64,000 bases of DNA from Xanthostigma xanthostigma (taxonomy: Eukaryota; Arthropoda; Insecta; Raphidioptera; Raphidiidae): assembly GCA_963575645.1 (NCBI GenBank), contig OY754466.1, positions 44,734,001 to 44,798,000 of the forward strand. The letters run 5' to 3'. The first letter of the stretch is position 1, and every line of letters starts with the position of its first letter. The translations under genes were made by a program, and so were the position numbers. Below are positions 1 through 64,000 of this stretch, piece by piece. A model generated the notes under the pieces. The model did no database searches. It was not told the origin of the DNA and saw only the letters and a list, made by a program, of their open reading frames with translations.

Positions 1-12
1 TCTCTCTCTCTC
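1..12. repeat. (TC)n microsatellite end
   Basis: Six TC units open the window; the tract may continue upstream of it. Confidence 0.8.
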
Positions 13-129
13 ATTAAAACGTAGAGAACGATATATGTTTCATCAAAATATGTGCGAATTAACACACTGAGGTCGAAACCACACTCTTTTTTTCCTTCCA
101 GTATTTATACATAGACTGCACCACTTTCA

Positions 130-690
130 TTCTAAATTTTGACCAAAATGCGTACAAAAACTTTGTTTCAAAGTGGAAACTGTACAAAAAACGAAGATAA
201 ATACATGTATAGGTTTTGTATATTCAGTTTAAGAATCGTATATTGTGCAACTAGTGCGGCAATCGACAATGCCGCACGAGCTGCACATACTATTTTTTAT
301 TACGAATTAAATTAAATTAAAATTAAAATTTTATTACGAATTAAAAAAAGAAATTAGAAGTAATAAAAATTAAAATTAAATTATTAAAAAGTTGAAAATT
401 CAGTTAAAATTGTTATTGTTTTGGTAACTATGGTAACTATGAATTTGCGTGCGGCAAACAATAATTTCAGTGCGACAAATAAAGTTTCCTCACGCAAATG
501 AAAATAGCTACTTTTCAACCGTAACAGCGTGCAAACATACCACTTTTCCTGCATAAGTAATAAAAAAACATCGTTTCCAATCAATCAATTATTTTGTGAG
601 CAGAATCGATTTAAAACGCTACAATGCTTTTCATATGGAGAAATATATATGTTCGCAATCTAAAATCGTGGACAAATAAGATTTTTTTAA
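130..690 (+). mobile_element. Repeat G copy 1 (MITE), interrupted
   Basis: Positions about 134-232 and 568-680 match the MITE at 35205-35629 (shared landmarks ACCAAAATGCG/ATCAAAATGCG, ACATGTATA, CAATGCTTTTCATATGGA). Between them lie about 335 bp of AT-rich DNA absent from the other copy, so this copy has taken an insertion. The insert begins with a short hairpin at 244-286 (GTGCGGCA / TGCCGCAC arms). No coding potential is seen. Confidence 0.6.
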
Positions 691-1230
691 AAATAAAAAG
701 CTTTCAGAGTTTAAGACTCACAAAATTTTCAGAACACTGTATTGCTGAGAATCCGTAGTCTATTCTCTATGTCAATGTTATTGAAGGATTTCTTTTCAAC
801 TTTAGTTCGTATTACCAATAAAATTGTAACATTTTTGCCGAACCGAAATTTCTGAACAATATAGTTCCGTCACTGGACAACGTACTGCGCTGACAGATTT
901 ATGAAAAGCGCGACTGAAGAAATGAGGACGAGTTTCAAAGAAGCCAGCTTCGATCGGTTCCACTAACCAGTGACGTAGGTAATATATTAGTGTCGTCATC
1001 GCAGAAAGAAGCGGAAGGTTTCTGTCAACCAGAAGTGAATGCGATCACATTTTAACTTGTGCAAATCCAATAATCATAAATTGTATACTCTTCGTAACAG
1101 TGGTGTTAAAACTATTGACATTTTATGAAAATTGTGTAAATTATTTCATCACGATTATATAGCATGCTGAGAAACCATTCCTGCTTTTTTATGGTGGGGG
1201 TGTATTTAAAACAGTTTTTAATTCATTTAT

Positions 1231-1796
1231 GACCATATTCATCGAACGTAAGTAGTTATTTATTCGGTTCATTTGTTTCATTCCTCCGAATAAATAGCGA
1301 TAAATCAATTCACCAAGCATAATTATGTTTACTGCAGGTATAATTAATCTATTCTGTCCAAATTCTCGGGTATAAATATTTATTCACCTGATAAAATAAT
1401 AATGGCCGCCACATAGACCATAATACCTAACCTATAAACGTGGAGTATTACCTATATCTATACAGTTGCTCTTGTGAGTTTATTTATGTGTAGTTTATTA
1501 ACCTTTTGTGAAGTGTATAGTTGTAAAACATTAACGTTAGTGGAATTTTTGTGTGCAATTGGGTTACGATAAAACATTATTATTTTAATGAAACTTTTTT
1601 TTGACGTTTACACTAACGCCATCGATGGGTGAACGTCAAAATATTCAACAAAAATAGCAAGGGGTATAGTGCAGTGTGCATTTATTCTTCAACAATTTTA
1701 CCTGATAATTTGGTTGGTGAATTGAAAGTAAATTTTATTGTAACGAATAGATTTGTTCCAAGATTATTAATTTCTATCTTTAATAGTGTTCGATTA
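1231..1796 (+). mobile_element. Repeat C copy 1 (inverted-repeat MITE)
   Basis: Starts ACCATATTCATCGAACGTAA and ends TAATAGTGTTCGAT. Copies at 44686-44885 and 52055-52845 show the full right end, GTTCGATGAATATGGCC, which is the inverse of the start, giving a terminal inverted repeat (TIR) of about 17 bp. The small open frame at 1629-1847 is not conserved as protein among copies. The element is non-coding. Confidence 0.65.
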
Positions 1797-1950
1797 ATTA
1801 CAAATTTGAAATTTGGCACAGAGATAGAACGCGATGGGCCAATATAAAAAGGATTAAATGGAGATTAATTTCAGAGGGTGAAATGGGAAATAAAAAAAAA
1901 ATTCAAAGACATCGTGCAGGGTGTCAAATAAAAGTTTACCGTCGGGTAAA
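1797..1950 (+). repeat. Repeat N copy 1
   Basis: Shares AAATTTGGCAC, GGGTGAAATGGGAAAT and CATCGTG with the reverse strand of 7395-7560. It lies immediately after repeat C. Family unknown, no coding sequence. Confidence 0.5.
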
Positions 1951-2384
1951 TAAAAACGATAGTAAAATGTATCCAATTGTCTGTTTTAAAACTTGTTATG
2001 TTCTATCAAGTACCAATCAACGAATCACTTAAAATTATTTTGAATTTTTACATTTAGAAAAATCTAAATAAAATCGTTTTCTGAACAACCGTTAACCGAA
2101 GTTGAAGAAGCACTGTTGTAAAATATTTCTAGTAATGGCCGCTGGGTACAAACAATGGACAGTCGATGTCTAACTTCTGTGTGTGGTACAAGTTGGGTGG
2201 CACAAAATGCTGAAAGTGTTCGCAGACATGTTTCTATTATTCACTAATTGAACTTTGATTAAGTTTATATTTATTGTGATGTATACTTTTTTATAAAAAA
2301 TCAATGAGACCATTTTCTACAGCATAAAACAAAATGCATTTCTTGTCATAATATGTGTTTTTGGTATATTAGTGTAGATAACAC

Positions 2385-2773
2385 CAGCGAAGAGATACTG
2401 TATAGAAGTTTATTTCTAATGAAGCGGTGTGGCCGGAAATTTTTGTTTGACAGAACGATCGAGGTTTAGTGTCAGTGTACAGAATTCGGGAGCGTATATT
2501 TCCATCTCTCATCTTCAGAAGTAAATTTGAGCGTTTATCTAAACACCGTAAAAAATAAATATAAGTAACTTATAAATTTCTGTCGATTTTTCTTTTTATT
2601 TAATAAAAAATTATGAAAAATACAATGATTAAGGTGTGAAGCTAAATTTATTAATTATCGCCACTTGGCGTTGGGTTTCCGAAGCTTGAGTGCGCCGCAT
2701 CGCCATGACAATTTTGGGTGATTGCCAAATATAACATATCAGGATTGAACTTCTATACAGTCTCTCTTCTCTG
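2385..2773. mobile_element. hAT-like MITE
   Basis: TIRs CAGCGAAGAGATACTGTATA (left) and, read inverted, CAGAGAAGAGAGACTGTATA (right) enclose about 390 bp. ATAACAC lies directly outside both ends, one base short of the 8 bp TSD typical of hAT elements. A CAG terminus is also typical of hAT. The interior is non-coding. Confidence 0.65.
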
Positions 2774-4471
2774 ATAACACTGAAAAGTGTACGTTAAATT
2801 TATAATCCATGGTTACACTTTTGTATAAAGGACATTTTTTACACTGAAGCACAATACCAAAACACACCTAACGAAATTACATTTTTCTCATAGCCTAGAT
2901 TGAGGAGAAGCTCAGTCAAAATGTCGCTTGAGATTAGAAGAAACATGATATAAGCGTCATTCGTATTTTTTATTTGATTTCAGTCTCTTAATTTTCATAT
3001 TTCTGCAATAATTTGATTGTCACTTTTGTTGATTTTAATAAATAATTTTATAACTTTAGCGTCAAGTCATTTTATTTATAACAATATTGTTCCTTATTAA
3101 TCCGTAGGTAGAAATATAGATACAAAAAAAATACAATCGAACATATTACCTCTTCCTTTTTTTGAAGTCAGTCAATAAAAGGAAGCAAATTTGCCACTGC
3201 ATCTTTCTGTTTGTTCACTTAAAGAAAGTAGATTTCTAGGGAGCTTCGATTAATTTTCTATCTGAAACGAGGATGGTAGGCCAAATAAGTTTGGGAAGCC
3301 CTGTTTTAAGCGTACCGTTCAAGTTTTGAGCCCAAATAGATTATTGGTAAATTCACCCTTATTATTACTGTTTTTAATGCGACGGTTTCAGTAAAATCTA
3401 TTTTCTCGTCTAAAACTAAAATTTAAATAAACACCATTCGAAAGACATACTAGTTTCAAAAAATATTTTTGAGATAATGAATTACATATGAAAGTAATTA
3501 ATTTTACAATAAAAGTAAATGTTCTTTGAATTTTGGTACCCAATTTTATTAATAATAACAGCATGTATTCATCCATAATCTATTCAACAGAAATATAATT
3601 AATGATTAGGAATCAAAGAAAACGTTACGTGTTTATTATGTAGGTAATTAGTTTAATTATTAATTTATCATTCCAGCCGGCCGCGCCGTGTCAAAAAAAA
3701 AATGAATGAAAAAACTGTATTTTTTTCAATCTTCTTCGTTGTAATGTATTTGTTTACAACAATTTTTTTTTGTTAGAGGTTGTTTTTAGAAGTTTTAATG
3801 AACTTTAATTAAATATGCAAATATAGATTCTAGAACTTGCCGAACACATAAAAAACTTATTACTTACCAACTTTAAATAATCCAAAACGTGTTCTGTTTT
3901 ACTTATGGGTATTTGAAGAAGACAAAAGTCACTAACTCATTGTAAAAAAACACTAAAACCGAAAAAATCACACACACACTTTTTTCCATATTTATTTGCA
4001 TTTTAATAAAATATTTTTAGAACTTATCAGACCTCTCGCATATTTAAAATAAGTAACAATAGAAACTAAAGAATTTATAATTTTCGCGCACTGTTCATAC
4101 TCCCCTTTTGTTGATGTGTAGTAATAAATAGCCTCAAAAATTAGTGAGTTTCTAAACAGCAAAAAATATCTTTATTCAACACGCGTAAGTAATATATAAT
4201 TTCGAGGTCCTGCTAAATTCGGGAGAAATAATAAATTACTTCATGTTGTGCTAATAATGAGCCGAAACTGTACGATAATGTATTACTGCATAGTTTCTGG
4301 ACCAATAGGAACGCGATAGCGATTTGTATATATGAAAACAGCATCGCATTTCAGCGAAAGTCAGGGCCATCTTGTGTGCATCGAGGGCGGTGGGTACGTC
4401 AATCAATGAAGTGATTTATTATTTTTCCCTCTTTTATCAGGGACCCGATTACATATTATTCGTGCTAGTTG
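2774..4471. other. AT-rich DNA, nothing recognised
   Basis: No repeat family shared with the rest of the window and no credible frame. 691-1230, 1951-2384, 4611-5209 and 5249-5683 are similar, apart from a repeat I fragment at 4973-5060 and a poly-T/poly-A tract at 5400-5553. Confidence 0.5.
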
Positions 4472-4610
4472 AATAAAGTATTATGTGCGACCATTGATCG
4501 AAGGAGAATATTCCACTCGCGTGTTACCGCACTCGCTACGCTCGTGCGACAAATTTCACACTCATGGAATCTTCTCCTTCTCTCACTAGTCGCACAATGT
4601 ACTATTATTT
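4472..4610. mobile_element. Short hairpin MITE
   Basis: Arms of about 45 bp (AATAAAGTATTATGTGCGAC and its imperfect inverse) flank a 45 bp centre rich in CGCTACGCTCG-type sequence. Non-coding; family not recognised. Confidence 0.6.
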
Positions 4611-5209
4611 GTTTTTTATTGAGTTAGAAGCGCCTAAACTCGAAAGTCATTGTTCATTCTTCAAAACAAACACTAAGTAAGCGAGTGTGGAGAAATTATT
4701 TAATTAATAAAGTAGGAAATATTTTTCCACACTAATAAATTGTTTTTTAAATAATAAAAACTGCAAAACGTGGTTTCTAGTTTAAAAAAATTAGATTTAC
4801 TGACCGAACTAAAGGTTGAATTCTTTAGATGAGCAATTAAAGGTATTATCGAATTATTATGTAATAGTTTCAATATGCCGTAAGCTGAACTGTCTGTTAT
4901 GTAAATTAAAATTCGACACCAGTGGCGTCTCGTTAAATACCTAATTCGTTCTTTTTTTTAAATAAAATTTCTTTAGGCGTGTTTTGTCAATTTCGCGAAT
5001 GTGCTACTCGATGAATTTCGAACGTTTTTACAGTATAGCACATCGTAGATATTGCAATATATACATGAGTTTCGTTGATATAGAAATAATTAATGCATTA
5101 CAAAAAAAATGATGTGAAAATCAACTATTTTATAGGATATACGTGCAAAAACTGCAGGATTTTTCTCGAGCGTAATGCTATTATGATTAGTATTTCATAA
5201 CTAGTAACA

Positions 5210-5248
5210 TAATAACTGTTTTTACGTTCTAAAACGTAAACTGTTATT
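5210..5248. repeat. Small hairpin
   Basis: AATAACTG..ACGTT / ACGTAAACTGTTATT form an imperfect stem around TCTAAA. Role unknown. Confidence 0.4.
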
Positions 5249-5683
5249 AAGGGGTTGTCCATTAATGATGCTAGGTGTTTTTTTTTATACATGCGTTAAC
5301 CAAGTAACAAAATTATTCGTAGTATCATAATTTAAGACAGTCTAGCCTCTAGACCAGACAGACGTGCGCCTACACGACGACAATGTTGTGTGATTGTTTG
5401 GGTTTTTTTTATTCGTATTTTTTCCCATAATAATACTTTGTAATATTTAATGTTTTTTGTTTTTTTTTTGTACACTATGCAGTCGGTTACCGGAACGCTG
5501 TCCAAAATTTTTTTTTGTTAATTTATTGTAAAAAAAAATTTTTTTTTTTTTTATTTGAACACTTCCATCCCTTCTTCATAGTGATATTTGGTAGAATGTG
5601 GTGAAACCACCCGTAATTAATTTTAATTTGATATGTTCATGTATTATCCATCATATCACACACACATGTTGCACACGTGACAA

Positions 5684-6145
5684 GAGCTTTAATGAAAAAT
5701 GTTGCAAAAAGTATCTCAAAAATAAGCTTCTATTCATGTAAAATGCACTGACTAGATAATATACTCATATTAGTGATGAAAGAACACGACCTCAGGTAGA
5801 TCAATCGGTAGCGCATACGACTGTCAATATCAGGGTCGTGGGTTCGAGCCCCACGTTGGGTGAATATATTTTTATTTTTTTTTTTTTTATTTTTTACATT
5901 GCTTTCTTCTAAGGCTTACATTTAAATTTAATTTAATTTTATTTAATTCATTTAAAAAAAATTATTAGTTAAAAAAAGTTTAAATAGTGCTCTTTATCGA
6001 CAAAAACTTTTGAACGGTAACTCCGATCATCATGAAATTTGGACACAACATTCATCTCGGTAAACTAAGATGAATGTGTGTACTCATGTCCCTTCCTTCC
6101 CCATTCGTTCTTTTGCACCCGGGTGAAACCGGGCGGGATCGCTAG
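5684..6145 (+). mobile_element. Helitron copy 1, 5'-truncated, with tRNA-like insert
   Basis: Matches the internal and 3' parts of the full copies at 39307-39926 and 46009-46595. It ends with the palindrome CACCCGGGTG, then GGCGGGATCGCTAG followed by T. A hairpin followed by CTAG and then T is the Helitron 3' terminus, and Helitrons insert between A and T. The 5' third is missing. Non-autonomous, no RepHel sequence. The downstream T begins a piece of a hAT MITE. Confidence 0.8.
5791..5862 (+). pseudogene. tRNA-Lys-like sequence inside Helitron
   Basis: The 3' half (CAGGGTCGTGGGTTCGAGCC, then CCACGTTGGG) is almost identical to the eukaryotic tRNA-Lys(CTT) 3' half. The anticodon loop reads CTGTCAA, so the formal anticodon is GTC (Asp). 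The 5' acceptor and anticodon stems do not pair well, so it is probably not a working tRNA. A T-rich run follows, as after RNA polymerase III genes. Three other Helitron copies carry the same insert. Confidence 0.7.
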
Positions 6146-6212
6146 TCATTTATAAAATGCTTCGCGGGCCGGATAAAAAATTCTACTGCGGGCCGCCATT
6201 TGCCCAGGCCTG
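6146..6212 (-). mobile_element. Partial hAT MITE (same family as 34190-34474)
   Basis: Reverse complement begins CAGGCCTGGGCAAATGGCGG and matches the first 65-70 bp of the copy at 34190. It is cut exactly at the Helitron 3' end (A^T site), which suggests the Helitron landed inside the MITE. Confidence 0.7.
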
Positions 6213-6642
6213 TTGTTGCTCTGTCCGCGTGAGACAATGATATAAACGGTGTTGTTGACTACACCGAATAATTATGTCTACTTTTTCACTCTAAATTTTT
6301 GACAACCATCCATTACGCACGTATTTTATGAATGACGATGAAATATTATATTATTATAAGAACAGGCGGCAAATATATTATATATTACAAAATAAAGTGT
6401 CGGCGGCCTGGGATATTTCTGACTATAATTTGCATCGTCATCGAATATCAGTTACCACGGGGTTTGTTCATAGCATCATCCTATTAGAATTAATAATGGA
6501 GCAGTAGCAGTTATTTAAGAACAACGGAAAATAACGGGATCGAAAAAAACCGTCGCTAAAAATAACCAGTTATTTGTTTACTGTTTAGGAAGGGAATTAA
6601 AACTAGATGTGCCCTCGCGTCATTGACGATGCCAAAATCAAA

Positions 6643-7015
6643 CCATATACTTTTATTCTATACTGAGCATAGGAATAAAATCGCAATCGAACCATTAGGG
6701 TGCAAACATATACTTCTGCCTTATTTTACGCCGTAAGCACTGGCGTATCCAGGAGGGCAAAACAAGCACGGGGGACCCGGCTTAAGAAATTTAGAATTTG
6801 CCTCCTCCTGAGCCAAAAGCTGGGTACGCCCATGTTAACGTCAAAGAAAAAGACAAAGTTTTTGAAACAGAGATACTTTATTCAGATTGAATGCAAGTAC
6901 ATCAACCAATCCTATCATCGGAGAAATCAGGGAATTACATCGAAGAAAGAGACACAGATATATTTTCGATACGCTTTGTTGCGTTCACTCACTGCACTTT
7001 GGGTAGATAGGCAAT
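6643..7015 (+). mobile_element. Repeat A copy 1 (partial)
   Basis: Begins near TATACTGAGCATAGGAATA and runs about 370 bp in close agreement with 10284-10640. The right half of the element is missing. Around 6738-6833 it contains an old, short hAT-like insert: CACTGGCGTATCCAGG and, inverted, CATGGGCGTACCCAGC. The open frame at 6700-7017 crosses these repeats and is not a gene. Confidence 0.65.
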
Positions 7016-7394
7016 GATTCATATAGTTAATTAATAGATATAATATGATTCAAACAAAGTAGAGCTGAAAACTCTGGACTTATATGATTATTTTTAAAAA
7101 ATCAGTCAATTAGTGTTCCGTGCCATCAACCCACGACTTGTTTGTTTTAGAGCCAAATTTTGGTTTTGTAGTTATAAAGATATTAACAATTAAATTGTTT
7201 ATAGCAATTGATCGCGATAGGATTTTTCAATCCTGATAATTATCATTCAATCCACACCTAATTCTAAATGTTCATGATTTTTCTGAACGATCTTATTGGT
7301 GATAAGGGTCGGGGACAGCAATTTGAAGCGTTTTTCCCCAAAAATTATTAAAAATACAAAACCACAAAAATATTGTTGAATTCGTGCTTCCGTC

Positions 7395-7560
7395 AGATTT
7401 TATTTTATACCTTACACGATGCATTTGAGATTTTTTTTTAATTTCCCATTTCACCCCCTGATATTAACCAATCAAAATTCAACTGTTTTACTTATCGTTA
7501 GTGATTGGGCCACCACACTCTTTCTCCGTGCCAAATTTTAAATTAATTATTATATAAAAT
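7395..7560 (-). repeat. Repeat N copy 2
   Basis: Reverse complement of the repeat at 1797-1950; shares AAATTTGGCAC and GGGTGAAATGGGAAATTAAA. Unknown family. Confidence 0.5.
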
Positions 7561-7928
7561 TTTGCCGGACAAAGATATAGTATCAATCAAACCCGCAAAG
7601 TGTGATAAAACCTCTCTTAAATGATTGAAGGAAGCTTGAGGGCGTTATGATTGAAGTTTTTTCACGAATATTTTAAAATACTCAGTTAAACATGTTTATA
7701 CATATTTTTTGTATCTAGTTTCCCGTAAATAATTTTTTTATCTGGAAAATCTTAAATTCAAATACTAATCGAACTTTTTCTCATATTTAAATTTTGGTAA
7801 AAAAATTAATTAGGTGCATCAAATGGCCGAAAATAGTGGAATCTATATCTCAATAATTAAAACAAAACAAGTTTTTTTTTGTCCGGGAGCTTTCAGCGGC
7901 TGTCACTTGTCCGATTTTGATTAAATAA

Positions 7929-8329
7929 ATTAGTCCAAGAGACGGCTGCAGAAAATGTGTCGTCATAAGGCGGACGAACGAAAAAATTAGAGATGATAGT
8001 TAAGACCGTAATTAAGAAAGATCGCTAAGGTTGCCTGTGAAAATCCTGCCGAAACAATGTTTTTTTAATTTGTTTATCAGTTAATAGACCAGTGAAGTTA
8101 GCTTTTGACAAGGACAAAATTAATAACAGAAAACGAATGATGAGGAAGGGAAGAAACTGCCGTCAGAAATACAGAAACCAAAAATTCAAATGCGTAAAAA
8201 AACATTGTTTCGGCAGGATTTTCGCAGGCAACCTTAGCGATCTTTCTTAATTATGGTCTTAACTATCATCTATTTTTTCGTTCGTCCACCTTATGACGAC
8301 ACATTTTCTGCAGCCGTCTCTTGGACTAA
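7929..8329. mobile_element. Foldback MITE with about 135 bp arms
   Basis: The left arm at 7929-8064 is an almost perfect inverse of 8197-8329. It starts AGTCCAAGAGACGGCTGCAG and includes GTTGCCTG, TCCTGCCGAAACAATG and a TTAAGACC block. A 130 bp AT-rich spacer separates the arms. Non-coding; superfamily unclear. Confidence 0.8.
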
Positions 8330-10283
8330 ATCATTTAACTCCATAGACTTGTCAGCTCTACATTTTTTATGGCATTTTTAACGTTGATTTCTTGTATATA
8401 GTATCCACCGTCGAAATTAATATTAGAGACGAAGAAAAAATATTCACGTCAAAGTTCTTTGCATTTTAATTCTGCATTCCAATTTAATAATTTTCTTTGA
8501 AATGATTTTTTTAATTTGGTTATCTCGTTCGAACTTTCAAATAAAAAAAACATATTAAATAATATTTTAATATTTCTACTGCTAAGAATATTTTTTTATT
8601 TACATATATGTACATTATTCATCAATGTTATATAATTTAATTCGCGTGTTATACCAACATTATTTAGCTTTATTACTAAACCTTTTTTATCACACACTTA
8701 TATACAGTCCGAGTCGATAAACTGTTATCAAATTAAAAAAAATATAATTCATTATCAAATAAAACATTTTATGATCCACATAAATATTCTTGAAAACGTT
8801 CAGACGTTTTCTTAATAATTAATTGAAAGAAATTTTTTTGCAACTATTCAAAGAAAAATGTATTTGTTTCAACTAAGTTTTGTTTTAAATTTTTTTATCC
8901 GTCTCTGGGGTTCCGCCAAACTTAGGGATGCTGACTTTCTAGGTTTAATTTTGAGCATGAACTTTCGTAATTATGGTCAGAATTCATTCATAAACACAAG
9001 CAAACATCTTTATTTCTTTGAAACTATGATGAAAACCACAGACGTTAAATATATAAATGAACCTAGCAATCCCTATTTTAGCTAATACAATGCAGTGATG
9101 CGATAACATCCGATATGAGAGAGAAGCAAGCGTCTTTTTTCTAAATAGCGGTAACATATAGGTGAATTTTCTGAAAAATCGGGAACACTTCTAAAGTCAC
9201 CAAAACACTTATTCAGTTCACTTTCGAAAAAATATAAAAATAGAATAATACTCATGTGGTCTCCATAGTAATTTGGTTTGGCTAAAGACTGACTGCAAAG
9301 CAACGTTACCAATAATAATGTCGACTCAGAGAAAAAGGAAAGTTATAAAGTGACTATCATATTTTATCTGTATCATTGATAACATCAATTACAATATCGG
9401 ATGCCATGGTCACTTTTGACCTTGAGTCGACGGTTCAAGATCATTCCGGACCAACTTTTTTTTTAATGGGCACCCTCATTTTTTACACCAACATTCAATT
9501 GGCCTTAAAAAAACATGAAACTTTTGTTCAAAACATTTTTCTCCAAACCCAGTATTTTCCGGAATATCCACGGTCCAAAATTTGAAATTCCAAACTTTTA
9601 TGATTTTTTTACTGCCGAAGCGTAGATTTCTTGAAAAATCGCAAGAGACAAAAAGTTCTTGGAAAAATTTGCTGTATTCGTTTTCATCGAGTTTGTTTAG
9701 AATGTAATTATCTGCGAGCAGCAAAAATTGTGCGCAAAGCTATATCCCTTTCTATTATTTATCTGAGATTAAAACAGTTTATGTGTGAACCGACTTACAC
9801 GATGTTGAATATAATTTTATGTAGGTATAGTATTTTAATGTTTTTTACAAGCTATAATAATGTCCTAACATTTATTATAATAAGATCCATACATAATAAT
9901 GAGTGCATACATTCACTTGTAAGTTGTAGATGTTATTTTACAAATCGCAATAAATAATATCTAAAGTGTCGAAAAGGTAATAAAAATAATTCAAAACATG
10001 ATATTATAACCTCCTCGCGTACTTCAAATAATTTATATTCAATTCTAAATTTATAGGATAATAACAGTTCAATAAAAACATTTCTCTGATTCTAATCACC
10101 TGGTCTAGTAATAAAAATATTAGACAACACCTAGTTCTGTCTCAAATTCGAATAGCTACAGTGAAAATCGTTTATAACGGCAAATATTCAAACCAAACTT
10201 CCATTTTAGTGCCGTGCATTTTTACCCGACTACGGAGAAACCAAAAAGAAGGGTTACGTAGAATAGACCTTAGTAAAATCATA
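8330..10283. other. AT-rich DNA, nothing recognised
   Basis: Several frames of 69-108 codons (8858-9957) overlap on both strands and match no family I know; compositionally they look like chance. 6213-6642 and 7016-7394 are equally blank. Confidence 0.5.
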
Positions 10284-11098
10284 TAAGTACCTATACTGAG
10301 CATAGGAATATAATCGCAATTGAACCATTAGGGTGCAAACATATACTTCTGTCTTTTTTTACGCCGTAAGCACTGGCGTATCCAGGAGGGCAAAAGAAGC
10401 ACGGGGGACCCGGCTTAAGAAATTTCTAATTTTCCCCCTCCTGGGCCAAAAGCTGGGTACGCCCATGTTAAAGTCATAGAAAAAGACAAAGTTTTTGAAC
10501 CAGAGATACTTTATTCTGATTGAATGCAAGTACATAAACCAATCCTATCATCGGAGAAATCAGGGAATTACATCGAAGAAAGAGACGCAGATATATTTTC
10601 GATACGCTTTGTTGCCTTCACTCACCGCACATTGATTAAATGCATGATGAAATTAACGTTTCGGCAAGCAATTATTGCCCTCTTCAGGACCTTTTTAGAC
10701 ATGTTTAAGGTCCTGAAGAAGACAATAATTGCTTGCCGAAACGTTGACTATTAAATAAAGTTTTATTAAATAATAATTGTTTTTATATTTAGCCTTGTAT
10801 CCCGTTAATTTCATCATACCATAATACGTAGAGTGTCTTATTTTATTGATTAGATGGTCAATTATTAAATATATATGCTTTCTCTAGAATGCATCTTAGC
10901 ATGCTCATTAGGGTGGTTCAATATACCCAGCTTTTGGCTCAGAAAGAGGCAAATTAAAAATTTCTTAAGCCGGGTCCTCCGTGCTTGTTTTACCCTCCTG
11001 GATACGTCAGTGCTTACTGCTTAAAAAAAGACAGAAGTATATGTTTGCACTCTAATGGTTCGATTGCGATTTTATTCCTATGCTCAGTATAGAATAAA
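10284..11098. mobile_element. Repeat A copy 2, complete inverted-repeat element
   Basis: The left end CTATACTGAGCATAGGAATA is repeated inverted at the right end (…ATTCCTATGCTCAGTATAG, ending about 11093). The TIRs are about 170 bp (10290-10465 and 10926-11098). The centre holds a strong hairpin at 10661-10744. No transposase is seen. The open frame at 10524-10754 is a chance reading. Confidence 0.75.
10661..10744. repeat. Hairpin with CTGAAGAAG…GCCGAAACGTTG core
   Basis: Arms CGTTTCGGCAAGCAATTATT and its inverse flank a short loop at about 10700-10707. The right arm contains CTGAAGAAG and CGAAACGTT, the pair of motifs shared with repeats B and L. An outer imperfect pair (ATGATGAAATTAAC / GTTAATTTCATCAT, to 10820) suggests a larger nested foldback inserted in repeat A. 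Confidence 0.6.
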
Positions 11099-11127
11099 AG
11101 TAGGTATATGAGAGAAAGATAGGAAAC

Positions 11128-11384
11128 TCAAATCTTTGATTAACGTCTGAATAGAACTCTTCAATAAATAAAATTATCGACCAATTTTGTTATTATTTTT
11201 TCAATATTTCAATATTAAAAAAATGTTTCACGAATTTCGTTAAAAATAAATAGAAACTAAATAAGTATTAATTATTTTTTTATATTTTTAGATCCATTCT
11301 GAAGAAGATCCAAACCGGGATCGAAACGTTAATGTATTAATTATATTTTGTTAATGATAAATTGGTCGATAATTTTATTTATTT
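11128..11384 (+). mobile_element. Repeat B copy 1: foldback retroelement-like, 12 bp TSD
   Basis: Flanked by perfect AAGATAGGAAAC repeats (11116-11127 and 11385-11396). The element starts TCAAATCTTTGATTAACG, then has an inverted pair AATTATCGACCAATTT / ATTGGTCGATAATT, and ends ATTTTATTTATTT. At 11299-11330 lie CTGAAGA, A, a GATCC/GGATC stem and GAAACGTT. TSDs longer than 10 bp and an ATTT-rich tail point to target-primed reverse transcription by a helper element rather than a cut-and-paste transposase. It has no open frame. Confidence 0.75.
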
Positions 11385-11785
11385 AAGATAGGAAACATTT
11401 TCGACATGGTACTTGGAACTATCAACATTTGAAAATACAAGAATAAACCAAAACATCGGGTAACAGATAATTGTACAATCGGGACTGTACTGTATTAACG
11501 TTGATCTTGAGATGTATTATCCCACACGCTGGACAAACTCTTTAGAAAGTTCTACATGTTGGACGATTAGTTCAAAATAATCGGAAGCAGTAATAATAAT
11601 AACCTGTATCATTTACGTCTACTTTTAAGTGGACGACACAGAGATTCAGTTTCAACATATTTACATTGGGACGACGGCTTCGTAAACGATACAAGGAAAA
11701 GATTATCAAGCAGATACAACATAATTAAGATATTCTCTCTGTCCTATTTATGAACTAACGATTTGCTTTAGGTATATTGACTTTT

Positions 11786-12428
11786 ACCATTCCAACCCAA
11801 AAGTGGGGAATGGTACTAGTTTAGATCAAAAATCACTTTTCAAAAATTTTGCAATATCTTTCCGTTTTGAGGTCCCCCGAATCCAAAAAACATATTTTTG
11901 GAAAAACTCTGCGCGTCTGTTAGTCTGTTTGTCTGTGAACACGATACAGATCAAACGGATGAACGGATTGAAACCAAATTTTGGGAGGATGTTTGGTATG
12001 CAAATATGAAGAGCCCTATTATTTTTGGAGAAAATCGGCGCATGCGCAGAAGAGATATATGCTAAAACGGTGTTTTTTATATAATAATGGTATACTTTTC
12101 ATAACGGCTTATTATTCTATTTATTGTTTCAAGAAAGTTTTGTTAAAAATTTTGTTTTCAAAACTTTATAGTTTCGGAAATATTTAAAAAATAAAAAAAA
12201 ATCTTTTGTTTTATGGATCTGCCAGAAATAAACTAGTTAGGCATGCGTTGATTAATTTTTACATAACGTGGAACATATTACGTATGCATCGCGACGAATA
12301 GTTAATATCATATTGAATACTAGTGATTACCCGCGTCACCGCACGCGATATCAGAAATTTTATTTTTTTTATTATAATCAAATGTCAACATTTTTGAAGT
12401 TGGAATAGTCCCGTCGCCCATTTGGCTG
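11786..12428 (+). mobile_element. Repeat D copy 1 (about 640 bp element)
   Basis: Left end ACCATTCCAAC and, near the right end, GTTGGAATAGT form an inverted pair; the outer right terminus is GTCGCCCATTTGGCTG. Copies in both orientations at 26913-27547 and 63021-63603 share these limits, with AAAATT-type sequence outside both ends (a likely TSD). Open frames at 11803-12009 and 11981-12187 are not kept between copies. Superfamily not recognised. Confidence 0.7.
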
Positions 12429-13589
12429 AAATTTTTTCCACACTTCCATATAAAATAGCTACTTTTTATGCTTGTAGGTATAGCAATAGAAAACGATCTA
12501 TTTCGCACTAGTGCGTAAAGTAAAAACAAAAAATATGTGATTTTACAAATCCAACGTCTTGTGTTTTAAATATATATGTAGTTTACATAGAAATGATTAT
12601 GGGATATTTATGTCTCTAGTCTGAGTTACGAAAAAAAAAATGTTCATGTCAAAAGAAGAAGCATTTTTTGCTTGACTTATTAGGTTTTTAAAACTTAACA
12701 AACCTCGAAACGTTTTATTACTGCGTTATCAAATGTAACTATGCATTTTTTTAAATACTGAGGTCGCTTTTTATGTTGAAAACTAGACAGTTGGTGCTAT
12801 AAAAACATTTTATTTCGAATCATAATATAATTTGCTGCAGACAATATTTATTTTTTTCTACAAAAAAAAAACAAAACAGTAACACTTGTTGTATCCGTGC
12901 TGTTAGACAATTTATCATTATTTAAAGTTTTACATTAAAATCCGTAATGTATTAATTATTGACCTCACGCGGTTATAAAATACTATTGTACAGAACTATA
13001 ATTAATATCGTGATATATCGTTTAATTTTTAGTATAATAACATAAATATTTATGAGAAAATATGTTTTCAAACGTAAATAATGTAATATATTGTAGTTCA
13101 TCCCACAATACGACTATTGAAACGCAATATGTCGTAAACACTATGGTAAATTTACGATTTATGGTATTTATTAGGTAAAGAAAATTATTGTGAGAATATT
13201 TTGAGAGCGGGAACGTGTGTAGATAAAAAACGCTCGACAACTGAGATCATTAGCGTCTATGATCAACATGTTTAGTAATCTAGTCACATGCAAGGAAACT
13301 GGCAAGAATCAACCGACTCATATAATATTAATTAATTATCATAATTTGACACGGCAGCTGTAACGAAAGCTTTAGAATTAAAGATGCATATTATTAGATT
13401 TTTGCGTGAAAATATTTATTTTTAGTCGAAATACAGTGTCGCACACAGGCATAGATTTAGGTCCGGGTTTAGAGCGACTTCAATAGAAGCAACAAATAAT
13501 TAACAGATTATTAAATTATTGTAGTTGGACTACAATAATAGAAAATGATTTTTATATTCCGAAAATACAACTTTCGTCGCTTTATTAAG
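12429..13589. other. AT-rich DNA, nothing recognised
   Basis: No repeat or coding signal. The same applies to 11397-11785, 14140-14888, 15170-15805, 16641-16995 and 17520-18075, the last with a short (TAA)n at about 17933-17955. Confidence 0.5.
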
Positions 13590-13646
13590 ATTTCTTCAAA
13601 GTAGGATGGACAAATTTTCATTTGCCCATCCTACTTTAAAGAAATT
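13590..13646. repeat. Hairpin
   Basis: CTTCAAAGTAGGATGG and CCATCCTACTTTAAAG pair around about 16 nt. It sits just outside a Helitron terminus. Role unknown. Confidence 0.55.
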
Positions 13647-13660
13647 TCGAAATATCGATA

Positions 13661-13761
13661 CTAGCGGTCCTGTCTGGTTTCACCCGGGTGCAAACGAACG
13701 AATGGGGGGGAGGAACATGAGTACGCGCGTTCATCTTAGTTTACCAAGATGAATGTTGTGT
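13661..13761 (-). mobile_element. Helitron 3' fragment fused to repeat D
   Basis: Reads inverted as the Helitron 3' end (CTAGCGGTCC.., CACCCGGGTG). It stops at GAATGTTGTG and passes directly into the middle of a repeat D copy, a rearranged junction. Confidence 0.75.
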
Positions 13762-13762
13762 T

Positions 13763-14139
13763 ACGGTGTTTTTTATATAATAATGGTATACTTTTCATAA
13801 CGGCTTATTATTCTATTTATTTTTTCAAGAAAGTTTCGTTAAAAACATTTTTCTAAACTTTATAGTTTTGAAAATATTTTGAAAATAAAAAAAATCAGCC
13901 GCTCTTTATTTTATGGATCTGTCAGAAATAAACTTATAGTTTGGCATGCTTTGATTAATTTTTACATGACGTGGAACATATCATGTAGGTAACCATGGCA
14001 ACGAATAGGAAATATCATATTGAATACTAGCCATTACCCGCGTCACCTCACGCGATATCAGAAATTTTATTTTCAGTTATTATATAATCAAATGTTACCA
14101 TTTTTGAAGCTGGAATGGTCCCGTCGCCCAATTGGCTGG
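13763..14139 (+). mobile_element. Repeat D copy 2, left end missing
   Basis: Begins at ACGGTGTTTTTTATATAATA, internal to repeat D, and runs to the intact right end GTCGCCCAATTGGCTGG. Its left half is replaced by the Helitron piece at 13661-13761. Confidence 0.75.
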
Positions 14140-14903
14140 AATTTTTTTATAGTGTACAAATTCTATAAGTACCTACTAAAGTCGATACTGACCATCCGTA
14201 AAAATTAGAATTTTACGTTCCGGTCATTCTTATACAAACAGTGCGAGAGCGGTTCGCCTATAAAAAGATACTGTGCGAACGCACAGATATAATAATTTGT
14301 TTACGTCTATAGTGTTTTAATTGGCAAACCCGCGCAATAAAATTTATGGCAATGCAAGCGGCAGTGTTATATGATCTCACATTTATTATATTATAGCGTA
14401 TGGAGATATCATCCGTAAATAGAATATTTAAAGGTGGAGACACATAATAATAACCGCGAAGTCGAAATTTCATTAATGACAAGTTTATGTTGCATTAGTA
14501 AATGTACATGAAATAAAATGCTTCTCAAAAGTAATTATAAAAATTTATCAAAAGTAAAGGCTATTGTTTTTAATTTGACCCAAGCTGCCATTCCGTTCTA
14601 TGTGAGGATTATAAGACTTAAGATTTTCGCATGAGTTTTCTTGTAAACTATGAGTGAGGACCTATATTCCCTATTTTTAATTTTAGGCTCACTAGTTACG
14701 GAGATAAAAGGGGGATAATGCTCGATTTTCGTAAATTTTCTTTCATATCTTTTAAACTATGCATTTTAAAATTATAAAAATTATAAATATACTTGTACTT
14801 CTTATAACTACCGCTTTCAACAATATGACAAATGATGCATTTGAAAAATATTTTTTTTAATTTGTAATTTGCCCTCCAAAATATATTGGAATAATTCCAC
14901 TTT

Positions 14904-15156
14904 AATAAATAAAATTATCGACCAATTTTCCAGACAATATATTAACAAAAAAATATATGATTAATACATTAACGTTTCGATCCGGATTTGGACCTTCTTC
15001 AGAACTGATCTAAAAAATAGAAAAAATAATTAATATGTAATCTAATTAGCTTTTTATAAAATTCCTTCAGAATTATTAACTAATATCAAAATATTGAAAA
15101 AATATTTTTTCAATATTTATTGAAGAGTTCTAATCAGACGTTTATCAAAGATTTGA
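14904..15156 (-). mobile_element. Repeat B copy 2, 13-15 bp TSD
   Basis: The inverted copy is flanked by GAATAATTCCACTTT at 14889-14903 and 15155-15169 (two bases may belong to the element end). The core on the minus strand at 14971-15002 reads CTGAAGA, A, GGTCC, loop, GGATC, GAAACGTT. Compared with copy 1 the stem has changed from an A:T to a G:T pair, so it still folds. Confidence 0.75.
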
Positions 15157-15805
15157 ATAATTCCACTTTGCTTCAAATTATTTTCATTTCTTGTTAAATG
15201 CATGATAAAATATGCACCTATTTGTTTATTTTTGGATTAAGGAATATTTGAAGGAATTCTAGAATGTTTTAGGATCTACTTCTTACACTGCCTACCTGGC
15301 AAAATACGTTCCTCTTTTACGCACTAGATAAGAAAAGAGTTTTTTTTTAATTTTATATATGGTTTATTGACCTTTACATCTTCTGACATAATCTGAAGCC
15401 AATATAAAATATTCAACCTTAAAAGCACTGTGATTATACCTTACAAAGTGGCGTCATCTGGCTGGTAATGTTATGTGATTAAATGCAATACTTTTCATAC
15501 CTACGAAAACCGTTTAGTGTGTATCTTTCTTTACCTTTTCTTATTTATACGAGAAATAATAATTATTATATTTAAACAAATATCGTAAATTTTTATAACG
15601 AGTTTTATGTAATTATAATGGTGAGAATTTTTAGTGAAATATAAACATTTATCATTGTATTTACGCCAGAGGAATTATACCAATCTGTTATGAATAAACT
15701 TTTATGTTAATTCTGACATCAATGGTTAATGTTTATTTATTAAAAAAAAGAATGATTTCAAAACTTACGTATGTAGTTATATAGAATTTTGAAGTGAAAC
15801 TCCTG

Positions 15806-15930
15806 TTAGGCACGTTTTGTGAATTTCGCGAAAGGACTCGTCGGTGAGCTGATATTACCAATAAATGTAACGTTTTTGCACAGCCTAATACTAGGCCCGT
15901 TTATGCAGTATAGCGCATCTATACATAATA
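15806..15930 (+). repeat. Repeat I fragment
   Basis: Shares ACGTTTTGTGAATTTCGCGA, AACGTTTTT and GCAGTATAGC with 4973-5060. Unknown family; both copies are partial. Confidence 0.4.
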
Positions 15931-15998
15931 ACGCAAACATTTCTTTGTAGCAACGGAAAATGCGAGAGTGGTTTTTTGAATGAATTATACAGAAGTTA

Positions 15999-16432
15999 AA
16001 ATCTTTGATTAACGTCTGAATAGAACTCTTCAAATAAATAAAATTGTCGACCAATTTTTTTCAGACTATAGTGTGACAAAAATAAAATTATAAATCAATA
16101 TTACAACAAATGACGTTTCGATTTGGGTTTAGATCTTCTAAAGAAATATCTAAAAATAAAAAAAAATAATTAGTAAAATCTACTTTTTTTATAATAGAAT
16201 GCAGAAGTTAATTATCGAAAATTATGATAAAATTTTCGATAATTAACTTCTGCATTCTATTATAAAATAAGTAGATTTTACTAATTAATTTTTTATATTT
16301 TTAGATATTTTTGAAGAAGATCTAAGCCCAGATCGAAACCCATATCGAAACGTTATTTTTTGTAATATTGATTTATTATTTTATTTTTGTCAATAAATAG
16401 TCTGAAAAAAATTGGTCGACAATTTTATTTAT
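15999..16432 (+). mobile_element. Repeat B copy 3: head-to-head dimer form, 14 bp TSD
   Basis: Perfect TSD TTATACAGAAGTTA at 15985-15998 and 16433-16446. After the usual 5' leader it is nearly one large palindrome centred near 16230, with the GAAACGTT core inverted in the left arm (about 16110-16145) and direct in the right arm (16305-16355). The arms pair over about 180 bp. The two-core layout resembles a dimeric insertion. Confidence 0.75.
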
Positions 16433-16571
16433 TTATACAGAAGTTAGCTAAATGAATGCAAACACAAAATCGTTACTTAGTATTTGTACAGTTTTCAATA
16501 TTTCTAGAGCGAATTTTCAGTTTTTGTCATTTTTGGCTGTTTGTTTTCTGTATCTATACATTATACATTTC

Positions 16572-16640
16572 AAAAACTGTAAACCTAACAATATACATGT
16601 ATTGTTTACATGTTTAACTTCAATCACACGTAAAGATTAC
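16572..16640 (+). repeat. Repeat J fragment
   Basis: CTGTAAACCTAACAATATA, GTATTGTTTACATG and ACTTCAAT..CACGTAAAGAT recur at 43412-43475. Unknown short repeat. Confidence 0.45.
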
Positions 16641-16997
16641 ATCAAGCACATATTTTAAATATTATTAACAAATTGCAAATAGTTGGGGGTGTGCCTCAAT
16701 TGTGAACCTACTAGGTCAACATGTCCCTTTTTGGTGCGCGATTTTGCGATTGTCACTTGGAGATTATTATCATATTATATAGGCCGCACGAAGTTGGCGG
16801 AAATATATAACTGAAGCATGTAACACGAACGCGCGATTGCCGAACACACTTCGAATGGGAAACCGCGAGCGCATGTTACCAAATCGCGCGATCTAACCAG
16901 AATTTTCGAGTAGTTGGAATAATCGTCAAATCGCGATGCACTTGTTATATCCCGAATTTTACATTATTATCATTTTGGTACAGAAATGGCACAAATA

Positions 16998-17517
16998 CAG
17001 GCTGATTTTTAAGTTGATTTTTCTTTTTTAACAGCGTGTAGAAATCAAATAGGCGAACAAATATTTCAAGTAACTTTTTTATCAAGACTCAAAAATGAAA
17101 GAGGAAGGGTCTTTCAAAGTTTTATTAAATTTTATCAAATTTTGACGTCTGTCCTGGCGTTATGTTGTGTCAATATGAAAATATGCTATGTCATTATTAG
17201 GTATTCACAGAAATTGTTCGAAGTTGTCCCCGTTTTGTTGGACACAAAGATGCGTGGCGTCGTAGCCATGCTTGTAGTAGCGATAAGGGCCTTCCGCGTA
17301 TTATTTGGGATGCGTTTCCGATTCGTACTATCATTTCTTCGCATGTATTAACCGGGCTTTTAAATTAATTAAATAAAATTTGAAAAATTTAATTAAATGA
17401 AGGAAGGCTGTTTCTCGCTTAATTTTGAGTTTTGATAAAAAGTTACATAAAATATTTGTTCGTATATTTGATTCTTATACACTCTGTTAAAAAAGAAGAA
17501 TCAACTTAATCATTCTG
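16998..17517. mobile_element. Tc1/mariner-IS630-like element, deleted
   Basis: TA dinucleotides flank TIRs of about 125 bp (CAGGCTGATTTTTAAGTTGA left; inverted CAGAATGATTAAGTTGAT right). TA TSDs and CAGG(G/C)TG ends fit the IS630/Tc1/mariner group. The centre keeps only the last codons of a transposase on the minus strand. The plus-strand frame at 17142-17351 is a shadow of it. Confidence 0.75.
17205..17276 (-). pseudogene. Transposase C-terminal remnant (IS630/mariner type)
   Basis: The minus strand reads CVQQNGDNFEQFL followed by a stop, matching the typical end C(I/V)xxNGGHFEHLL of insect mariner/IS630-type transposases. Upstream in another frame lies a stretch beginning RKRIPNNTRKAL that also fits the family, so a frameshift separates them. 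The catalytic DDE part is absent from the 520 bp element. No function is expected. Confidence 0.65.
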
Positions 17518-18075
17518 TATACTGTATAGCAACAAATTCAAGTCAGTCCGGCCCTGGTGCATACAGATATAAATATGATCACGTTTTTCAATGAACTTTT
17601 AAATTAAAGCTAGAAGTCTAACGATTGCCTTCTCAATAAAGTTAAAGAAGAAGCACACATTCTTAGAAAAATAAATCAAGAGACTTCCAAACTTTTAAAT
17701 TAAACTAGTTAAAAGAGATTTATTAATATTTACTAATAAAATATTGCAAAACTTTCAGAATGTTAAATTTGTTGATAAACTGTCGACCTGCATCATACCT
17801 ACCTTTTTTAATGGAAACTGGAAAAATGAAACAAAACTTGTCATTTTAACATAAATTTTAAAAATTCGGATGTTATTTTTGATAAAAAACAAGAGTAAAA
17901 ACACTAAAATTAAGTAAGAACTTATAATGAAAATAATATAATAATAATAATAATGCGTTTAACGTCCGTTTCTCGACTTTATGTCATAACAGTCGCCATC
18001 TGCACCATTACTATTTTCGATCTATTATCTACACTTCCTGTTATTTTCTACATTTTTAAACTTCCACTTAATTAA

Positions 18076-18377
18076 TAGCAATGGGCGAATGAAGCAATTT
18101 TTTAGAACATAATAATAAGGTAGGCAAATTTTGAGCATAGAAACTTGACAGGTAATCGGCAATGGCCTTAGAATAAGGAACCATCTCGATATTTGTCTGG
18201 AATTATTGAGGGATACCATGGAAAACCTCAACAATTCCGGTACCGGAATTACCGTTCTCGGCAAGAGGCAGTAGGACAAAGTCCCCAGCCACATCTGCCC
18301 CCGCCGGGATTCGAACCCGGTACCTCTCGAATGCGAGTCTAGTGCTCTGACTATAGTATGCTACACCGCTCGGTAAC
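18076..18377 (-). mobile_element. tRNA-derived SINE
   Basis: On the minus strand the head at 18377-18300 has an A box-like GAGCGGTGTAGC and a clear B box, GGGTTCGAATCC, with a tRNA-like arm CCGGG/CCCGG and a loop reading CGC. A non-tRNA body of about 220 bp follows, with palindromic ACCGTTCTCGG and TTCCGGTACCGGAATT. RNA polymerase III promotion and LINE-driven mobilisation are expected from the family. The frame at 18025-18294 is spurious. Confidence 0.75.
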
Positions 18378-18502
18378 TTAAAACAAATTTTAATTACTGT
18401 AAATCTGATTATTACTTTTATTAGTGAATGCTAAATTTTTTTAAACATTTTTTTCCAACGTTAAAGTAAATAAATTTTAAAAAATTTCTAAAACGATTCG
18501 AT

Positions 18503-18624
18503 ACTTAATATATTACACCACAAGGGCCGAAAGTGTGATATCTTGCCCTACGCAGGGCAAGGTTATCACACCTTCGGCCAGTGTGGTGCGTATACTATTT
18601 TTCTTCATACCTCGGTTGTAAGCA
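18503..18624 (+). repeat. Repeat H copy 1 with strong hairpin
   Basis: At 18513-18583, ACCACAAGGGCCGAAAGTGT, TATCTTGCCCT and their inverses form a long stem; CTTCATACCTCGG follows. The same arrangement occurs inverted at 60650-60835. CGAGGTATGAAGAAAA at 19575-19590 is the inverse of 18598-18613, so H may be a larger element that now contains a LINE fragment. Confidence 0.6.
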
Positions 18625-18749
18625 CGCTTATTAAATACATGAATAAATTAATTACGTATTAATTATACATAAAAACACAGATAAATTCCCAGCAAGCTTT
18701 GAGTTTATATTCCTAAAAACACTAATGACAGATATTGTTCGCAATTATT

Positions 18750-19261
18750 AGCTAAAATTTAATAGGGTTGCTATGGAAACGACAGAAATTAAATTACGTC
18801 TAACAAGTGCTTTAGTGCTCTCTATTGTAAATTATTGTGATTGTGTGTATGTACCGTCCTTAAGATGTGTAGACAAAGACAGACTAAAAGTGCTTCAAAA
18901 TACATGTATTCGCTACTCGTACGGAATTAGGAAATACGATCATATTTCTATGTATCGTGAGCAGTGCAATATGTTAAGTGTTAGAAAATATATGGAGATT
19001 CATTATCTGTGTCTTTTACACAAAACTATATTGACTGGGAAGCCCAGTTACTTGTCTAACAAAATTGTTAAACGGTGCGATACAATAAAAGATGTAAACT
19101 TGCGATCTATGAACTATTTGGTTATTCCTGACCACAAGACGTCTAAGTTTCGGTGTAGTTTCTCTTATTTAGCACCATCTTTGTATAATAGCCTACCCAA
19201 TCTAGTCAAAAACTTGGGTATTCATTCATTTAAAGTAAAAATAAAAAACCTCTATAAATAA
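18750..19261 (+). pseudogene. LINE reverse-transcriptase C-terminus (Jockey/CR1-like), 5'-truncated
   Basis: An open frame of 162 residues from 18773 ends with a natural stop at 19259-19261. It matches the region after the catalytic palm of non-LTR reverse transcriptases: ALVLSIVNYCDCVY, then LQNTCIRYSYGIRK, HISMYREQCNMLSVRKY, and a terminal APSLYNSLPNLVKN with basic FKVKIKNLYK. The YxDD palm and the endonuclease are missing, as expected for a 5'-truncated insertion. The intact frame suggests a fairly recent copy. It sits inside the possible repeat H element. The clade is uncertain. Confidence 0.7.
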
Positions 19262-19951
19262 AATTATCTAATCTAAATTATGTGCTAGAATATATTTTTC
19301 AATTATCACAATAAGTTATTGTTATTATATTACTATTATTTTTATTTCTCACATATTTGTATATTTTTGTTTGGTTTGGATTGTAAACCAGCTTTAAGCT
19401 GAATTCACGCCTTTTGATAAAACTTTTTTTTTCATCAATAAAGACATTATTACATCTAATCAACAGTTGATTGGTTGTTTTTGCTTTAGGACCGCCCAAA
19501 TACGAACTTCCTGTATTGTAGCGTGTAGTCCCACTTTCTGCCTTACAATTAGTGCCGAAAGTATGCACTTTCGATCGAGGTATGAAGAAAAGATGTTTAA
19601 AAATTAAATGTCGTTAAGGAAGTGTTAATTCGTTAACTGCAATTATTTTCGGTAGTAATATACCGGTTAGTTATCTATATTATTCTAAAGCGTAGGTCGG
19701 ACATAGTGAAGTAATCGGAGGCGCAATCAAAGAAAGCACTTTGCCCCCACACAAACACGCAAAACGTCTTACAATGAAAGCTGACTTTACTCTCTGCACC
19801 ACGCAATCCTACAGGGCTATCATGCAATCCATGATAAACGCTAAACCTTATAGATTTTTAAGCTACAAGAACCAGATCAAATGATCGCTCTTGTTAAAAA
19901 AAAAACAGTTTGTTCTCGTGCCACTTAATACCATTAGACTAGAGTGAGCCG

Positions 19952-20027
19952 TGAAAGTGTCTGCAATTTAGAGAGAGAAAATACGGAACGTTTGCAGCGT
20001 TCTCTCTTTGAACTGCAGACACTTTCA
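19952..20027. repeat. Hairpin element
   Basis: TGAAAGTGTCTGCAATTTAG plus GAGAGAA pair with TTCTCTC and CTGCAGACACTTTCA. CTAGAGT and ACTCTAG lie further out at 19938 and 20054. Probably a small MITE. Confidence 0.55.
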
Positions 20028-20285
20028 TTTATGGCAAGCATACCCGCTAGCGTACTCTAGTAACTTACCTATATCTCTATGCGTAATACATACTTTATTA
20101 TAAAAATGTATGAATGTTCGGATATGTAATTGTAGTGTAAATGATAACTCATCCGCCGCGATAGTAGAAAATTCGGGTTTAAGTCCAGAGTGACACTGTT
20201 TAGAGAAAAAAAATATATTGCATTGTAACTGAATAGCAAACTATTGGCTATTGCTATATATTTATTTATAATAGGTATATTAATA

Positions 20286-20553
20286 GAATAGAATATCTTT
20301 TATTCAACTAGCCTTACAGCATAGAATAAGTCATACAATTAAAATATTTATAAACAATTAAAATACAGTACTTAAATATTCTTGGGTCGTGTGGCAGACT
20401 TTTTGTATCAATATTTTTTTTTATTTGTTTTCGAAAATTTTTATTGGCAAATGGCAATCTTCTAATATTATCTGGAGTTTTATTGTATATTTTTATTAGT
20501 TGAAAAGTCACGTTTTTCTGTATAAGGCTCATTTTAGTACGTATATTAGTCAT
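20286..20553 (-). pseudogene. LINE reverse-transcriptase 3' end fragment
   Basis: The minus-strand frame at 20553-20314 gives 79 residues containing QLIKIYNKTPDNIRRLP and KNFRKQIKKNI, the short conserved block (FYNxLPxxIR..FKKxLK) at the very end of many Jockey/CR1/L2-type reverse transcriptases. TAGTTGAATAAAAG-type sequence follows as a possible 3'UTR. It differs from the fragment at 18773 and so represents a second LINE family. Moderate certainty because the match is short. Confidence 0.55.
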
Positions 20554-20556
20554 TTA

Positions 20557-20884
20557 CAATACGCGCCACGGATCTAAAAGGTTCTGAAGCTAGTCACAAA
20601 CAACGTCGCAAAAGCACATTTTAGAGCCGTTGACACTCCCACCACCTCCCAGCTACCTGCACGGAACGCGTGCTTGTCGGTGATTGGCCGTGATCGCCCG
20701 ATGCTTTTGTCACTTGTCGCTTTCCTGCTTTAAAGTACTGTCGAGTACGCTATTGTCAAGTTGTTATTGTTATTTTAGTTTTGTGGAGTTGCGAGAGTTT
20801 GTTATAGTTTGTCAACAGACTGTACACGCGCAAGCCCGCATTCGCATATAACTTCCGAGCCTTTTAGATTCGTGGCGCGTATTG
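20557..20884. mobile_element. MITE with TA target site, GC-richer than surroundings
   Basis: CAATACGCGCCACGGATCTA and its inverse (…AGATTCGTGGCGCGTATTG) end the element, with TA directly outside both. The TA TSD suggests Tc1/mariner kinship. No coding sequence. Confidence 0.7.
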
Positions 20885-21533
20885 TACCTTCTTCCCCTAG
20901 TATTATACTACCTTCAAGTTGTTAAAAATCTTTAGTTTTTTTTTTACATATACGGCGCACTCTAGTATCTGTATTAACGGTAAGGTATTTTATTTTCTTT
21001 AAATATTTTTAATTAATAATGTTGGAAGATACAATCACAACAGCGCCAATAGATTGTGTCAGTGTGAAACAGGTTTACGTTTAGTTAGCTTAAGTAGTAG
21101 TTTGTTAACAACGAATCACTTATGCACGTATTATGCTGTCCATTGTGTAACATTCACTGTCCAACCCATCTGTTAAACACCCTGCGTAACCTAATAAAGT
21201 GTTATTAATGAACATGTCTTTACCCAGTCAACATTTCACACACGCCTGACGCATGCACTATCTAAATATATAGATTTTGTCACCACCCATTTGATTTATG
21301 CTATCGATTTAGCTGCAATACGGCTGCATTCATTGATAATTTTTATTCTTGAATAGGACTAAAAACTTTTTTGTGGTGTTTTTGCTTTTTGCAATGCCAG
21401 CGCATATTTGATCTCTATTCTATACCCACTAGTTTTTTCATTCACCATTTTTTTACAAGATGTAAAAACTAACTGTGCATAAGATATAAAAAAAATTGTT
21501 TATTTTTCTTTTTTAGTATTACAGGGTGTCAGG
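20885..21533. other. AT-rich DNA, nothing recognised
   Basis: No element boundary or frame found. 19600-19951, 20028-20285, 23080-24266, 24772-25423, 26240-26912 and 27548-28084 are also blank. 23735-23835 has a faint AGGGTTCTATAACC motif known from insect repeats. Confidence 0.45.
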
Positions 21534-21563
21534 GAATGATACAAACTTTAACCATTTTTTTTT
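21534..21563 (+). mobile_element. Isolated mariner/IS630-type terminus
   Basis: TA, then CAGGGTGTCAGGGAATGATA, is a typical IS630-like end. No matching inverted end is visible downstream; the hAT element at 21594 may have interrupted it. Confidence 0.4.
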
Positions 21564-21729
21564 ATTTGGAGCCACGAGTTCTACCAGTGTATGCAAGGCC
21601 ATAGCCAGGAATTCACTTCGGGGAGGGGGGGTCGAGCTCTGGACCAGAGACAATAAGTAATAACTTTATTTATGTAAAATGACAATATATGCTTATTAGG
21701 TATAGTATAATTTAACATAAGTAAAAAAT

Positions 21730-21982
21730 TTAATTAAAAGACAACCGAGATGGATTGTCACTAGAAGTAAGGCGCGTGATAACGATTTCTGGATTGATCT
21801 CGACATCACGATGAACGCTCATCAAGGCTAATCCAGTCAGTCTTGACTGTCCCACGGTGTTTCTCAAAAATGTTTTTAGCCTCCTCAACGAGGAAAAAGT
21901 AGGTTCTGGTGTCGCCGTCGACACAGGTAGCGTCACGAGTAGTGATAGTAGCTTGTGAATCATGGGAAACATTACTGCGTTA
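21730..21982 (-). pseudogene. hAT transposase C-terminal dimerisation region
   Basis: Residues NAVMFPMIHKLLSLL, then TLPVSTATPEPTFSSLRRLK, TFLRNTVGQSRLTGLALMS and VHRD match the hAT C-terminal dimerisation domain of ZMYM1-like elements (PVSTATAERSFSxLRRIKT..LRxxMxxxRLxxLxLL). The frame enters from the Harbinger TIR and ends at a stop at 21730. The earlier part continues beyond the insertion at 22641. Not functional as it stands. Confidence 0.75.
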
Positions 21983-22637
21983 AGGTACGTCCAAGATGCA
22001 AGCTGGTAGTCAGATTCAGATTTTCGGCGTCTGACTGTCTGACTCCGAGCGGCGTTGGGTGTGGCCAATATGAAAGCGGGTTATCGGCGCAAACAGAGCA
22101 TTCATATTAAATAATTATGGAGCGAACAGTACCGATTGCAGCTTTGTTGCTGCTTGGTGACAATGTTACATCTAAATTAAAATCTGTTAAAAGTGAAATA
22201 CATCCAATTAATAAATTAAGGTCGATTTACAGGGAGTACAAACACCTTTTTCCGCAATTACTTGCCGACGAAAACCGATTTTTTGAATATTTCCGAATGA
22301 GTCCGGATACTTTTTACTTTATTTTGTCAAAAATTGAACACAGGCTTACGAAGAACTGGGCGAATTTCCACAAAACCCCCTTTTGAAATAAAATCCTCGA
22401 TATCCATATTTTACAGCACCTAAAAACAACACTGTCAGACGCAGGTTGTCTGAAACCAGAATGTACAATTCATACTGGTAAATATCTGAGTCAGAGAGCC
22501 GGTGCGCCGGAAAACTGCGCGCTGGTGCATTATGGCCAGTTCGATTTAGCAACAAAGGATTTTATGCACGCCGACTGTCTGACTCAGAAAACCAGCGTCT
22601 GACTACCTGACTACCAGCTTGCATCTTGGACGTACCT
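21983..22637 (+). mobile_element. PIF/Harbinger element inserted in hAT, TSD TTA
   Basis: TIRs AGGTACGTCCAAGATGCAAG and its inverse lie inside a TTA duplication (21980-21982 and 22638-22640), the TWA-type TSD of PIF/Harbinger. It retains an N-terminal transposase piece and lacks the DDE domain, so it is a deletion derivative. Subterminal GTCTGACTGTCTGACT repeats lie at both ends. Confidence 0.85.
22117..22386 (+). pseudogene. PIF/Harbinger transposase N-terminal fragment
   Basis: 89 residues; the diagnostic part is REYKHLFPQLLADENRFFEY, FRMSPDTFYFILSKIE and ending NWANFHKTPF, which matches the region before the DDE domain in ALP1/HARBI1-like transposases (DExxFFxYFRMSxxxFxxLLxxI). A stop follows at PF and the DDE nuclease is missing. 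The start M at 22117 is a guess. Probably inactive. Confidence 0.75.
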
Positions 22638-22640
22638 TTA

Positions 22641-22759
22641 CAGCTGTCCAGCGCTTTTAGTGAAGTAGTAGGCCATTCCGCAGCAACTGTTTTTGACCAC
22701 TTCGCTCGCCACACCAATAACTCACCTTTAAAACTTGTTTGATTCGACAAGTTTACCAA
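22641..22759 (-). pseudogene. hAT transposase segment upstream of the Harbinger insertion
   Basis: The minus strand reads ELLVWRAKWSKTVAAEWP, TTSLKALDSC up to the Harbinger end, the block that precedes the dimerisation region in ZMYM1-like hAT transposases. Removing the 655 bp element and one TTA copy joins LDSC to NAVMFPMIHK in frame. Confidence 0.65.
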
Positions 22760-22863
22760 AAACTTTCATGAATCCATATTATTTGTAAATGTAATTGTTA
22801 GTTACGAAAAAACTTATTTAACCTTGTACTGAGTTGCGATCAACGCCAAAGCGGCATATGATA

Positions 22864-22936
22864 TGAAATGTAACAATGAAAGATGAGTGATAGAGATGGA
22901 GCATTTCTGTCACTCATCCGTCATTGTTACATTTCA
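22864..22936. repeat. Hairpin inside hAT element
   Basis: TGAAATGTAACAATGA and TCATTGTTACATTTCA, with GATGAGTGA/TCACTCATC, form a long stem and a short loop. Confidence 0.6.
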
Positions 22937-24274
22937 GATGGATGCCGAAGAACGTGGAATCCACAGATCCGAAAAAAGAATCGAAAATATTTTAGTAGTA
23001 TGTATAAAACGGTGGATTGGCTAAAGCATTTCGGGGGGGGGTGAACCCCACCCCCTCTACCTACGGCCTTGTGATAATGGAGATGGAGGGGCCATTGAAT
23101 TGAGTCTTTGACTCCCGCGCGCCGTTAATGAATGTCCGATTATCGGAAAAATACTTTAGCACCCAGTTTAAAAACTAATCTTCGCGACGTGGGAAGGCAC
23201 CTAAAATCATGTTACCGGAAGTGCTGTCTCTTTCCATTGTAGTAAAAAAAATATTGATCAACGCGTGCAATCAAGGGTTACAAATCGTAAAGTAATTTGT
23301 ATGCGCTGAGGGCACATCGTGTCTCTTGTCATTAAATTTTACGACGGCACGCCCATTGTACGTTTTTATGTCTTCATTAGTACATAAATAGGAAATATAA
23401 AAATAAATTACATTTACATAGGTTCAACATAAAAAAAGAGATTTATTTTTTATTTCTTTGAATTTCCTCAGCAGTGAAAATAATGTCTTCATCAAAAGAA
23501 TTGTACACCGTTATATCGATTCTTATAATTGCTGTTTAATTGCTTTCTGATGTTTGTCGAACAATTATTATTCTAGTATTTAAATCTAAAGACACAACTC
23601 GTTTTAAAGTTCACGGAATGCATTCTCGCTTACTTTTAACTTAATTAATACAACTTACAGAATATAATTTCTATAAACACTGTTTCTAAAAATATGGCTC
23701 CAGAGTCGAATTCCAAACTATTCGGTATTCCGTTTATTTTTAGGGTTCTATAACCACAGAGAACTCTTACAATTTCGTCAGGCTCGCGCGGCAACCCGAC
23801 AGCTCCTAAATTTTACAAGCGATTCGATGAGATTTCGTAGCGAAGTGTATAGTATTGTAAGCACTATTTAGTTCTTACTTAAAAAAATAAAACCCTTTAA
23901 TTGAATTATAAATAATTCCTAAAATGTTTTCTGTAGAGAAGAAATTAAACAATTAAATTTTTCCAAAATAATAACAACATTCATTTTTCCAGCGTAGCTA
24001 TGGAGAAAACTTTTTATTCAATTAATGAATTTTGGTAAGTATTGTAATTTATTTGTATTTTATTGACTTGTTCTTTTCCCATTCTTGGGAGCAGTTTTTA
24101 TGGAATAAATATATTATTATTATAATTTTGGCATTATTACAAAAAACAGAGAGAGAGTTAATGTAACAAAACTTGCTACAGTATGTTCGCAATACTTAAG
24201 TCAGCAGTCGGTATAGAAGGTCCAAACCTCTACCGAAACCTGACTAGGTCAGTGTTGACAATACAAGGACTAAC

Positions 24275-24763
24275 TAGGGTTACCAGATTGTCGGGACTTG
24301 GCTGGATTGTCCAGCAATTTTACACTTTGTTCAGTGTCCCGGTTTTAGGCAAAATGTCCAGCTAAAAATAAAAAACATGCACCGCCAGAGCTAATAATTC
24401 GATTAAACTTTGAAGAAAACTGTACTAATTTTAAATCTTTTCTAAATACAGAGAAAGGTTCTAAAATGATAAAGGCGGCTAAGGGAAATACTAAATATGT
24501 GTGGCAAAAAAGTGACTTGATAGGTACCATTGACTGATAGATTAAGCTACCTCTGTTTTTGTACCATTTTCAGCTGTTCAGCTCAATAGTTCATATTTTC
24601 GTTTTTCTTACAACAATAATACCTAAGTAAGTACATATTACTTAATTATATGTCGTGTTTCGGTTGATTAATGCAGATTTTTATTTTGTCCAGCCTAAAA
24701 TCCTTTGGTCCAGATATTTTGAATATTGTCCAGACATTTTGATTTCTCAATCTGGCAACCCTA
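24275..24763. mobile_element. hAT MITE, 8 bp TSD
   Basis: TIRs TAGGGTTACCAGATTG and inverted TAGGGTTGCCAGATTG. Flanks GGACTAAC (24267-24274) and GCACTAAC (24764-24771) agree at 7 of 8. Subterminal GTCCAG repeats recur on both sides. Non-coding. Confidence 0.75.
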
Positions 24764-25423
24764 GCACTAACTATTTTTTCATTAGTTATATTTATTTCGG
24801 AGATCCATGTACGTCGAGTGTTTATTTTTATTCTATAAATAGATATGTCGAATTTATTCCATACGCCACTGTCTGCGGGCAAGTAGGCGTTCACTAGTAT
24901 ATTATTGATGTGCCTGGCTTCATCTCTCACCGCGGGCACTATACATATTTCAGTTTTCATAGAACTTTATGGAATAGTGGATAAACGCTATTTATAACTC
25001 GAATTAGAATCTGTTTGCTCATCGTAACTAACACTACAATAGCACTTTCATTGTACACCTAGTTCCGAACTGCAAACATGGCGACATGATGACGCCACAA
25101 TAAAACCATTTTTCTTGGTGAATGCAACTGCAGTGAAATGCACAATTAGGTTGTCAAGAAACTCTATCGTTTCTCTACAGTCAAAACCAACTATAAAATC
25201 CTTACACACAAAATTATTAAGAGTGACTTTTAATGTCATTTTTAAAGCGTCAAATATACAGAATGTTCCGCTACCGCTATTTTATGAAATCTGGTTTCTG
25301 ATGTTACTTTAAGCTAGAAAAAAGTGTAAGAGCTCGAAACACTCGCAAGTTTTTATGTGTAAACACCTTCAAATGAAAATATGTGGCTGGTGGCAGTTTA
25401 GTTTGAGTCTTGTCTAAGAAATG

Positions 25424-25482
25424 GCGCAGTGGTTAGCTTCAGCGTCTCACTGTAAGCGCCTACGAATTCATCTTACCCCGGA
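25424..25482 (+). pseudogene. tRNA-like A-box sequence
   Basis: GGCGCAGTGGTTAGC is a typical tRNA/SINE A-box region, followed by an anticodon-loop-like CACTGTAAG. The B box is eroded (CTACGAATTCATC). An old SINE head or tRNA pseudogene. Confidence 0.35.
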
Positions 25483-25642
25483 ATATACTGTTTTCGAAAG
25501 GGGGGCTCATATAGACGTTTATAGTATCATATCGATACGGTTTCAATTTTCATTTGTTACGGAGATTTAACTCTAATGAGACATGGAGCTACGTTGATGT
25601 CGAATTTTTAACTCTAAGCAGACTATAATGTCAATTGGCTAG

Positions 25643-26239
25643 GAGCTGGCTACGGAGAAAATGGGTGACTCGGTCCAGAGCTGAAAATTTGCAGAATAAT
25701 AGGAGATAGTACAAGTAAGTAGAGAAAAAATTGCCAGAAGGCTAGGCGGAAGATAAAGAGCCGCCAGAAGGCGCTAATGTTGCGAAAAATCAGTGCACTT
25801 CTGGCAATTTCTATACTTATTCTGTAATTCAAAACTAGATTATATATTATATATTATATAGTTATAAGGGCATACTGAAAATTCAAACATGATATAATAA
25901 TTACATTCGACAAATATTCAAAATTATTAATGTCATTTTGATAGAAATAAAATAAAATAAATGAATAAAATTATGTTGTTATAACAACGTAATTTTATTA
26001 ATGAAAATATATGACAACTAATTTTATTTCTATCAAAATGACATTAATAATTTTGAATATTTGTCGAACGTAATTATTATATCATGTTTGAATTTTCAGC
26101 AACATTAGCGCCTTCTGGCGGCTCTTTATCTTCCGCCTAGCCTTCTGGCAATTTTTTCCCTACTTACTTGTACTATCTCCTATTATTCTGCAAATTTTCA
26201 GCTCTGCACCGAGTCACCCATTTTCTCCGTAGCCAGCTC
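25643..26239. mobile_element. 600 bp foldback element with one-sided 92 bp extra block
   Basis: GAGCTGGCTACGGAGAAAAT at the left is inverted at 26220-26239. The arms pair through GCCGCCAGAAGGCGCTAATG and on to 25876-25975 / 25990-26100. The left arm alone contains an additional 92 bp (25784-25875), which itself carries CTTCTGGCAATTT, a copy of part of the arm. The frame at 25650-25832 is spurious. Confidence 0.8.
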
Positions 26240-26912
26240 TCCGTCTAAATGCTAAGTCTTCTTGCGTAGATACATAGCTTCGGGTGTTTCCGTAGTAACG
26301 ATAACTATTTGGCACGGAGGAAGAATGCATACCACCCCTCAACTAAATTTCGGTCTTCTTATATCTAGTCTTCTTGACTCAAAGTCACTTCAGGAATGAG
26401 ATTCCGAAATTGAAGGAAATATTTTATATTACTTAATAGGTAGATGAATATTGTAAATTATAGACTTTCGGCAACACAGCCTCTAACGAAAGTGATCTTA
26501 CCAAAAAATACTCACATTAGGAACAAAAAAGTTTTGGTAAATATTATTGTAAAATCTAAAAGTTTCCGAAATGTATGCTCTCTGAATTTGAGTTTTTTTT
26601 TTAATTTTATCATAATACATACATGCTTTTAAAAACTATTTCTTAGGTGACTTCAATGAAAAGTGCTTCGTGTAAACGACGCGGCGACTCGTGCATTTAA
26701 GTTTTCAGTTACAAATTTATAATTTACTTTGACATTTCAGATATGTACTAACCTAGATTCCGTAACGTTTGAATATAGGTGATTAAAAAGATGATAACTA
26801 ATTTATTTTTTGCACGACCCCCTATAAAACAATTGCTTTTCATGCCCGTATAGCGGTTGTAAAATTACCCTTTTCGTTCGTCATTTTACTGGCCCAATGG
26901 GACTAAAAAATT

Positions 26913-27547
26913 CCAGTCAATTGGACGGGACCATTCTAACTTCAAAAATGTCCACATTTGATTATAATAAAGAAAATAAAATTTCTGATATCGCGTGAGG
27001 TGATGCGGGTAATGGCTAGTATTCAATATGATATTAACTATTCGTTGCCATGGTTACCTACATAATATGTTCCACGTCATGTAAAAATTAATCAAAGCAT
27101 GTCGAACTAGTTGATTTCTGACAAATCCATAAAACAAAAGAGCGGCTGATTTTTTTTTTATTTTCAAAATATTTCCGAAACTATAAAGTTTAGAAAAAAA
27201 AACTTTAACGAAACTTTCTTGAAAAAATAAATAGAATAATAAGCCGTTATGAAAAGTATACCATTATTATATAAAAAACACCGTTTTAGCATAAAGCCCT
27301 TCTGCGCATACGCCGATTTTCCGCAAAAACAATAGGGCTCTTCATATTTGCATACCAATCATCCTCTCAAAATTTTGTTTCAATCCGCTCATCCGTTTGA
27401 CCTGTATCGTGTTCACAGACAAACAGACGCACATAGTTGTTCCAAAAGTATGTTTTTTTGGATTCGGGGGGAAAGATATTGTAAAATTTTTGAAAAGTGA
27501 TTTTTGACCTAAACTAGTACCATTCCCCAGTTGTGGGTTGGAATGGT
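26913..27547 (-). mobile_element. Repeat D copy 3
   Basis: Full-length inverted copy from CCAGTCAATTGGACGGGACC to GGTTGGAATGGT. AAAAAATT and AAAATT lie outside its ends, suggesting an A-rich TSD. Open frames at 27164-27560 are not shared with the other copies. Confidence 0.75.
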
Positions 27548-28092
27548 AAAATTGAATCAATTGTGCATCAACACACCTTTCATGAGCAACTTTTCAATCA
27601 CCGTATACATAAAACCGTAATGTCTGGTAGAAAATTCAAATAATTATAAATCTTTCAATAAATATATATAAATACAGTGTAATCTCGAGAAATAAGTGTA
27701 GACCAATTACACACTCACGCACGGCACGTCATCTATTATTATAGCAAAGAAGCCGCGCGCTGTTAATTGCAGCGAGAAACAAAAACGCATCAATTGCATA
27801 AATTATGCTAAGTGCATTTTCAACGGCATAAAATACGTTAAGTGAATTGTGTATACACCATATTCTATAGGGATCGCATATCGTTGTCGGTTGGTGCGTA
27901 TGTCAGTTAAGATTGACAGTTGACAGCCGGTCGTGTCATGGCAAACGGTTTGACAGCACACTGAATATATACACAAGCGTGCATAATATGCAGTTTAATT
28001 ATTTAAAATTATGAGTTCTTGTTGGTTAAAGATGATTATTTCAAATTGTAATGCGTGTCTAATTTAATTACGCAATTATAAAAGCTTGTTTC

Positions 28093-28546
28093 CAGTGCCG
28101 GATTATGACTCCTTGATGCCCTAAGCATATCTTGCTTATGGGCCCCGTCTCTAATATGTTCAGTTTATAAAAAAAAATTCAAATTGATAGAAAAAAGTTA
28201 AAAAGGATATATTTTTAGGAAAAAAGTTGAATTTTACAATCAATGCTCTCATTGAAAATTTGGCTGTCTATAAAATCGGAGGCATTTTTATACAATTAAT
28301 AGAAAAAAGTTTCAAAACTTTAAAATTAGAAAAATTGAACCTTTAAGAAATACCTAATGTTTTTTTAGTTTCATTTTCTAAAATAAATTAGTAGATCAAA
28401 TTTTTGAGAACATGACAAAAAGAAAATAAAACTATTGACACGGTTTAGTGAGGTACTTTTCATTTCTGAGTGGTGCTTCTTGGTGCCCCCTGAGACGTAA
28501 TGCCCTAAGCAATTGCTTAATTTGCTTATAGGTTAATCCGGCACTG
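28093..28546. mobile_element. hAT MITE, perfect 8 bp TSD
   Basis: TIRs CAGTGCCGGATTATGACTC and inverted CAGTGCCGGATTAACCTATA. CTTGTTTC is duplicated exactly at 28085-28092 and 28547-28554. TGCCCTAAGCA repeats lie near both ends. Non-coding. Confidence 0.9.
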
Positions 28547-28622
28547 CTTGTTTCCACCATTTTACCTTTCATTTTAAAATGGCACTCAACTGCCGCGTTT
28601 ATATTCTGTAATATGACCAAAA

Positions 28623-28703
28623 AGCAGGAGGACAGCTAGGTGTAATGGTTAGCGTGCCGGTCTTTGAATCAAGCTTTCGCAGGTTCGAATCCCACCTCTG
28701 CTT
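28623..28703 (+). pseudogene. tRNA-Gln(TTG)-like sequence
   Basis: The A-box region AGGTGTAATGGTTAGC matches tRNA-Gln, the loop CTTTGAA gives anticodon TTG, and the B box is GGTTCGAATCC. The acceptor strands GCA-GAGG/CCTCTGC pair except for one extra G. The anticodon and T stems have mismatches, so it is probably a pseudogene or a SINE head. Confidence 0.55.
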
Positions 28704-28761
28704 TGTGTTGAATCATTTAAATTGATGTAAATAAGGCGTTAACGGCCTTAGTTAAGAAATT

Positions 28762-29276
28762 TCAAGTGTTTTTCATGTACGACTAATCGTAAGTTAAAAA
28801 TTAAGAAAAAAAAATTTAAACGAACTAAAAAGTATAATTGGTCGACAATTTTATTTATTTAAAAAGTATAAAATAATTACGTTACACGCAGATTTTTAAC
28901 TCGTACGATTTGAAACGAAAAACTGGGGCGCATTATTCGTTTCATCTCAAAGTTAAGAAATTGTAAGTGTTTTTCATGTACGACTAATCGTAAGTTAAAA
29001 ATAAAGAAATAAAAAAAAATTTAAACGAACTAAAAAGTATAAAATAATTTCTTTACACGCAGATTTTTAACTCATACGATTTGAAATGAAAAACGTGGGG
29101 CGCATTATTCGTTTCATCTCTATAAATAGATTTTTTCATTGATAGCTACTCTCTATAGACACTTCCTATAATAATATTATAACAGTCGCCACGCGTTTTT
29201 CATTTCAAATCCTACAAGTTAAAAATCTGTCTGTAAAAAAATAATTTTATACTTTTTAGTTCGTTCTAAAAACGTG
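28762..29276. mobile_element. Repeat K: tandem-duplicated arm of a foldback element
   Basis: 28762-28945 and 28953-29120 are direct copies (TTTTTCATGTACGACTAATC, CGAACTAAAAAGTATA, GGGGCGCATTATTCGTTTCA). 29190-29276 is an inverse of the second unit, so 29021-29276 folds back. The first unit carries a 24 bp insertion at 28838-28861. A related palindrome lies at 50428-50698. Confidence 0.65.
28838..28861 (+). mobile_element. Repeat B copy 7: 24 bp 3' end only, 10 bp TSD
   Basis: ATTGGTCGACAATTTTATTT plus ATTT equals the last 24 bp of repeat B. AAAAAGTATA flanks it on both sides, and the sister unit at 29030-29045 shows the uninterrupted sequence. It reads as a drastically 5'-truncated insertion. 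Confidence 0.75.
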
Positions 29277-30064
29277 GTATATTTCTTTTATTATTTTCTT
29301 CTTTTTAGTATTTTCTTGTATTGTCATCTAATTCTGAGTAATGTTAAAATTTTCTAGTCTCTATCTCATCAGGAAGTTAGTTTAAAATCAATTACTAAAT
29401 TTCACGCGTACAGACAAGAGACATATAAGAAAAGGAGTTAATAAAAACGTGGTAAAATGGACACATGTAAAAATTATAATATAAATAACGTTCATTAAAA
29501 TGGATCAATTGTTTTTAACAGCCAGCGTTTTAATGTTTACGAACATTCCTGAACTAAGTATACAATGTTATTTTTTTCAGTCGTCAGAACGTCTTCTATG
29601 TTATGCATGTGCATAATTATTGTAATATATGCATTATCATTATTGCAAGACGCTGCATTATTCTCGCTACGAAGTCCAATCTGCCACTTATGACCTTTGG
29701 CACCACCATTCGAAGCCGGTCGTCAACACATTTAATTTGACCTTTGTTGACATTGTAAAATTTTGCGTTAGGTCAGTGTGTCTATTTCAAAACAATCAAT
29801 TTAAATATAATCATCTATAGTTAGCGTTTTGAGACGCTTCTTTTTTCGTCCCGATAGGCAAGAGTTCTTAGACAATAGCCAGTTTGTCATCTGCAGAAGA
29901 GTAGATCCCCACCAAAACATAAATGTGAAAGAAGCCCAGTTTTTTTAGTACTAGCTCGGGGGCCACTAAGTCAATGGCGTTACCTGTAAAGGGGGAGGGG
30001 GGATGGTTAAATACTATTTTTTTTTTAGTTTTTTTTGAACGACACACGACGTTTTACGATCATG
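29277..30064. other. AT-rich DNA, nothing recognised
   Basis: No repeat copies or credible frames. 30641-31344, 32564-32975, 33789-34181 (somewhat GC-richer), 36666-37424 (TTAGCTCA motifs at 36713, 36730 and 37178) and 37584-38187 likewise. Confidence 0.45.
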
Positions 30065-30505
30065 CTGGATTCAGCGTAATTTTTTCAAGAGTTCCGAAAG
30101 ATTATGGCTTTCGTCAAAAACCGCATTTTTTTAAAGGGGTATGCCTTGAATAAATTGAAAAAATCGAATTCTTTAATATACTTTTGAAATTGAGAATGCT
30201 TACAGAAAAAAATACGCTGAATTCAATGAGCGTAAGCAAACGTCTGTATCTCTTTTAGTTTGGAAACTACGGCCATTCAGAGGTTATATATATTCTGAAA
30301 AATATAAACGCAAATAACTTCTAAACCAAAAGACATACAGATATTTGTCTGTGCTCATTGGATTCAGCGTGTTTTTTTCCATAAGCGTGATGATTTTGCC
30401 AAAGTTCCGAAAGATTTCGGTTTTCGGCAAAAATCACATTTTTTTAAAGGGATATGCCTTGAAAAAACTGCAAAAGTTAAATTCTTTCATATACTTTTGA
30501 AATTA
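30065..30505 (+). repeat. Two-copy imperfect direct repeat, period about 310 bp
   Basis: GTTCCGAAAGATT, TTTTTTTAAAGGG(A/G)TATGCCTTGA and ATATACTTTTGAAATT occur at 30090-30190 and again at 30400-30505, each preceded by GGATTCAGCGT. Unknown element. Confidence 0.55.
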
Positions 30506-30569
30506 CAGAAAACCAGTAACAGCTCTTAGTAATGCAGTGTAAGCAGCAAATCTTTAAGAGCGACGGCGG

Positions 30570-30640
30570 TTCAATGGTAGTATGCTCGTCTGCCACGCGG
30601 CCGTCCTGTGATCGATTACTGGCCTATGCAATTATCTTTC
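30570..30640 (+). pseudogene. tRNA-Gly(GCC)-like pseudogene
   Basis: GGCGGTTCAATGGTAGTATG, CTCGTCTGCCACGCGG and TGATCGATTACTGG align along the whole length of tRNA-Gly(GCC), with the loop CTGCCAC preserved. The T arm is altered (GTGATCGATTAC) and the acceptor ends GCGACGG/CCTATGC pair poorly. Confidence 0.65.
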
Positions 30641-31344
30641 TTGTTTTTAGAATTGCAAATAACTTGATTTATTTATATTTTTTATTTTTAGATTTGCAAA
30701 TCACTTGATTAATTTTTTTTATACTGACTCTCTTATCAAAACTTTTAATGTTTCCCGTTAACCTAGAATCTTGTTTGGCGCGAAAGAAGGTAGGTATATA
30801 ACTAAAAAAAAAAATGATTTATGGGATTTTGCTGTTTGCTCCTCATTTGTTTTAGGTGTCAAGTAACAAGCCTACACGTCACAATAGGCTCGGTGCCCAA
30901 CCACCTCCGAACACCGGTATATCTTTCCAACAACTTCGAATATTATAAAATCATTTTACCAACATATTCTCAACATGTTTAGGAATCAATTTATGCAAGA
31001 AAAAAAATCGATTTTTTCAATTTATCACATGGGGTGACCCCCTTAAAGATTCCAATAGTGTCGCAATTTTAAGCATAGAAAACATAATATAGAGATAAGA
31101 TTGTCATGCAATAGTATGTAGTTATGTGAATCGTGCCAACTGTGTCCGAGCTTATTTATGGTGAAGGTGCAAAGATAAAAATGATTATGGTAATAAAATT
31201 GGCATTAAAGCATAGATAATACTTCGATGTAAATAACGTATGCAGTTTATAATAGTCTCTGTGTACAGCGCATATTTATAATGAAATACAAATTGAAACA
31301 CTTTTGCAATTTCGCCAGAATAAAATTGTTTAATCAACACTTAA

Positions 31345-32179
31345 GGACGTAGTCCTGTGTTCAGGCTCGTTTTCAATCATTATTTCAGAATTTTTTTAAT
31401 AACAAAATAATGTACAATCATTTCAATTTTGTTACATGTTTTTACTGACATCGTATACTAAGAAAAAAAATTTTTTTTTGCTTAATTTTACGCCATTTTA
31501 TGATTGTTTTTTTAACCTAAAGTAGGTAGACAACTTTAAATGGAGGTAGGTGGGTAGCGCGGGTGATAACGTCACTTGGAGTCATATAAATTATAAAAAT
31601 TAAATTGGTTGTTATTTCGTAGGCTTGTGGATCTATCCCGTACTAGAAATAAACATTTTTATTGATAAATAACAAAATGGCGGGTTTTAGAAAAAAAAAC
31701 AACGAGAAAATCGTGATTTTTTCGTTGAAAATCGGTTAAAAAAAATAGAAATAATTTTTATAATTAAGTAATTCTAGTACCGGATGGAGCTATTGTTGTG
31801 TAGGATACCCTGTGCAAAATTGAAAGCAATCGGTTGTATACAATTGTTTCAATCACCCGCGCCGCTTACAAATACGTAATTTTGAGAAAAACGCGTTTCA
31901 AATTCTGATTTCTGATGCATATAGTAAACCTTCCGTTTCGTCAAAGCCATCGTTTTCTGCTAATTTTTTGCTGTACTCTGCGAGAGTATAAGAGTAACGT
32001 GATAACAATTTAGAGGTAAGAGCAGGTAAGACCGTTGCTGCTCTCGACTATATGCTATAGCTTTGTAAATATTTAATATTTCGGTCTAAATTATTTACAG
32101 TATTTTCTCAATATATTACACTTCCTAAAAATAAAAAAAAAAAATCGATTTTCCGAAACCCGAACACCAGACTACGTCC
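31345..32179. mobile_element. TTAA-flanked inverted-repeat element
   Basis: TTAA at both ends, TIRs GGACGTAGTCCTGTGTTC and inverted GGACGTAGTCTGGTGTTC. A TTAA TSD is characteristic of piggyBac-type elements, although the terminal GGACG differs from the usual CCC start. About 835 bp, no transposase. Confidence 0.65.
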
Positions 32180-32297
32180 TTAAAAGAATACTAGAAAGCT
32201 TTTTTCGATCCAATTAGTCAGTTTAATTTTAATCTACTTAAAAAAAAGAGATTATCAATTCGGCATGCATACTGTACCATACCAGCTTCACAATAAG

Positions 32298-32563
32298 AAG
32301 GGAATGATATTTATTTAGGTCAAAATTCACTGTTCAAAACTTTACTTCATTTTTTCGTTTTGAGGCCACTCGAGTTCAAAAAACATATTTTTGGGAAAAG
32401 TTGCCTGTTTACACGATACAGGTGAAATCAAATTTTGGGAGGATATTTGATATGCAAATATGAAGAGCCCAATTGTTTTTTAGGAAAAACCGGCATATGC
32501 TCAGAAGATATACGAACTATAACGTTGTTTTTATATAATAATGGTATACTTTTTATAACGGTT
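32298..32563 (+). mobile_element. Repeat D copy 5, partial and diverged
   Basis: Shares GGTCAAAATTCACTGTTCAA-type, AACATATTTTTGG, AAATTTTGGGAGGATATTTG and ATATAATAATGGTATACTTT with copy 1; both ends are lost. Confidence 0.6.
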
Positions 32564-32975
32564 TAATGAGGTTGAATTTTATTTTCTTTTATTTACATTA
32601 GGCCTGAGGATAATGTTCAATTGCAAGACTTTTTCAAAGCGCAATACGTTTGAAAACAATTTTGTTACAACGTGTGGATTCCATTTTCCAGTTGAGAATA
32701 ATATTATATTTTATATTAATTGAATTATCAATGAAAACACACGTTCACACTGGCTTCATTAACCTAATTAAATCAAGTTTTAATTTAATACCAAGTTTTT
32801 GTAATAACTGCGTTAATATTACAAATTATTTTGCTGAAATAAATGTTCATAAACATAAATGGATGAATAAATGAATTAGAGTAATGAAGTTTACTTTCAA
32901 CTGGGTCGGGAATTTAAAACTGAAAAGTTCAGAAACAGGGTAGCACTCTGAAAGCATTTTTTTTTTCAATAATTT

Positions 32976-33788
32976 GCTGCACCCACATTGCCATATTCAT
33001 CGACCGTAAGTAATTATTTATTCGGTTCATCAATTGTTTTTCAGGTAACCATTACTCCGAATAAATTACTACAGGCAATAGAGTCGTTATTTTCATTCCA
33101 CATTGCATTATCCTACAACTTTTTTTCGTTTTCTTAAATAGGTTCAGTATCACGTACTGACCCTAAATGCACAAAATTCTTACAAATTAGGCGGGCGGAA
33201 GTGCCGCCATTTTGACAAAAACCGTTTCAGTCCATATCTCCGTAACCGTGCACGTGGGGCCAAGAAAGGTAATAACCTTTATTGTAGATAAATAAATTTA
33301 CTATCTTTTTTGTTCAATAATTTTTTTTGTATCACTTACCGTTTACGACTTATTCAACTATTACGATTTGTTTATTGACTTTTGTTTAAACAATAAAATG
33401 CTAATGACTTAAGTTTTAAATCTACAAATTTCCTACAACTTTTACTTTAAACTTTTTTTTTCTAAAATTAATATTTTTCAAGTTATAACGCGTAACATTT
33501 TTGGCCTCAAGTGCACGGTTACGGAGATATAGACTGAAACGGTTTTTGTCAAAATGGCGGCACTTCCGCCCGCCTAATTTGTAAGAATTTGGTGCATTTA
33601 GGGTCAGTACGTGATACTGAAACTATTTAAGAAATCGAAAAAAAGTTGTAGGATAATGCAATGTGGAATGAAAATAACGACTCTATTGCCTGTAGTAATT
33701 TATTCGGAGTAATGGTTACCTGAAAAACAATTGATGAACCGAATAAATAACTACTTACGGTCGATGAATATGGCAATGTGGGTGCAGC
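32976..33788. mobile_element. Foldback element with 286 bp arms
   Basis: The left arm 32976-33262 and right arm 33503-33788 are nearly exact inverses from GCTGCACCCACATTGCCATA inward to GTGCACTTGAGGCCA/TGGGGCCA-type sequence; a 240 bp AT-rich centre remains. The outer arm contains ATATTCATCGACCGTAAGTA, shared with repeat C, so the two are related families. Non-coding. Confidence 0.85.
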
Positions 33789-34189
33789 CTCGGGGATCGC
33801 TACAACTTTTCTATCTCTAGAGGTGACTGCAAACCTAAGTCCGGACCTGACCTACGCCACCTTATTACAGCGTCACCGTTTCAATGCGTTTATATTTCGG
33901 AAGTCGACAAACAACATCACGGTTTAACTCGACGGTTGTTTCTTTGTATTAACTCTCTCTGTAAGTTAAGTGTAAATTCTCCAATACAGCCGCGCCGTTC
34001 TGTCAATTTGTTTTACGTGCTTTGCGTATAGATTGCGACATTATCGACAAAAACAGCTTTGGTATAATTCATTGAAAAACAATCGTTCATAATATTGCGC
34101 ATACCGTTACACCGCTATCGGTAGTGTGCTCTATTATCGCTGTCCGCGTCAGAGCTGAGTTTCGTTCATACTTGAAGTAATATCTAGAT

Positions 34190-34474
34190 CAGGCCTTAGC
34201 AAATGGCGGCCCGTGGGCCGAATCCGGCCCGCAAGAGAATTTTCTCCGGCCCGCGAAGCATTTTATAAATGATTATTAAAAGCAAAAATAATATTACTGT
34301 TTGCCAATATAAATTGGCGCATAAAAAGAATTTTAGAAAAATAGTAAATAGTGTTTAAAAACTTGAAATTGTTATTTCAAAAAAACTATACTTAAAATTA
34401 GAAAAAGAAATTGGCCCACGGTCACATTTTCATCCGCAATGTGGCCTGACGATCAAAAGATTTGCCCACCCCTG
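34190..34474. mobile_element. hAT MITE, perfect 8 bp TSD
   Basis: Starts CAGGCCTTAGCAAATGGCGG, ends inverted CAGGGGTGGGCAAATC. ATCTAGAT is duplicated at 34182-34189 and 34475-34482. CGGCCCG-rich subterminal sequence is typical of hAT MITEs. The TSD lies inside the left target duplication of the B element at 34486. Confidence 0.9.
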
Positions 34475-34485
34475 ATCTAGATACT

Positions 34486-34814
34486 CAAATCTGATTAACG
34501 TCTGATTATTACTTTTTATTCAAATTTAAATAAAATTGTCGACCAATTTTTCAGACAATTATATTGACAAAAATTATAATTATTATTCAATAAATTTACG
34601 TTTCGGTCCGGATTTGGAACTTCTTCAGAATTGAGCTAAAAAATATAAAAATTAATTAGTAATTAGTTTCTAATAAAAATAAGTTTGAGTTTTTTTAAAA
34701 TATTTTTTTTCTTAAAGATCCCAATCAGGACCGAAATGTAAATTTATTGACTTATAATTATATTTTTTGTCAAATTACCTAATTGTCTAAAAAATTGGTC
34801 GGTAATTTATTGAA
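34486..34814 (+). mobile_element. Repeat B copy 4 (two-core form), 15 bp TSD split by hAT
   Basis: The right TSD TAATATCTAGATACT (34815-34829) matches TAATATCTAGAT before the hAT element plus ACT after it. Both arms carry cores: CTGAAGAAG..CGAAACGT inverted at about 34595-34630 and a direct GGACCGAAATGT at 34730. Ends ATTGGTCGGTAATTTATTGA. Confidence 0.75.
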
Positions 34815-35153
34815 TAATATCTAGATACTTAAATTGCGCACCAAATGGATTCAAATTGTAGCTTTTTGAAAAGGGGAGATTCCATTCTATAAAGTGGAAC
34901 CATTCTCTGTAGGTAGTTCAAAACAACAATTTTTTGCTGCATTTGTTTGCTTTTGAACACAGAAAACGATATTTGGAATAAAGAAAGATTATTGTAAGGT
35001 ATGGTAATCGAGTGCCTATATTTATCATCTTCCGCGTTTGCAATTTTTATATTTCAGCCCTTATATCCTATATCCCGGAGTATACTAACAACGAATCTCC
35101 TAGCACTTCACCAATCTTAGAACCCACGAGCCGCCACTGCTCCTAAATAAATA

Positions 35154-36051
35154 CAGTCAAACCTGAGTGAGTGAGAACTGGGTAAGCGAGAAAACGCTCT
35201 AATGCTGAGTTGCAGAAAGGATTGTCAAAAAATTTGATTTGACAATAACCTTAGATTGTGATCATATAATTACAGTTTCCATACATCAGGAACAGTCTAA
35301 TGTTGTAATCAAACTCCCTGTCATCCAGAACATTAGATGGTACTCGCACAAAAACAAATGATTGTTTTACATAGAAAATTATCGTTTTCCAAGCTAAAAT
35401 TTGATCAAAATGCGTAAAAAAAAGTTGTTTCGAAATGGATACTGTACAAAAAACGATGCTAAATACATGTATACACAGTTTAAGAAAAATATCGTTTCAA
35501 TAGATCAATTATTTTTCGAGCAGGACCGATTTGAAACTCTACAATGCTTTTCATATGGAACAATATGTAGGTTCACAATCTAAGGTCATTGTCAAATCAG
35601 TTTTTTTGACAATCCTTTCTGCAACCCAGCATAAGTGAGAGTATAATTGCCAGGTATCATCTTTGCAACCCTCTAAAACCTCTATAAATGAGAAACAGAA
35701 ACATCTATAAGAGAAAGACGTTTCCACTCATGGACCTCTATAACTGAGACTACTACTTGCCTGTACCTCTATAAGTGATAGTCGAACGTATTAATAGTTC
35801 GACGAAATTTAAGAATGAGTCATAAATAGCTGAACTAACTTTGTTTTTGTATCATTGCTTTTTTTGCATCTTTTTTGAATAATACATAAATGTTTATCAC
35901 AATACTTATTTGTTGTATTTCTATAGACCTCTATAAGTGAGAAAGGCCACTCCTGTACCTCTATAATCTAGAAACTCGAGTTAGTGAAAAACCTCCATAA
36001 ACGAAAAAGAGATCGCAGTTCCTTGAAATCTTGCTTAGTAAGATTCAACTG
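35154..36051. mobile_element. pogo/Tigger-like element with reiterated subterminal motif
   Basis: TA flanks CAGTCAAACCTGAGTGAGTG and inverted CAGTTGAATCTTACTAAGC, pogo-type ends. Inside, ACCTCTATAA(G/A)TGAGA-type units recur about seven times between 35680 and 36005. Another MITE (35205-35629) is inserted near the left end. No transposase. Confidence 0.7.
35205..35629. mobile_element. Repeat G copy 2 (MITE) inside the pogo-like element
   Basis: TIRs CTGAGTTGCAGAAAGGATTG and inverted CTGGGTTGCAGAAAGGATTG; the inner TIR continues as a second inverted pair around AACCTTAGATTGTGA. The interior matches 130-690. The frame at 35401-35583 is spurious. Confidence 0.75.
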
Positions 36052-36522
36052 TATATAATTGAAAAAACAAAATATGTTTTTTTTTAAATGTGTTCAACTA
36101 TTTACGCTGCAATTATAAAATTTCAGATCACGCGCACTTTTGTACATCAAACGTTTAACAATAGTAAAAAAAATGTATGATTTTGGGTGTAGGTGTACAA
36201 CAATAAACAAATCGCCTGTAAATAATTAATCATCCATCGATAAATACAATACAATATAATTACAATAAACAATCGTTGCGTTCAGACTAAACAATAAACA
36301 AATATTAACGGAGCTTCAAAGACATGCGTGGCTTATCGCATTTCTTATGTGCGAATAACAATAAAATCATTTCATACGATCTTAGTGAAAAAATTTCAAT
36401 GCAACCGGCTAAGTCGAGATTATCACGTGAAGAACGACTTGCGGGCTTTGTGGTCACTTCCATGTCAGATTAGTCGCTAACAAGAACGTATTATAAAACT
36501 TCAAAGAGTGAAATAGCAGTCT

Positions 36523-36665
36523 TAAGACTGGTTTACACATTGCGAGCTGCTGACCTGACAGTATAGGCAGCTGCTGGCATTGTGCAGTCGCACGCCAGTA
36601 GCTCGGCTCGCCTGTGCTGTCCACAAATTCGAGTAGCTGCTAGAGGTGCGCAGAGTGTGTCACTA
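36523..36665 (+). repeat. GC-richer tract with reiterated AGCTGCT
   Basis: GTTTACACATTGCGAGCTGC starts a tract with AGCTGCTG, AGTAGCTC and GTAGCTGCTAG in quick succession. GTAGCTGC recurs at 37242. Possibly one end of a MITE; no paired TIR was found. Confidence 0.35.
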
Positions 36666-37424
36666 AAAAGAAAAGATAGATTCATTTTGTATCGCAGGAT
36701 ATATATCACTCATTTAGCTCAGTCGCTCATTTAGCTCAGTGAATGAAAACAAGATAATTTCTCTCAAATCTCAATAACTCAATCTGAATGATGCATTGAT
36801 GTACTGAGCGAGATGTAAAGATGGAAAGATACTCAAGAAAGAGAGACAGATTTAGTTGACGACTGTTTTTGCAACATTTTATAAAACTAAGATCAAGCAC
36901 AACAACGATTTTCCTTCATACTTGACAGGCTTAGGACTGTCAACCTAAAATTTTCAGTATGAAAAATCGCACTAATTTATTAGTGGGTTAAAAATGTTAA
37001 AATTAGGTTGGCGTATTTAATATCGTCACACTATCTGTCTCTGTCTCTCCCTTTGTTTAGTAGAGTAGCACGCTCTCGTTGACTCTCGCTCAGTAACTCA
37101 GCATTTCAGTGGTTCGAAAAAGAACATTAAGACTAGTGAGCTAAAGATATATTTGAAAACGGAGTGAGATAGTGAGTGATTAGCTCACCGGCACCGATAT
37201 ATATCTTTTTTATCATTCACTCATGAGCTACCCAAGTCTAGTAGCTGCAGTCTCATGTGAGTTGTCGCGAAGTCGAGTCAACGTGCTTTGATTAAAAAAA
37301 CCGCTCGCATTACAAACTTTACCTCTTTATATAATATTTTTGCAGTGCATACGATGTAAGAAGCTTTTTATATGTAATTTTTTTACACCTTGGATTACAT
37401 TATTGGAATTTTCGTAGAGATTCC

Positions 37425-37583
37425 TAATTTAAATCGATTAATAATATAACCTATGTTACTCAGTGATAATGTAGCATTCTATTAGTGAAAGAATTATTAA
37501 AATCGGTCCAGCAGTTTTTGAGTTTATTCATTATAAACAAATACAAATCTTTTCTCTTTATAATATTAGTATGGAAGTATAGA
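37425..37583 (-). mobile_element. Second Helitron family, 5' end fragment
   Basis: On the minus strand it starts TCTATACTTCCATACTAATA, then has AAACTCAAAAACTGCTGGAC and AACATAGGTTATATTATT, a Helitron 5' region I know from Lepidoptera. The 3' part is not recognisable. Confidence 0.6.
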
Positions 37584-38187
37584 TTAACGGAAATGTATGC
37601 TTTTGGGTTTTGTGGCTATTAATTCATTTTTTTTGAAACGACATCACAAATTATTTATCAGCAAAGGAGGAAATAGAGCCCATGACTCGGCAATCTGATC
37701 CAAAAGTCAGCACGCTGTCCTAACCTATTAATTCTTAACTGGAAAGTTGTTAATTCAGTTCTGAACATAACAATAATTCTAGAAGTCGGGGAATATGATA
37801 AACCATAATAATATATAAACCAAGATGTAAATATATTCATTTGATAGCCTTACAGAGAACAAAATTCTATTGTATCCATTTTTTTGAACTGCCTAAATCT
37901 CTACAAACAGTTGTGAATAACCTCAGACAACGGTTTTTACTATAATCTTATACATATTCAGACCCTTTTCAAACAAATAGTGTGAATCAGTGAATAAAAC
38001 ACAAATAAAACGACGAAAAATAAAAATAATATCTTTTGCTATAGTCAATTTCGAACGATTTGTTTCATTTGTCTGTAGAAGGTTCACAAAATTCATAGTT
38101 TAGGCAAAAGAAATATGTATTTGGTTCTTTTAAGCCAAGTTATATTTCTAGAGAAAATTACCACTGATTTTTTCAACTTATTAATAA

Positions 38188-38805
38188 CTAGCGGTCCCGT
38201 CCGGTTTCACCCGGGTGTAAAAGAACGAATGGGGAAGGGATGAACATGAGTACACACGTTCATCTTAGTTTACCGTGATGAATGTTGTGTCCAAATTTCA
38301 TGATGATCGGAGTTACCGTTCAAAAGTTTTTGTCGATAAAAAGCAGTATTTATACTTTTTTAACTAATAATTTTTTTTTAATTAATTAAATAAAATTAAA
38401 ATAAATTTAAATGTAAACCTTAGAAGAAAGCAATGTATAAAATAAAAAAAAAATAAAAATATATTCGCCCAACGTAGGGCTCGAACCCACGACCCTGATG
38501 TTGACAGTCGCATGCTCTACCGATTGATCCACCTGAGGTTGTGTTCTCACAACGCTAATATGAGTATATCTAGTGAGTGCATTTCACATGAATAGAAGCT
38601 TATTTTTGAGATACATTTTGCAACATTTTTCATTAAAGCTCCGCTCTTAATGGTCGTAGCGTAATATTATATAGCTTATATTATAGCCTTCCTCGATAAA
38701 TGGGCTATCCAACAAAAAAAAAAATTTTCAATTTGAACCTGTAGTTCCTGAGATTAGCGCGTTCAAACAAACAAACAAACTCTTCGCTTTATATTTTAGT
38801 ATTGA
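38188..38805 (-). mobile_element. Helitron copy 3, full length
   Basis: 618 bp. On the minus strand it starts TCAATACTAAAATATAAAGC and ends with the hairpin CACCCGGGTG, then GGACGGGACCGCTAG and T. Carries the tRNA-like insert. It lies next to a different Helitron at 38811-39244. Confidence 0.85.
38466..38537 (-). pseudogene. tRNA-Lys-like sequence inside Helitron copy 3
   Basis: The minus strand reads CAGGGTCGTGGGTTCGAGCC, CTACGTTGGGCG with the anticodon loop CTGTCAA (GTC). A T-rich tract follows. Confidence 0.7.
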
Positions 38806-38810
38806 TAGAT

Positions 38811-39244
38811 TAATGGCCCGGTTCAGCTTCGCCCAAATAGTTTGCCAGCGTTTTTTGCCGACTTACGTTTAAAAAAAAGTGATTTTATGTTAACGCAATA
38901 ATAGCCTATGTTCATCCTGAAGGTCCATTCTAAATACAGTAGAATCTCACTAAACCGACACTATTAAAAACTAGGGGGTGCCGGATTATTGGAATGTTTG
39001 GATTATTGGATTGTATAGAAAAATCCATAATATGTAAATAAATAAAGCATTTCATAAAAAGATAACAGTAGGGAGGGGTGAGGGAGACTTGGCGGATTAT
39101 TGGACGTACCGGACTACTGAAGTGACGGATTAGTGAGATTCTACTCTACTGGTAAAAAAAAATTTGAATTCAGATGAGTAGTTTGGGAGATCACCTCCTA
39201 CATCCGAACTTACTAACTTTACCTCTTTATAATTTAAGTATAGA
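38811..39244 (-). mobile_element. Helitron fragment of another family, with MITE inside
   Basis: Minus strand: TCTATACTTAAATTATAAAG, GGAGGTGATCTCCCAAACTA, AACATAGGCTATTATTGCGT and GGCGAAGCTGAACCGGGC, a common lepidopteran Helitron pattern with an eroded 3' terminus. A pogo-like MITE at 38937-39146 interrupts it. Confidence 0.65.
38937..39146. mobile_element. pogo/Tigger-like MITE
   Basis: TIRs CAGTAGAATCTCACTAAACC and inverted (C)AGTAGAATCTCACTAATCC with TA outside both. GCCGGATTATTGGA units lie inside. 210 bp, non-coding. Confidence 0.8.
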
Positions 39245-39306
39245 CGATAATATACTACTGTGCCAAGAAATTAAATGGCAACCAAATCAATTTTTCTTAA
39301 TCTATA

Positions 39307-39926
39307 TCTATACTAATATATAAAGCTGAAGAGTTTGTTTGTTTGTTTGTTTGTTTGTTTGAACGCGCTAATGTCAGGAACTATTGGTTCAAATTAAAAA
39401 AAAAATGTTTGTTGGATAGCCCATTTATCGAGGAAGGCTATAGGCTATATAAAATCAGGCTACGACCATTAGGAGCGGAGCATTAATGAAAAATGTTCCA
39501 AATGTATCTAAAAAATAAGCTTCTATTCAGGTGAAATGCACTAACTAAGCATATTCCTATTAGCGAAGAATACAACGTCGGCTAGCGCAATTGGTAGAGC
39601 AGACGACTGTCAATACCAGGGTCGCGCGTTCAAGCCCTACGTTGAGCGAATGCATTTTGATTTTTTTTTTATTTTCTACATTGCTTTCTTCTAAGGCTTA
39701 CATTAAAATTTATTTTAATTTTATTTAATTAATTAAAAAAAATTATTAGTTAAAAAAAGTATAAATACTGCTTTTTATCAACAAAAAAATCTGAACGGTA
39801 ACTCCGATCATCATGAAATTTGGACACAACATTCATCTCGGTAAACTAATATGAATGTGTGTACTCATGTTCCTCCCTTCTCCATTCGTTCTTTTACACC
39901 CGGGTGAAACCGGGCGGGACCGCTAT
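39307..39926 (+). mobile_element. Helitron copy 4, full length
   Basis: 620 bp, starts TCTATACTAATATATAAAGC, ends CACCCGGGTG hairpin, then GGCGGGACCGCTAT (CTAG changed to CTAT). Carries the tRNA-like insert. Opposite orientation to copy 3, about 500 bp away. Confidence 0.85.
39577..39648 (+). pseudogene. tRNA-Lys-like sequence inside Helitron copy 4
   Basis: GTCGGCTAGCGCAATTGGTA, GACTGTCAATACCAGGGTCG, CGCGTTCAAGCCCTACG. The anticodon loop is CTGTCAA; the B box is altered (GTTCAAGCC). A T-rich run follows. Confidence 0.65.
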
Positions 39927-40009
39927 ACATTATATAATCAAAATTCAAATTTCTCGGTGGATGAAGATCGAACCAAATCGGGATCTTGTACTAAACAGGA
40001 ACAAAGCCC

Positions 40010-40345
40010 ATAATCAACGGTTGTCATTGTGATTCCGTCCTCGGACGATTGTCATAGTCTTGGAGCGTGAAGGGGCGACCCCCCGATGCACGGACAGTGA
40101 AGAAGAAGATACCGGAGATGCGTATAGACACAGAGAGACAGCCACACGTTGCCGACACCGGCTCCCAACTTCTATGAAGGCACGTCCTTTGGTTTAGTCA
40201 GTATGCCGCGGACTCGACAAGCCCACGGACGTCAACCATACGATTGCCGGCGTCGACTTAATGCGCGATCGTGTTTTATTACGCGACGCTTGCGGCGGCG
40301 CCTATACAACGTACTTATAGTAAAGTATCTGGCGCCCAAAACATA
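40010..40345. other. GC- and CpG-rich island, unidentified
   Basis: This 330 bp stretch stands out from its AT-rich surroundings (CCTCGGACGATTG, GGGGCGACCCCCCGATGC, CTTGCGGCGGCGCC). A 65-residue frame at 40149-40346 has no recognised domain. At 40331 TGGCGCCCAA resembles the start of a tRNA-Lys primer-binding site, so a fossil LTR is possible. A host promoter or first exon is the alternative. Neither is shown. Confidence 0.35.
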
Positions 40346-41080
40346 ATTCAGTGATATGTGACTGTTTCCGATTACTTACTGCAATTGTCGTCTATTTCTG
40401 ACATCCAAAAATGATTAAAATGTGAAGTTAAACTTAACCTGGCCGGTTTGTAAGTTTTAGGCGCCGAAAATTTAGAGTTTGTGATGTGACTACCTTTCAA
40501 ATATTTCAAAAGATTTTTTAAATAAGTGACAAAAGTTAATCTAAGTGGCGGAATATTCAAATTTACAGAAATATGAAAAATGTTTACTCTCATAGGTAGT
40601 ACATGTCTATTTATTTATTTTAAAGAAATTTTTTACTAACTAGTTGATAAAATTTTTAACATTTTAGGAATCGCTAATTGTAAGGCATAATGTTAAATTT
40701 ACTGCAGTTTACACAAAGATTGTAGATATACATTATTTTTATTAAAAAGGAAAATTCATTTATAACTACCATAGCTGTCATAAATAATACGGAATTGTTT
40801 TAGACAAAGTGTTCCAAGGCATTTTTTTGCACACACTATAAAATCGCTGCTTTTCATGTTTGCAAAGCGGTCGTGAAATGCTACATTTAACACAAGTGTT
40901 GTAAAAATAGCGTAAATAATAAACGTAATGGTGCTACCATTTTCATAATAAATTATAATCTAACTGCATAAAGAATTAAACGCAATCTACAACGAGAACT
41001 GATCTTGCTCGAAATTGAACTGTCAAAATTTTTGAAAATAGATGAAAATGAGCTATTTTATAGGGGATACTCGCAAAAAA

Positions 41081-41667
41081 AATTGGTTGTCTGTAAAGTC
41101 GGTTTACGGACGATAGTTTTACGTGATAACGTATTCCGTAATACATAACCTAAATTCTACATATAATAATTAGAATCTATGATATTGCATCTTTCGCTTC
41201 AAATTTAGGTTAATTTTATTTATTTAAATTACTCACCATATAATATAATTGTTTTTTTTAACTTTCTTTCTTTCGTATTTATTTTAAGTCTCAAAGATTA
41301 GCTGTCATAATATTTATAAAACAATTGTTTCACTGTTTATAATATAAAATTCCAAAACCTACTTACAATATTTAAGTATTTTCATATATCAAAAAATTGA
41401 TTTTTATAATGATAAAATTTGTAAGAAAACGATTTTTTCGAGAGATGAGACCTAGCTAAAACGATTTTTTGCCCCCCAAAATCCCTTTTCAGTAAATTTC
41501 ATCCAAATCGTTAGGGCCGTTTTCGAGAAAAGCACGCACAGGGTCAGGCGGAACGTTACGCGTTACGAACGTTAGGAACGTTACACTTTTTCGTGCATGC
41601 AGCCGGTGTTTTATCAATTTATAAGATTGGTGATTCATCAATTTATAAGACGTTATCACGTCAAAAA
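41081..41667 (+). mobile_element. Repeat E/F copy 1
   Basis: Begins AATTGGTTGTCTGTAAAGTC, with GTTTTACGTGATAACGTATT near one end and GACGTTATCACGTC near the other, an inverted pair. Near the right end is CGTTACGCGTTACGAACGTT, dense in ACGTT. The ends match 58636-59286 inverted while the middles differ. Superfamily unknown. Frames at 41489-41731 are not conserved. Confidence 0.6.
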
Positions 41668-42285
41668 TATCTTGTGCGTGATTATTTTCTGGCTTGTGTG
41701 ACTTTATAATCGTTTTACCGCATAAGGTCACACCGCATCAAAATAATAATTCACGCACTAGAAGCATAATCTACCATTTGCTAATTTGTAAGGTCTTCAA
41801 GAAAGAACAATTTGTGTTGAACCGTTGACTTCTTTAAAATAAATATTTTTATTGATTTACCTTGTTATTGTATTTGTCCTAATGTAATAATATAGGTATA
41901 ACATAATATTGTTGATTTTTGAGAATTTATGATTTTTCCGGTCTTGGTCAGAACTTAACACAGGGAAACATTTCTTAATTAATTCAGTAATTTCAAAATT
42001 TTAATTATTTTATTATCTGGTGTTATTTTTAAAAATAATTTTAGTTTTTAGTTATATCTATATAAATCGTTTGAAATTTAAGGAAAATACAGCATTACTA
42101 AACCGAAATTTATAGCATTAATGGTTCTTTGAAAATATTTGGCCATCAATGACGTTGATCTGAGAATCCGAAGTGTAACAATCGAATTTTAATGAGTTAT
42201 TTTTTTAATTTTAATACATGAACTGAAAATAAGAATCAAATTTAAAAATTAAAATGATGATTTTAATAAAATAAAGGATTTTGCG

Positions 42286-42471
42286 CAGTGGCGGATCCAC
42301 GGGGGGCGGTTCGGGTTCAAACCCCCCCTTCCAGAGAATCAAAAATCCCAAATTAAAATCTTACTTCGCGATAAAAAAAAAAGCTTTTCATGTTTTTCAT
42401 GAATTCTCCGCAAAAGGAGTAAAAATTTTTCAAGACCCCCCCCTTGCCGTAATCCTGGATCCGCCACTGGA
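42286..42471. mobile_element. hAT MITE (CAGTGGCGGATCC type)
   Basis: CAGTGGCGGATCCACGGGGG and inverted CAGTGGCGGATCCAGGATTA. TTTTGCG lies outside both ends, the right copy two bases further out, a near 8 bp TSD. Poly-G/C subterminal runs. Confidence 0.75.
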
Positions 42472-42532
42472 CTTTTGCGTAATATCAAAATACCTTCATA
42501 ATTGAGATTTTTATTAGATGTATAAAATTTTA

Positions 42533-42676
42533 GATATATATGTCGCCGGGATATTGTCAAATCCGTGATATTGTAATTTCACTAGTGAAATTACAATATC
42601 ACGATTGACAAAGAGTCGTGATATTATAATTTCACTAAGTGAAATTATAATATCACGGGTTTGACAATATCCCGGC

Positions 42677-42690
<14 letters not shown>
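42533..42690. mobile_element. Triple-hairpin MITE beside (TA)n
   Basis: The outer arms (ATGTCGCCGGGATATTGTCA and inverse) enclose two further palindromes: a perfect 40 bp one (42564-42603, half-arm CGTGATATTGTAATTTCACT) and a 41 bp one with a single-base centre (42617-42657). Folded, it makes a cloverleaf-like cruciform. Confidence 0.85.

Positions 42691-42709
<19 letters not shown>
42679..42709. repeat. (TA)n microsatellite
   Basis: About 15 TA units directly at the right end of the triple-hairpin element; the left side has shorter TATATA, suggesting insertion into or expansion from a TA site. Confidence 0.9.
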
Positions 42710-42711
<2 letters not shown>

Positions 42712-43411
42712 TATGGCAGACTAAATACTTGAACAAGTTTCTGATAAACCTTGAAAAGTCAGGGAATGTTGGTAGAAATCAGGAATTTTAGTGAAAAAGT
42801 CAGAGCGCGTACTTTAAGGTCCCGTATATACATACCTATTAAATAAATTTTACCGACCAACTTAATTTTTGGTTTCTGGCGCCACACAAAATCTTTACTC
42901 GTAGCAAATTTTGCAAATATGCAATTTTTTTCTGAATCGTAAACACACGTAAGGTCAAAGAAAAAACTAAAATATCGCCCGGAAAATCGAGTAAAGTGAA
43001 GCAATGGGTCTGGAGTTTATCAAGTTTAAACAATGTTTATACATAAAAAATTTCTTACTAAATAAAATGTTTGCATCAACAATAAAAAAATACACAATCT
43101 AGCTTATCTTTCAATATACAAGAGACCTGTCTATACTTTCCTTCGTTTATTGTCAAAATCAATTATTTAAATTTATAAAAATCCGACGAGCATACCGCTT
43201 AAATTACAGAGCTATATATAGGTAAACACAAACGGTGATTAAAAAAAAAAACTTTTCAGCAAGTTTAAAACTTTTAATATTAGGTCATTATAGTAAAAAA
43301 GTAATTAAAAACAATTTTATTTCAACTTTAATTGAGAAAACTGCTTAATAATTACAGCGTCGGTTTCATTATATTTTTATGTTATAGAGTCCTTAAACAT
43401 TTTCGTTATAG

Positions 43412-43475
43412 CGCTGTAAACCTAACAATATATGTATTGTTTACATGTTTTACTTCAATAGCGCGTAAAGATAGC
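43412..43475 (+). repeat. Repeat J fragment, copy 2
   Basis: CTGTAAACCTAACAATATAT, GTATTGTTTACATG and GCGCGTAAAGAT as at 16572-16640. Confidence 0.45.
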
Positions 43476-43756
43476 ACGCACGCTATTTTTTATTTATATT
43501 GAGCTATTGTGTCGTTTTTTTCAAGATGTTTAATTTTATTCTTATACAACATAGAAAATGTATTATACCCAGTAAATTATATATATATATATCCTGAAAG
43601 ATGTTTTTATAGGTCACCAGCTCCGAAGTTACATAATACAATAATTATAAGGTACCCGGAGCCTGTAATCAATAAAAATATGAAGCGAAATGTAATCTTT
43701 TTAATATCATATAACACAGACTCCAGTTGATTAAATGAATAAAAGCAGTACCTATA

Positions 43757-44269
43757 CAGGCTGTCCCGCGACATGACTTCCACAGCCCGGGACTGTGTTG
43801 CTGGGGTGATTTCAAGTCAAAAATGTCTAATGAACATATACCAGAAAGCTATCCTGACTGAGCTAGAAGCATTTGAAATTTTAAATAAGTAAGCCCACTA
43901 ATGCAAGTATTAGGTTCAGCTGTTGGTTTTGTTATTATTAAAAAGACCAGGTGGCTGTGAATCACCATTAGTATTTATTCGTGCTGATCCTGAGACTCTT
44001 CGCAGAGCTACCACTTCAATTCTAAGAAGAGCTAGACTATGTATACAGCAACTGGGTGTACATTTTGAGCAACTAATTCAATAAACCGATTTCTTTTTAA
44101 ATGGTTTTTAAATTAGTAGGGAATTCCTACTACTACTTATCTAAAATTTCAAATGCTTCTAGCTCAGTTAGTATAGCGTTCCGGGTATATGTTCATTTGA
44201 CATTTTTGACTTTAAATCACCCCAGAAACACAGTCCCAGGCTATGGCAGTCATGTCGTGGGACACCCTG
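43757..44269. mobile_element. Tc1/mariner-IS630-like element, deleted
   Basis: TA outside CAGGCTGTCCCGCGACATGA and inverted CAGGGTGTCCCACGACATGA; the TIRs run about 75 bp. A central remnant encodes the end of a transposase (plus strand). 513 bp. Confidence 0.8.
43947..44084 (+). pseudogene. Transposase C-terminal remnant (IS630/mariner type)
   Basis: An open reading of about 45 residues ends at the stop 44082-44084: RPGGCESPLVFIRADP, ETLRRATTSILRRARLC, IQQLGVHFEQLIQ. The last 15 resemble the family signature RRxxLCIxxNGGHFEHLL. The DDE catalytic domain is missing. The same short C-terminal part survives in the unrelated 16998-17517 element. Confidence 0.65.
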
Positions 44270-44685
44270 TATATAGACATAAAACGTAGGAATAAATAAA
44301 ATTCATTTTGCATTATCCAACACATTTGCAATATCTCATTTTATATGCGCGACGTTCCAAAGGTTTCCTTTAATTATTATTATTACCTACAGTTACCTAT
44401 TTGAAAGATGCTCATTTGACACAATGTTATGAGCATGAAAAATTGCGGTGCTGCCGTCACGCGCCCAGCGAATACGGAAGAATATGCAAATACATGATTG
44501 ATAAAAATCTATATTACCGCGAAATCAAAATACATGGCGTAATGATTCGGATTACCAACACATCAATAATCTAAATTATTATAAAATTAGGATTACGGAA
44601 AGTTCGGATTATCGACACTTTTTACTAAGCATTTGACGGCGTCGGGTACGCAACCTGGTTGAGTTCTGACAAGTCAGTTGACACA

Positions 44686-44885
44686 CTAACGCCATCGGTT
44701 GGATTTTTGGATGAACGTCACAATATTCAACAAAAATACTAAGGAGTATAGTGCAGTGTGTATTTATTCTTTAACTAACTATTTTACCTGTTAATTTGAT
44801 TGGTGAATTGAAAGTAAATTTTATTGTAACGAATAAATTTGTTCCAAGATTAGTAGCTTCTATATTTAATAGTGTTCGATGAATA
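44686..44885 (+). mobile_element. Repeat C copy 2, right half
   Basis: Starts at ACACTAACGCCATCGG, ends with the intact TIR GTTCGATGAATATGGCC. The left third is missing. Confidence 0.7.
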
Positions 44886-46008
44886 TGGCCGTGACTGTAT
44901 TATTGCTTTGAAAATAATGTTTTAATTTAAAAAGTACTTCAAAAACAACGCTTAATTTTTAAATCGCAGTGTATTTACATAGATCAGCAGAAGGACGTTT
45001 TATAGCCCATACCATTCTCATCGTACAACGTTTGCATTCATTTTAATTAAAATTTTTGTCATTTGTGCCCAGACACAAATGCTTGGATAATGTTAGTACG
45101 TAAACTTGTCGCTTTATATTCCCTTGAATTTTTATTTGTCTGTTTGCAATTTTAATGACATACCAACAAACGAAAGAAGAACAACGGTATTGGATTTTAT
45201 TCGCCGGAAATAAATAAAATGTAAATCTATTTCTAGAGAACCGATTAAAAACTTGTAGACGATTTGACCTCAGTTGTCGAACGTCTATAATTTTCAACAC
45301 TTCATTCAGTTATAGAACAAGCTGCGTATTTCGAAATTTAGATCGTAGTGCCGCCTATCGGCCAACTCAGACAAGTCTGGGGTCTTGAAATTGCACGAAA
45401 TAATGGGTAGAAGTTAATGAAAAATAATGAAAATTTTTAATTAAATGTTTTACAATAGTCTTTATTAACTATTAACTATTGACATGCTATTTTTTTTCTT
45501 TTTCTTTAAACTTTCTACTTTTTTGTTATTTTAAAAAGTTTGTATTTCTCTTTTTTCTTTAAATATATTATATGTTAGCCGACTATTTGATATAACTTGA
45601 ACTTAATTTTAGTCAGACGAAAAAATTAACATATAATGTTAACGTTTTTCTCGAATATTTTCTTATGTAACCCTGCGAAAATTTTGTATGAATTAATAGA
45701 GAAAAGATCTGAGTTTTCAAAAATGTAAATATATATGCTGCCAAAAAATAGATGTATACTTCCGGTTGAGTTTGAAGTACAAAAAAATATACCTCAGCAG
45801 TTTTTGCTAGTAAATCTAGAGTTGATCAAAAAACTATTTAAACTGTTTTTTATCTAGTAGGATACACGACATATTCACTGTTACCACTTTCGATGAACGC
45901 ATTGTAGAAGTTCCTATTTCGCGATTTATTTTAAGACCGCTGAACCGATTTCAATTAAGTTTTTACGGTTATACCGTAGGGCTCTAAGCTACATCGCGTC
46001 GAATCTAA
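44886..46008. other. AT-rich DNA, nothing recognised
   Basis: No feature found; also 40346-41080, 41668-42277, 42710-43411, 43476-43756, 44270-44685, 46596-47209, 47617-47956 and 48067-49009. Confidence 0.45.
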
Positions 46009-46595
46009 TCTATACTAATATATAAAGCTGAAGAGTTTGTTTGTTTGTTTGTTTGAACGCGCTAATCTCAGGAACTATTGGTTCAAATTGAAAAAAAAAA
46101 TTATCGAGGAAGGCTATAGGCTATATAAAATCAGACTACAACCATTAGGAGCGGAGCATTAATGAAAAATGTTGCAAAATGTATCTCAAAAATAAGCTTC
46201 TATTCAGGTGAAATGCACTAACTAAATATACTCATATTAGCGTTGTCAGAATACAACGCCGGCTAGCTCAATCGGTAGAGCACACGACTGTCAATATCAG
46301 GGTCGTGGGTTCGAGTCCTACGTTGGGTGATTACCTTTTTATTTTTTTTTTTATTTTCTACATTGCTTACACTTAAATTTATTTTAATTTTATTTAATTA
46401 ATTAAAAAAAATTATAAGTTAAAAAAAGTATAAATACTGCTTTTTATCGACAAAAACTTTTGAACGGTAACTCCGATCATCATGACATTTGGACACAACA
46501 TTCATCTCGGTAAACTAAGATGAATGTGTGTACTCATGTTCCTCCCTTCCCCATTCGTTCTTTTACACCCGGGTGAAACCGGACGGGACCGCTAG
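46009..46595 (+). mobile_element. Helitron copy 5, full length
   Basis: 587 bp, TCTATACTAATATATAAAGC to CACCCGGGTG, then GGACGGGACCGCTAG followed by T, preceded by A. Best-preserved copy; carries the tRNA-like insert. Confidence 0.9.
46259..46329 (+). pseudogene. tRNA-Lys-like sequence inside Helitron copy 5
   Basis: GCCGGCTAGCTCAATCGGTA, GAGCACACGACTGTCAATAT, CAGGGTCGTGGGTTCGAGTC. Both A-box and B-box regions are good; loop CTGTCAA (GTC). A T-rich run (TTTTTA, then T10) follows, suitable as a pol III terminator. Confidence 0.75.
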
Positions 46596-47209
46596 TGCTA
46601 TTATATAAAGAGCATTCAATCATTGGGTCTACCATGAAACAATTTTAATATGATGTGACAAATGTTCTAACATTTGACTTAGCGTGTTGCAGCTGACAAA
46701 AGAAATCTTAACATATTTTTATTGTAGTAAATTAAATGTGAAGATTAATTAATTAGTGTCAAATAAAGTGTACACATGTACAACTGATAGAAACACGAGA
46801 AATGCCAACATCAAAACAGTAAAACTATTCTTAACTAGTACAGTTTTCTTGCAACAGAGATGCCTGTCGGTGTAGCGACGCTCTATTATCTAACAAGATA
46901 AGTCATGTGTGCCAAGAGTTCCGTACAACTATGCGCATGACGTATTAATTATGTATCTAGACGTGTGCGATGACTAATATTTTACAAATGTGTGTTAAAA
47001 ACGAGGCCCAGTGAGTTTTACCTGTCACAAAAATGATAAAATCTCTTAGTTTAGGAAGCGTATATTTTCATACCTTTCATTATACTTACCATTATTACTT
47101 ACCCTATGATTCCGCCATATTAACACAACTAAATCACACTACGACGCATATACCCCAGCTGCTGCGCTTCTAGTAAAATAAAAAAAAAATCAGAGATCGC
47201 GTACGAAAT

Positions 47210-47330
47210 TCTCAACTAAGGGAGTGTCCATAGACTACGTAGCTCGATCAAGAGGGGGATCAGTTCGAAAGCTACGCTTAGCTACGTAAAGGGAGGGAGG
47301 GGTAACAGTCAAGCTACGTAATTTTCTTCA
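47210..47330. mobile_element. Fragment of a GGGxGTGTCCATA-type DNA element
   Basis: GGGAGTGTCCATAGACTACG, GGGGGATCAGTTCG and GGGAGGGAGGGGTAACAGTC resemble one end of a widespread insect element (GGGGGTGTCCATAAATTACG). No partner end is visible. Confidence 0.4.
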
Positions 47331-47586
47331 TGCATTTTATTTGGCACAATGAAAATAATTTGCAGAATAAGTTGAATATGTAACACCACGTCTTAAAAAA
47401 CCAAGCCGCCACTAGTGTACTCTGGTGGTCATGTGGAAAAACAGAGGCAAGATGGCAGCGGAGCGTATGAACTAGGAAGTAGTGTTTATGTTAAAAGCTT
47501 AAATTAATAAATGTGTTTAATTAAATAATACGTACTCATGTTACAAACTTACTAAATATGTTGAATAAAATAATAATAATTGCTAG

Positions 47587-47616
47587 AAACTGGCGCCCAA
47601 CTTGGGGCGCCAGTTT
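47587..47616. other. 12 bp-arm GC hairpin resembling a tRNA-Lys primer-binding site
   Basis: AAACTGGCGCCC and GGGCGCCAGTTT pair around AACTTG. TGGCGCCCAACTTGGGGC differs at one base from the complement of the tRNA-Lys(CTT) 3' end used as primer site by some LTR elements. A fossil LTR remnant is one possibility; a chance hairpin is another. Confidence 0.35.
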
Positions 47617-47956
47617 GTAACAAATATTTATTTTTAATACATAAAATAACCAATGTTTGAAAATAAATAAGGGTAATAAAAAAACTATGTGCCCTGTCGT
47701 GCTAGTCGATTCAATAAACAAAATTTAGGACTGATAAAAACGACAAAAACTACTATTCTTTTTTTTTGAACTATCTAAAAATATAGGACCTTAACAAAAT
47801 GAAATACATAAAAAGCACACAAACATTCACGGAAATCGATCTTCAGTTAGAGTATCTAATTAAGAAGAAATGGCTTAAAAAATTTCTTAGAAGCCAACTA
47901 ACTTTCTCTAAAATTAAATTATAGAGTGTTGAATAAAAACCGTAATTTAGAATAAT

Positions 47957-48066
47957 TTATATCGACCAATTTTTTGAGACAAATATAATAACAAAAAATA
48001 TTAACGTTAATGTATTAATTTTTATATTTTTTGTTAATATATTTGTCTGAAAAATTGGTCGATAAT
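47957..48066. mobile_element. Repeat B-like short palindrome (copy 5)
   Basis: TATCGACCAATTTTTTGAGA and inverted TCTGAAAAATTGGTCGAT end a 110 bp foldback whose inner arms are AACAAAAAATATTAA types. The GAAACGT core is missing. Confidence 0.6.
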
Positions 48067-49009
48067 CACATTGTAAAGAGATATTCAAATATGTGGGAGG
48101 GTCGATCAACAAATTCAAATGAAAATAGGATATGGAAACAAGCATGCGCCGCATAAAAATTGCATTCTGGATCAGCCTGTGTATATTTTTATCACAAAGA
48201 ACTTGTAGACGCATTCATAGTTATGACTAAGTTACTCAATGACATATGCAAGAGATAAATTGACTTCCTGTTTTAATGGAAAAGATGAGGAATTTTGACA
48301 CCAACTCAAATAGTTTTAATGGTGAAGAAAGACGATATCAAAGAGTGCATTGCATTATTAATTTCAATGTAAACAACGCAATTTCGTTTGATTTTTACGG
48401 TTAAAATCATTTTAATAGTTTGCATTCTGTTTTGACTAGATATAGCAATGCCGGATGGATTTAAAATAAAAAATGTCAGCTTAAATTATTACTGTTTCTT
48501 TTAAAATAATAAAATGATGAGTGCGTGGTCGCTGCTTGCGTTAGAAGTGAAACTTTGTTACGACTGTGATCGTAACGAAAGTTGAAACATGTTCATTTTA
48601 TTTCACTGTCAGTTCACTTAGTATGACGCAAATAGTCGTTTCACTTTTTGTTATGATCCTATAAATACACGAATTTAAGTAAAATAAAATGTCTCACTTA
48701 AAAAAATAAACCAAAAGAAGAAAACTTTAAAAAAATGTTAAATATGAAATGAACCTTCCAATCTCTTTAAAAGGATTAACAAAATTTTACTCTTAGATTT
48801 AAAATCAACTTTCTTAACAATTAGAAATCAGCATATAATCATAGTTTTTTATTTGCGTCGACTTCGATAGTAGAGTAGGTGATTGCAAAAATATGTGGGC
48901 AAAATTATTCAGATTAAAGTTAGTTAATTTTTAATTTTTTTTATTATTTTACAGTACTCCCTTAAATAATAAAGTTGTAAACAGTATAAAAAACATAACA
49001 ACAATACTG

Positions 49010-49140
49010 AGAAAACAGACAGCATTGATTCTCCAAAGATGGCATAAAGTTTGCCGAAACGTCAGACAATAAAATGCAATAAATAAACCTTCAGTATTTG
49101 CTTAGTTCGTCGATCCTATGCCACCAAGATTCATCCTTTA
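49010..49140 (+). mobile_element. Repeat L copy 2 (3' part)
   Basis: AAAGATGGCATAAAGTTTGC, CGAAACGTCAGACAATAAAA, then GATCCTATGCCACCAAGATT, parallel to the right half of L at 52709-52817. GGCA/TGCC forms the core stem. Confidence 0.55.
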
Positions 49141-49267
49141 ATCTTACAACATTTGAACAGGATCATCATCACTCTAAATTATTAGTTATTTTTCACAAGT
49201 ATAAAAAACATTAAAATAAAGTAGCTTCTGGGATTGAATGTATACTTACAGAGAAAATTATTTAAAG

Positions 49268-49431
49268 TTTTGTTGATCTGGTAGCAATGGAAATAATTAA
49301 TGCTTTCCAGAAAATCGTTCCACGTAAAATGCAAACGAGCCTCCTTTAGGCGCCCGGTTTATGTTGCATTTTATGTGGAATGATCTTCTGTAATGCGTTA
49401 ATGATTTTCATTGCTACCAGATCAACAAAAT
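49268..49431. mobile_element. Hairpin MITE, 164 bp
   Basis: TTTTGTTGATCTGGTAGCAA and TTGCTACCAGATCAACAAAA; the arms continue through ATGCAAAC/GTTGCAT to a loop near 49345-49360. Confidence 0.75.
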
Positions 49432-49886
49432 TCATGTGTAATATATGCAGATAATATGTTATTGAAATTTGAAATGGTACCTTATATATCATTTGTGAAT
49501 ACAGAATGATACATGTACAAAGTATAGGGGTATCAGACGAGTGGTATTTTCACCACCAGAGAATGTCAATACCATGCATGCTATTTATTATCCTTTTAAT
49601 CGGTTGTACACAAGTGTTGTTCCAACAAAAGAGTTCAAAATTGACAATAAGAGGATCGTTTTTTACCGCCTGACACAAACACAAATCTTAATACGCATAA
49701 TACCAAGTCGTTTTTTTTTAAGTTATACTTTTTCTGGCGCATTATGAAAAAATGATGAAGGTAAATTTTTACGATCTAGCGTCAATATTGACAGGATGAA
49801 ATTGGTCGCGTTGCGTTGCGTCGAAATTTCAAAGCGATCGGTGACTTAAGATTTTGAACAAACGAACGTTCACATTTTTATATATA

Positions 49887-50317
49887 CAGAGTGACCGGCA
49901 ATTGCTCGTATTCCTCTCGGGAGAAGAAACTATGACTAATTTGAAATGATTTAATTACCTCTATCACTTAGAGGTCGGAAATGCGTCATTTTCAAGGAAA
50001 TCTACTTCGGTTTTCTTTTTACAAAAATCCGAATTTAGGGAGTTAAAAATTAAAAAAAAATATTCTCACTTTTTGACCTGAATTTTTCCATGATCTAATA
50101 GCTTACTAATTGACCAACCTTCCTAAAGCGAAAAACCACGAAATTTACTGTTAGATTTTATGTTGTGTGTTAAAACTTACAATAAATAAAAAAAATAAAT
50201 AAAAGTTCTTCACAGAAGTGTCATTATCATAAGAAATGACGCAGTGATAAGGTTTAATCATTCCAAATTAGTTAGTTTCTTCTCCCGACGAGAATACGAG
50301 CAATTACCGGTCACTTT
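49887..50317. mobile_element. IS630/mariner-like MITE
   Basis: TA, then CAGAGTGACCGGCAATTGCT; inverted right end AGTGACCGGTAATTGCTCGT. TIRs of about 100 bp (to GATAAGGTTTAATCATT-type sequence). Non-coding. Confidence 0.7.
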
Positions 50318-50427
50318 ATATAAACGTCAATTACTTAAAAATTTTTACCTTACTGGGACAATATATAGTTTGGAAATGACAAAAAAATGGATGTAGTTTA
50401 GCACCTAGCTAAGAATAAATATAGTTT

Positions 50428-50698
50428 AAAAAAACTAAAAAACACGCTTTATATCGAACTAAAAAGTAAAAAATATTTTTTTTAAAATAAGCTTAAAACA
50501 ATTTTGAATAAAAAATACTAGTATTATTGTGAAATAAGCGTGGGGCGCTTTGTTCCACATTTTCGTACATCGAGCGCCCCACGCTTTTTTTACAATAATA
50601 CTAGTATTTTTTATTCATTATTGTTTTAAGCTTATTTTAAAAAAATATATTTTTTACTTTTTAGTTCGATATAAAGCGTGTTTTTTTAGTTTTTTTTT
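50428..50698. mobile_element. 270 bp palindrome, repeat K relative
   Basis: The arms pair almost perfectly for about 120 bp from AAACTAAAAAACACGCTTTA to GCGTGGGGCGC/GCGCCCCACGC around a 24 nt centre at about 50551-50574. The motif CGAACTAAAAAGTA and GTGGGGCGC are shared with 28762-29276. The frame at 50550-50792 is spurious. Confidence 0.8.
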
Positions 50699-50775
50699 AA
50701 CTAGGTATATTTATTTTTCACTTTTTAGTTTGATTTATTGTCAAAAATTTGCCGAAAAAAAGACATTTTTTTTTC

Positions 50776-50875
50776 GGCGTGGACGGGATTAGAACCCACG
50801 ACCCGTGATTCCGAGAGTTGACGTCAGCGAATACCCGTGCCTTAGACCGCACGGCTAACCACTGTAGTTACAGTG
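50776..50875 (-). pseudogene. Class II tRNA-like (Leu/Ser type) sequence or SINE head
   Basis: Minus strand: GTTAGCCGTGCGGTCTAAGG is a good Leu/Ser A-box region and GGGTTCTAATCCC a B box with one change; a long variable region lies between (GACGTCAACTCTCGGAATCA). The acceptor ends do not pair clearly. Confidence 0.55.
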
Positions 50876-50940
50876 CTGGCATATTATACTACAGTAATAA
50901 ACCACTTACTGTAGTCCAAACAAAGGTTACAAACAAACAA

Positions 50941-50969
50941 ACAAGCATACATACATACATACAAACTTA
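50941..50969. repeat. (CATA)n microsatellite
   Basis: AAGCATACATACATACATAC at a short tetranucleotide tract. Confidence 0.7.
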
Positions 50970-52054
50970 CAAGTGAAGTTAATAAAAAGCGTGTAAAAAA
51001 TAGTTACCTACCACCAACTATCAAACGGTTCTGGTCCGCTACTGGAACAAAGTCCGTGCATAATTATGCGTGTCTGATAGAGGGTCATTTTTAAGGGCGG
51101 CCAAATTAGCTTCGGGCTGACCGTATCTTGTTTACAATCGATTTGTAAATATATTTTATCTTAACAGTTAATAATTTAATAACGCGTTGTCAGCATTCAA
51201 TAAAATATGTATTTTAAAATAAAGTTCATGTCTTCAACAATTAACTAGAGCAATTCGTCGTTCGCCTCTGGTTTATTAATAAAATACATATTTCAATAAT
51301 AATTCTACACATTAAGACAAAAGACAAGGCAAGGAAGAGGTTTCTCTTTTTAATAACTGTTTTTTTTGTTTTTTAAGAGTACCTTTTCTTTCATTATTAT
51401 TATTATTTATTTATTTACTCCCAAAAATGAATTTGCCACTCAACTTTTCACTTTAGCAAGTCTGTATGGAACATCCAAAGATCTCATCCAAGGACTGGTG
51501 AAAGCTTGAATTATTGTATTTTCTATCATAAAAATAAATTGAAACTATTTATTGGTAAGTACTAGGCCCAGTTAATTCCCAAGCTTTCATAAAATAAAAA
51601 TGCTAGAGTCGTTAACTTTCTTGTGATAAAACTAAAAATAAAGACTTTGTTTATCGTTCAAAATATTTGTTTCTTATTTTACCTATTATATTAAATCTTA
51701 TGATCGTTAAAATTCTTTTGTGTTTTAATTACTTCGGCGTCATGTATACTTATGTTTCAAAGCAGAAGGTATACGGGGAATCCTCCCAGAGCCTGCATAT
51801 TTCATATTACCATAAATCTTGTTATAAATATTTTGTAACTTCATGAATCTATTTTACATATTTTAAAACCAACGAATTGACTGACAAAATAAACAAACTA
51901 CACCATTACACATTTACTGGCACCCCAACCCCTCCCAAAAAATTCTACTAGAGCGACGTGGTGAAATATCACGGAAGTGACGTGTTGTGGAAGTAACGTA
52001 AAGTTCCACTGTCAGTTGTTTTGATCATACGTGAGATTGCATATTCGAATCTGA
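50970..52054. other. AT-rich DNA, nothing recognised
   Basis: No feature found; also 49432-49886, 52846-53477, 53976-54690 and 55920-56599. Confidence 0.45.
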
Positions 52055-52845
52055 AAATACCATATTCACCGAACGTAAGTACCTGGTTATTTATATGGTT
52101 CATTATTTAATTCGGCTATAAATATTTATTCGCCTGAGAAAATAATAATGACCGCCACATAGATCATAATACCTAACCTATAAACTTGGAGTATTACATC
52201 TGCACTTACTCTTGTGAATTTATTTATGTGTTGTTTATTAACCTTTTGTGAAATGTATAGTTGTAAAACATTAAATTTAGTGGAAGTTTTGTATGTGCAA
52301 TTGGGTTAGGATAAAACATTATTATTTTAATGAAACTCTTTTTGACGTTTACACTAACGCCATCGGTCGGATTTTTGGGTTAACGTCACAATATTCAATA
52401 AAAATACCAAGGAGTATAGTGCAATGTGTATTTATTCTTCAACTAACTATTTTACCTGATAATTTGGTTGGTACATTGAAAGTAAATTTTATTGTGACGA
52501 ATAAAGTTCCAAGATTAGTAATTGCTATCTTTAATAGTGAATTTGACTCTATTCAATAAATAGAGTAACTGTGATCCATTGAAGTTAATGATAGAGTATT
52601 TGGAAAGAATTCCGTGGCATAAGGATCGAAAATGAAGAAATACTGAAATTTTTTTATACTTGCATTCAATACTGACGTTTCGATACGTTTTGAAAACATT
52701 TGAAACCTCTGAAGATGATACAAACGAAACGTCAGTATTAAATGCCAGTATAAAAAAAATTCAGTATTGCTTTATTTTCGATCCTTATGCCACGGAATTC
52801 TTTCCAAATACCCTATCATCTTTAATAGTGTTCGATAAATATGGC
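52055..52845 (+). mobile_element. Repeat C copy 3, complete, with repeat L inserted
   Basis: From ACCATATTCACCGAACGTAA to GTTCGATAAATATGGCC. Homologous to 1231-1796 and 44686-44885. Repeat L interrupts it near the right end. The frame at 52293-52559 crosses non-coding repeat. Confidence 0.75.
52540..52817 (+). mobile_element. Repeat L copy 1: foldback retroelement-like, 13 bp TSD
   Basis: ATCTTTAATAGTG is duplicated at 52527-52539 and 52818-52830; repeat C copies 1 and 2 show the single unoccupied site. A 5' leader of 48 bp is followed by arms GATAGAGTATTTGGAAAGAA / inverse. The core at 52709-52733 is CTGAAGATGATACAAACGAA then ACGTC. Same layout as repeat B. Confidence 0.75.
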
Positions 52846-53477
52846 CATCAATCTTTTTTCATTTATTTTTACAGCAACAAAATATTTTTTTAGTCAATGC
52901 TGCGACCCTTCGAAGTCTATGTATATGTGCTATTTCAAATATAATTATTCTCACTAGATATACCAAGTCTCAACTGCGACAAAAACTCCGTAGTCGCCCG
53001 ATTGCTAAAAATTTACTCGCAGTAACGTCGAAAAATCGCTCGCAGGGTAGAAAACGGGTTGGGTAAGAACTCTGAAAAAACATAAGAAAGTCTACAGTGC
53101 TAGTAATGTAATAACAAAATTACGAAGAAATTAAAAAATTGTGTCTTGCCATTAATACGGTCCTGACTAAGATACTGTTTATATACATTTGACAGGCGAT
53201 TAACACCAATTCAACAATTCCAGAATAGTTGTATTAATTGCTCGCATTATGCAATTCCATTAAACAAATATGTAGATCTCATTGGTAGGTTTTTATGCAG
53301 CTACTTGTAGGCGGGGAATAAATAACAATCAATTGAATTAATTTCATTGACCGCACTAATGCAACAAAAGAAGGGGGCACTTAACGCGTACCCAGTTAAA
53401 AGGTTCGTTTACACCTTTATCAATCGATCGACTGTACATGTTCCTACCAAGTTACCAACTGTTTAAATAATATAGAG

Positions 53478-53945
53478 GCCGCTGAACACGAGGCTAGAAA
53501 CACTGCTTGGAGTTCTGCTGGCCGATAGGCTAGGTACGAAGCTGGAAATGACGTCACTGCGGGGTCGCCTGCTAGCTCACAAAATAGGTTTTACAATTAG
53601 AACAGGGGCTATTTTCCTTGCTAGGTTCAATGCTAGGTATGAGCTAGAACCAATCAGGAAGCAGTATCTTGTCACGTGCGCGACTTGAACAAACGCCCAC
53701 AAACAAACACTATGCCATAGTGTGTTTTCTTGTGTTCTGTTCAGAGACAAAAACATGCACTTTTGTTACCGTTCTAATTATCACTGCGCGCGCACCGAAT
53801 CTACCTGCAGAGCAAGCTTGTAAAGACGTCTCGTGTGAAGCGAACACATAATAGCAATTAAGAAAACCAGAGCTAGAAAACCAGTAGTGAAATCTAACAA
53901 GAAACCTAGTGGCAAATCCAGCCTCGTTTGCATCGGATAGGTTGA
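53478..53945. mobile_element. GC-richer putative element with GCTAG(G/A) motifs
   Basis: AACACGAGGCTAGAAAC at the left and inverted AAACGAGGCTGGATTTG at the right are a weak inverted pair. GCTAGG/GCTAGAA occurs at least six times between. The frames at 53669-53979 are unrecognised. Confidence 0.4.
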
Positions 53946-53953
53946 AGTGTGAG

Positions 53954-53975
53954 AGCATAATAATAATAATAATAA
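53954..53975. repeat. (ATA)n microsatellite
   Basis: Six or seven TAA/ATA units. Confidence 0.8.
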
Positions 53976-54692
53976 CCACTTTATTAAAAAGTATTTTTTT
54001 AAAACATATTAATAGCGTCCGTACATATAGGCTAATCTCTAACAGTCAGATACTGTGGTTCATTTCTTTTTAAAATTTACAAATGAAATTATACAAATAC
54101 CATACTCAAAATTATATAAACGCAAACATTGATACGCTGTTCACACTATTGAATGAAATTTACTCAAAAACCACATTGATATTTAAATAACATCATTTGA
54201 TTTGTTTTTTTCGTTGCCCGAACTCGTATGAGAAGTTGCACTTCAAAAAAGATTGGTCAAAACCATTGATGACGCGGACTTTAAAATTTCTGGCGCCGGG
54301 CCTGCAGACAGCTATGTTGACTTTAATAATCGGTTGACGACTGAGTGAAATATTCTTCCAATCTAAAAATAGCCCGTGTCATTAAATCAACTAACATTTC
54401 TGACACCCAATAGATATTAATACCTACATCATCTTAAGATGTATTGAAAACGAATTTAAATAATTCGATAATTTAAATTAGGGTTAGAGCTCCAGATGTC
54501 TGTGCCTGATTGGAATTTATTGTTTCCTGCTAGTCTGCTTATCCAATAAATTACAAACTGATTTACTATTCTGACAATTAATTCTTAATTATCAAGCTAT
54601 TTAAAGGACGTTAAGACATGAAGTATACGTTTATATAAAACTGATTCGCCTCAATCACTGATTCACACAGGATCAAAAAGAAAAAATATATA

Positions 54693-55450
54693 CAGAGTGT
54701 CCCATTAAGAATGGGACATAGAACAACCGCAGATTCTCCAATTCAAAATAAAACGATTAAGCGAAATATGCTTAGATAAAATGTTACTCGCTCTACCAGT
54801 GGCGTACGGCAGGAGTAAGTAATGCTTGTACCCCTTCTAAATGTTACGCCGCTGTCTAAATTTTAATTTTGACTATAATTTTAATTTTTTTGATATTTTC
54901 TAAGTCAATAATGTACACTTGTTAGTTTGTTGTAAAGTCATTGGTTCTCGAGATATTCGCAGTTAAAGATAGATAGTCATGTACTTTTTATTTGTATTAT
55001 TATTAATAATATTCATTTTTACAATTTTGTCTTAAAAAAACTGCGAATATCTCGAAAACCAATAACTTTACAACAAACTAACAAGTGTACATTATTGACT
55101 TAGAAAATATCAAAAAAATTAAAATTATAGTCAAAATTAAAATTTAGACAGCGGCGTAACATTTAGAAGGGGTACAAGCATTACTTACTCCTGCCGTACG
55201 CCACTGGTAGAGCGTACTGAACTATTTTTTTAGGTGCATTTTATGATATTTAACAAGTGTGCCGATTTGAGTAAAATTATACGGTGTATTAAAAAAATTA
55301 TGGACATTAATAATTTTTCAGTTTTCAACTTCAACACCCCGTATTTCGGAAACGAGTAACATTTTATCTAAGCATATTTCGCTTAATCGTTTTATTTTGA
55401 ATTGGAGAATCTGCGGTAGTTCTATGTCCCATTCTTAATGGGACACCCTG
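54693..55450. mobile_element. IS630/mariner-like MITE (outer element)
   Basis: TA outside CAGAGTGTCCCATTAAGAAT and inverted CAGGGTGTCCCATTAAGAAT. The arms are about 100 bp, to AAAATGTTACTCG. The left arm is followed at once by the inner element. Confidence 0.8.
54789..55214. mobile_element. Inner foldback element, TSD TACT
   Basis: CGCTCTACCAGTGGCGTACG and its inverse; arms of about 175 bp are nearly perfect and end at CTGCGAATATCTCG. TACT lies outside both ends (54785-54788, 55215-55218). Confidence 0.8.
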
Positions 55451-55561
55451 TATAAGGACCTAGCATTCTCTATATTAGTAAATACAATGTAGCGATAACA
55501 GATAGGTGTGCAGTTTTAAACGATATAAAAACGACGATTATTGAGGTTTATAAATCTTATA

Positions 55562-55919
55562 TCTATATACTAATATAGCTGAAGAGTTTGTTTATTTGTT
55601 TGGTTGGTTGAACGCGCTAATCTCGGGAACTACTGGTTCGAATTGAAAAAAAAAATTGTTTTTTGGATAGTTCATTTATCGAGGAAGGCTATAGGCTATA
55701 TAATATCACGCTACATCCAATAGGAGCGGAGCATCAATGAAAAATATTGCAAAATACAACTCATAATTTGTCCGATCGACAAAAACTTTTGAACGGTAAC
55801 TCTGATCATCATGAAATTTGCACACAACATTCATCTCGGTAAACTAAGATGAACACGCTTACTAATGTGCCTCCCCTTATTCGTTCTTTTGCACCTGGGT
55901 GAAACTGGGCGGGACCGAT
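55562..55919 (+). mobile_element. Helitron copy 6, without tRNA-like insert
   Basis: Starts TCTATATACTAATATAGCTG and ends CACCTGGGTGAAACTGGGCG then GGACCGATA. The 3' terminus is eroded. The segment with the tRNA-like sequence and the AT-rich tail is absent: CAAAATACAACTCATAATTT runs directly to CGACAAAAACTTTTGAACGG. Confidence 0.8.
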
Positions 55920-56599
55920 ATTATAGATAAAAATATATATTTTATATTTGTTTAATTAATTAATTTGTTTAATTAAATGAAGTACGCTTATGTTTGACCA
56001 TTTTTTTTTTATTAACTCCTTACTTATATTATTATGAAAGATCAATATTCACTAATTACATTTTAAGAATACCTATCTACTCATAAAAAATAGGTATAAT
56101 TAATAAGTAATCAAGCCAATGTAAGGCTTACTAAATAATGGCGTGCCTAAGAAACTTTGCGACCACAACAGTCAGTTCATTGACTTATCTAACTTTTAAT
56201 AATTTTTCGGGATTGTAGAATACCAGAACAAAACCTAGCTAGGAATGTGCGGTAGGTATTAAAATTATAATATCAACTGGCATATTACATTACCTGCTCT
56301 AAACACAGTAATAAAGAGAACAGAATTAGCGTCTCTAAAATTATGTTTTAATAATAGGTGTACCTATATGTTTTCGTGGTATTTAAAAATTTTTGATGTG
56401 TAACATCTTATAGCTCTCTTTATGGGCAGTAATTTTGTGATTGCAGCAGAAATGGGTTAATAAAGTCAGAGAAGCGCGCGCTATTAAATTTACTATAATA
56501 TGATCTCAGATGCGGCCTACAGTTGCAGCATGTGCTGCAGCGTATTAGAGAGAAATAAAAAAAGAGAAAAAGACACAACTGTCAACCATGTTTTCTTAA

Positions 56600-56895
56600 G
56601 AGTATTCGTCCCTGCAAATACCCCCTGCACCCTTCATCTCAAATCTTTTCCCCTCGCCTAAAAACGGTTCGCGCTCTCCCGACGCTATTTTTTACGTAAT
56701 ATTTCACACGTAGGCGAAACTGTTTTTCAAAAAATTCGCCTGAAGGATCTGTAGTCTGATTCTTTGTCTTTCATTTGGCGTTTACCAGAACCCTCTAGCT
56801 TTAAAAATAGCGTCGGGAGAGCGCAAACCGTTTTTAGGCGAGGGGAAAAGTTTTGAGATGAAGGGTGCAGGGGGTGTTTGCAGGGACGAATACTC
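56600..56895. mobile_element. TTAA-flanked MITE
   Basis: TTAA outside GAGTATTCGTCCCTGCAAAT and inverted GAGTATTCGTCCCTGCAAAC. The arms run about 105 bp to GGGAGAGCGC and GCGTCGGGAG-type sequence, GC-richer than the surroundings. Non-coding. Confidence 0.8.
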
Positions 56896-56949
56896 TTAAA
56901 TACAAAATGAAATAAACAATTATAATATAAATTAAATAACTATGTAATA

Positions 56950-57352
56950 CAGTGTAAACTTCATTTAACGTCACTCTATATAACGACAAACTCCTTAAAA
57001 CGTCGAAATTACTTAACTCTAGTTGGTTTACCTTATTGCTCATACAATGATACACTCTAAATAACGACAACATTACGTCATAATTAAGCAATAAACAGTA
57101 CTTGTTTGTTATTTTGTTGCTTTGTTGTCGGCATCATGCGTACCGAAGGTTCTAAGAAATTCGTTCTTTTGTTTGTTGGGATTATCTTTCATTGTTGTAA
57201 TTTGTGATAATATTAGTGTTTGTATTATGAGTAAATACATATTATTGTAAAAAAATACTAATGGATTATTTCTTCTCTCCGTTTAACGAGAACTCTCAAT
57301 AACGCCACAAAGTGCACATTCCCTTGAGTGTCGCTATATAGAGTTTACACTG
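56950..57352. mobile_element. pogo-like MITE
   Basis: TA outside CAGTGTAAACTTCATTTAAC and inverted CAGTGTAAACTCTATATAGC. TATAACGACA-type motifs recur near the left end. Confidence 0.75.
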
Positions 57353-58138
57353 TAACTATATTCTGTATGTAAACTTGCACAACCCATTTTAATTATATTA
57401 CTACTTAAACGCACCTCGATATATTTTCAATTTTCAAGTCTCGAAAAATCGGTGCCATATTTTGTGTTCAATATTTTATTGTCATCTTATTCTTGCTTTC
57501 TTGTGTCTCATCAAATGAATACACAAACGGCAAATTCTGCGTTTTTATATTTGCAAACTTTTATATTATTATATAAAAAAATTGTCAAAGTTTTGTAGTT
57601 CGTGAAAATAATGAAAATTTACAGACTATTTTGTTCATTTTGATTTTAAAACTTCAAACATTATACATGTACTAGAAATACAAGTTGAGTAACTTTTTTT
57701 ATATTATTTCTAAAAAAGATTGTTGAGTTTTTCACACCGGTCTATTTGTGTCTGTTTCACAACATTATCGCTGTAGTACCTACTTGAATAATAAAACACG
57801 GTCATTATACCGACTTTCGAAAAATTGTAACATGATTAAAGTACTCGCACGGTATTTTTGTATTACGCAGAACGGGAATAAACTGTTACAAACTCTTTGT
57901 ATTCTTCTATTTTATTATTTAGAACTGTCGTTTGTTTCTGTTACGTTATAAAGAAGTGCTTTCTGTTTATTTGTTTAACTGTTCTGTTAAACATTTATTA
58001 TTACATAACGAACTAGAACAGTTTTGTTACAATACTCTAAAAATTCGAGAAGTATTAAACGGTTCGCTAAAGTTTTAAAAATTAGAAACTATTAAAAACA
58101 GAGATATGAGTAAGCCGTAAGCAGGTATTATGTTCTAA
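57353..58138. other. AT-rich DNA, nothing recognised
   Basis: No feature found; also 59551-60144, 60836-61446, 61743-62024 and 63629-64000. The 80-codon frame at 63738-63980 resembles nothing known to me. Confidence 0.45.
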
Positions 58139-58495
58139 GACCGCGCACACTTGTCAAGCCTGAGCCTGCAAGACCAGCACAACACGGAGTAAAAAAGTCT
58201 GTTCTTGAAGGTACCTACCTATATTTAACGGAATACATTAGATTAGACCAACACCTTCATACATTTTCTGTCTAGCCGTGCTGGACCAATCTAGTGTGCT
58301 TGTGATGTGCCGTTTTCATTAATTTGCATTAATAAAACTGCTTGAAAACAACAAAATGTCTACCGCACATTACGAAGCCTGCACTAAAATTTGCTGGTTT
58401 ATGAAGGTTGTTCATGAACTAGTGTGCTATATCGTGCAGTTGCACGTTTGTGCTGTGCTGGTTGTGCAGGTTTATGCTTGACACGTCTGTGCGGT
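58139..58495. mobile_element. Inverted-repeat MITE
   Basis: GACCGCGCACACTTGTCAAG and inverted TACCGCACAGACGTGTCAAG, continuing with GCACAACCAGCACAGCAC. The frame at 58399-58593 is a shadow. Confidence 0.65.
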
Positions 58496-58635
58496 ATTTT
58501 AGTACTTTTGCCGAAGAATCTTTGATTGACACAGATATTATTTTCAGATCCAGTAATTAATATCAGTATTACGTTAAGAGGATAATGAATCAATAAAAAA
58601 TGCTATTAAACAATATTCAATTGCAACGTTTCGTT

Positions 58636-59286
58636 TTTGACGTGATAACGTCTTATAAATTGATGAATCACCAATCTTATAAATAAAATTGATAAAACAC
58701 CGGCTGCATGCACGAAAAAGTGTAACGTTCCTAACGTTCGTAACGCGTAACGTTCCGCCTGACCCTGTGCGTGCTTTTTGCTAATTTCTCGCTCAATTTA
58801 AATCAGATCGGTTTGAAACCAGTCTTAAACGAAAGAGGAGAACATTTTACATAGATTTCGTATAACAGAATTTGCCTAAACAGTTTTTTTATACAAATTT
58901 ATATAGAAAAATAGCTGTATAAATGCAATGTTGTCTAATGCATGGCGCGACGCGGTCGGTCGTCTTTGTTTGCCGTACATGGAAATTAGAAAATAACGTA
59001 TGTCTTGTCTTAACATGAAAACGGCTGCATTTCTAATGTTTAATTCAATTTTTTGACATAGTATTTTGTGAAATGCAACGCCTTCTAAGTTAAGTATTGG
59101 AATAACTAATTATTATTAGAACATAATACTTTGACAGTTGCAAACGTCACTTTTGACATTTCTTATCATTCCGACACCAAGGATAAGCGGATTGAAACCA
59201 AATTTTGGGAGGTTTAGGTTATGTATTACGGAATACGTTATCACGTAAAACTATCGTCCGTAAACCGACTTTACAGACAACCAATT
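58636..59286 (-). mobile_element. Repeat E/F copy 2
   Basis: Inverted relative to 41081-41667: GACGTGATAACGTCTTATAA at the left, AATACGTTATCACGT..GGTTGTCTG at the right. A 30 bp repeat D scrap (ATTGAAACCAAATTTTGGGA) lies at 59183-59212. The middle differs from copy 1. Confidence 0.6.
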
Positions 59287-59375
59287 TTTTTTTTATTCAA
59301 AATTTCCTCAGCCTCTTGGAAAACAGCTTAACATTAGTCTTAAACTTGTGGATTGCGTTTTTAATATGTTATTTC

Positions 59376-59550
59376 TATAATCCCCAGAGACAAACAGCTC
59401 TAATTTAAAATTAAAACAAAATCAAACAAATGATGATCATGAGAATAAATTATACTTTAATTATATAATCCCCAGAGACAAACAGTCCTAATTTAAAATT
59501 AAAACAAAATCAAAAAAATGATGATCAAGAGAATAAATTGTACCTATACT
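59376..59550 (+). repeat. 88 bp tandem duplication
   Basis: TATAATCCCCAGAGACAAAC begins units at 59376 and 59464; the two units differ at only a few positions. Confidence 0.85.
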
Positions 59551-60144
59551 TTAACTCCAGCTAGCATTTTTTATTGATCCAGTATCCTCTTAACATAATA
59601 TTGATGTTACTTTCCCCTTTTTTGGCTTTTCTTAAAACTGCATTTTTAAAGTTTTGATTTCTTAAACTTAAACTTAAAAAAAGAATAATTAACTGAGAAA
59701 AATATAATTAAAAATGCTTTAAAAATTGTTGAATAAGGTTCTCGAAAAATAAATAGGTAGCATTTTCGAAAAACACTTTGTACGCTATTCAGAGAAACTA
59801 AGAAATAACTAAACCGTCAGTGAAATATGTAAACATGACAGAGTTAACAAGCTTTTACATACTAGTTAGTTACTGTCATTTTACAAAAAAAATTACAGAA
59901 AACTGGAAACTAGCATAATGCATTAAAATCATATGGACTGACGGAGCTAACAAGATTGCATTATTTCCAACGTTAATGGCCACCTACTGTGTTTTTCAAT
60001 TGACTTTACCCAACTCTCGTGAACTGTAGGTATGCCGACTAGAAATGACTGAACCCGTCAAATTTTCTAATCTGTTACCCGAATCGAATACCTGGTCCTT
60101 ATCGATTTACTGGTAATAAAAGAAAAAAAAGTGATGTTATTTTT

Positions 60145-60214
60145 CAATAAATAAAATTATCAATAATTTTATTTATTGAAGAGTTCTAATCAGACGTTAA
60201 TCAAAGATTTGAAT
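60145..60214 (-). mobile_element. Repeat B copy 6, internally collapsed, 10 bp TSD
   Basis: CAATAAATAAAATTATC meets its inverse directly, followed by the 5' leader (GAAGAGTTCTAATCAGACGT, TAATCAAAGATTTGA). TGTTATTTTT flanks both sides. Confidence 0.65.
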
Positions 60215-60385
60215 GTTGTTATTTTTGTTGGGAAACTCAAAACACAAACTATATTGAATCGTTAAATTATCATCTTGCGAATATTCTCTTAAAATTAAAG
60301 TAAAAGAGTGGCTGCTATTGGGATCCGTTAAATGGGCGGAGCTTTAAAAACATGGCGACGATGTGGTATAATTTCCCATAGACTA

Positions 60386-60461
60386 AGGCCTAGTTTATAT
60401 GAGAGGCGTTCAACGCGCGTTGGCCAACGCGCGTTGAACGCCTCTCATATAAACTAGGCCT
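60386..60461. repeat. Perfect 76 bp palindrome without spacer
   Basis: Checked base by base around the centre 60423/60424: half-arm AGGCCTAGTTTATATGAGAG then GCGTTCAACGCGCGTTGG. No mismatch and no loop. Confidence 0.95.
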
Positions 60462-60649
60462 AACAGTCCAATTATGATTTTTTTGAAATGCAATAAAATG
60501 ATAAGTACCTATCACCACAATATGTGATTGGGCTAATACAGATCATCGAAAAAGCTAATAGTCGCGAACAACTATCATTCGTGTTTTTACGTATAACATC
60601 AAAGCTGCTTGCTTGGAATTTATTTGTTTTTATGTAATTATTAACTAAT

Positions 60650-60835
60650 TTTTTAATTAATGTTTTTAATAAGCGTCTTACGACCGAGGTATGAAGGAAA
60701 ATAGTATTTAAACCACACTGGCCGAAAGTTTATCATACTTGCACTGCGCGTCAGGGCAAGATATCAAACTTTCGGCCAGTGTGGTGTATCCTATTTTCGG
60801 CCCTTGTGATGTAATATACTATTAGAAACGAGTAC
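60650..60835 (-). repeat. Repeat H copy 2
   Basis: The inverted counterpart of 18503-18660: CGAGGTATGAAGGAAAATAG, a hairpin at 60714-60787 (ACCACACTGGCCGAAAGTTT and inverse), then GGCCCTTGTGATGTAATA. Confidence 0.65.
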
Positions 60836-61446
60836 ATGAGTTTGTCGTCATTTCTAATGTCCCTGTGTTCATAAATAATTATAAAATTATGGTACGATGA
60901 CTTATGAGTTTAAAATAAACGTTTTTGCTTGCATTTACAAGCAACCTAAATGTGAAAAGGGGTGAAAAAGGTTATGTATTATTCTTTGACCGTCAGTTTT
61001 TTTTACACACATGCGCTCTTTTTATTAATCATTATTTTATTAATTATTTTTAATTAAATTATTAATTAAAAAAAAAACGACCTAGCGCGTTTTAGGCACG
61101 GATATGACAGGGTTCCGTAGCCTTTCTAACATTGAACTTAGAGAGTGGGGGGGGGGCTTTGATAACGAATTTGAAATGTATCGTAACTACAGGTTCAGAA
61201 TCAAAAGATCATTTTTGTTGCATTTTACTATTTTTAAAAAAATTGACTTTTCACTCTAAAAAAAAACAATTATTTTTCAAATATTTAATTTTTTCTGTTT
61301 TTGGATAATAATCAATCTACGTCCGTTATATACAAAATTTCATTTTAATAGGTAGGAATAGAAAGAGAGGGCTGTGACAGACGTGTGAACTGACCGAAAC
61401 TAAAAAGCCCGAAAAAAACCGACATGATCCCGAACAATGCTGCGGA

Positions 61447-61742
61447 CAGTGGCGTAACAATAGGGTGGCAGAACGGGCAAAATGCCACGGGCCCCTGGCC
61501 TGAAGGGGCCCGTGACCCGAGAGGCCGTTAGGATAGAAGAAACCTAACATTTATTACAAAATTTGGTAAAAAATATTAATTTTGTATTTAATCAACTTAA
61601 GTTAGGTATTAACTCAAGAACATACACAAATTTTACAAATATCCACTTTACTTCGTGATTTATATAGATGAAACTACAACGTGAAATTTTTTTATATTTA
61701 GGAAGAGTCCCATTCGTAAAATTACCTCAGGTTACGCCACTG
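61447..61742. mobile_element. hAT MITE, 8 bp TSD
   Basis: CAGTGGCGTAACAATAGGG and inverted CAGTGGCGTAACCTGAGG. Flanks GCTGCGGA and GCCGCAGA agree at 6 of 8. GGGCCCCTGGCC/GGGGCCCG near the left end. The frame at 61326-61550 is a shadow. Confidence 0.75.
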
Positions 61743-62024
61743 GCCGCAGATCAAGGCTAGTCAATAATAAATTGAAAATACAATTGCAAACTCTCGAATT
61801 AAAGTTTGGAGAGAGCTTATAATAAATGAGCCATGAAACATCATATAGACAACGGAATTGCTAGACGCTTGGGTATTTACAATTCCAGGAACTCCTACCG
61901 GTATTTTCTTCCCAAACGAACGTCGACCATACATTTAATTAAAATCATTATTTTTCGAGCCTCCATTCAAAGTTTCAAAGCAATGAATGAGTAACAAATC
62001 TACTGTATTCTATCGTTCTACGTA

Positions 62025-63628
62025 ATAGTCCAGGAGGCAGTGAAGATTTTCGGTACTTATTTTCGCAGTCAGCAAACACCGATAGAATTATTCTAAGCAA
62101 CATTCATATATATGTAGGGGGGGGGTCCTATGGGTTGAGGCGGAAAATGCGTTAGAAAGCACAAATATACTGCACTTTTTTTCCAGTGATAAAAATAGTT
62201 CTAGTAGTGAGAGATATAGTGAAGTTAAGAAAAAAAAATAGTCTAGCTAATCTGTGAGTATGGGTAATATTATGTCTGGCAGGTAAAAAATAGAAAAAAA
62301 ATAATCAAAACCATTGCCCTTATTTTCGCAGTCCTAAAAATTTGTCAGATGATAGTTTATATTATAATTACAGCTGCAAATACAGTCTGGCTAACGTGGA
62401 AAACCCCGAAAGCCTTGCCAGACTCGTCCAACGCTCGTCAGGTGCGCTAAATTCGGCATGTTGAAATTATATCTAACTTGTGAGTCTGGCGGGGCTTTCG
62501 TGATTGTAAATGACAGCCAGACGTGTATTTTCTATGAAATTATAGTATTATTTATAATGTGACAAATTTTCAAATCCGGGAAAATAACAGCAAAAATGTT
62601 GTAATTTTTACGATTTTCAAGATGCTGCCAGACTCATTTGCCAATTTCGTAAATCAGCCAGACTTACTTTTGATTATAGTTGATGGTAATATCAAATGAT
62701 ACGTGAAATTTCAAGCATAGGAAAATAAGGGTTACGGATTTCAAAAATCGGTCAAATTTTTGCATCCGCAAATTTTCAGCCAGACTGACTTTCCTCCACT
62801 TGGCATGTGCGTCACTGTTATTTCCATTAATAAAATGATTCACTTTAATTAATGTCAAATATTTATAAGACTGGGAAAATAAGTGGACTTGTGATTTTTT
62901 TTTATCTAGTGAACCCATCCGAAAATTTTAGCCAGACTCACAAATTGTCGTTTTGTGTCACCATCTAAACAAACTACTTATTTCATATTCACCTCTGGGA
63001 AAATAAGTACAAAAAAATTCCAGCCAATTGGGTGACGGGACCCTTCCAACTTCCAAAATGTTGACATTTGATTACAATAAAAAAAAATAAAATTTCTGAT
63101 ATCGCGTGAGGTGACGCGGATAATGGCTAGTATTCAATATGATATTAACTATTAGTTGCCATGGTTATCTACATAGCATGCCTAACTAGTTTATTTCTGA
63201 CAGATCCATAAAACAAAAGAGCGGTTGATTTTTTTATTTTCAAAATATTTCCGAAACTATAAAGTTTAGAAAAAAATTTGTTTAACAAAACTTTCTTGAA
63301 AAAATAAATAGAATAATAAGCCGTTATGAAAAGTATACCATTATTATATAAAAAATACCGTTTTAGCATATATCTCTTCTGCGCATGCGCCGATTTTACA
63401 TCCTCCCAAAATTTGGTTTCAATCCGCTCATCCGTTTGACCTGTATCGTGTTCACAAACAGACTAACAGACGCACAGAGTTTTTCCAAAAATATGTTTTT
63501 TGGATTCGGGGGACCTCAAAACGGAAAAATATATTTTTAAAATTTTTGAAAAGTGATTTTTGACCTAAACTAGTACCATTCCCCACTTGTGGGTTGGAAT
63601 GGTAAAAATTCACTGCCTCCTGGACTAT
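62025..63628. mobile_element. 1.6 kb inverted-repeat element with reiterated boxes
   Basis: ATAGTCCAGGAGGCAGTGAA and its inverse end the element. TATTTTCGCAGTC or its inverse-type GGAAAATAAG recurs at about 62057, 62320, 62577, 62718, 62872 and 62996. GCCAGACT/AGTCTGGC recurs at about 62268, 62383, 62415, 62480, 62513, 62624, 62655, 62777 and 62930. GTCTGGC predominates on the left and GCCAGAC on the right. Repeat D copy 4 is inserted near the right end. No protein is recognised. Confidence 0.65.
63021..63603 (-). mobile_element. Repeat D copy 4
   Basis: Full-length inverted copy, CCAGCCAATTGGGTGACGGG to GGTTGGAATGGT, flanked by AAAAATT on both sides. It interrupts the right end of the 1.6 kb element. 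Confidence 0.8.
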
Positions 63629-64000
63629 AAGTAACTAGTTTAATATATATCTAGATAAATAAATCATTACACTGTCCTACTGTACAACGTTGTAGGCAGG
63701 TTTTGAACGTTCAGTAATTGTATGTAGTACAATATTTATGAATTCTTCATGTCAAGATTCGAACTCTGACACATACATCAACAGCAGTGTGCGACGCACG
63801 TACAGCATTTGTTTTTACACTGCAGTTTTATACGCATGCGCAAAAAATAATTGCGAGGCTAAAGTGAGTTCACACCGAAACACTCAACAATCAATTCGTT
63901 CGTTGGATCTACAAGTAAATTGTATAACCGGTAACACAATAGAAATGAGAATGTCAGTAATGTCGCAAATGATCGTTTAGTGGGTGGTATGTTACGTCGG

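Follow-up and report, generated by a model that had tools for sequence, protein, structure and literature searches.

The stretch of DNA analysed here (the window, 64 kb with an A+T content of 68%), which comes from a host genome of 28 contigs and 623 Mb, raises the question of how small foldback elements with MITE-like inverted-repeat ends come to lie between long direct repeats and to carry a motif resembling the core of the hammerhead ribozyme. The sequence-only reading held that these elements, here termed B and L, behave like retroelements despite their ends. Our results uphold their retroelement nature, but the ends are better described as two inverted pseudo-LTR ends, and each element is best read as a pseudo-LTR fused head to head with an inverted, truncated pseudo-LTR. 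Both B and L are very probably non-autonomous Penelope derivatives, arising from a pseudo-LTR RNA that has a minimal type I hammerhead with an extra A or U and is mobilised in trans.

Both strands of the window were scanned for the core, and the five elements other than the copy at 11128 were inspected individually. This re-reading confirms six foldback elements with end repeats at the places first assigned to them, all with target-site duplications (TSDs) of 10-15 bp. The first B copy occupies 11128-11384, between exact 12-bp direct repeats of AAGATAGGAAAC (11116-11127 and 11385-11396). Its right arm (11359-11383, plus strand) is the 3′ end of a pseudo-LTR without a tail, and its left arm (11163-11187, minus strand), the end of the inverted pseudo-LTR, is the exact reverse complement of it; outside the left arm, a tail of 34-35 nt (11128-11162, minus strand) forms the outer end of the inverted pseudo-LTR and has the sharp terminus, and obeys the one-tail rule, described below. 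The minimal hammerhead core of this copy (CUGAAGA-A-stem II-GAAA-CGU-U; 11299-11330, plus strand), recognised by pattern, covariation and a covariance model, is bordered by the predicted stem I strands CAUU (11295-11298, plus strand) and AAUG (11331-11334, plus strand), which are partners and covary across families. The second B copy (14904-15154, minus strand) has its tail at the right end, a hammerhead-like core at 14966-15010 and a 15-bp TSD (14889-14903 and 15155-15169); its tailed end holds just a short piece of the usual arm, and it is absent from the lists of both end-finders used below, though by eye it has one tail.

The first L copy (15999-16432) is a near-symmetric, head-to-head element with a 14-bp TSD and two degenerate cores (16107-16151, minus; 16303-16359, plus). 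The second (34486-34818) has an exact TSD of 11 bp, or one of 15/16 if one mismatch is tolerated, with a good core at 34592-34636 (minus) and a degenerate one at 34703-34745 (plus). An element of a separate family with the same build (52540-52817) has 95-nt arms, a 13-bp TSD and about 48 tail-like nucleotides beyond its left arm; its core (52701-52738) keeps the core letters with hardly any stem II. The sixth element (60145-60216) is a very short head-to-head structure of tail and arms only, lacking a core, with a 10-bp TSD. In addition, both arms of a hairpin at 10644-10817 contain a core (10650-10695, minus; 10705-10750, plus), and a further core at 49025-49069 (plus) reads CCAAAGA, stem II GGCA/UGCC and GAAACGUC. 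Within the 64-kb window, B and L are free of overlap with any long coding frame. The core motif CTGAAGA(A/T)G...CGAAACGT, first attributed to all full copies, is therefore present as described in both B copies and in the element at 34486, but is degenerate at 15999, lacks a proper stem II at 52540 and is missing at 60145. The stem strings reported for B were found as given, i.e. GATCC/GGATC in the first copy (CTGAAGA-A-GATCC/GGATC-GAAACGT, 11299-11329) and GGTCC/GGATC in the copy at 14904.

Other structures in the window include a perfect 76-nt palindrome (60386-60461; centre CGCGTTGGCCAACGCG) in AT-rich DNA and two hairpins (13577-13658 and 16187-16267) that match microRNA models below cut-off on both strands; the latter hairpin is the centre of an L element, such that its microRNA match is a by-product of the foldback. 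An AT-rich repeat (GGTG.TTCATCAATTTATAAG) adjoins the tailed end of two B-type elements (L082 and L083, near 1560-1660), with related copies at 41605-41650 and about 58600-58690 (minus) of the window, and would represent captured or nested sequence.

The copies found across the genome extend this anatomy. Of 67 distinct tail occurrences, 46 are matched at the other end by an exact repeat of 11 bp or more (11-17 bp, mode 13); at random positions such repeats average about 4-6, with individual values reaching 14. With stricter register rules a TSD of at least 10 bp was found in 39 of 62 end pairs, 25 with the tail on the left and 14 with it on the right, and in none of nine tail-less pairs and not in the one two-tailed pair; a second end-finder gave 36 of 52 (25 and 11), with 36 different TSDs, and none among two tail-less pairs, one two-tailed pair and one pair with a partial tail. 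Thus every TSD-flanked copy combines a tailed with an untailed end (39/39, and 36/36 by the second end-finder). Because the queries used to fetch most copies contained the tail, this statistic is ascertained and tail-less elements are under-sampled; the absence of two-tailed elements is not due to query bias, but concerns one candidate pair only. The tail is offset by 34-36 nt in 35 of the 39 elements (by 0, 32, 38 and 54 nt in the remainder), and its terminus is sharp, with one alike pair among the 67 distinct flanks that follow it; that pair, L090/L091, has 400 nt in common past the tail, yet L090 carries its own TSD. The TSD-flanked elements range from 66 to 767 bp in length, with arms of 6-200 nt, and the middle does not exceed 25 bp in 11 of the 39, nine of which are no more than 188 bp long overall. 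Lengths of 92, 102-103 and 253-275 bp recur, and part of the copies may therefore share a junction by descent.

These data bear directly on whether B and L are foldback or MITE-type DNA transposons, moved by a transposase, with a core that is fortuitous or purely structural. Their inverted-repeat ends and small size are as such transposons would have, and B is a genome repeat, with 1,858 first-look candidates of which 40 were scored. The TSDs, however, are long and variable (10-17 bp) rather than fixed and short, the two ends differ by the tail in every TSD-flanked copy, length and arms differ between copies, and the core covaries and is common to loci with GIY-YIG domains, where it lies on the coding strand (see below). 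A cut-and-paste MITE reading is already contradicted by these findings, and we give it almost no credence.

In hammerhead numbering, the B core consists of stem I (CAUU/AAUG), C3-A9 (CUGAAGA), an extra A, stem II (GATCC/GGATC), GAAA and C-G-U-U, which places the predicted cleavage site after 11330. Stem III, within GAAACGUH, can have 2 bp at most (A15.1-U16.1 and C15.2-G16.2) and is without a loop, although the palindrome ACGU could supply a stem III between two molecules, i.e. in a dimer. Covariation was assessed with an alignment of 19 cores, drawn from the window and from B-type and GIY-YIG loci and comprising 17 of 31 contexts found with a descriptor plus the window cores at 34592 and 49025; the 14 contexts outside the alignment are near-duplicate copies, the core of L001, which has no insert, and a window core at 29372 with two inserted bases. 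Over 11 pairs (four in stem I, five in stem II and two in stem III), 89.0% of cells are paired compared with 63.5% on shuffling (none of 500 shuffles as high), and the covariation score is 0.693 compared with 0.199. When partner columns are slid by 1-3 positions, pairing falls to 25-42%. Changes on both sides occur in 8 of the 11 pairs, a count matched by 198 of 500 shuffles, and hence the weight rests on the fraction of paired cells and the covariation score. The stems covary, and the proposed hammerhead core with one extra base before stem II gains support across the 19 cores.

Applied to 95 loci together with the window, 362,916 bp in all, the descriptor (core plus stem) recovered 31 distinct contexts, where shuffled sequence yields 0.7-1.0 for each insertion class; many of the contexts are B copies fetched by similarity and so not independent. 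Of the 31, 29 have one inserted base, one has none and one has two. Stem II has at least 4 bp in 25 of 32 distinct strings, taken from 65 printed by a genome search, compared with a mean of 7.5 and a maximum of 14 in 500 trials with the halves swapped. A covariance model built from the 19 cores matches 11291-11335 with E = 7e-12, four of its cores being from the window and that of L003 from the same place, so that such matches arise by construction; it also recovers 10705-10750, which lies outside the alignment, with E = 4.2e-9. The extra base recurs across several families in this genome, and the core fits a minimal Penelope-type, type I hammerhead, which would be expected to self-cleave. Minimum free energy (MFE) folding of monomers and dimers gave mixed outcomes and was discarded as support: the B and L033 monomers are predicted to form stems I and II, several others do not fold in this manner, and no dimer MFE structure of the cores had a complete hammerhead arrangement.

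Base preferences at two positions provide a further line of evidence. In hammerheads base 17 is generally required not to be G. The pattern CTGANGAWGN{6,24}CGAAACGTH, in which H stands at this position, has 15,873 exact matches genome-wide (7,919 + 7,954), compared with one for the reversed pattern; allowing G at position 17 adds 115 matches (two reversed), and C is found there in 5,110. The extra base is A or T in all 15,873, with T (as ATG) in 5,437, compared with 285 matches (three reversed) for C or G, the latter being an upper bound that takes in cores without an insertion. At N7, C or G is present in 1,608 matches. The counts pool all families, including autonomous ones, and the copies share ancestry, so that the ratios are not independent trials. 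In the plus-strand hammerhead of CChMVd, an extra A after A9 moderately slows cleavage, an extra U increases its rate 3-4 fold, and C or G impairs it strongly, according to the accessible part of PMC3705267. The preferences at position 17 and at the extra base thus follow hammerhead biochemistry, which is suggestive given that the copies are related. One other role for the extra base, as part of an ORF start codon, an idea taken from PMC11167929, was rejected as a general explanation since the frame stops after three codons in family F1 (described below); it is a possibility in some families only.

The same preferences bear on whether the cores are inactive relics or have another purpose, such as a protein-binding or priming structure in the pseudo-LTR that merely resembles a hammerhead, a reading we regard as unlikely. 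It gains from work on the lizard Poseidon element of Anolis carolinensis (PAc), hammerhead mutants of which still inserted in vitro, in which cleavage required protein and in which RNA ends at the cut site were not seen (PMC11167929); these lizard results also tell against the main reading. The relic view gains too from the fact that other signals may overlap the core, with a pyrimidine-rich tract containing YAG lying just 5′ of it in 5 of 10 families, compared with 7% of random positions (3 of 10 and 3% at a stricter threshold); this pattern was noticed before it was tested, and the 10 families omit the second L-type core. Against it, the rarity of G17 and the restriction of the extra base to A or T reflect rules of hammerhead chemistry and not of pairing, an argument that is suggestive but, given shared ancestry, not decisive. 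The tract itself resembles a 3′ splice site and lies at 11275-11298 in the window and, in L033, L039, L042 and L043, within the 45 nt that precede the core; splicing could put stem I immediately behind an exon junction.

The sequence-only reading had named three outcomes that would count against it. Two, stems that do not covary and fixed short TSDs, did not occur; the third, no match to the hammerhead models of Rfam, did. Matches to RF00163, RF02275 and other clan models were absent in the window, where no Rfam family whatsoever reached its cut-off and no hammerhead family reached E ≤ 10 in 10401-17000. The one-insert cores of L033, L039, L040, L042, L043, L045, L027, L005 and L071, six of which are GIY-YIG loci, likewise gave no hammerhead hit at E ≤ 10, whereas L001 in the same run gave 35.7 bits with RF00163 (cut-off 34) and 36 bits with HH9 (cut-off 52). 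As the core is missed in Penelope loci and classic hammerheads are found in L001, the Rfam silence reflects the models and does not discriminate; the Rfam hammerhead models are blind to the one-insert form. A genome-wide search with RF00163 returned two classic hammerheads only, both slightly under cut-off. Type I hammerheads of the classic form, which lack the extra base, were seen at L001:1210-1256 (minus) and L001:1489-1562 (plus), which form an inverted pair, and at L002:1501-1546 (minus); the pair in L001 possibly represents a retrozyme-type element in the same genome.

Autonomous relatives were sought through the GIY-YIG domain, for which there are at least 37 matches at E ≤ 0.001 among 150 scored of 521 candidates. 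Of the 30 loci fetched, some of which partly overlap (L042/L044, L050/L051 and L059/L060), 22 carry a one-insert core on the coding strand, at a distance of 293-866 nt downstream from the domain; the other eight (L034-L038, L041, L048 and L052) have no such core. The core-bearing loci form about five families, with family-specific stems: F1 (L045-L062), L033, L039, L040/L042/L044 and L043. Confirmation of the reverse transcriptase (RT) comes from three scanned proteins, L049 and L043, in which RVT_1 and GIY-YIG lie within one open frame, and L039, which has RVT_1 with the GIY-YIG match in a different frame. The Penelope-like F1 elements have long open RT/GIY-YIG frames, and identity between copies reaches 99%, so that their activity may be recent, and a tandem F1 junction in L095 runs from the endonuclease end through the core to the next frame.

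The sequence-only reading had advised looking for autonomous Penelope-like relatives that share the ends. Elements combining RT and GIY-YIG do occur in this genome with a similar core, but none with the pseudo-LTR and tail of B itself emerged from the 67 tail flanks or the 30 GIY-YIG loci, which sample a minor fraction of the candidates; the 67 distinct after-tail flanks have no internal junction in common, and the 30 loci share only short or incidental stretches with B. One candidate, L058, in which the B tail lies upstream of a Penelope ORF, was rejected, since homology to that family begins 418 nt further on and the two are neighbours with no junction between them. The tail was also rejected as the start of an ORF: one frame is open for 22 codons by eye in the copy at 11128, but TAA or an extra T is present in many copies. 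A figure of 22 codons is also quoted for Adineta in the accessible part of PMC3846280.

The identification of B and L as non-autonomous members of a Penelope-type system is upheld by what is observed, i.e. their anatomy, their duplications, the covariation of the core and the presence in the same genome of RT/GIY-YIG elements whose core is of this kind. The label of retrozyme, which had been considered alongside, fits poorly. Metazoan retrozymes are arranged in tandem, pass through a circular RNA, carry type I hammerheads and rely on borrowed Penelope machinery; B and L resemble them in being non-autonomous, hammerhead-bearing and about 250 bp long and in having Penelope-like elements in the same genome, and mobilisation of retrozymes by PLEs has been proposed, as the accessible parts of PMC7229834 and PMC7761336 indicate. 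The available descriptions of amphibian retrozymes likewise include hammerheads without a clear helix III, and a weak stem III alone is no ground for exclusion. However, the invertebrate retrozymes in the descriptions available have canonical hammerheads, with a helix III, in small direct tandem repeats, whereas here stem III has 2 bp at most, the ends are of Penelope type with a one-sided tail, and neighbours are head to head: among the first 100 listed places, cores within 1.5 kb of each other form 20 head-to-head, two direct and no tail-to-tail pairs. We consider it very improbable that B and L are retrozymes.

For B and L as Penelope derivatives, we infer self-cleavage, mobilisation in trans and a joining step, which may be combined as follows. 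A Penelope RT/GIY-YIG protein, acting in trans, would nick both target strands with a stagger of about 13 bp, and reverse transcription would be primed on both, from two RNA start sites about 34 nt apart, one giving the tailed and the other the untailed end. After truncation at varying positions, both cDNAs would be joined head to head, which would account for the inverted-repeat ends, the tail on one side, the variability of the middle and the duplications of 10-17 bp; near-symmetric B and L elements would also allow snap-back self-priming. A stricter version, which we hold to be somewhat less likely than not, is that each foldback copy is newly made, with no fixed foldback serving as its template, the protein reverse-transcribing two short pseudo-LTR RNAs simultaneously, invariably one per start site 34 nt apart, and uniting them head to head; a catalytically tuned hammerhead, its extra base restricted to A or U, would keep the RNA substrate-competent. 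If this is true, the elements would be SINE-like parasites of Penelope elements, with insertions that record double-strand target-primed reverse transcription. The work touches on several Penelope questions, including the mode of insertion, the reason for inverted ends and tails and the purpose of the hammerhead. End asymmetry, together with the base preferences at position 17 and the inserted base, lends the elements more than ordinary interest. Natural copies of the core number about 16,000 in this genome, which also offers short, TSD-bounded insertions with both junctions readable; that each element has one tailed and one untailed end, and that the extra base is A or U, are predictions simple enough to test.

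In the literature on MITE-like or non-autonomous Penelope elements and PLE hammerheads, so far as its text was accessible, a description of the B and L families was not found, although the general kind is known. The lizard PAc element is similar in having a hammerhead at the start of the pseudo-LTR/ORF, a tail that is the interval between two RT start sites, reverse transcription that starts inside the RNA, and cutting and extension of both target strands (PMC11167929). It differs in being autonomous, with an ORF that begins at stem II (PMC11167929); the equivalent triplet in B is AAG, and F1 has ATG at this place, followed by a stop after three codons. The PAc start sites did not differ between the strands (PMC11167929), which conflicts with B and L, whose two ends differ.

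There is also a close likeness in build to elements of Adineta vaga, including Pen2a, in which the accessible part of PMC3846280 describes inverted pseudo-LTRs, mostly head to head, with a 31-bp tail on one of them and TSDs of 8-10 bp, and suggests self-priming; solo pseudo-LTRs and segments captured between pseudo-LTRs are further points of likeness. The TSDs of B and L are longer, mostly 12-14 bp; in addition, B and L lack a long overlapping frame, and about 16,000 cores are present here, all families pooled. At the level of the core, the extra A between A9 and G10.1 is shared with the plus-strand hammerhead of CChMVd, along with the order of preference (U better, C or G harmful), CChMVd being a plant viroid with contacts between loops 1 and 2 of its hammerhead, according to the same part of PMC3705267. 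The minimal PLE hammerheads of Cervera and de la Pena (2014) and Lunse et al. (2017), as described in reviews, are, like those here, of type I with a diminished helix III and dispersed in thousands of copies, and their cleavage as dimers has been suggested.
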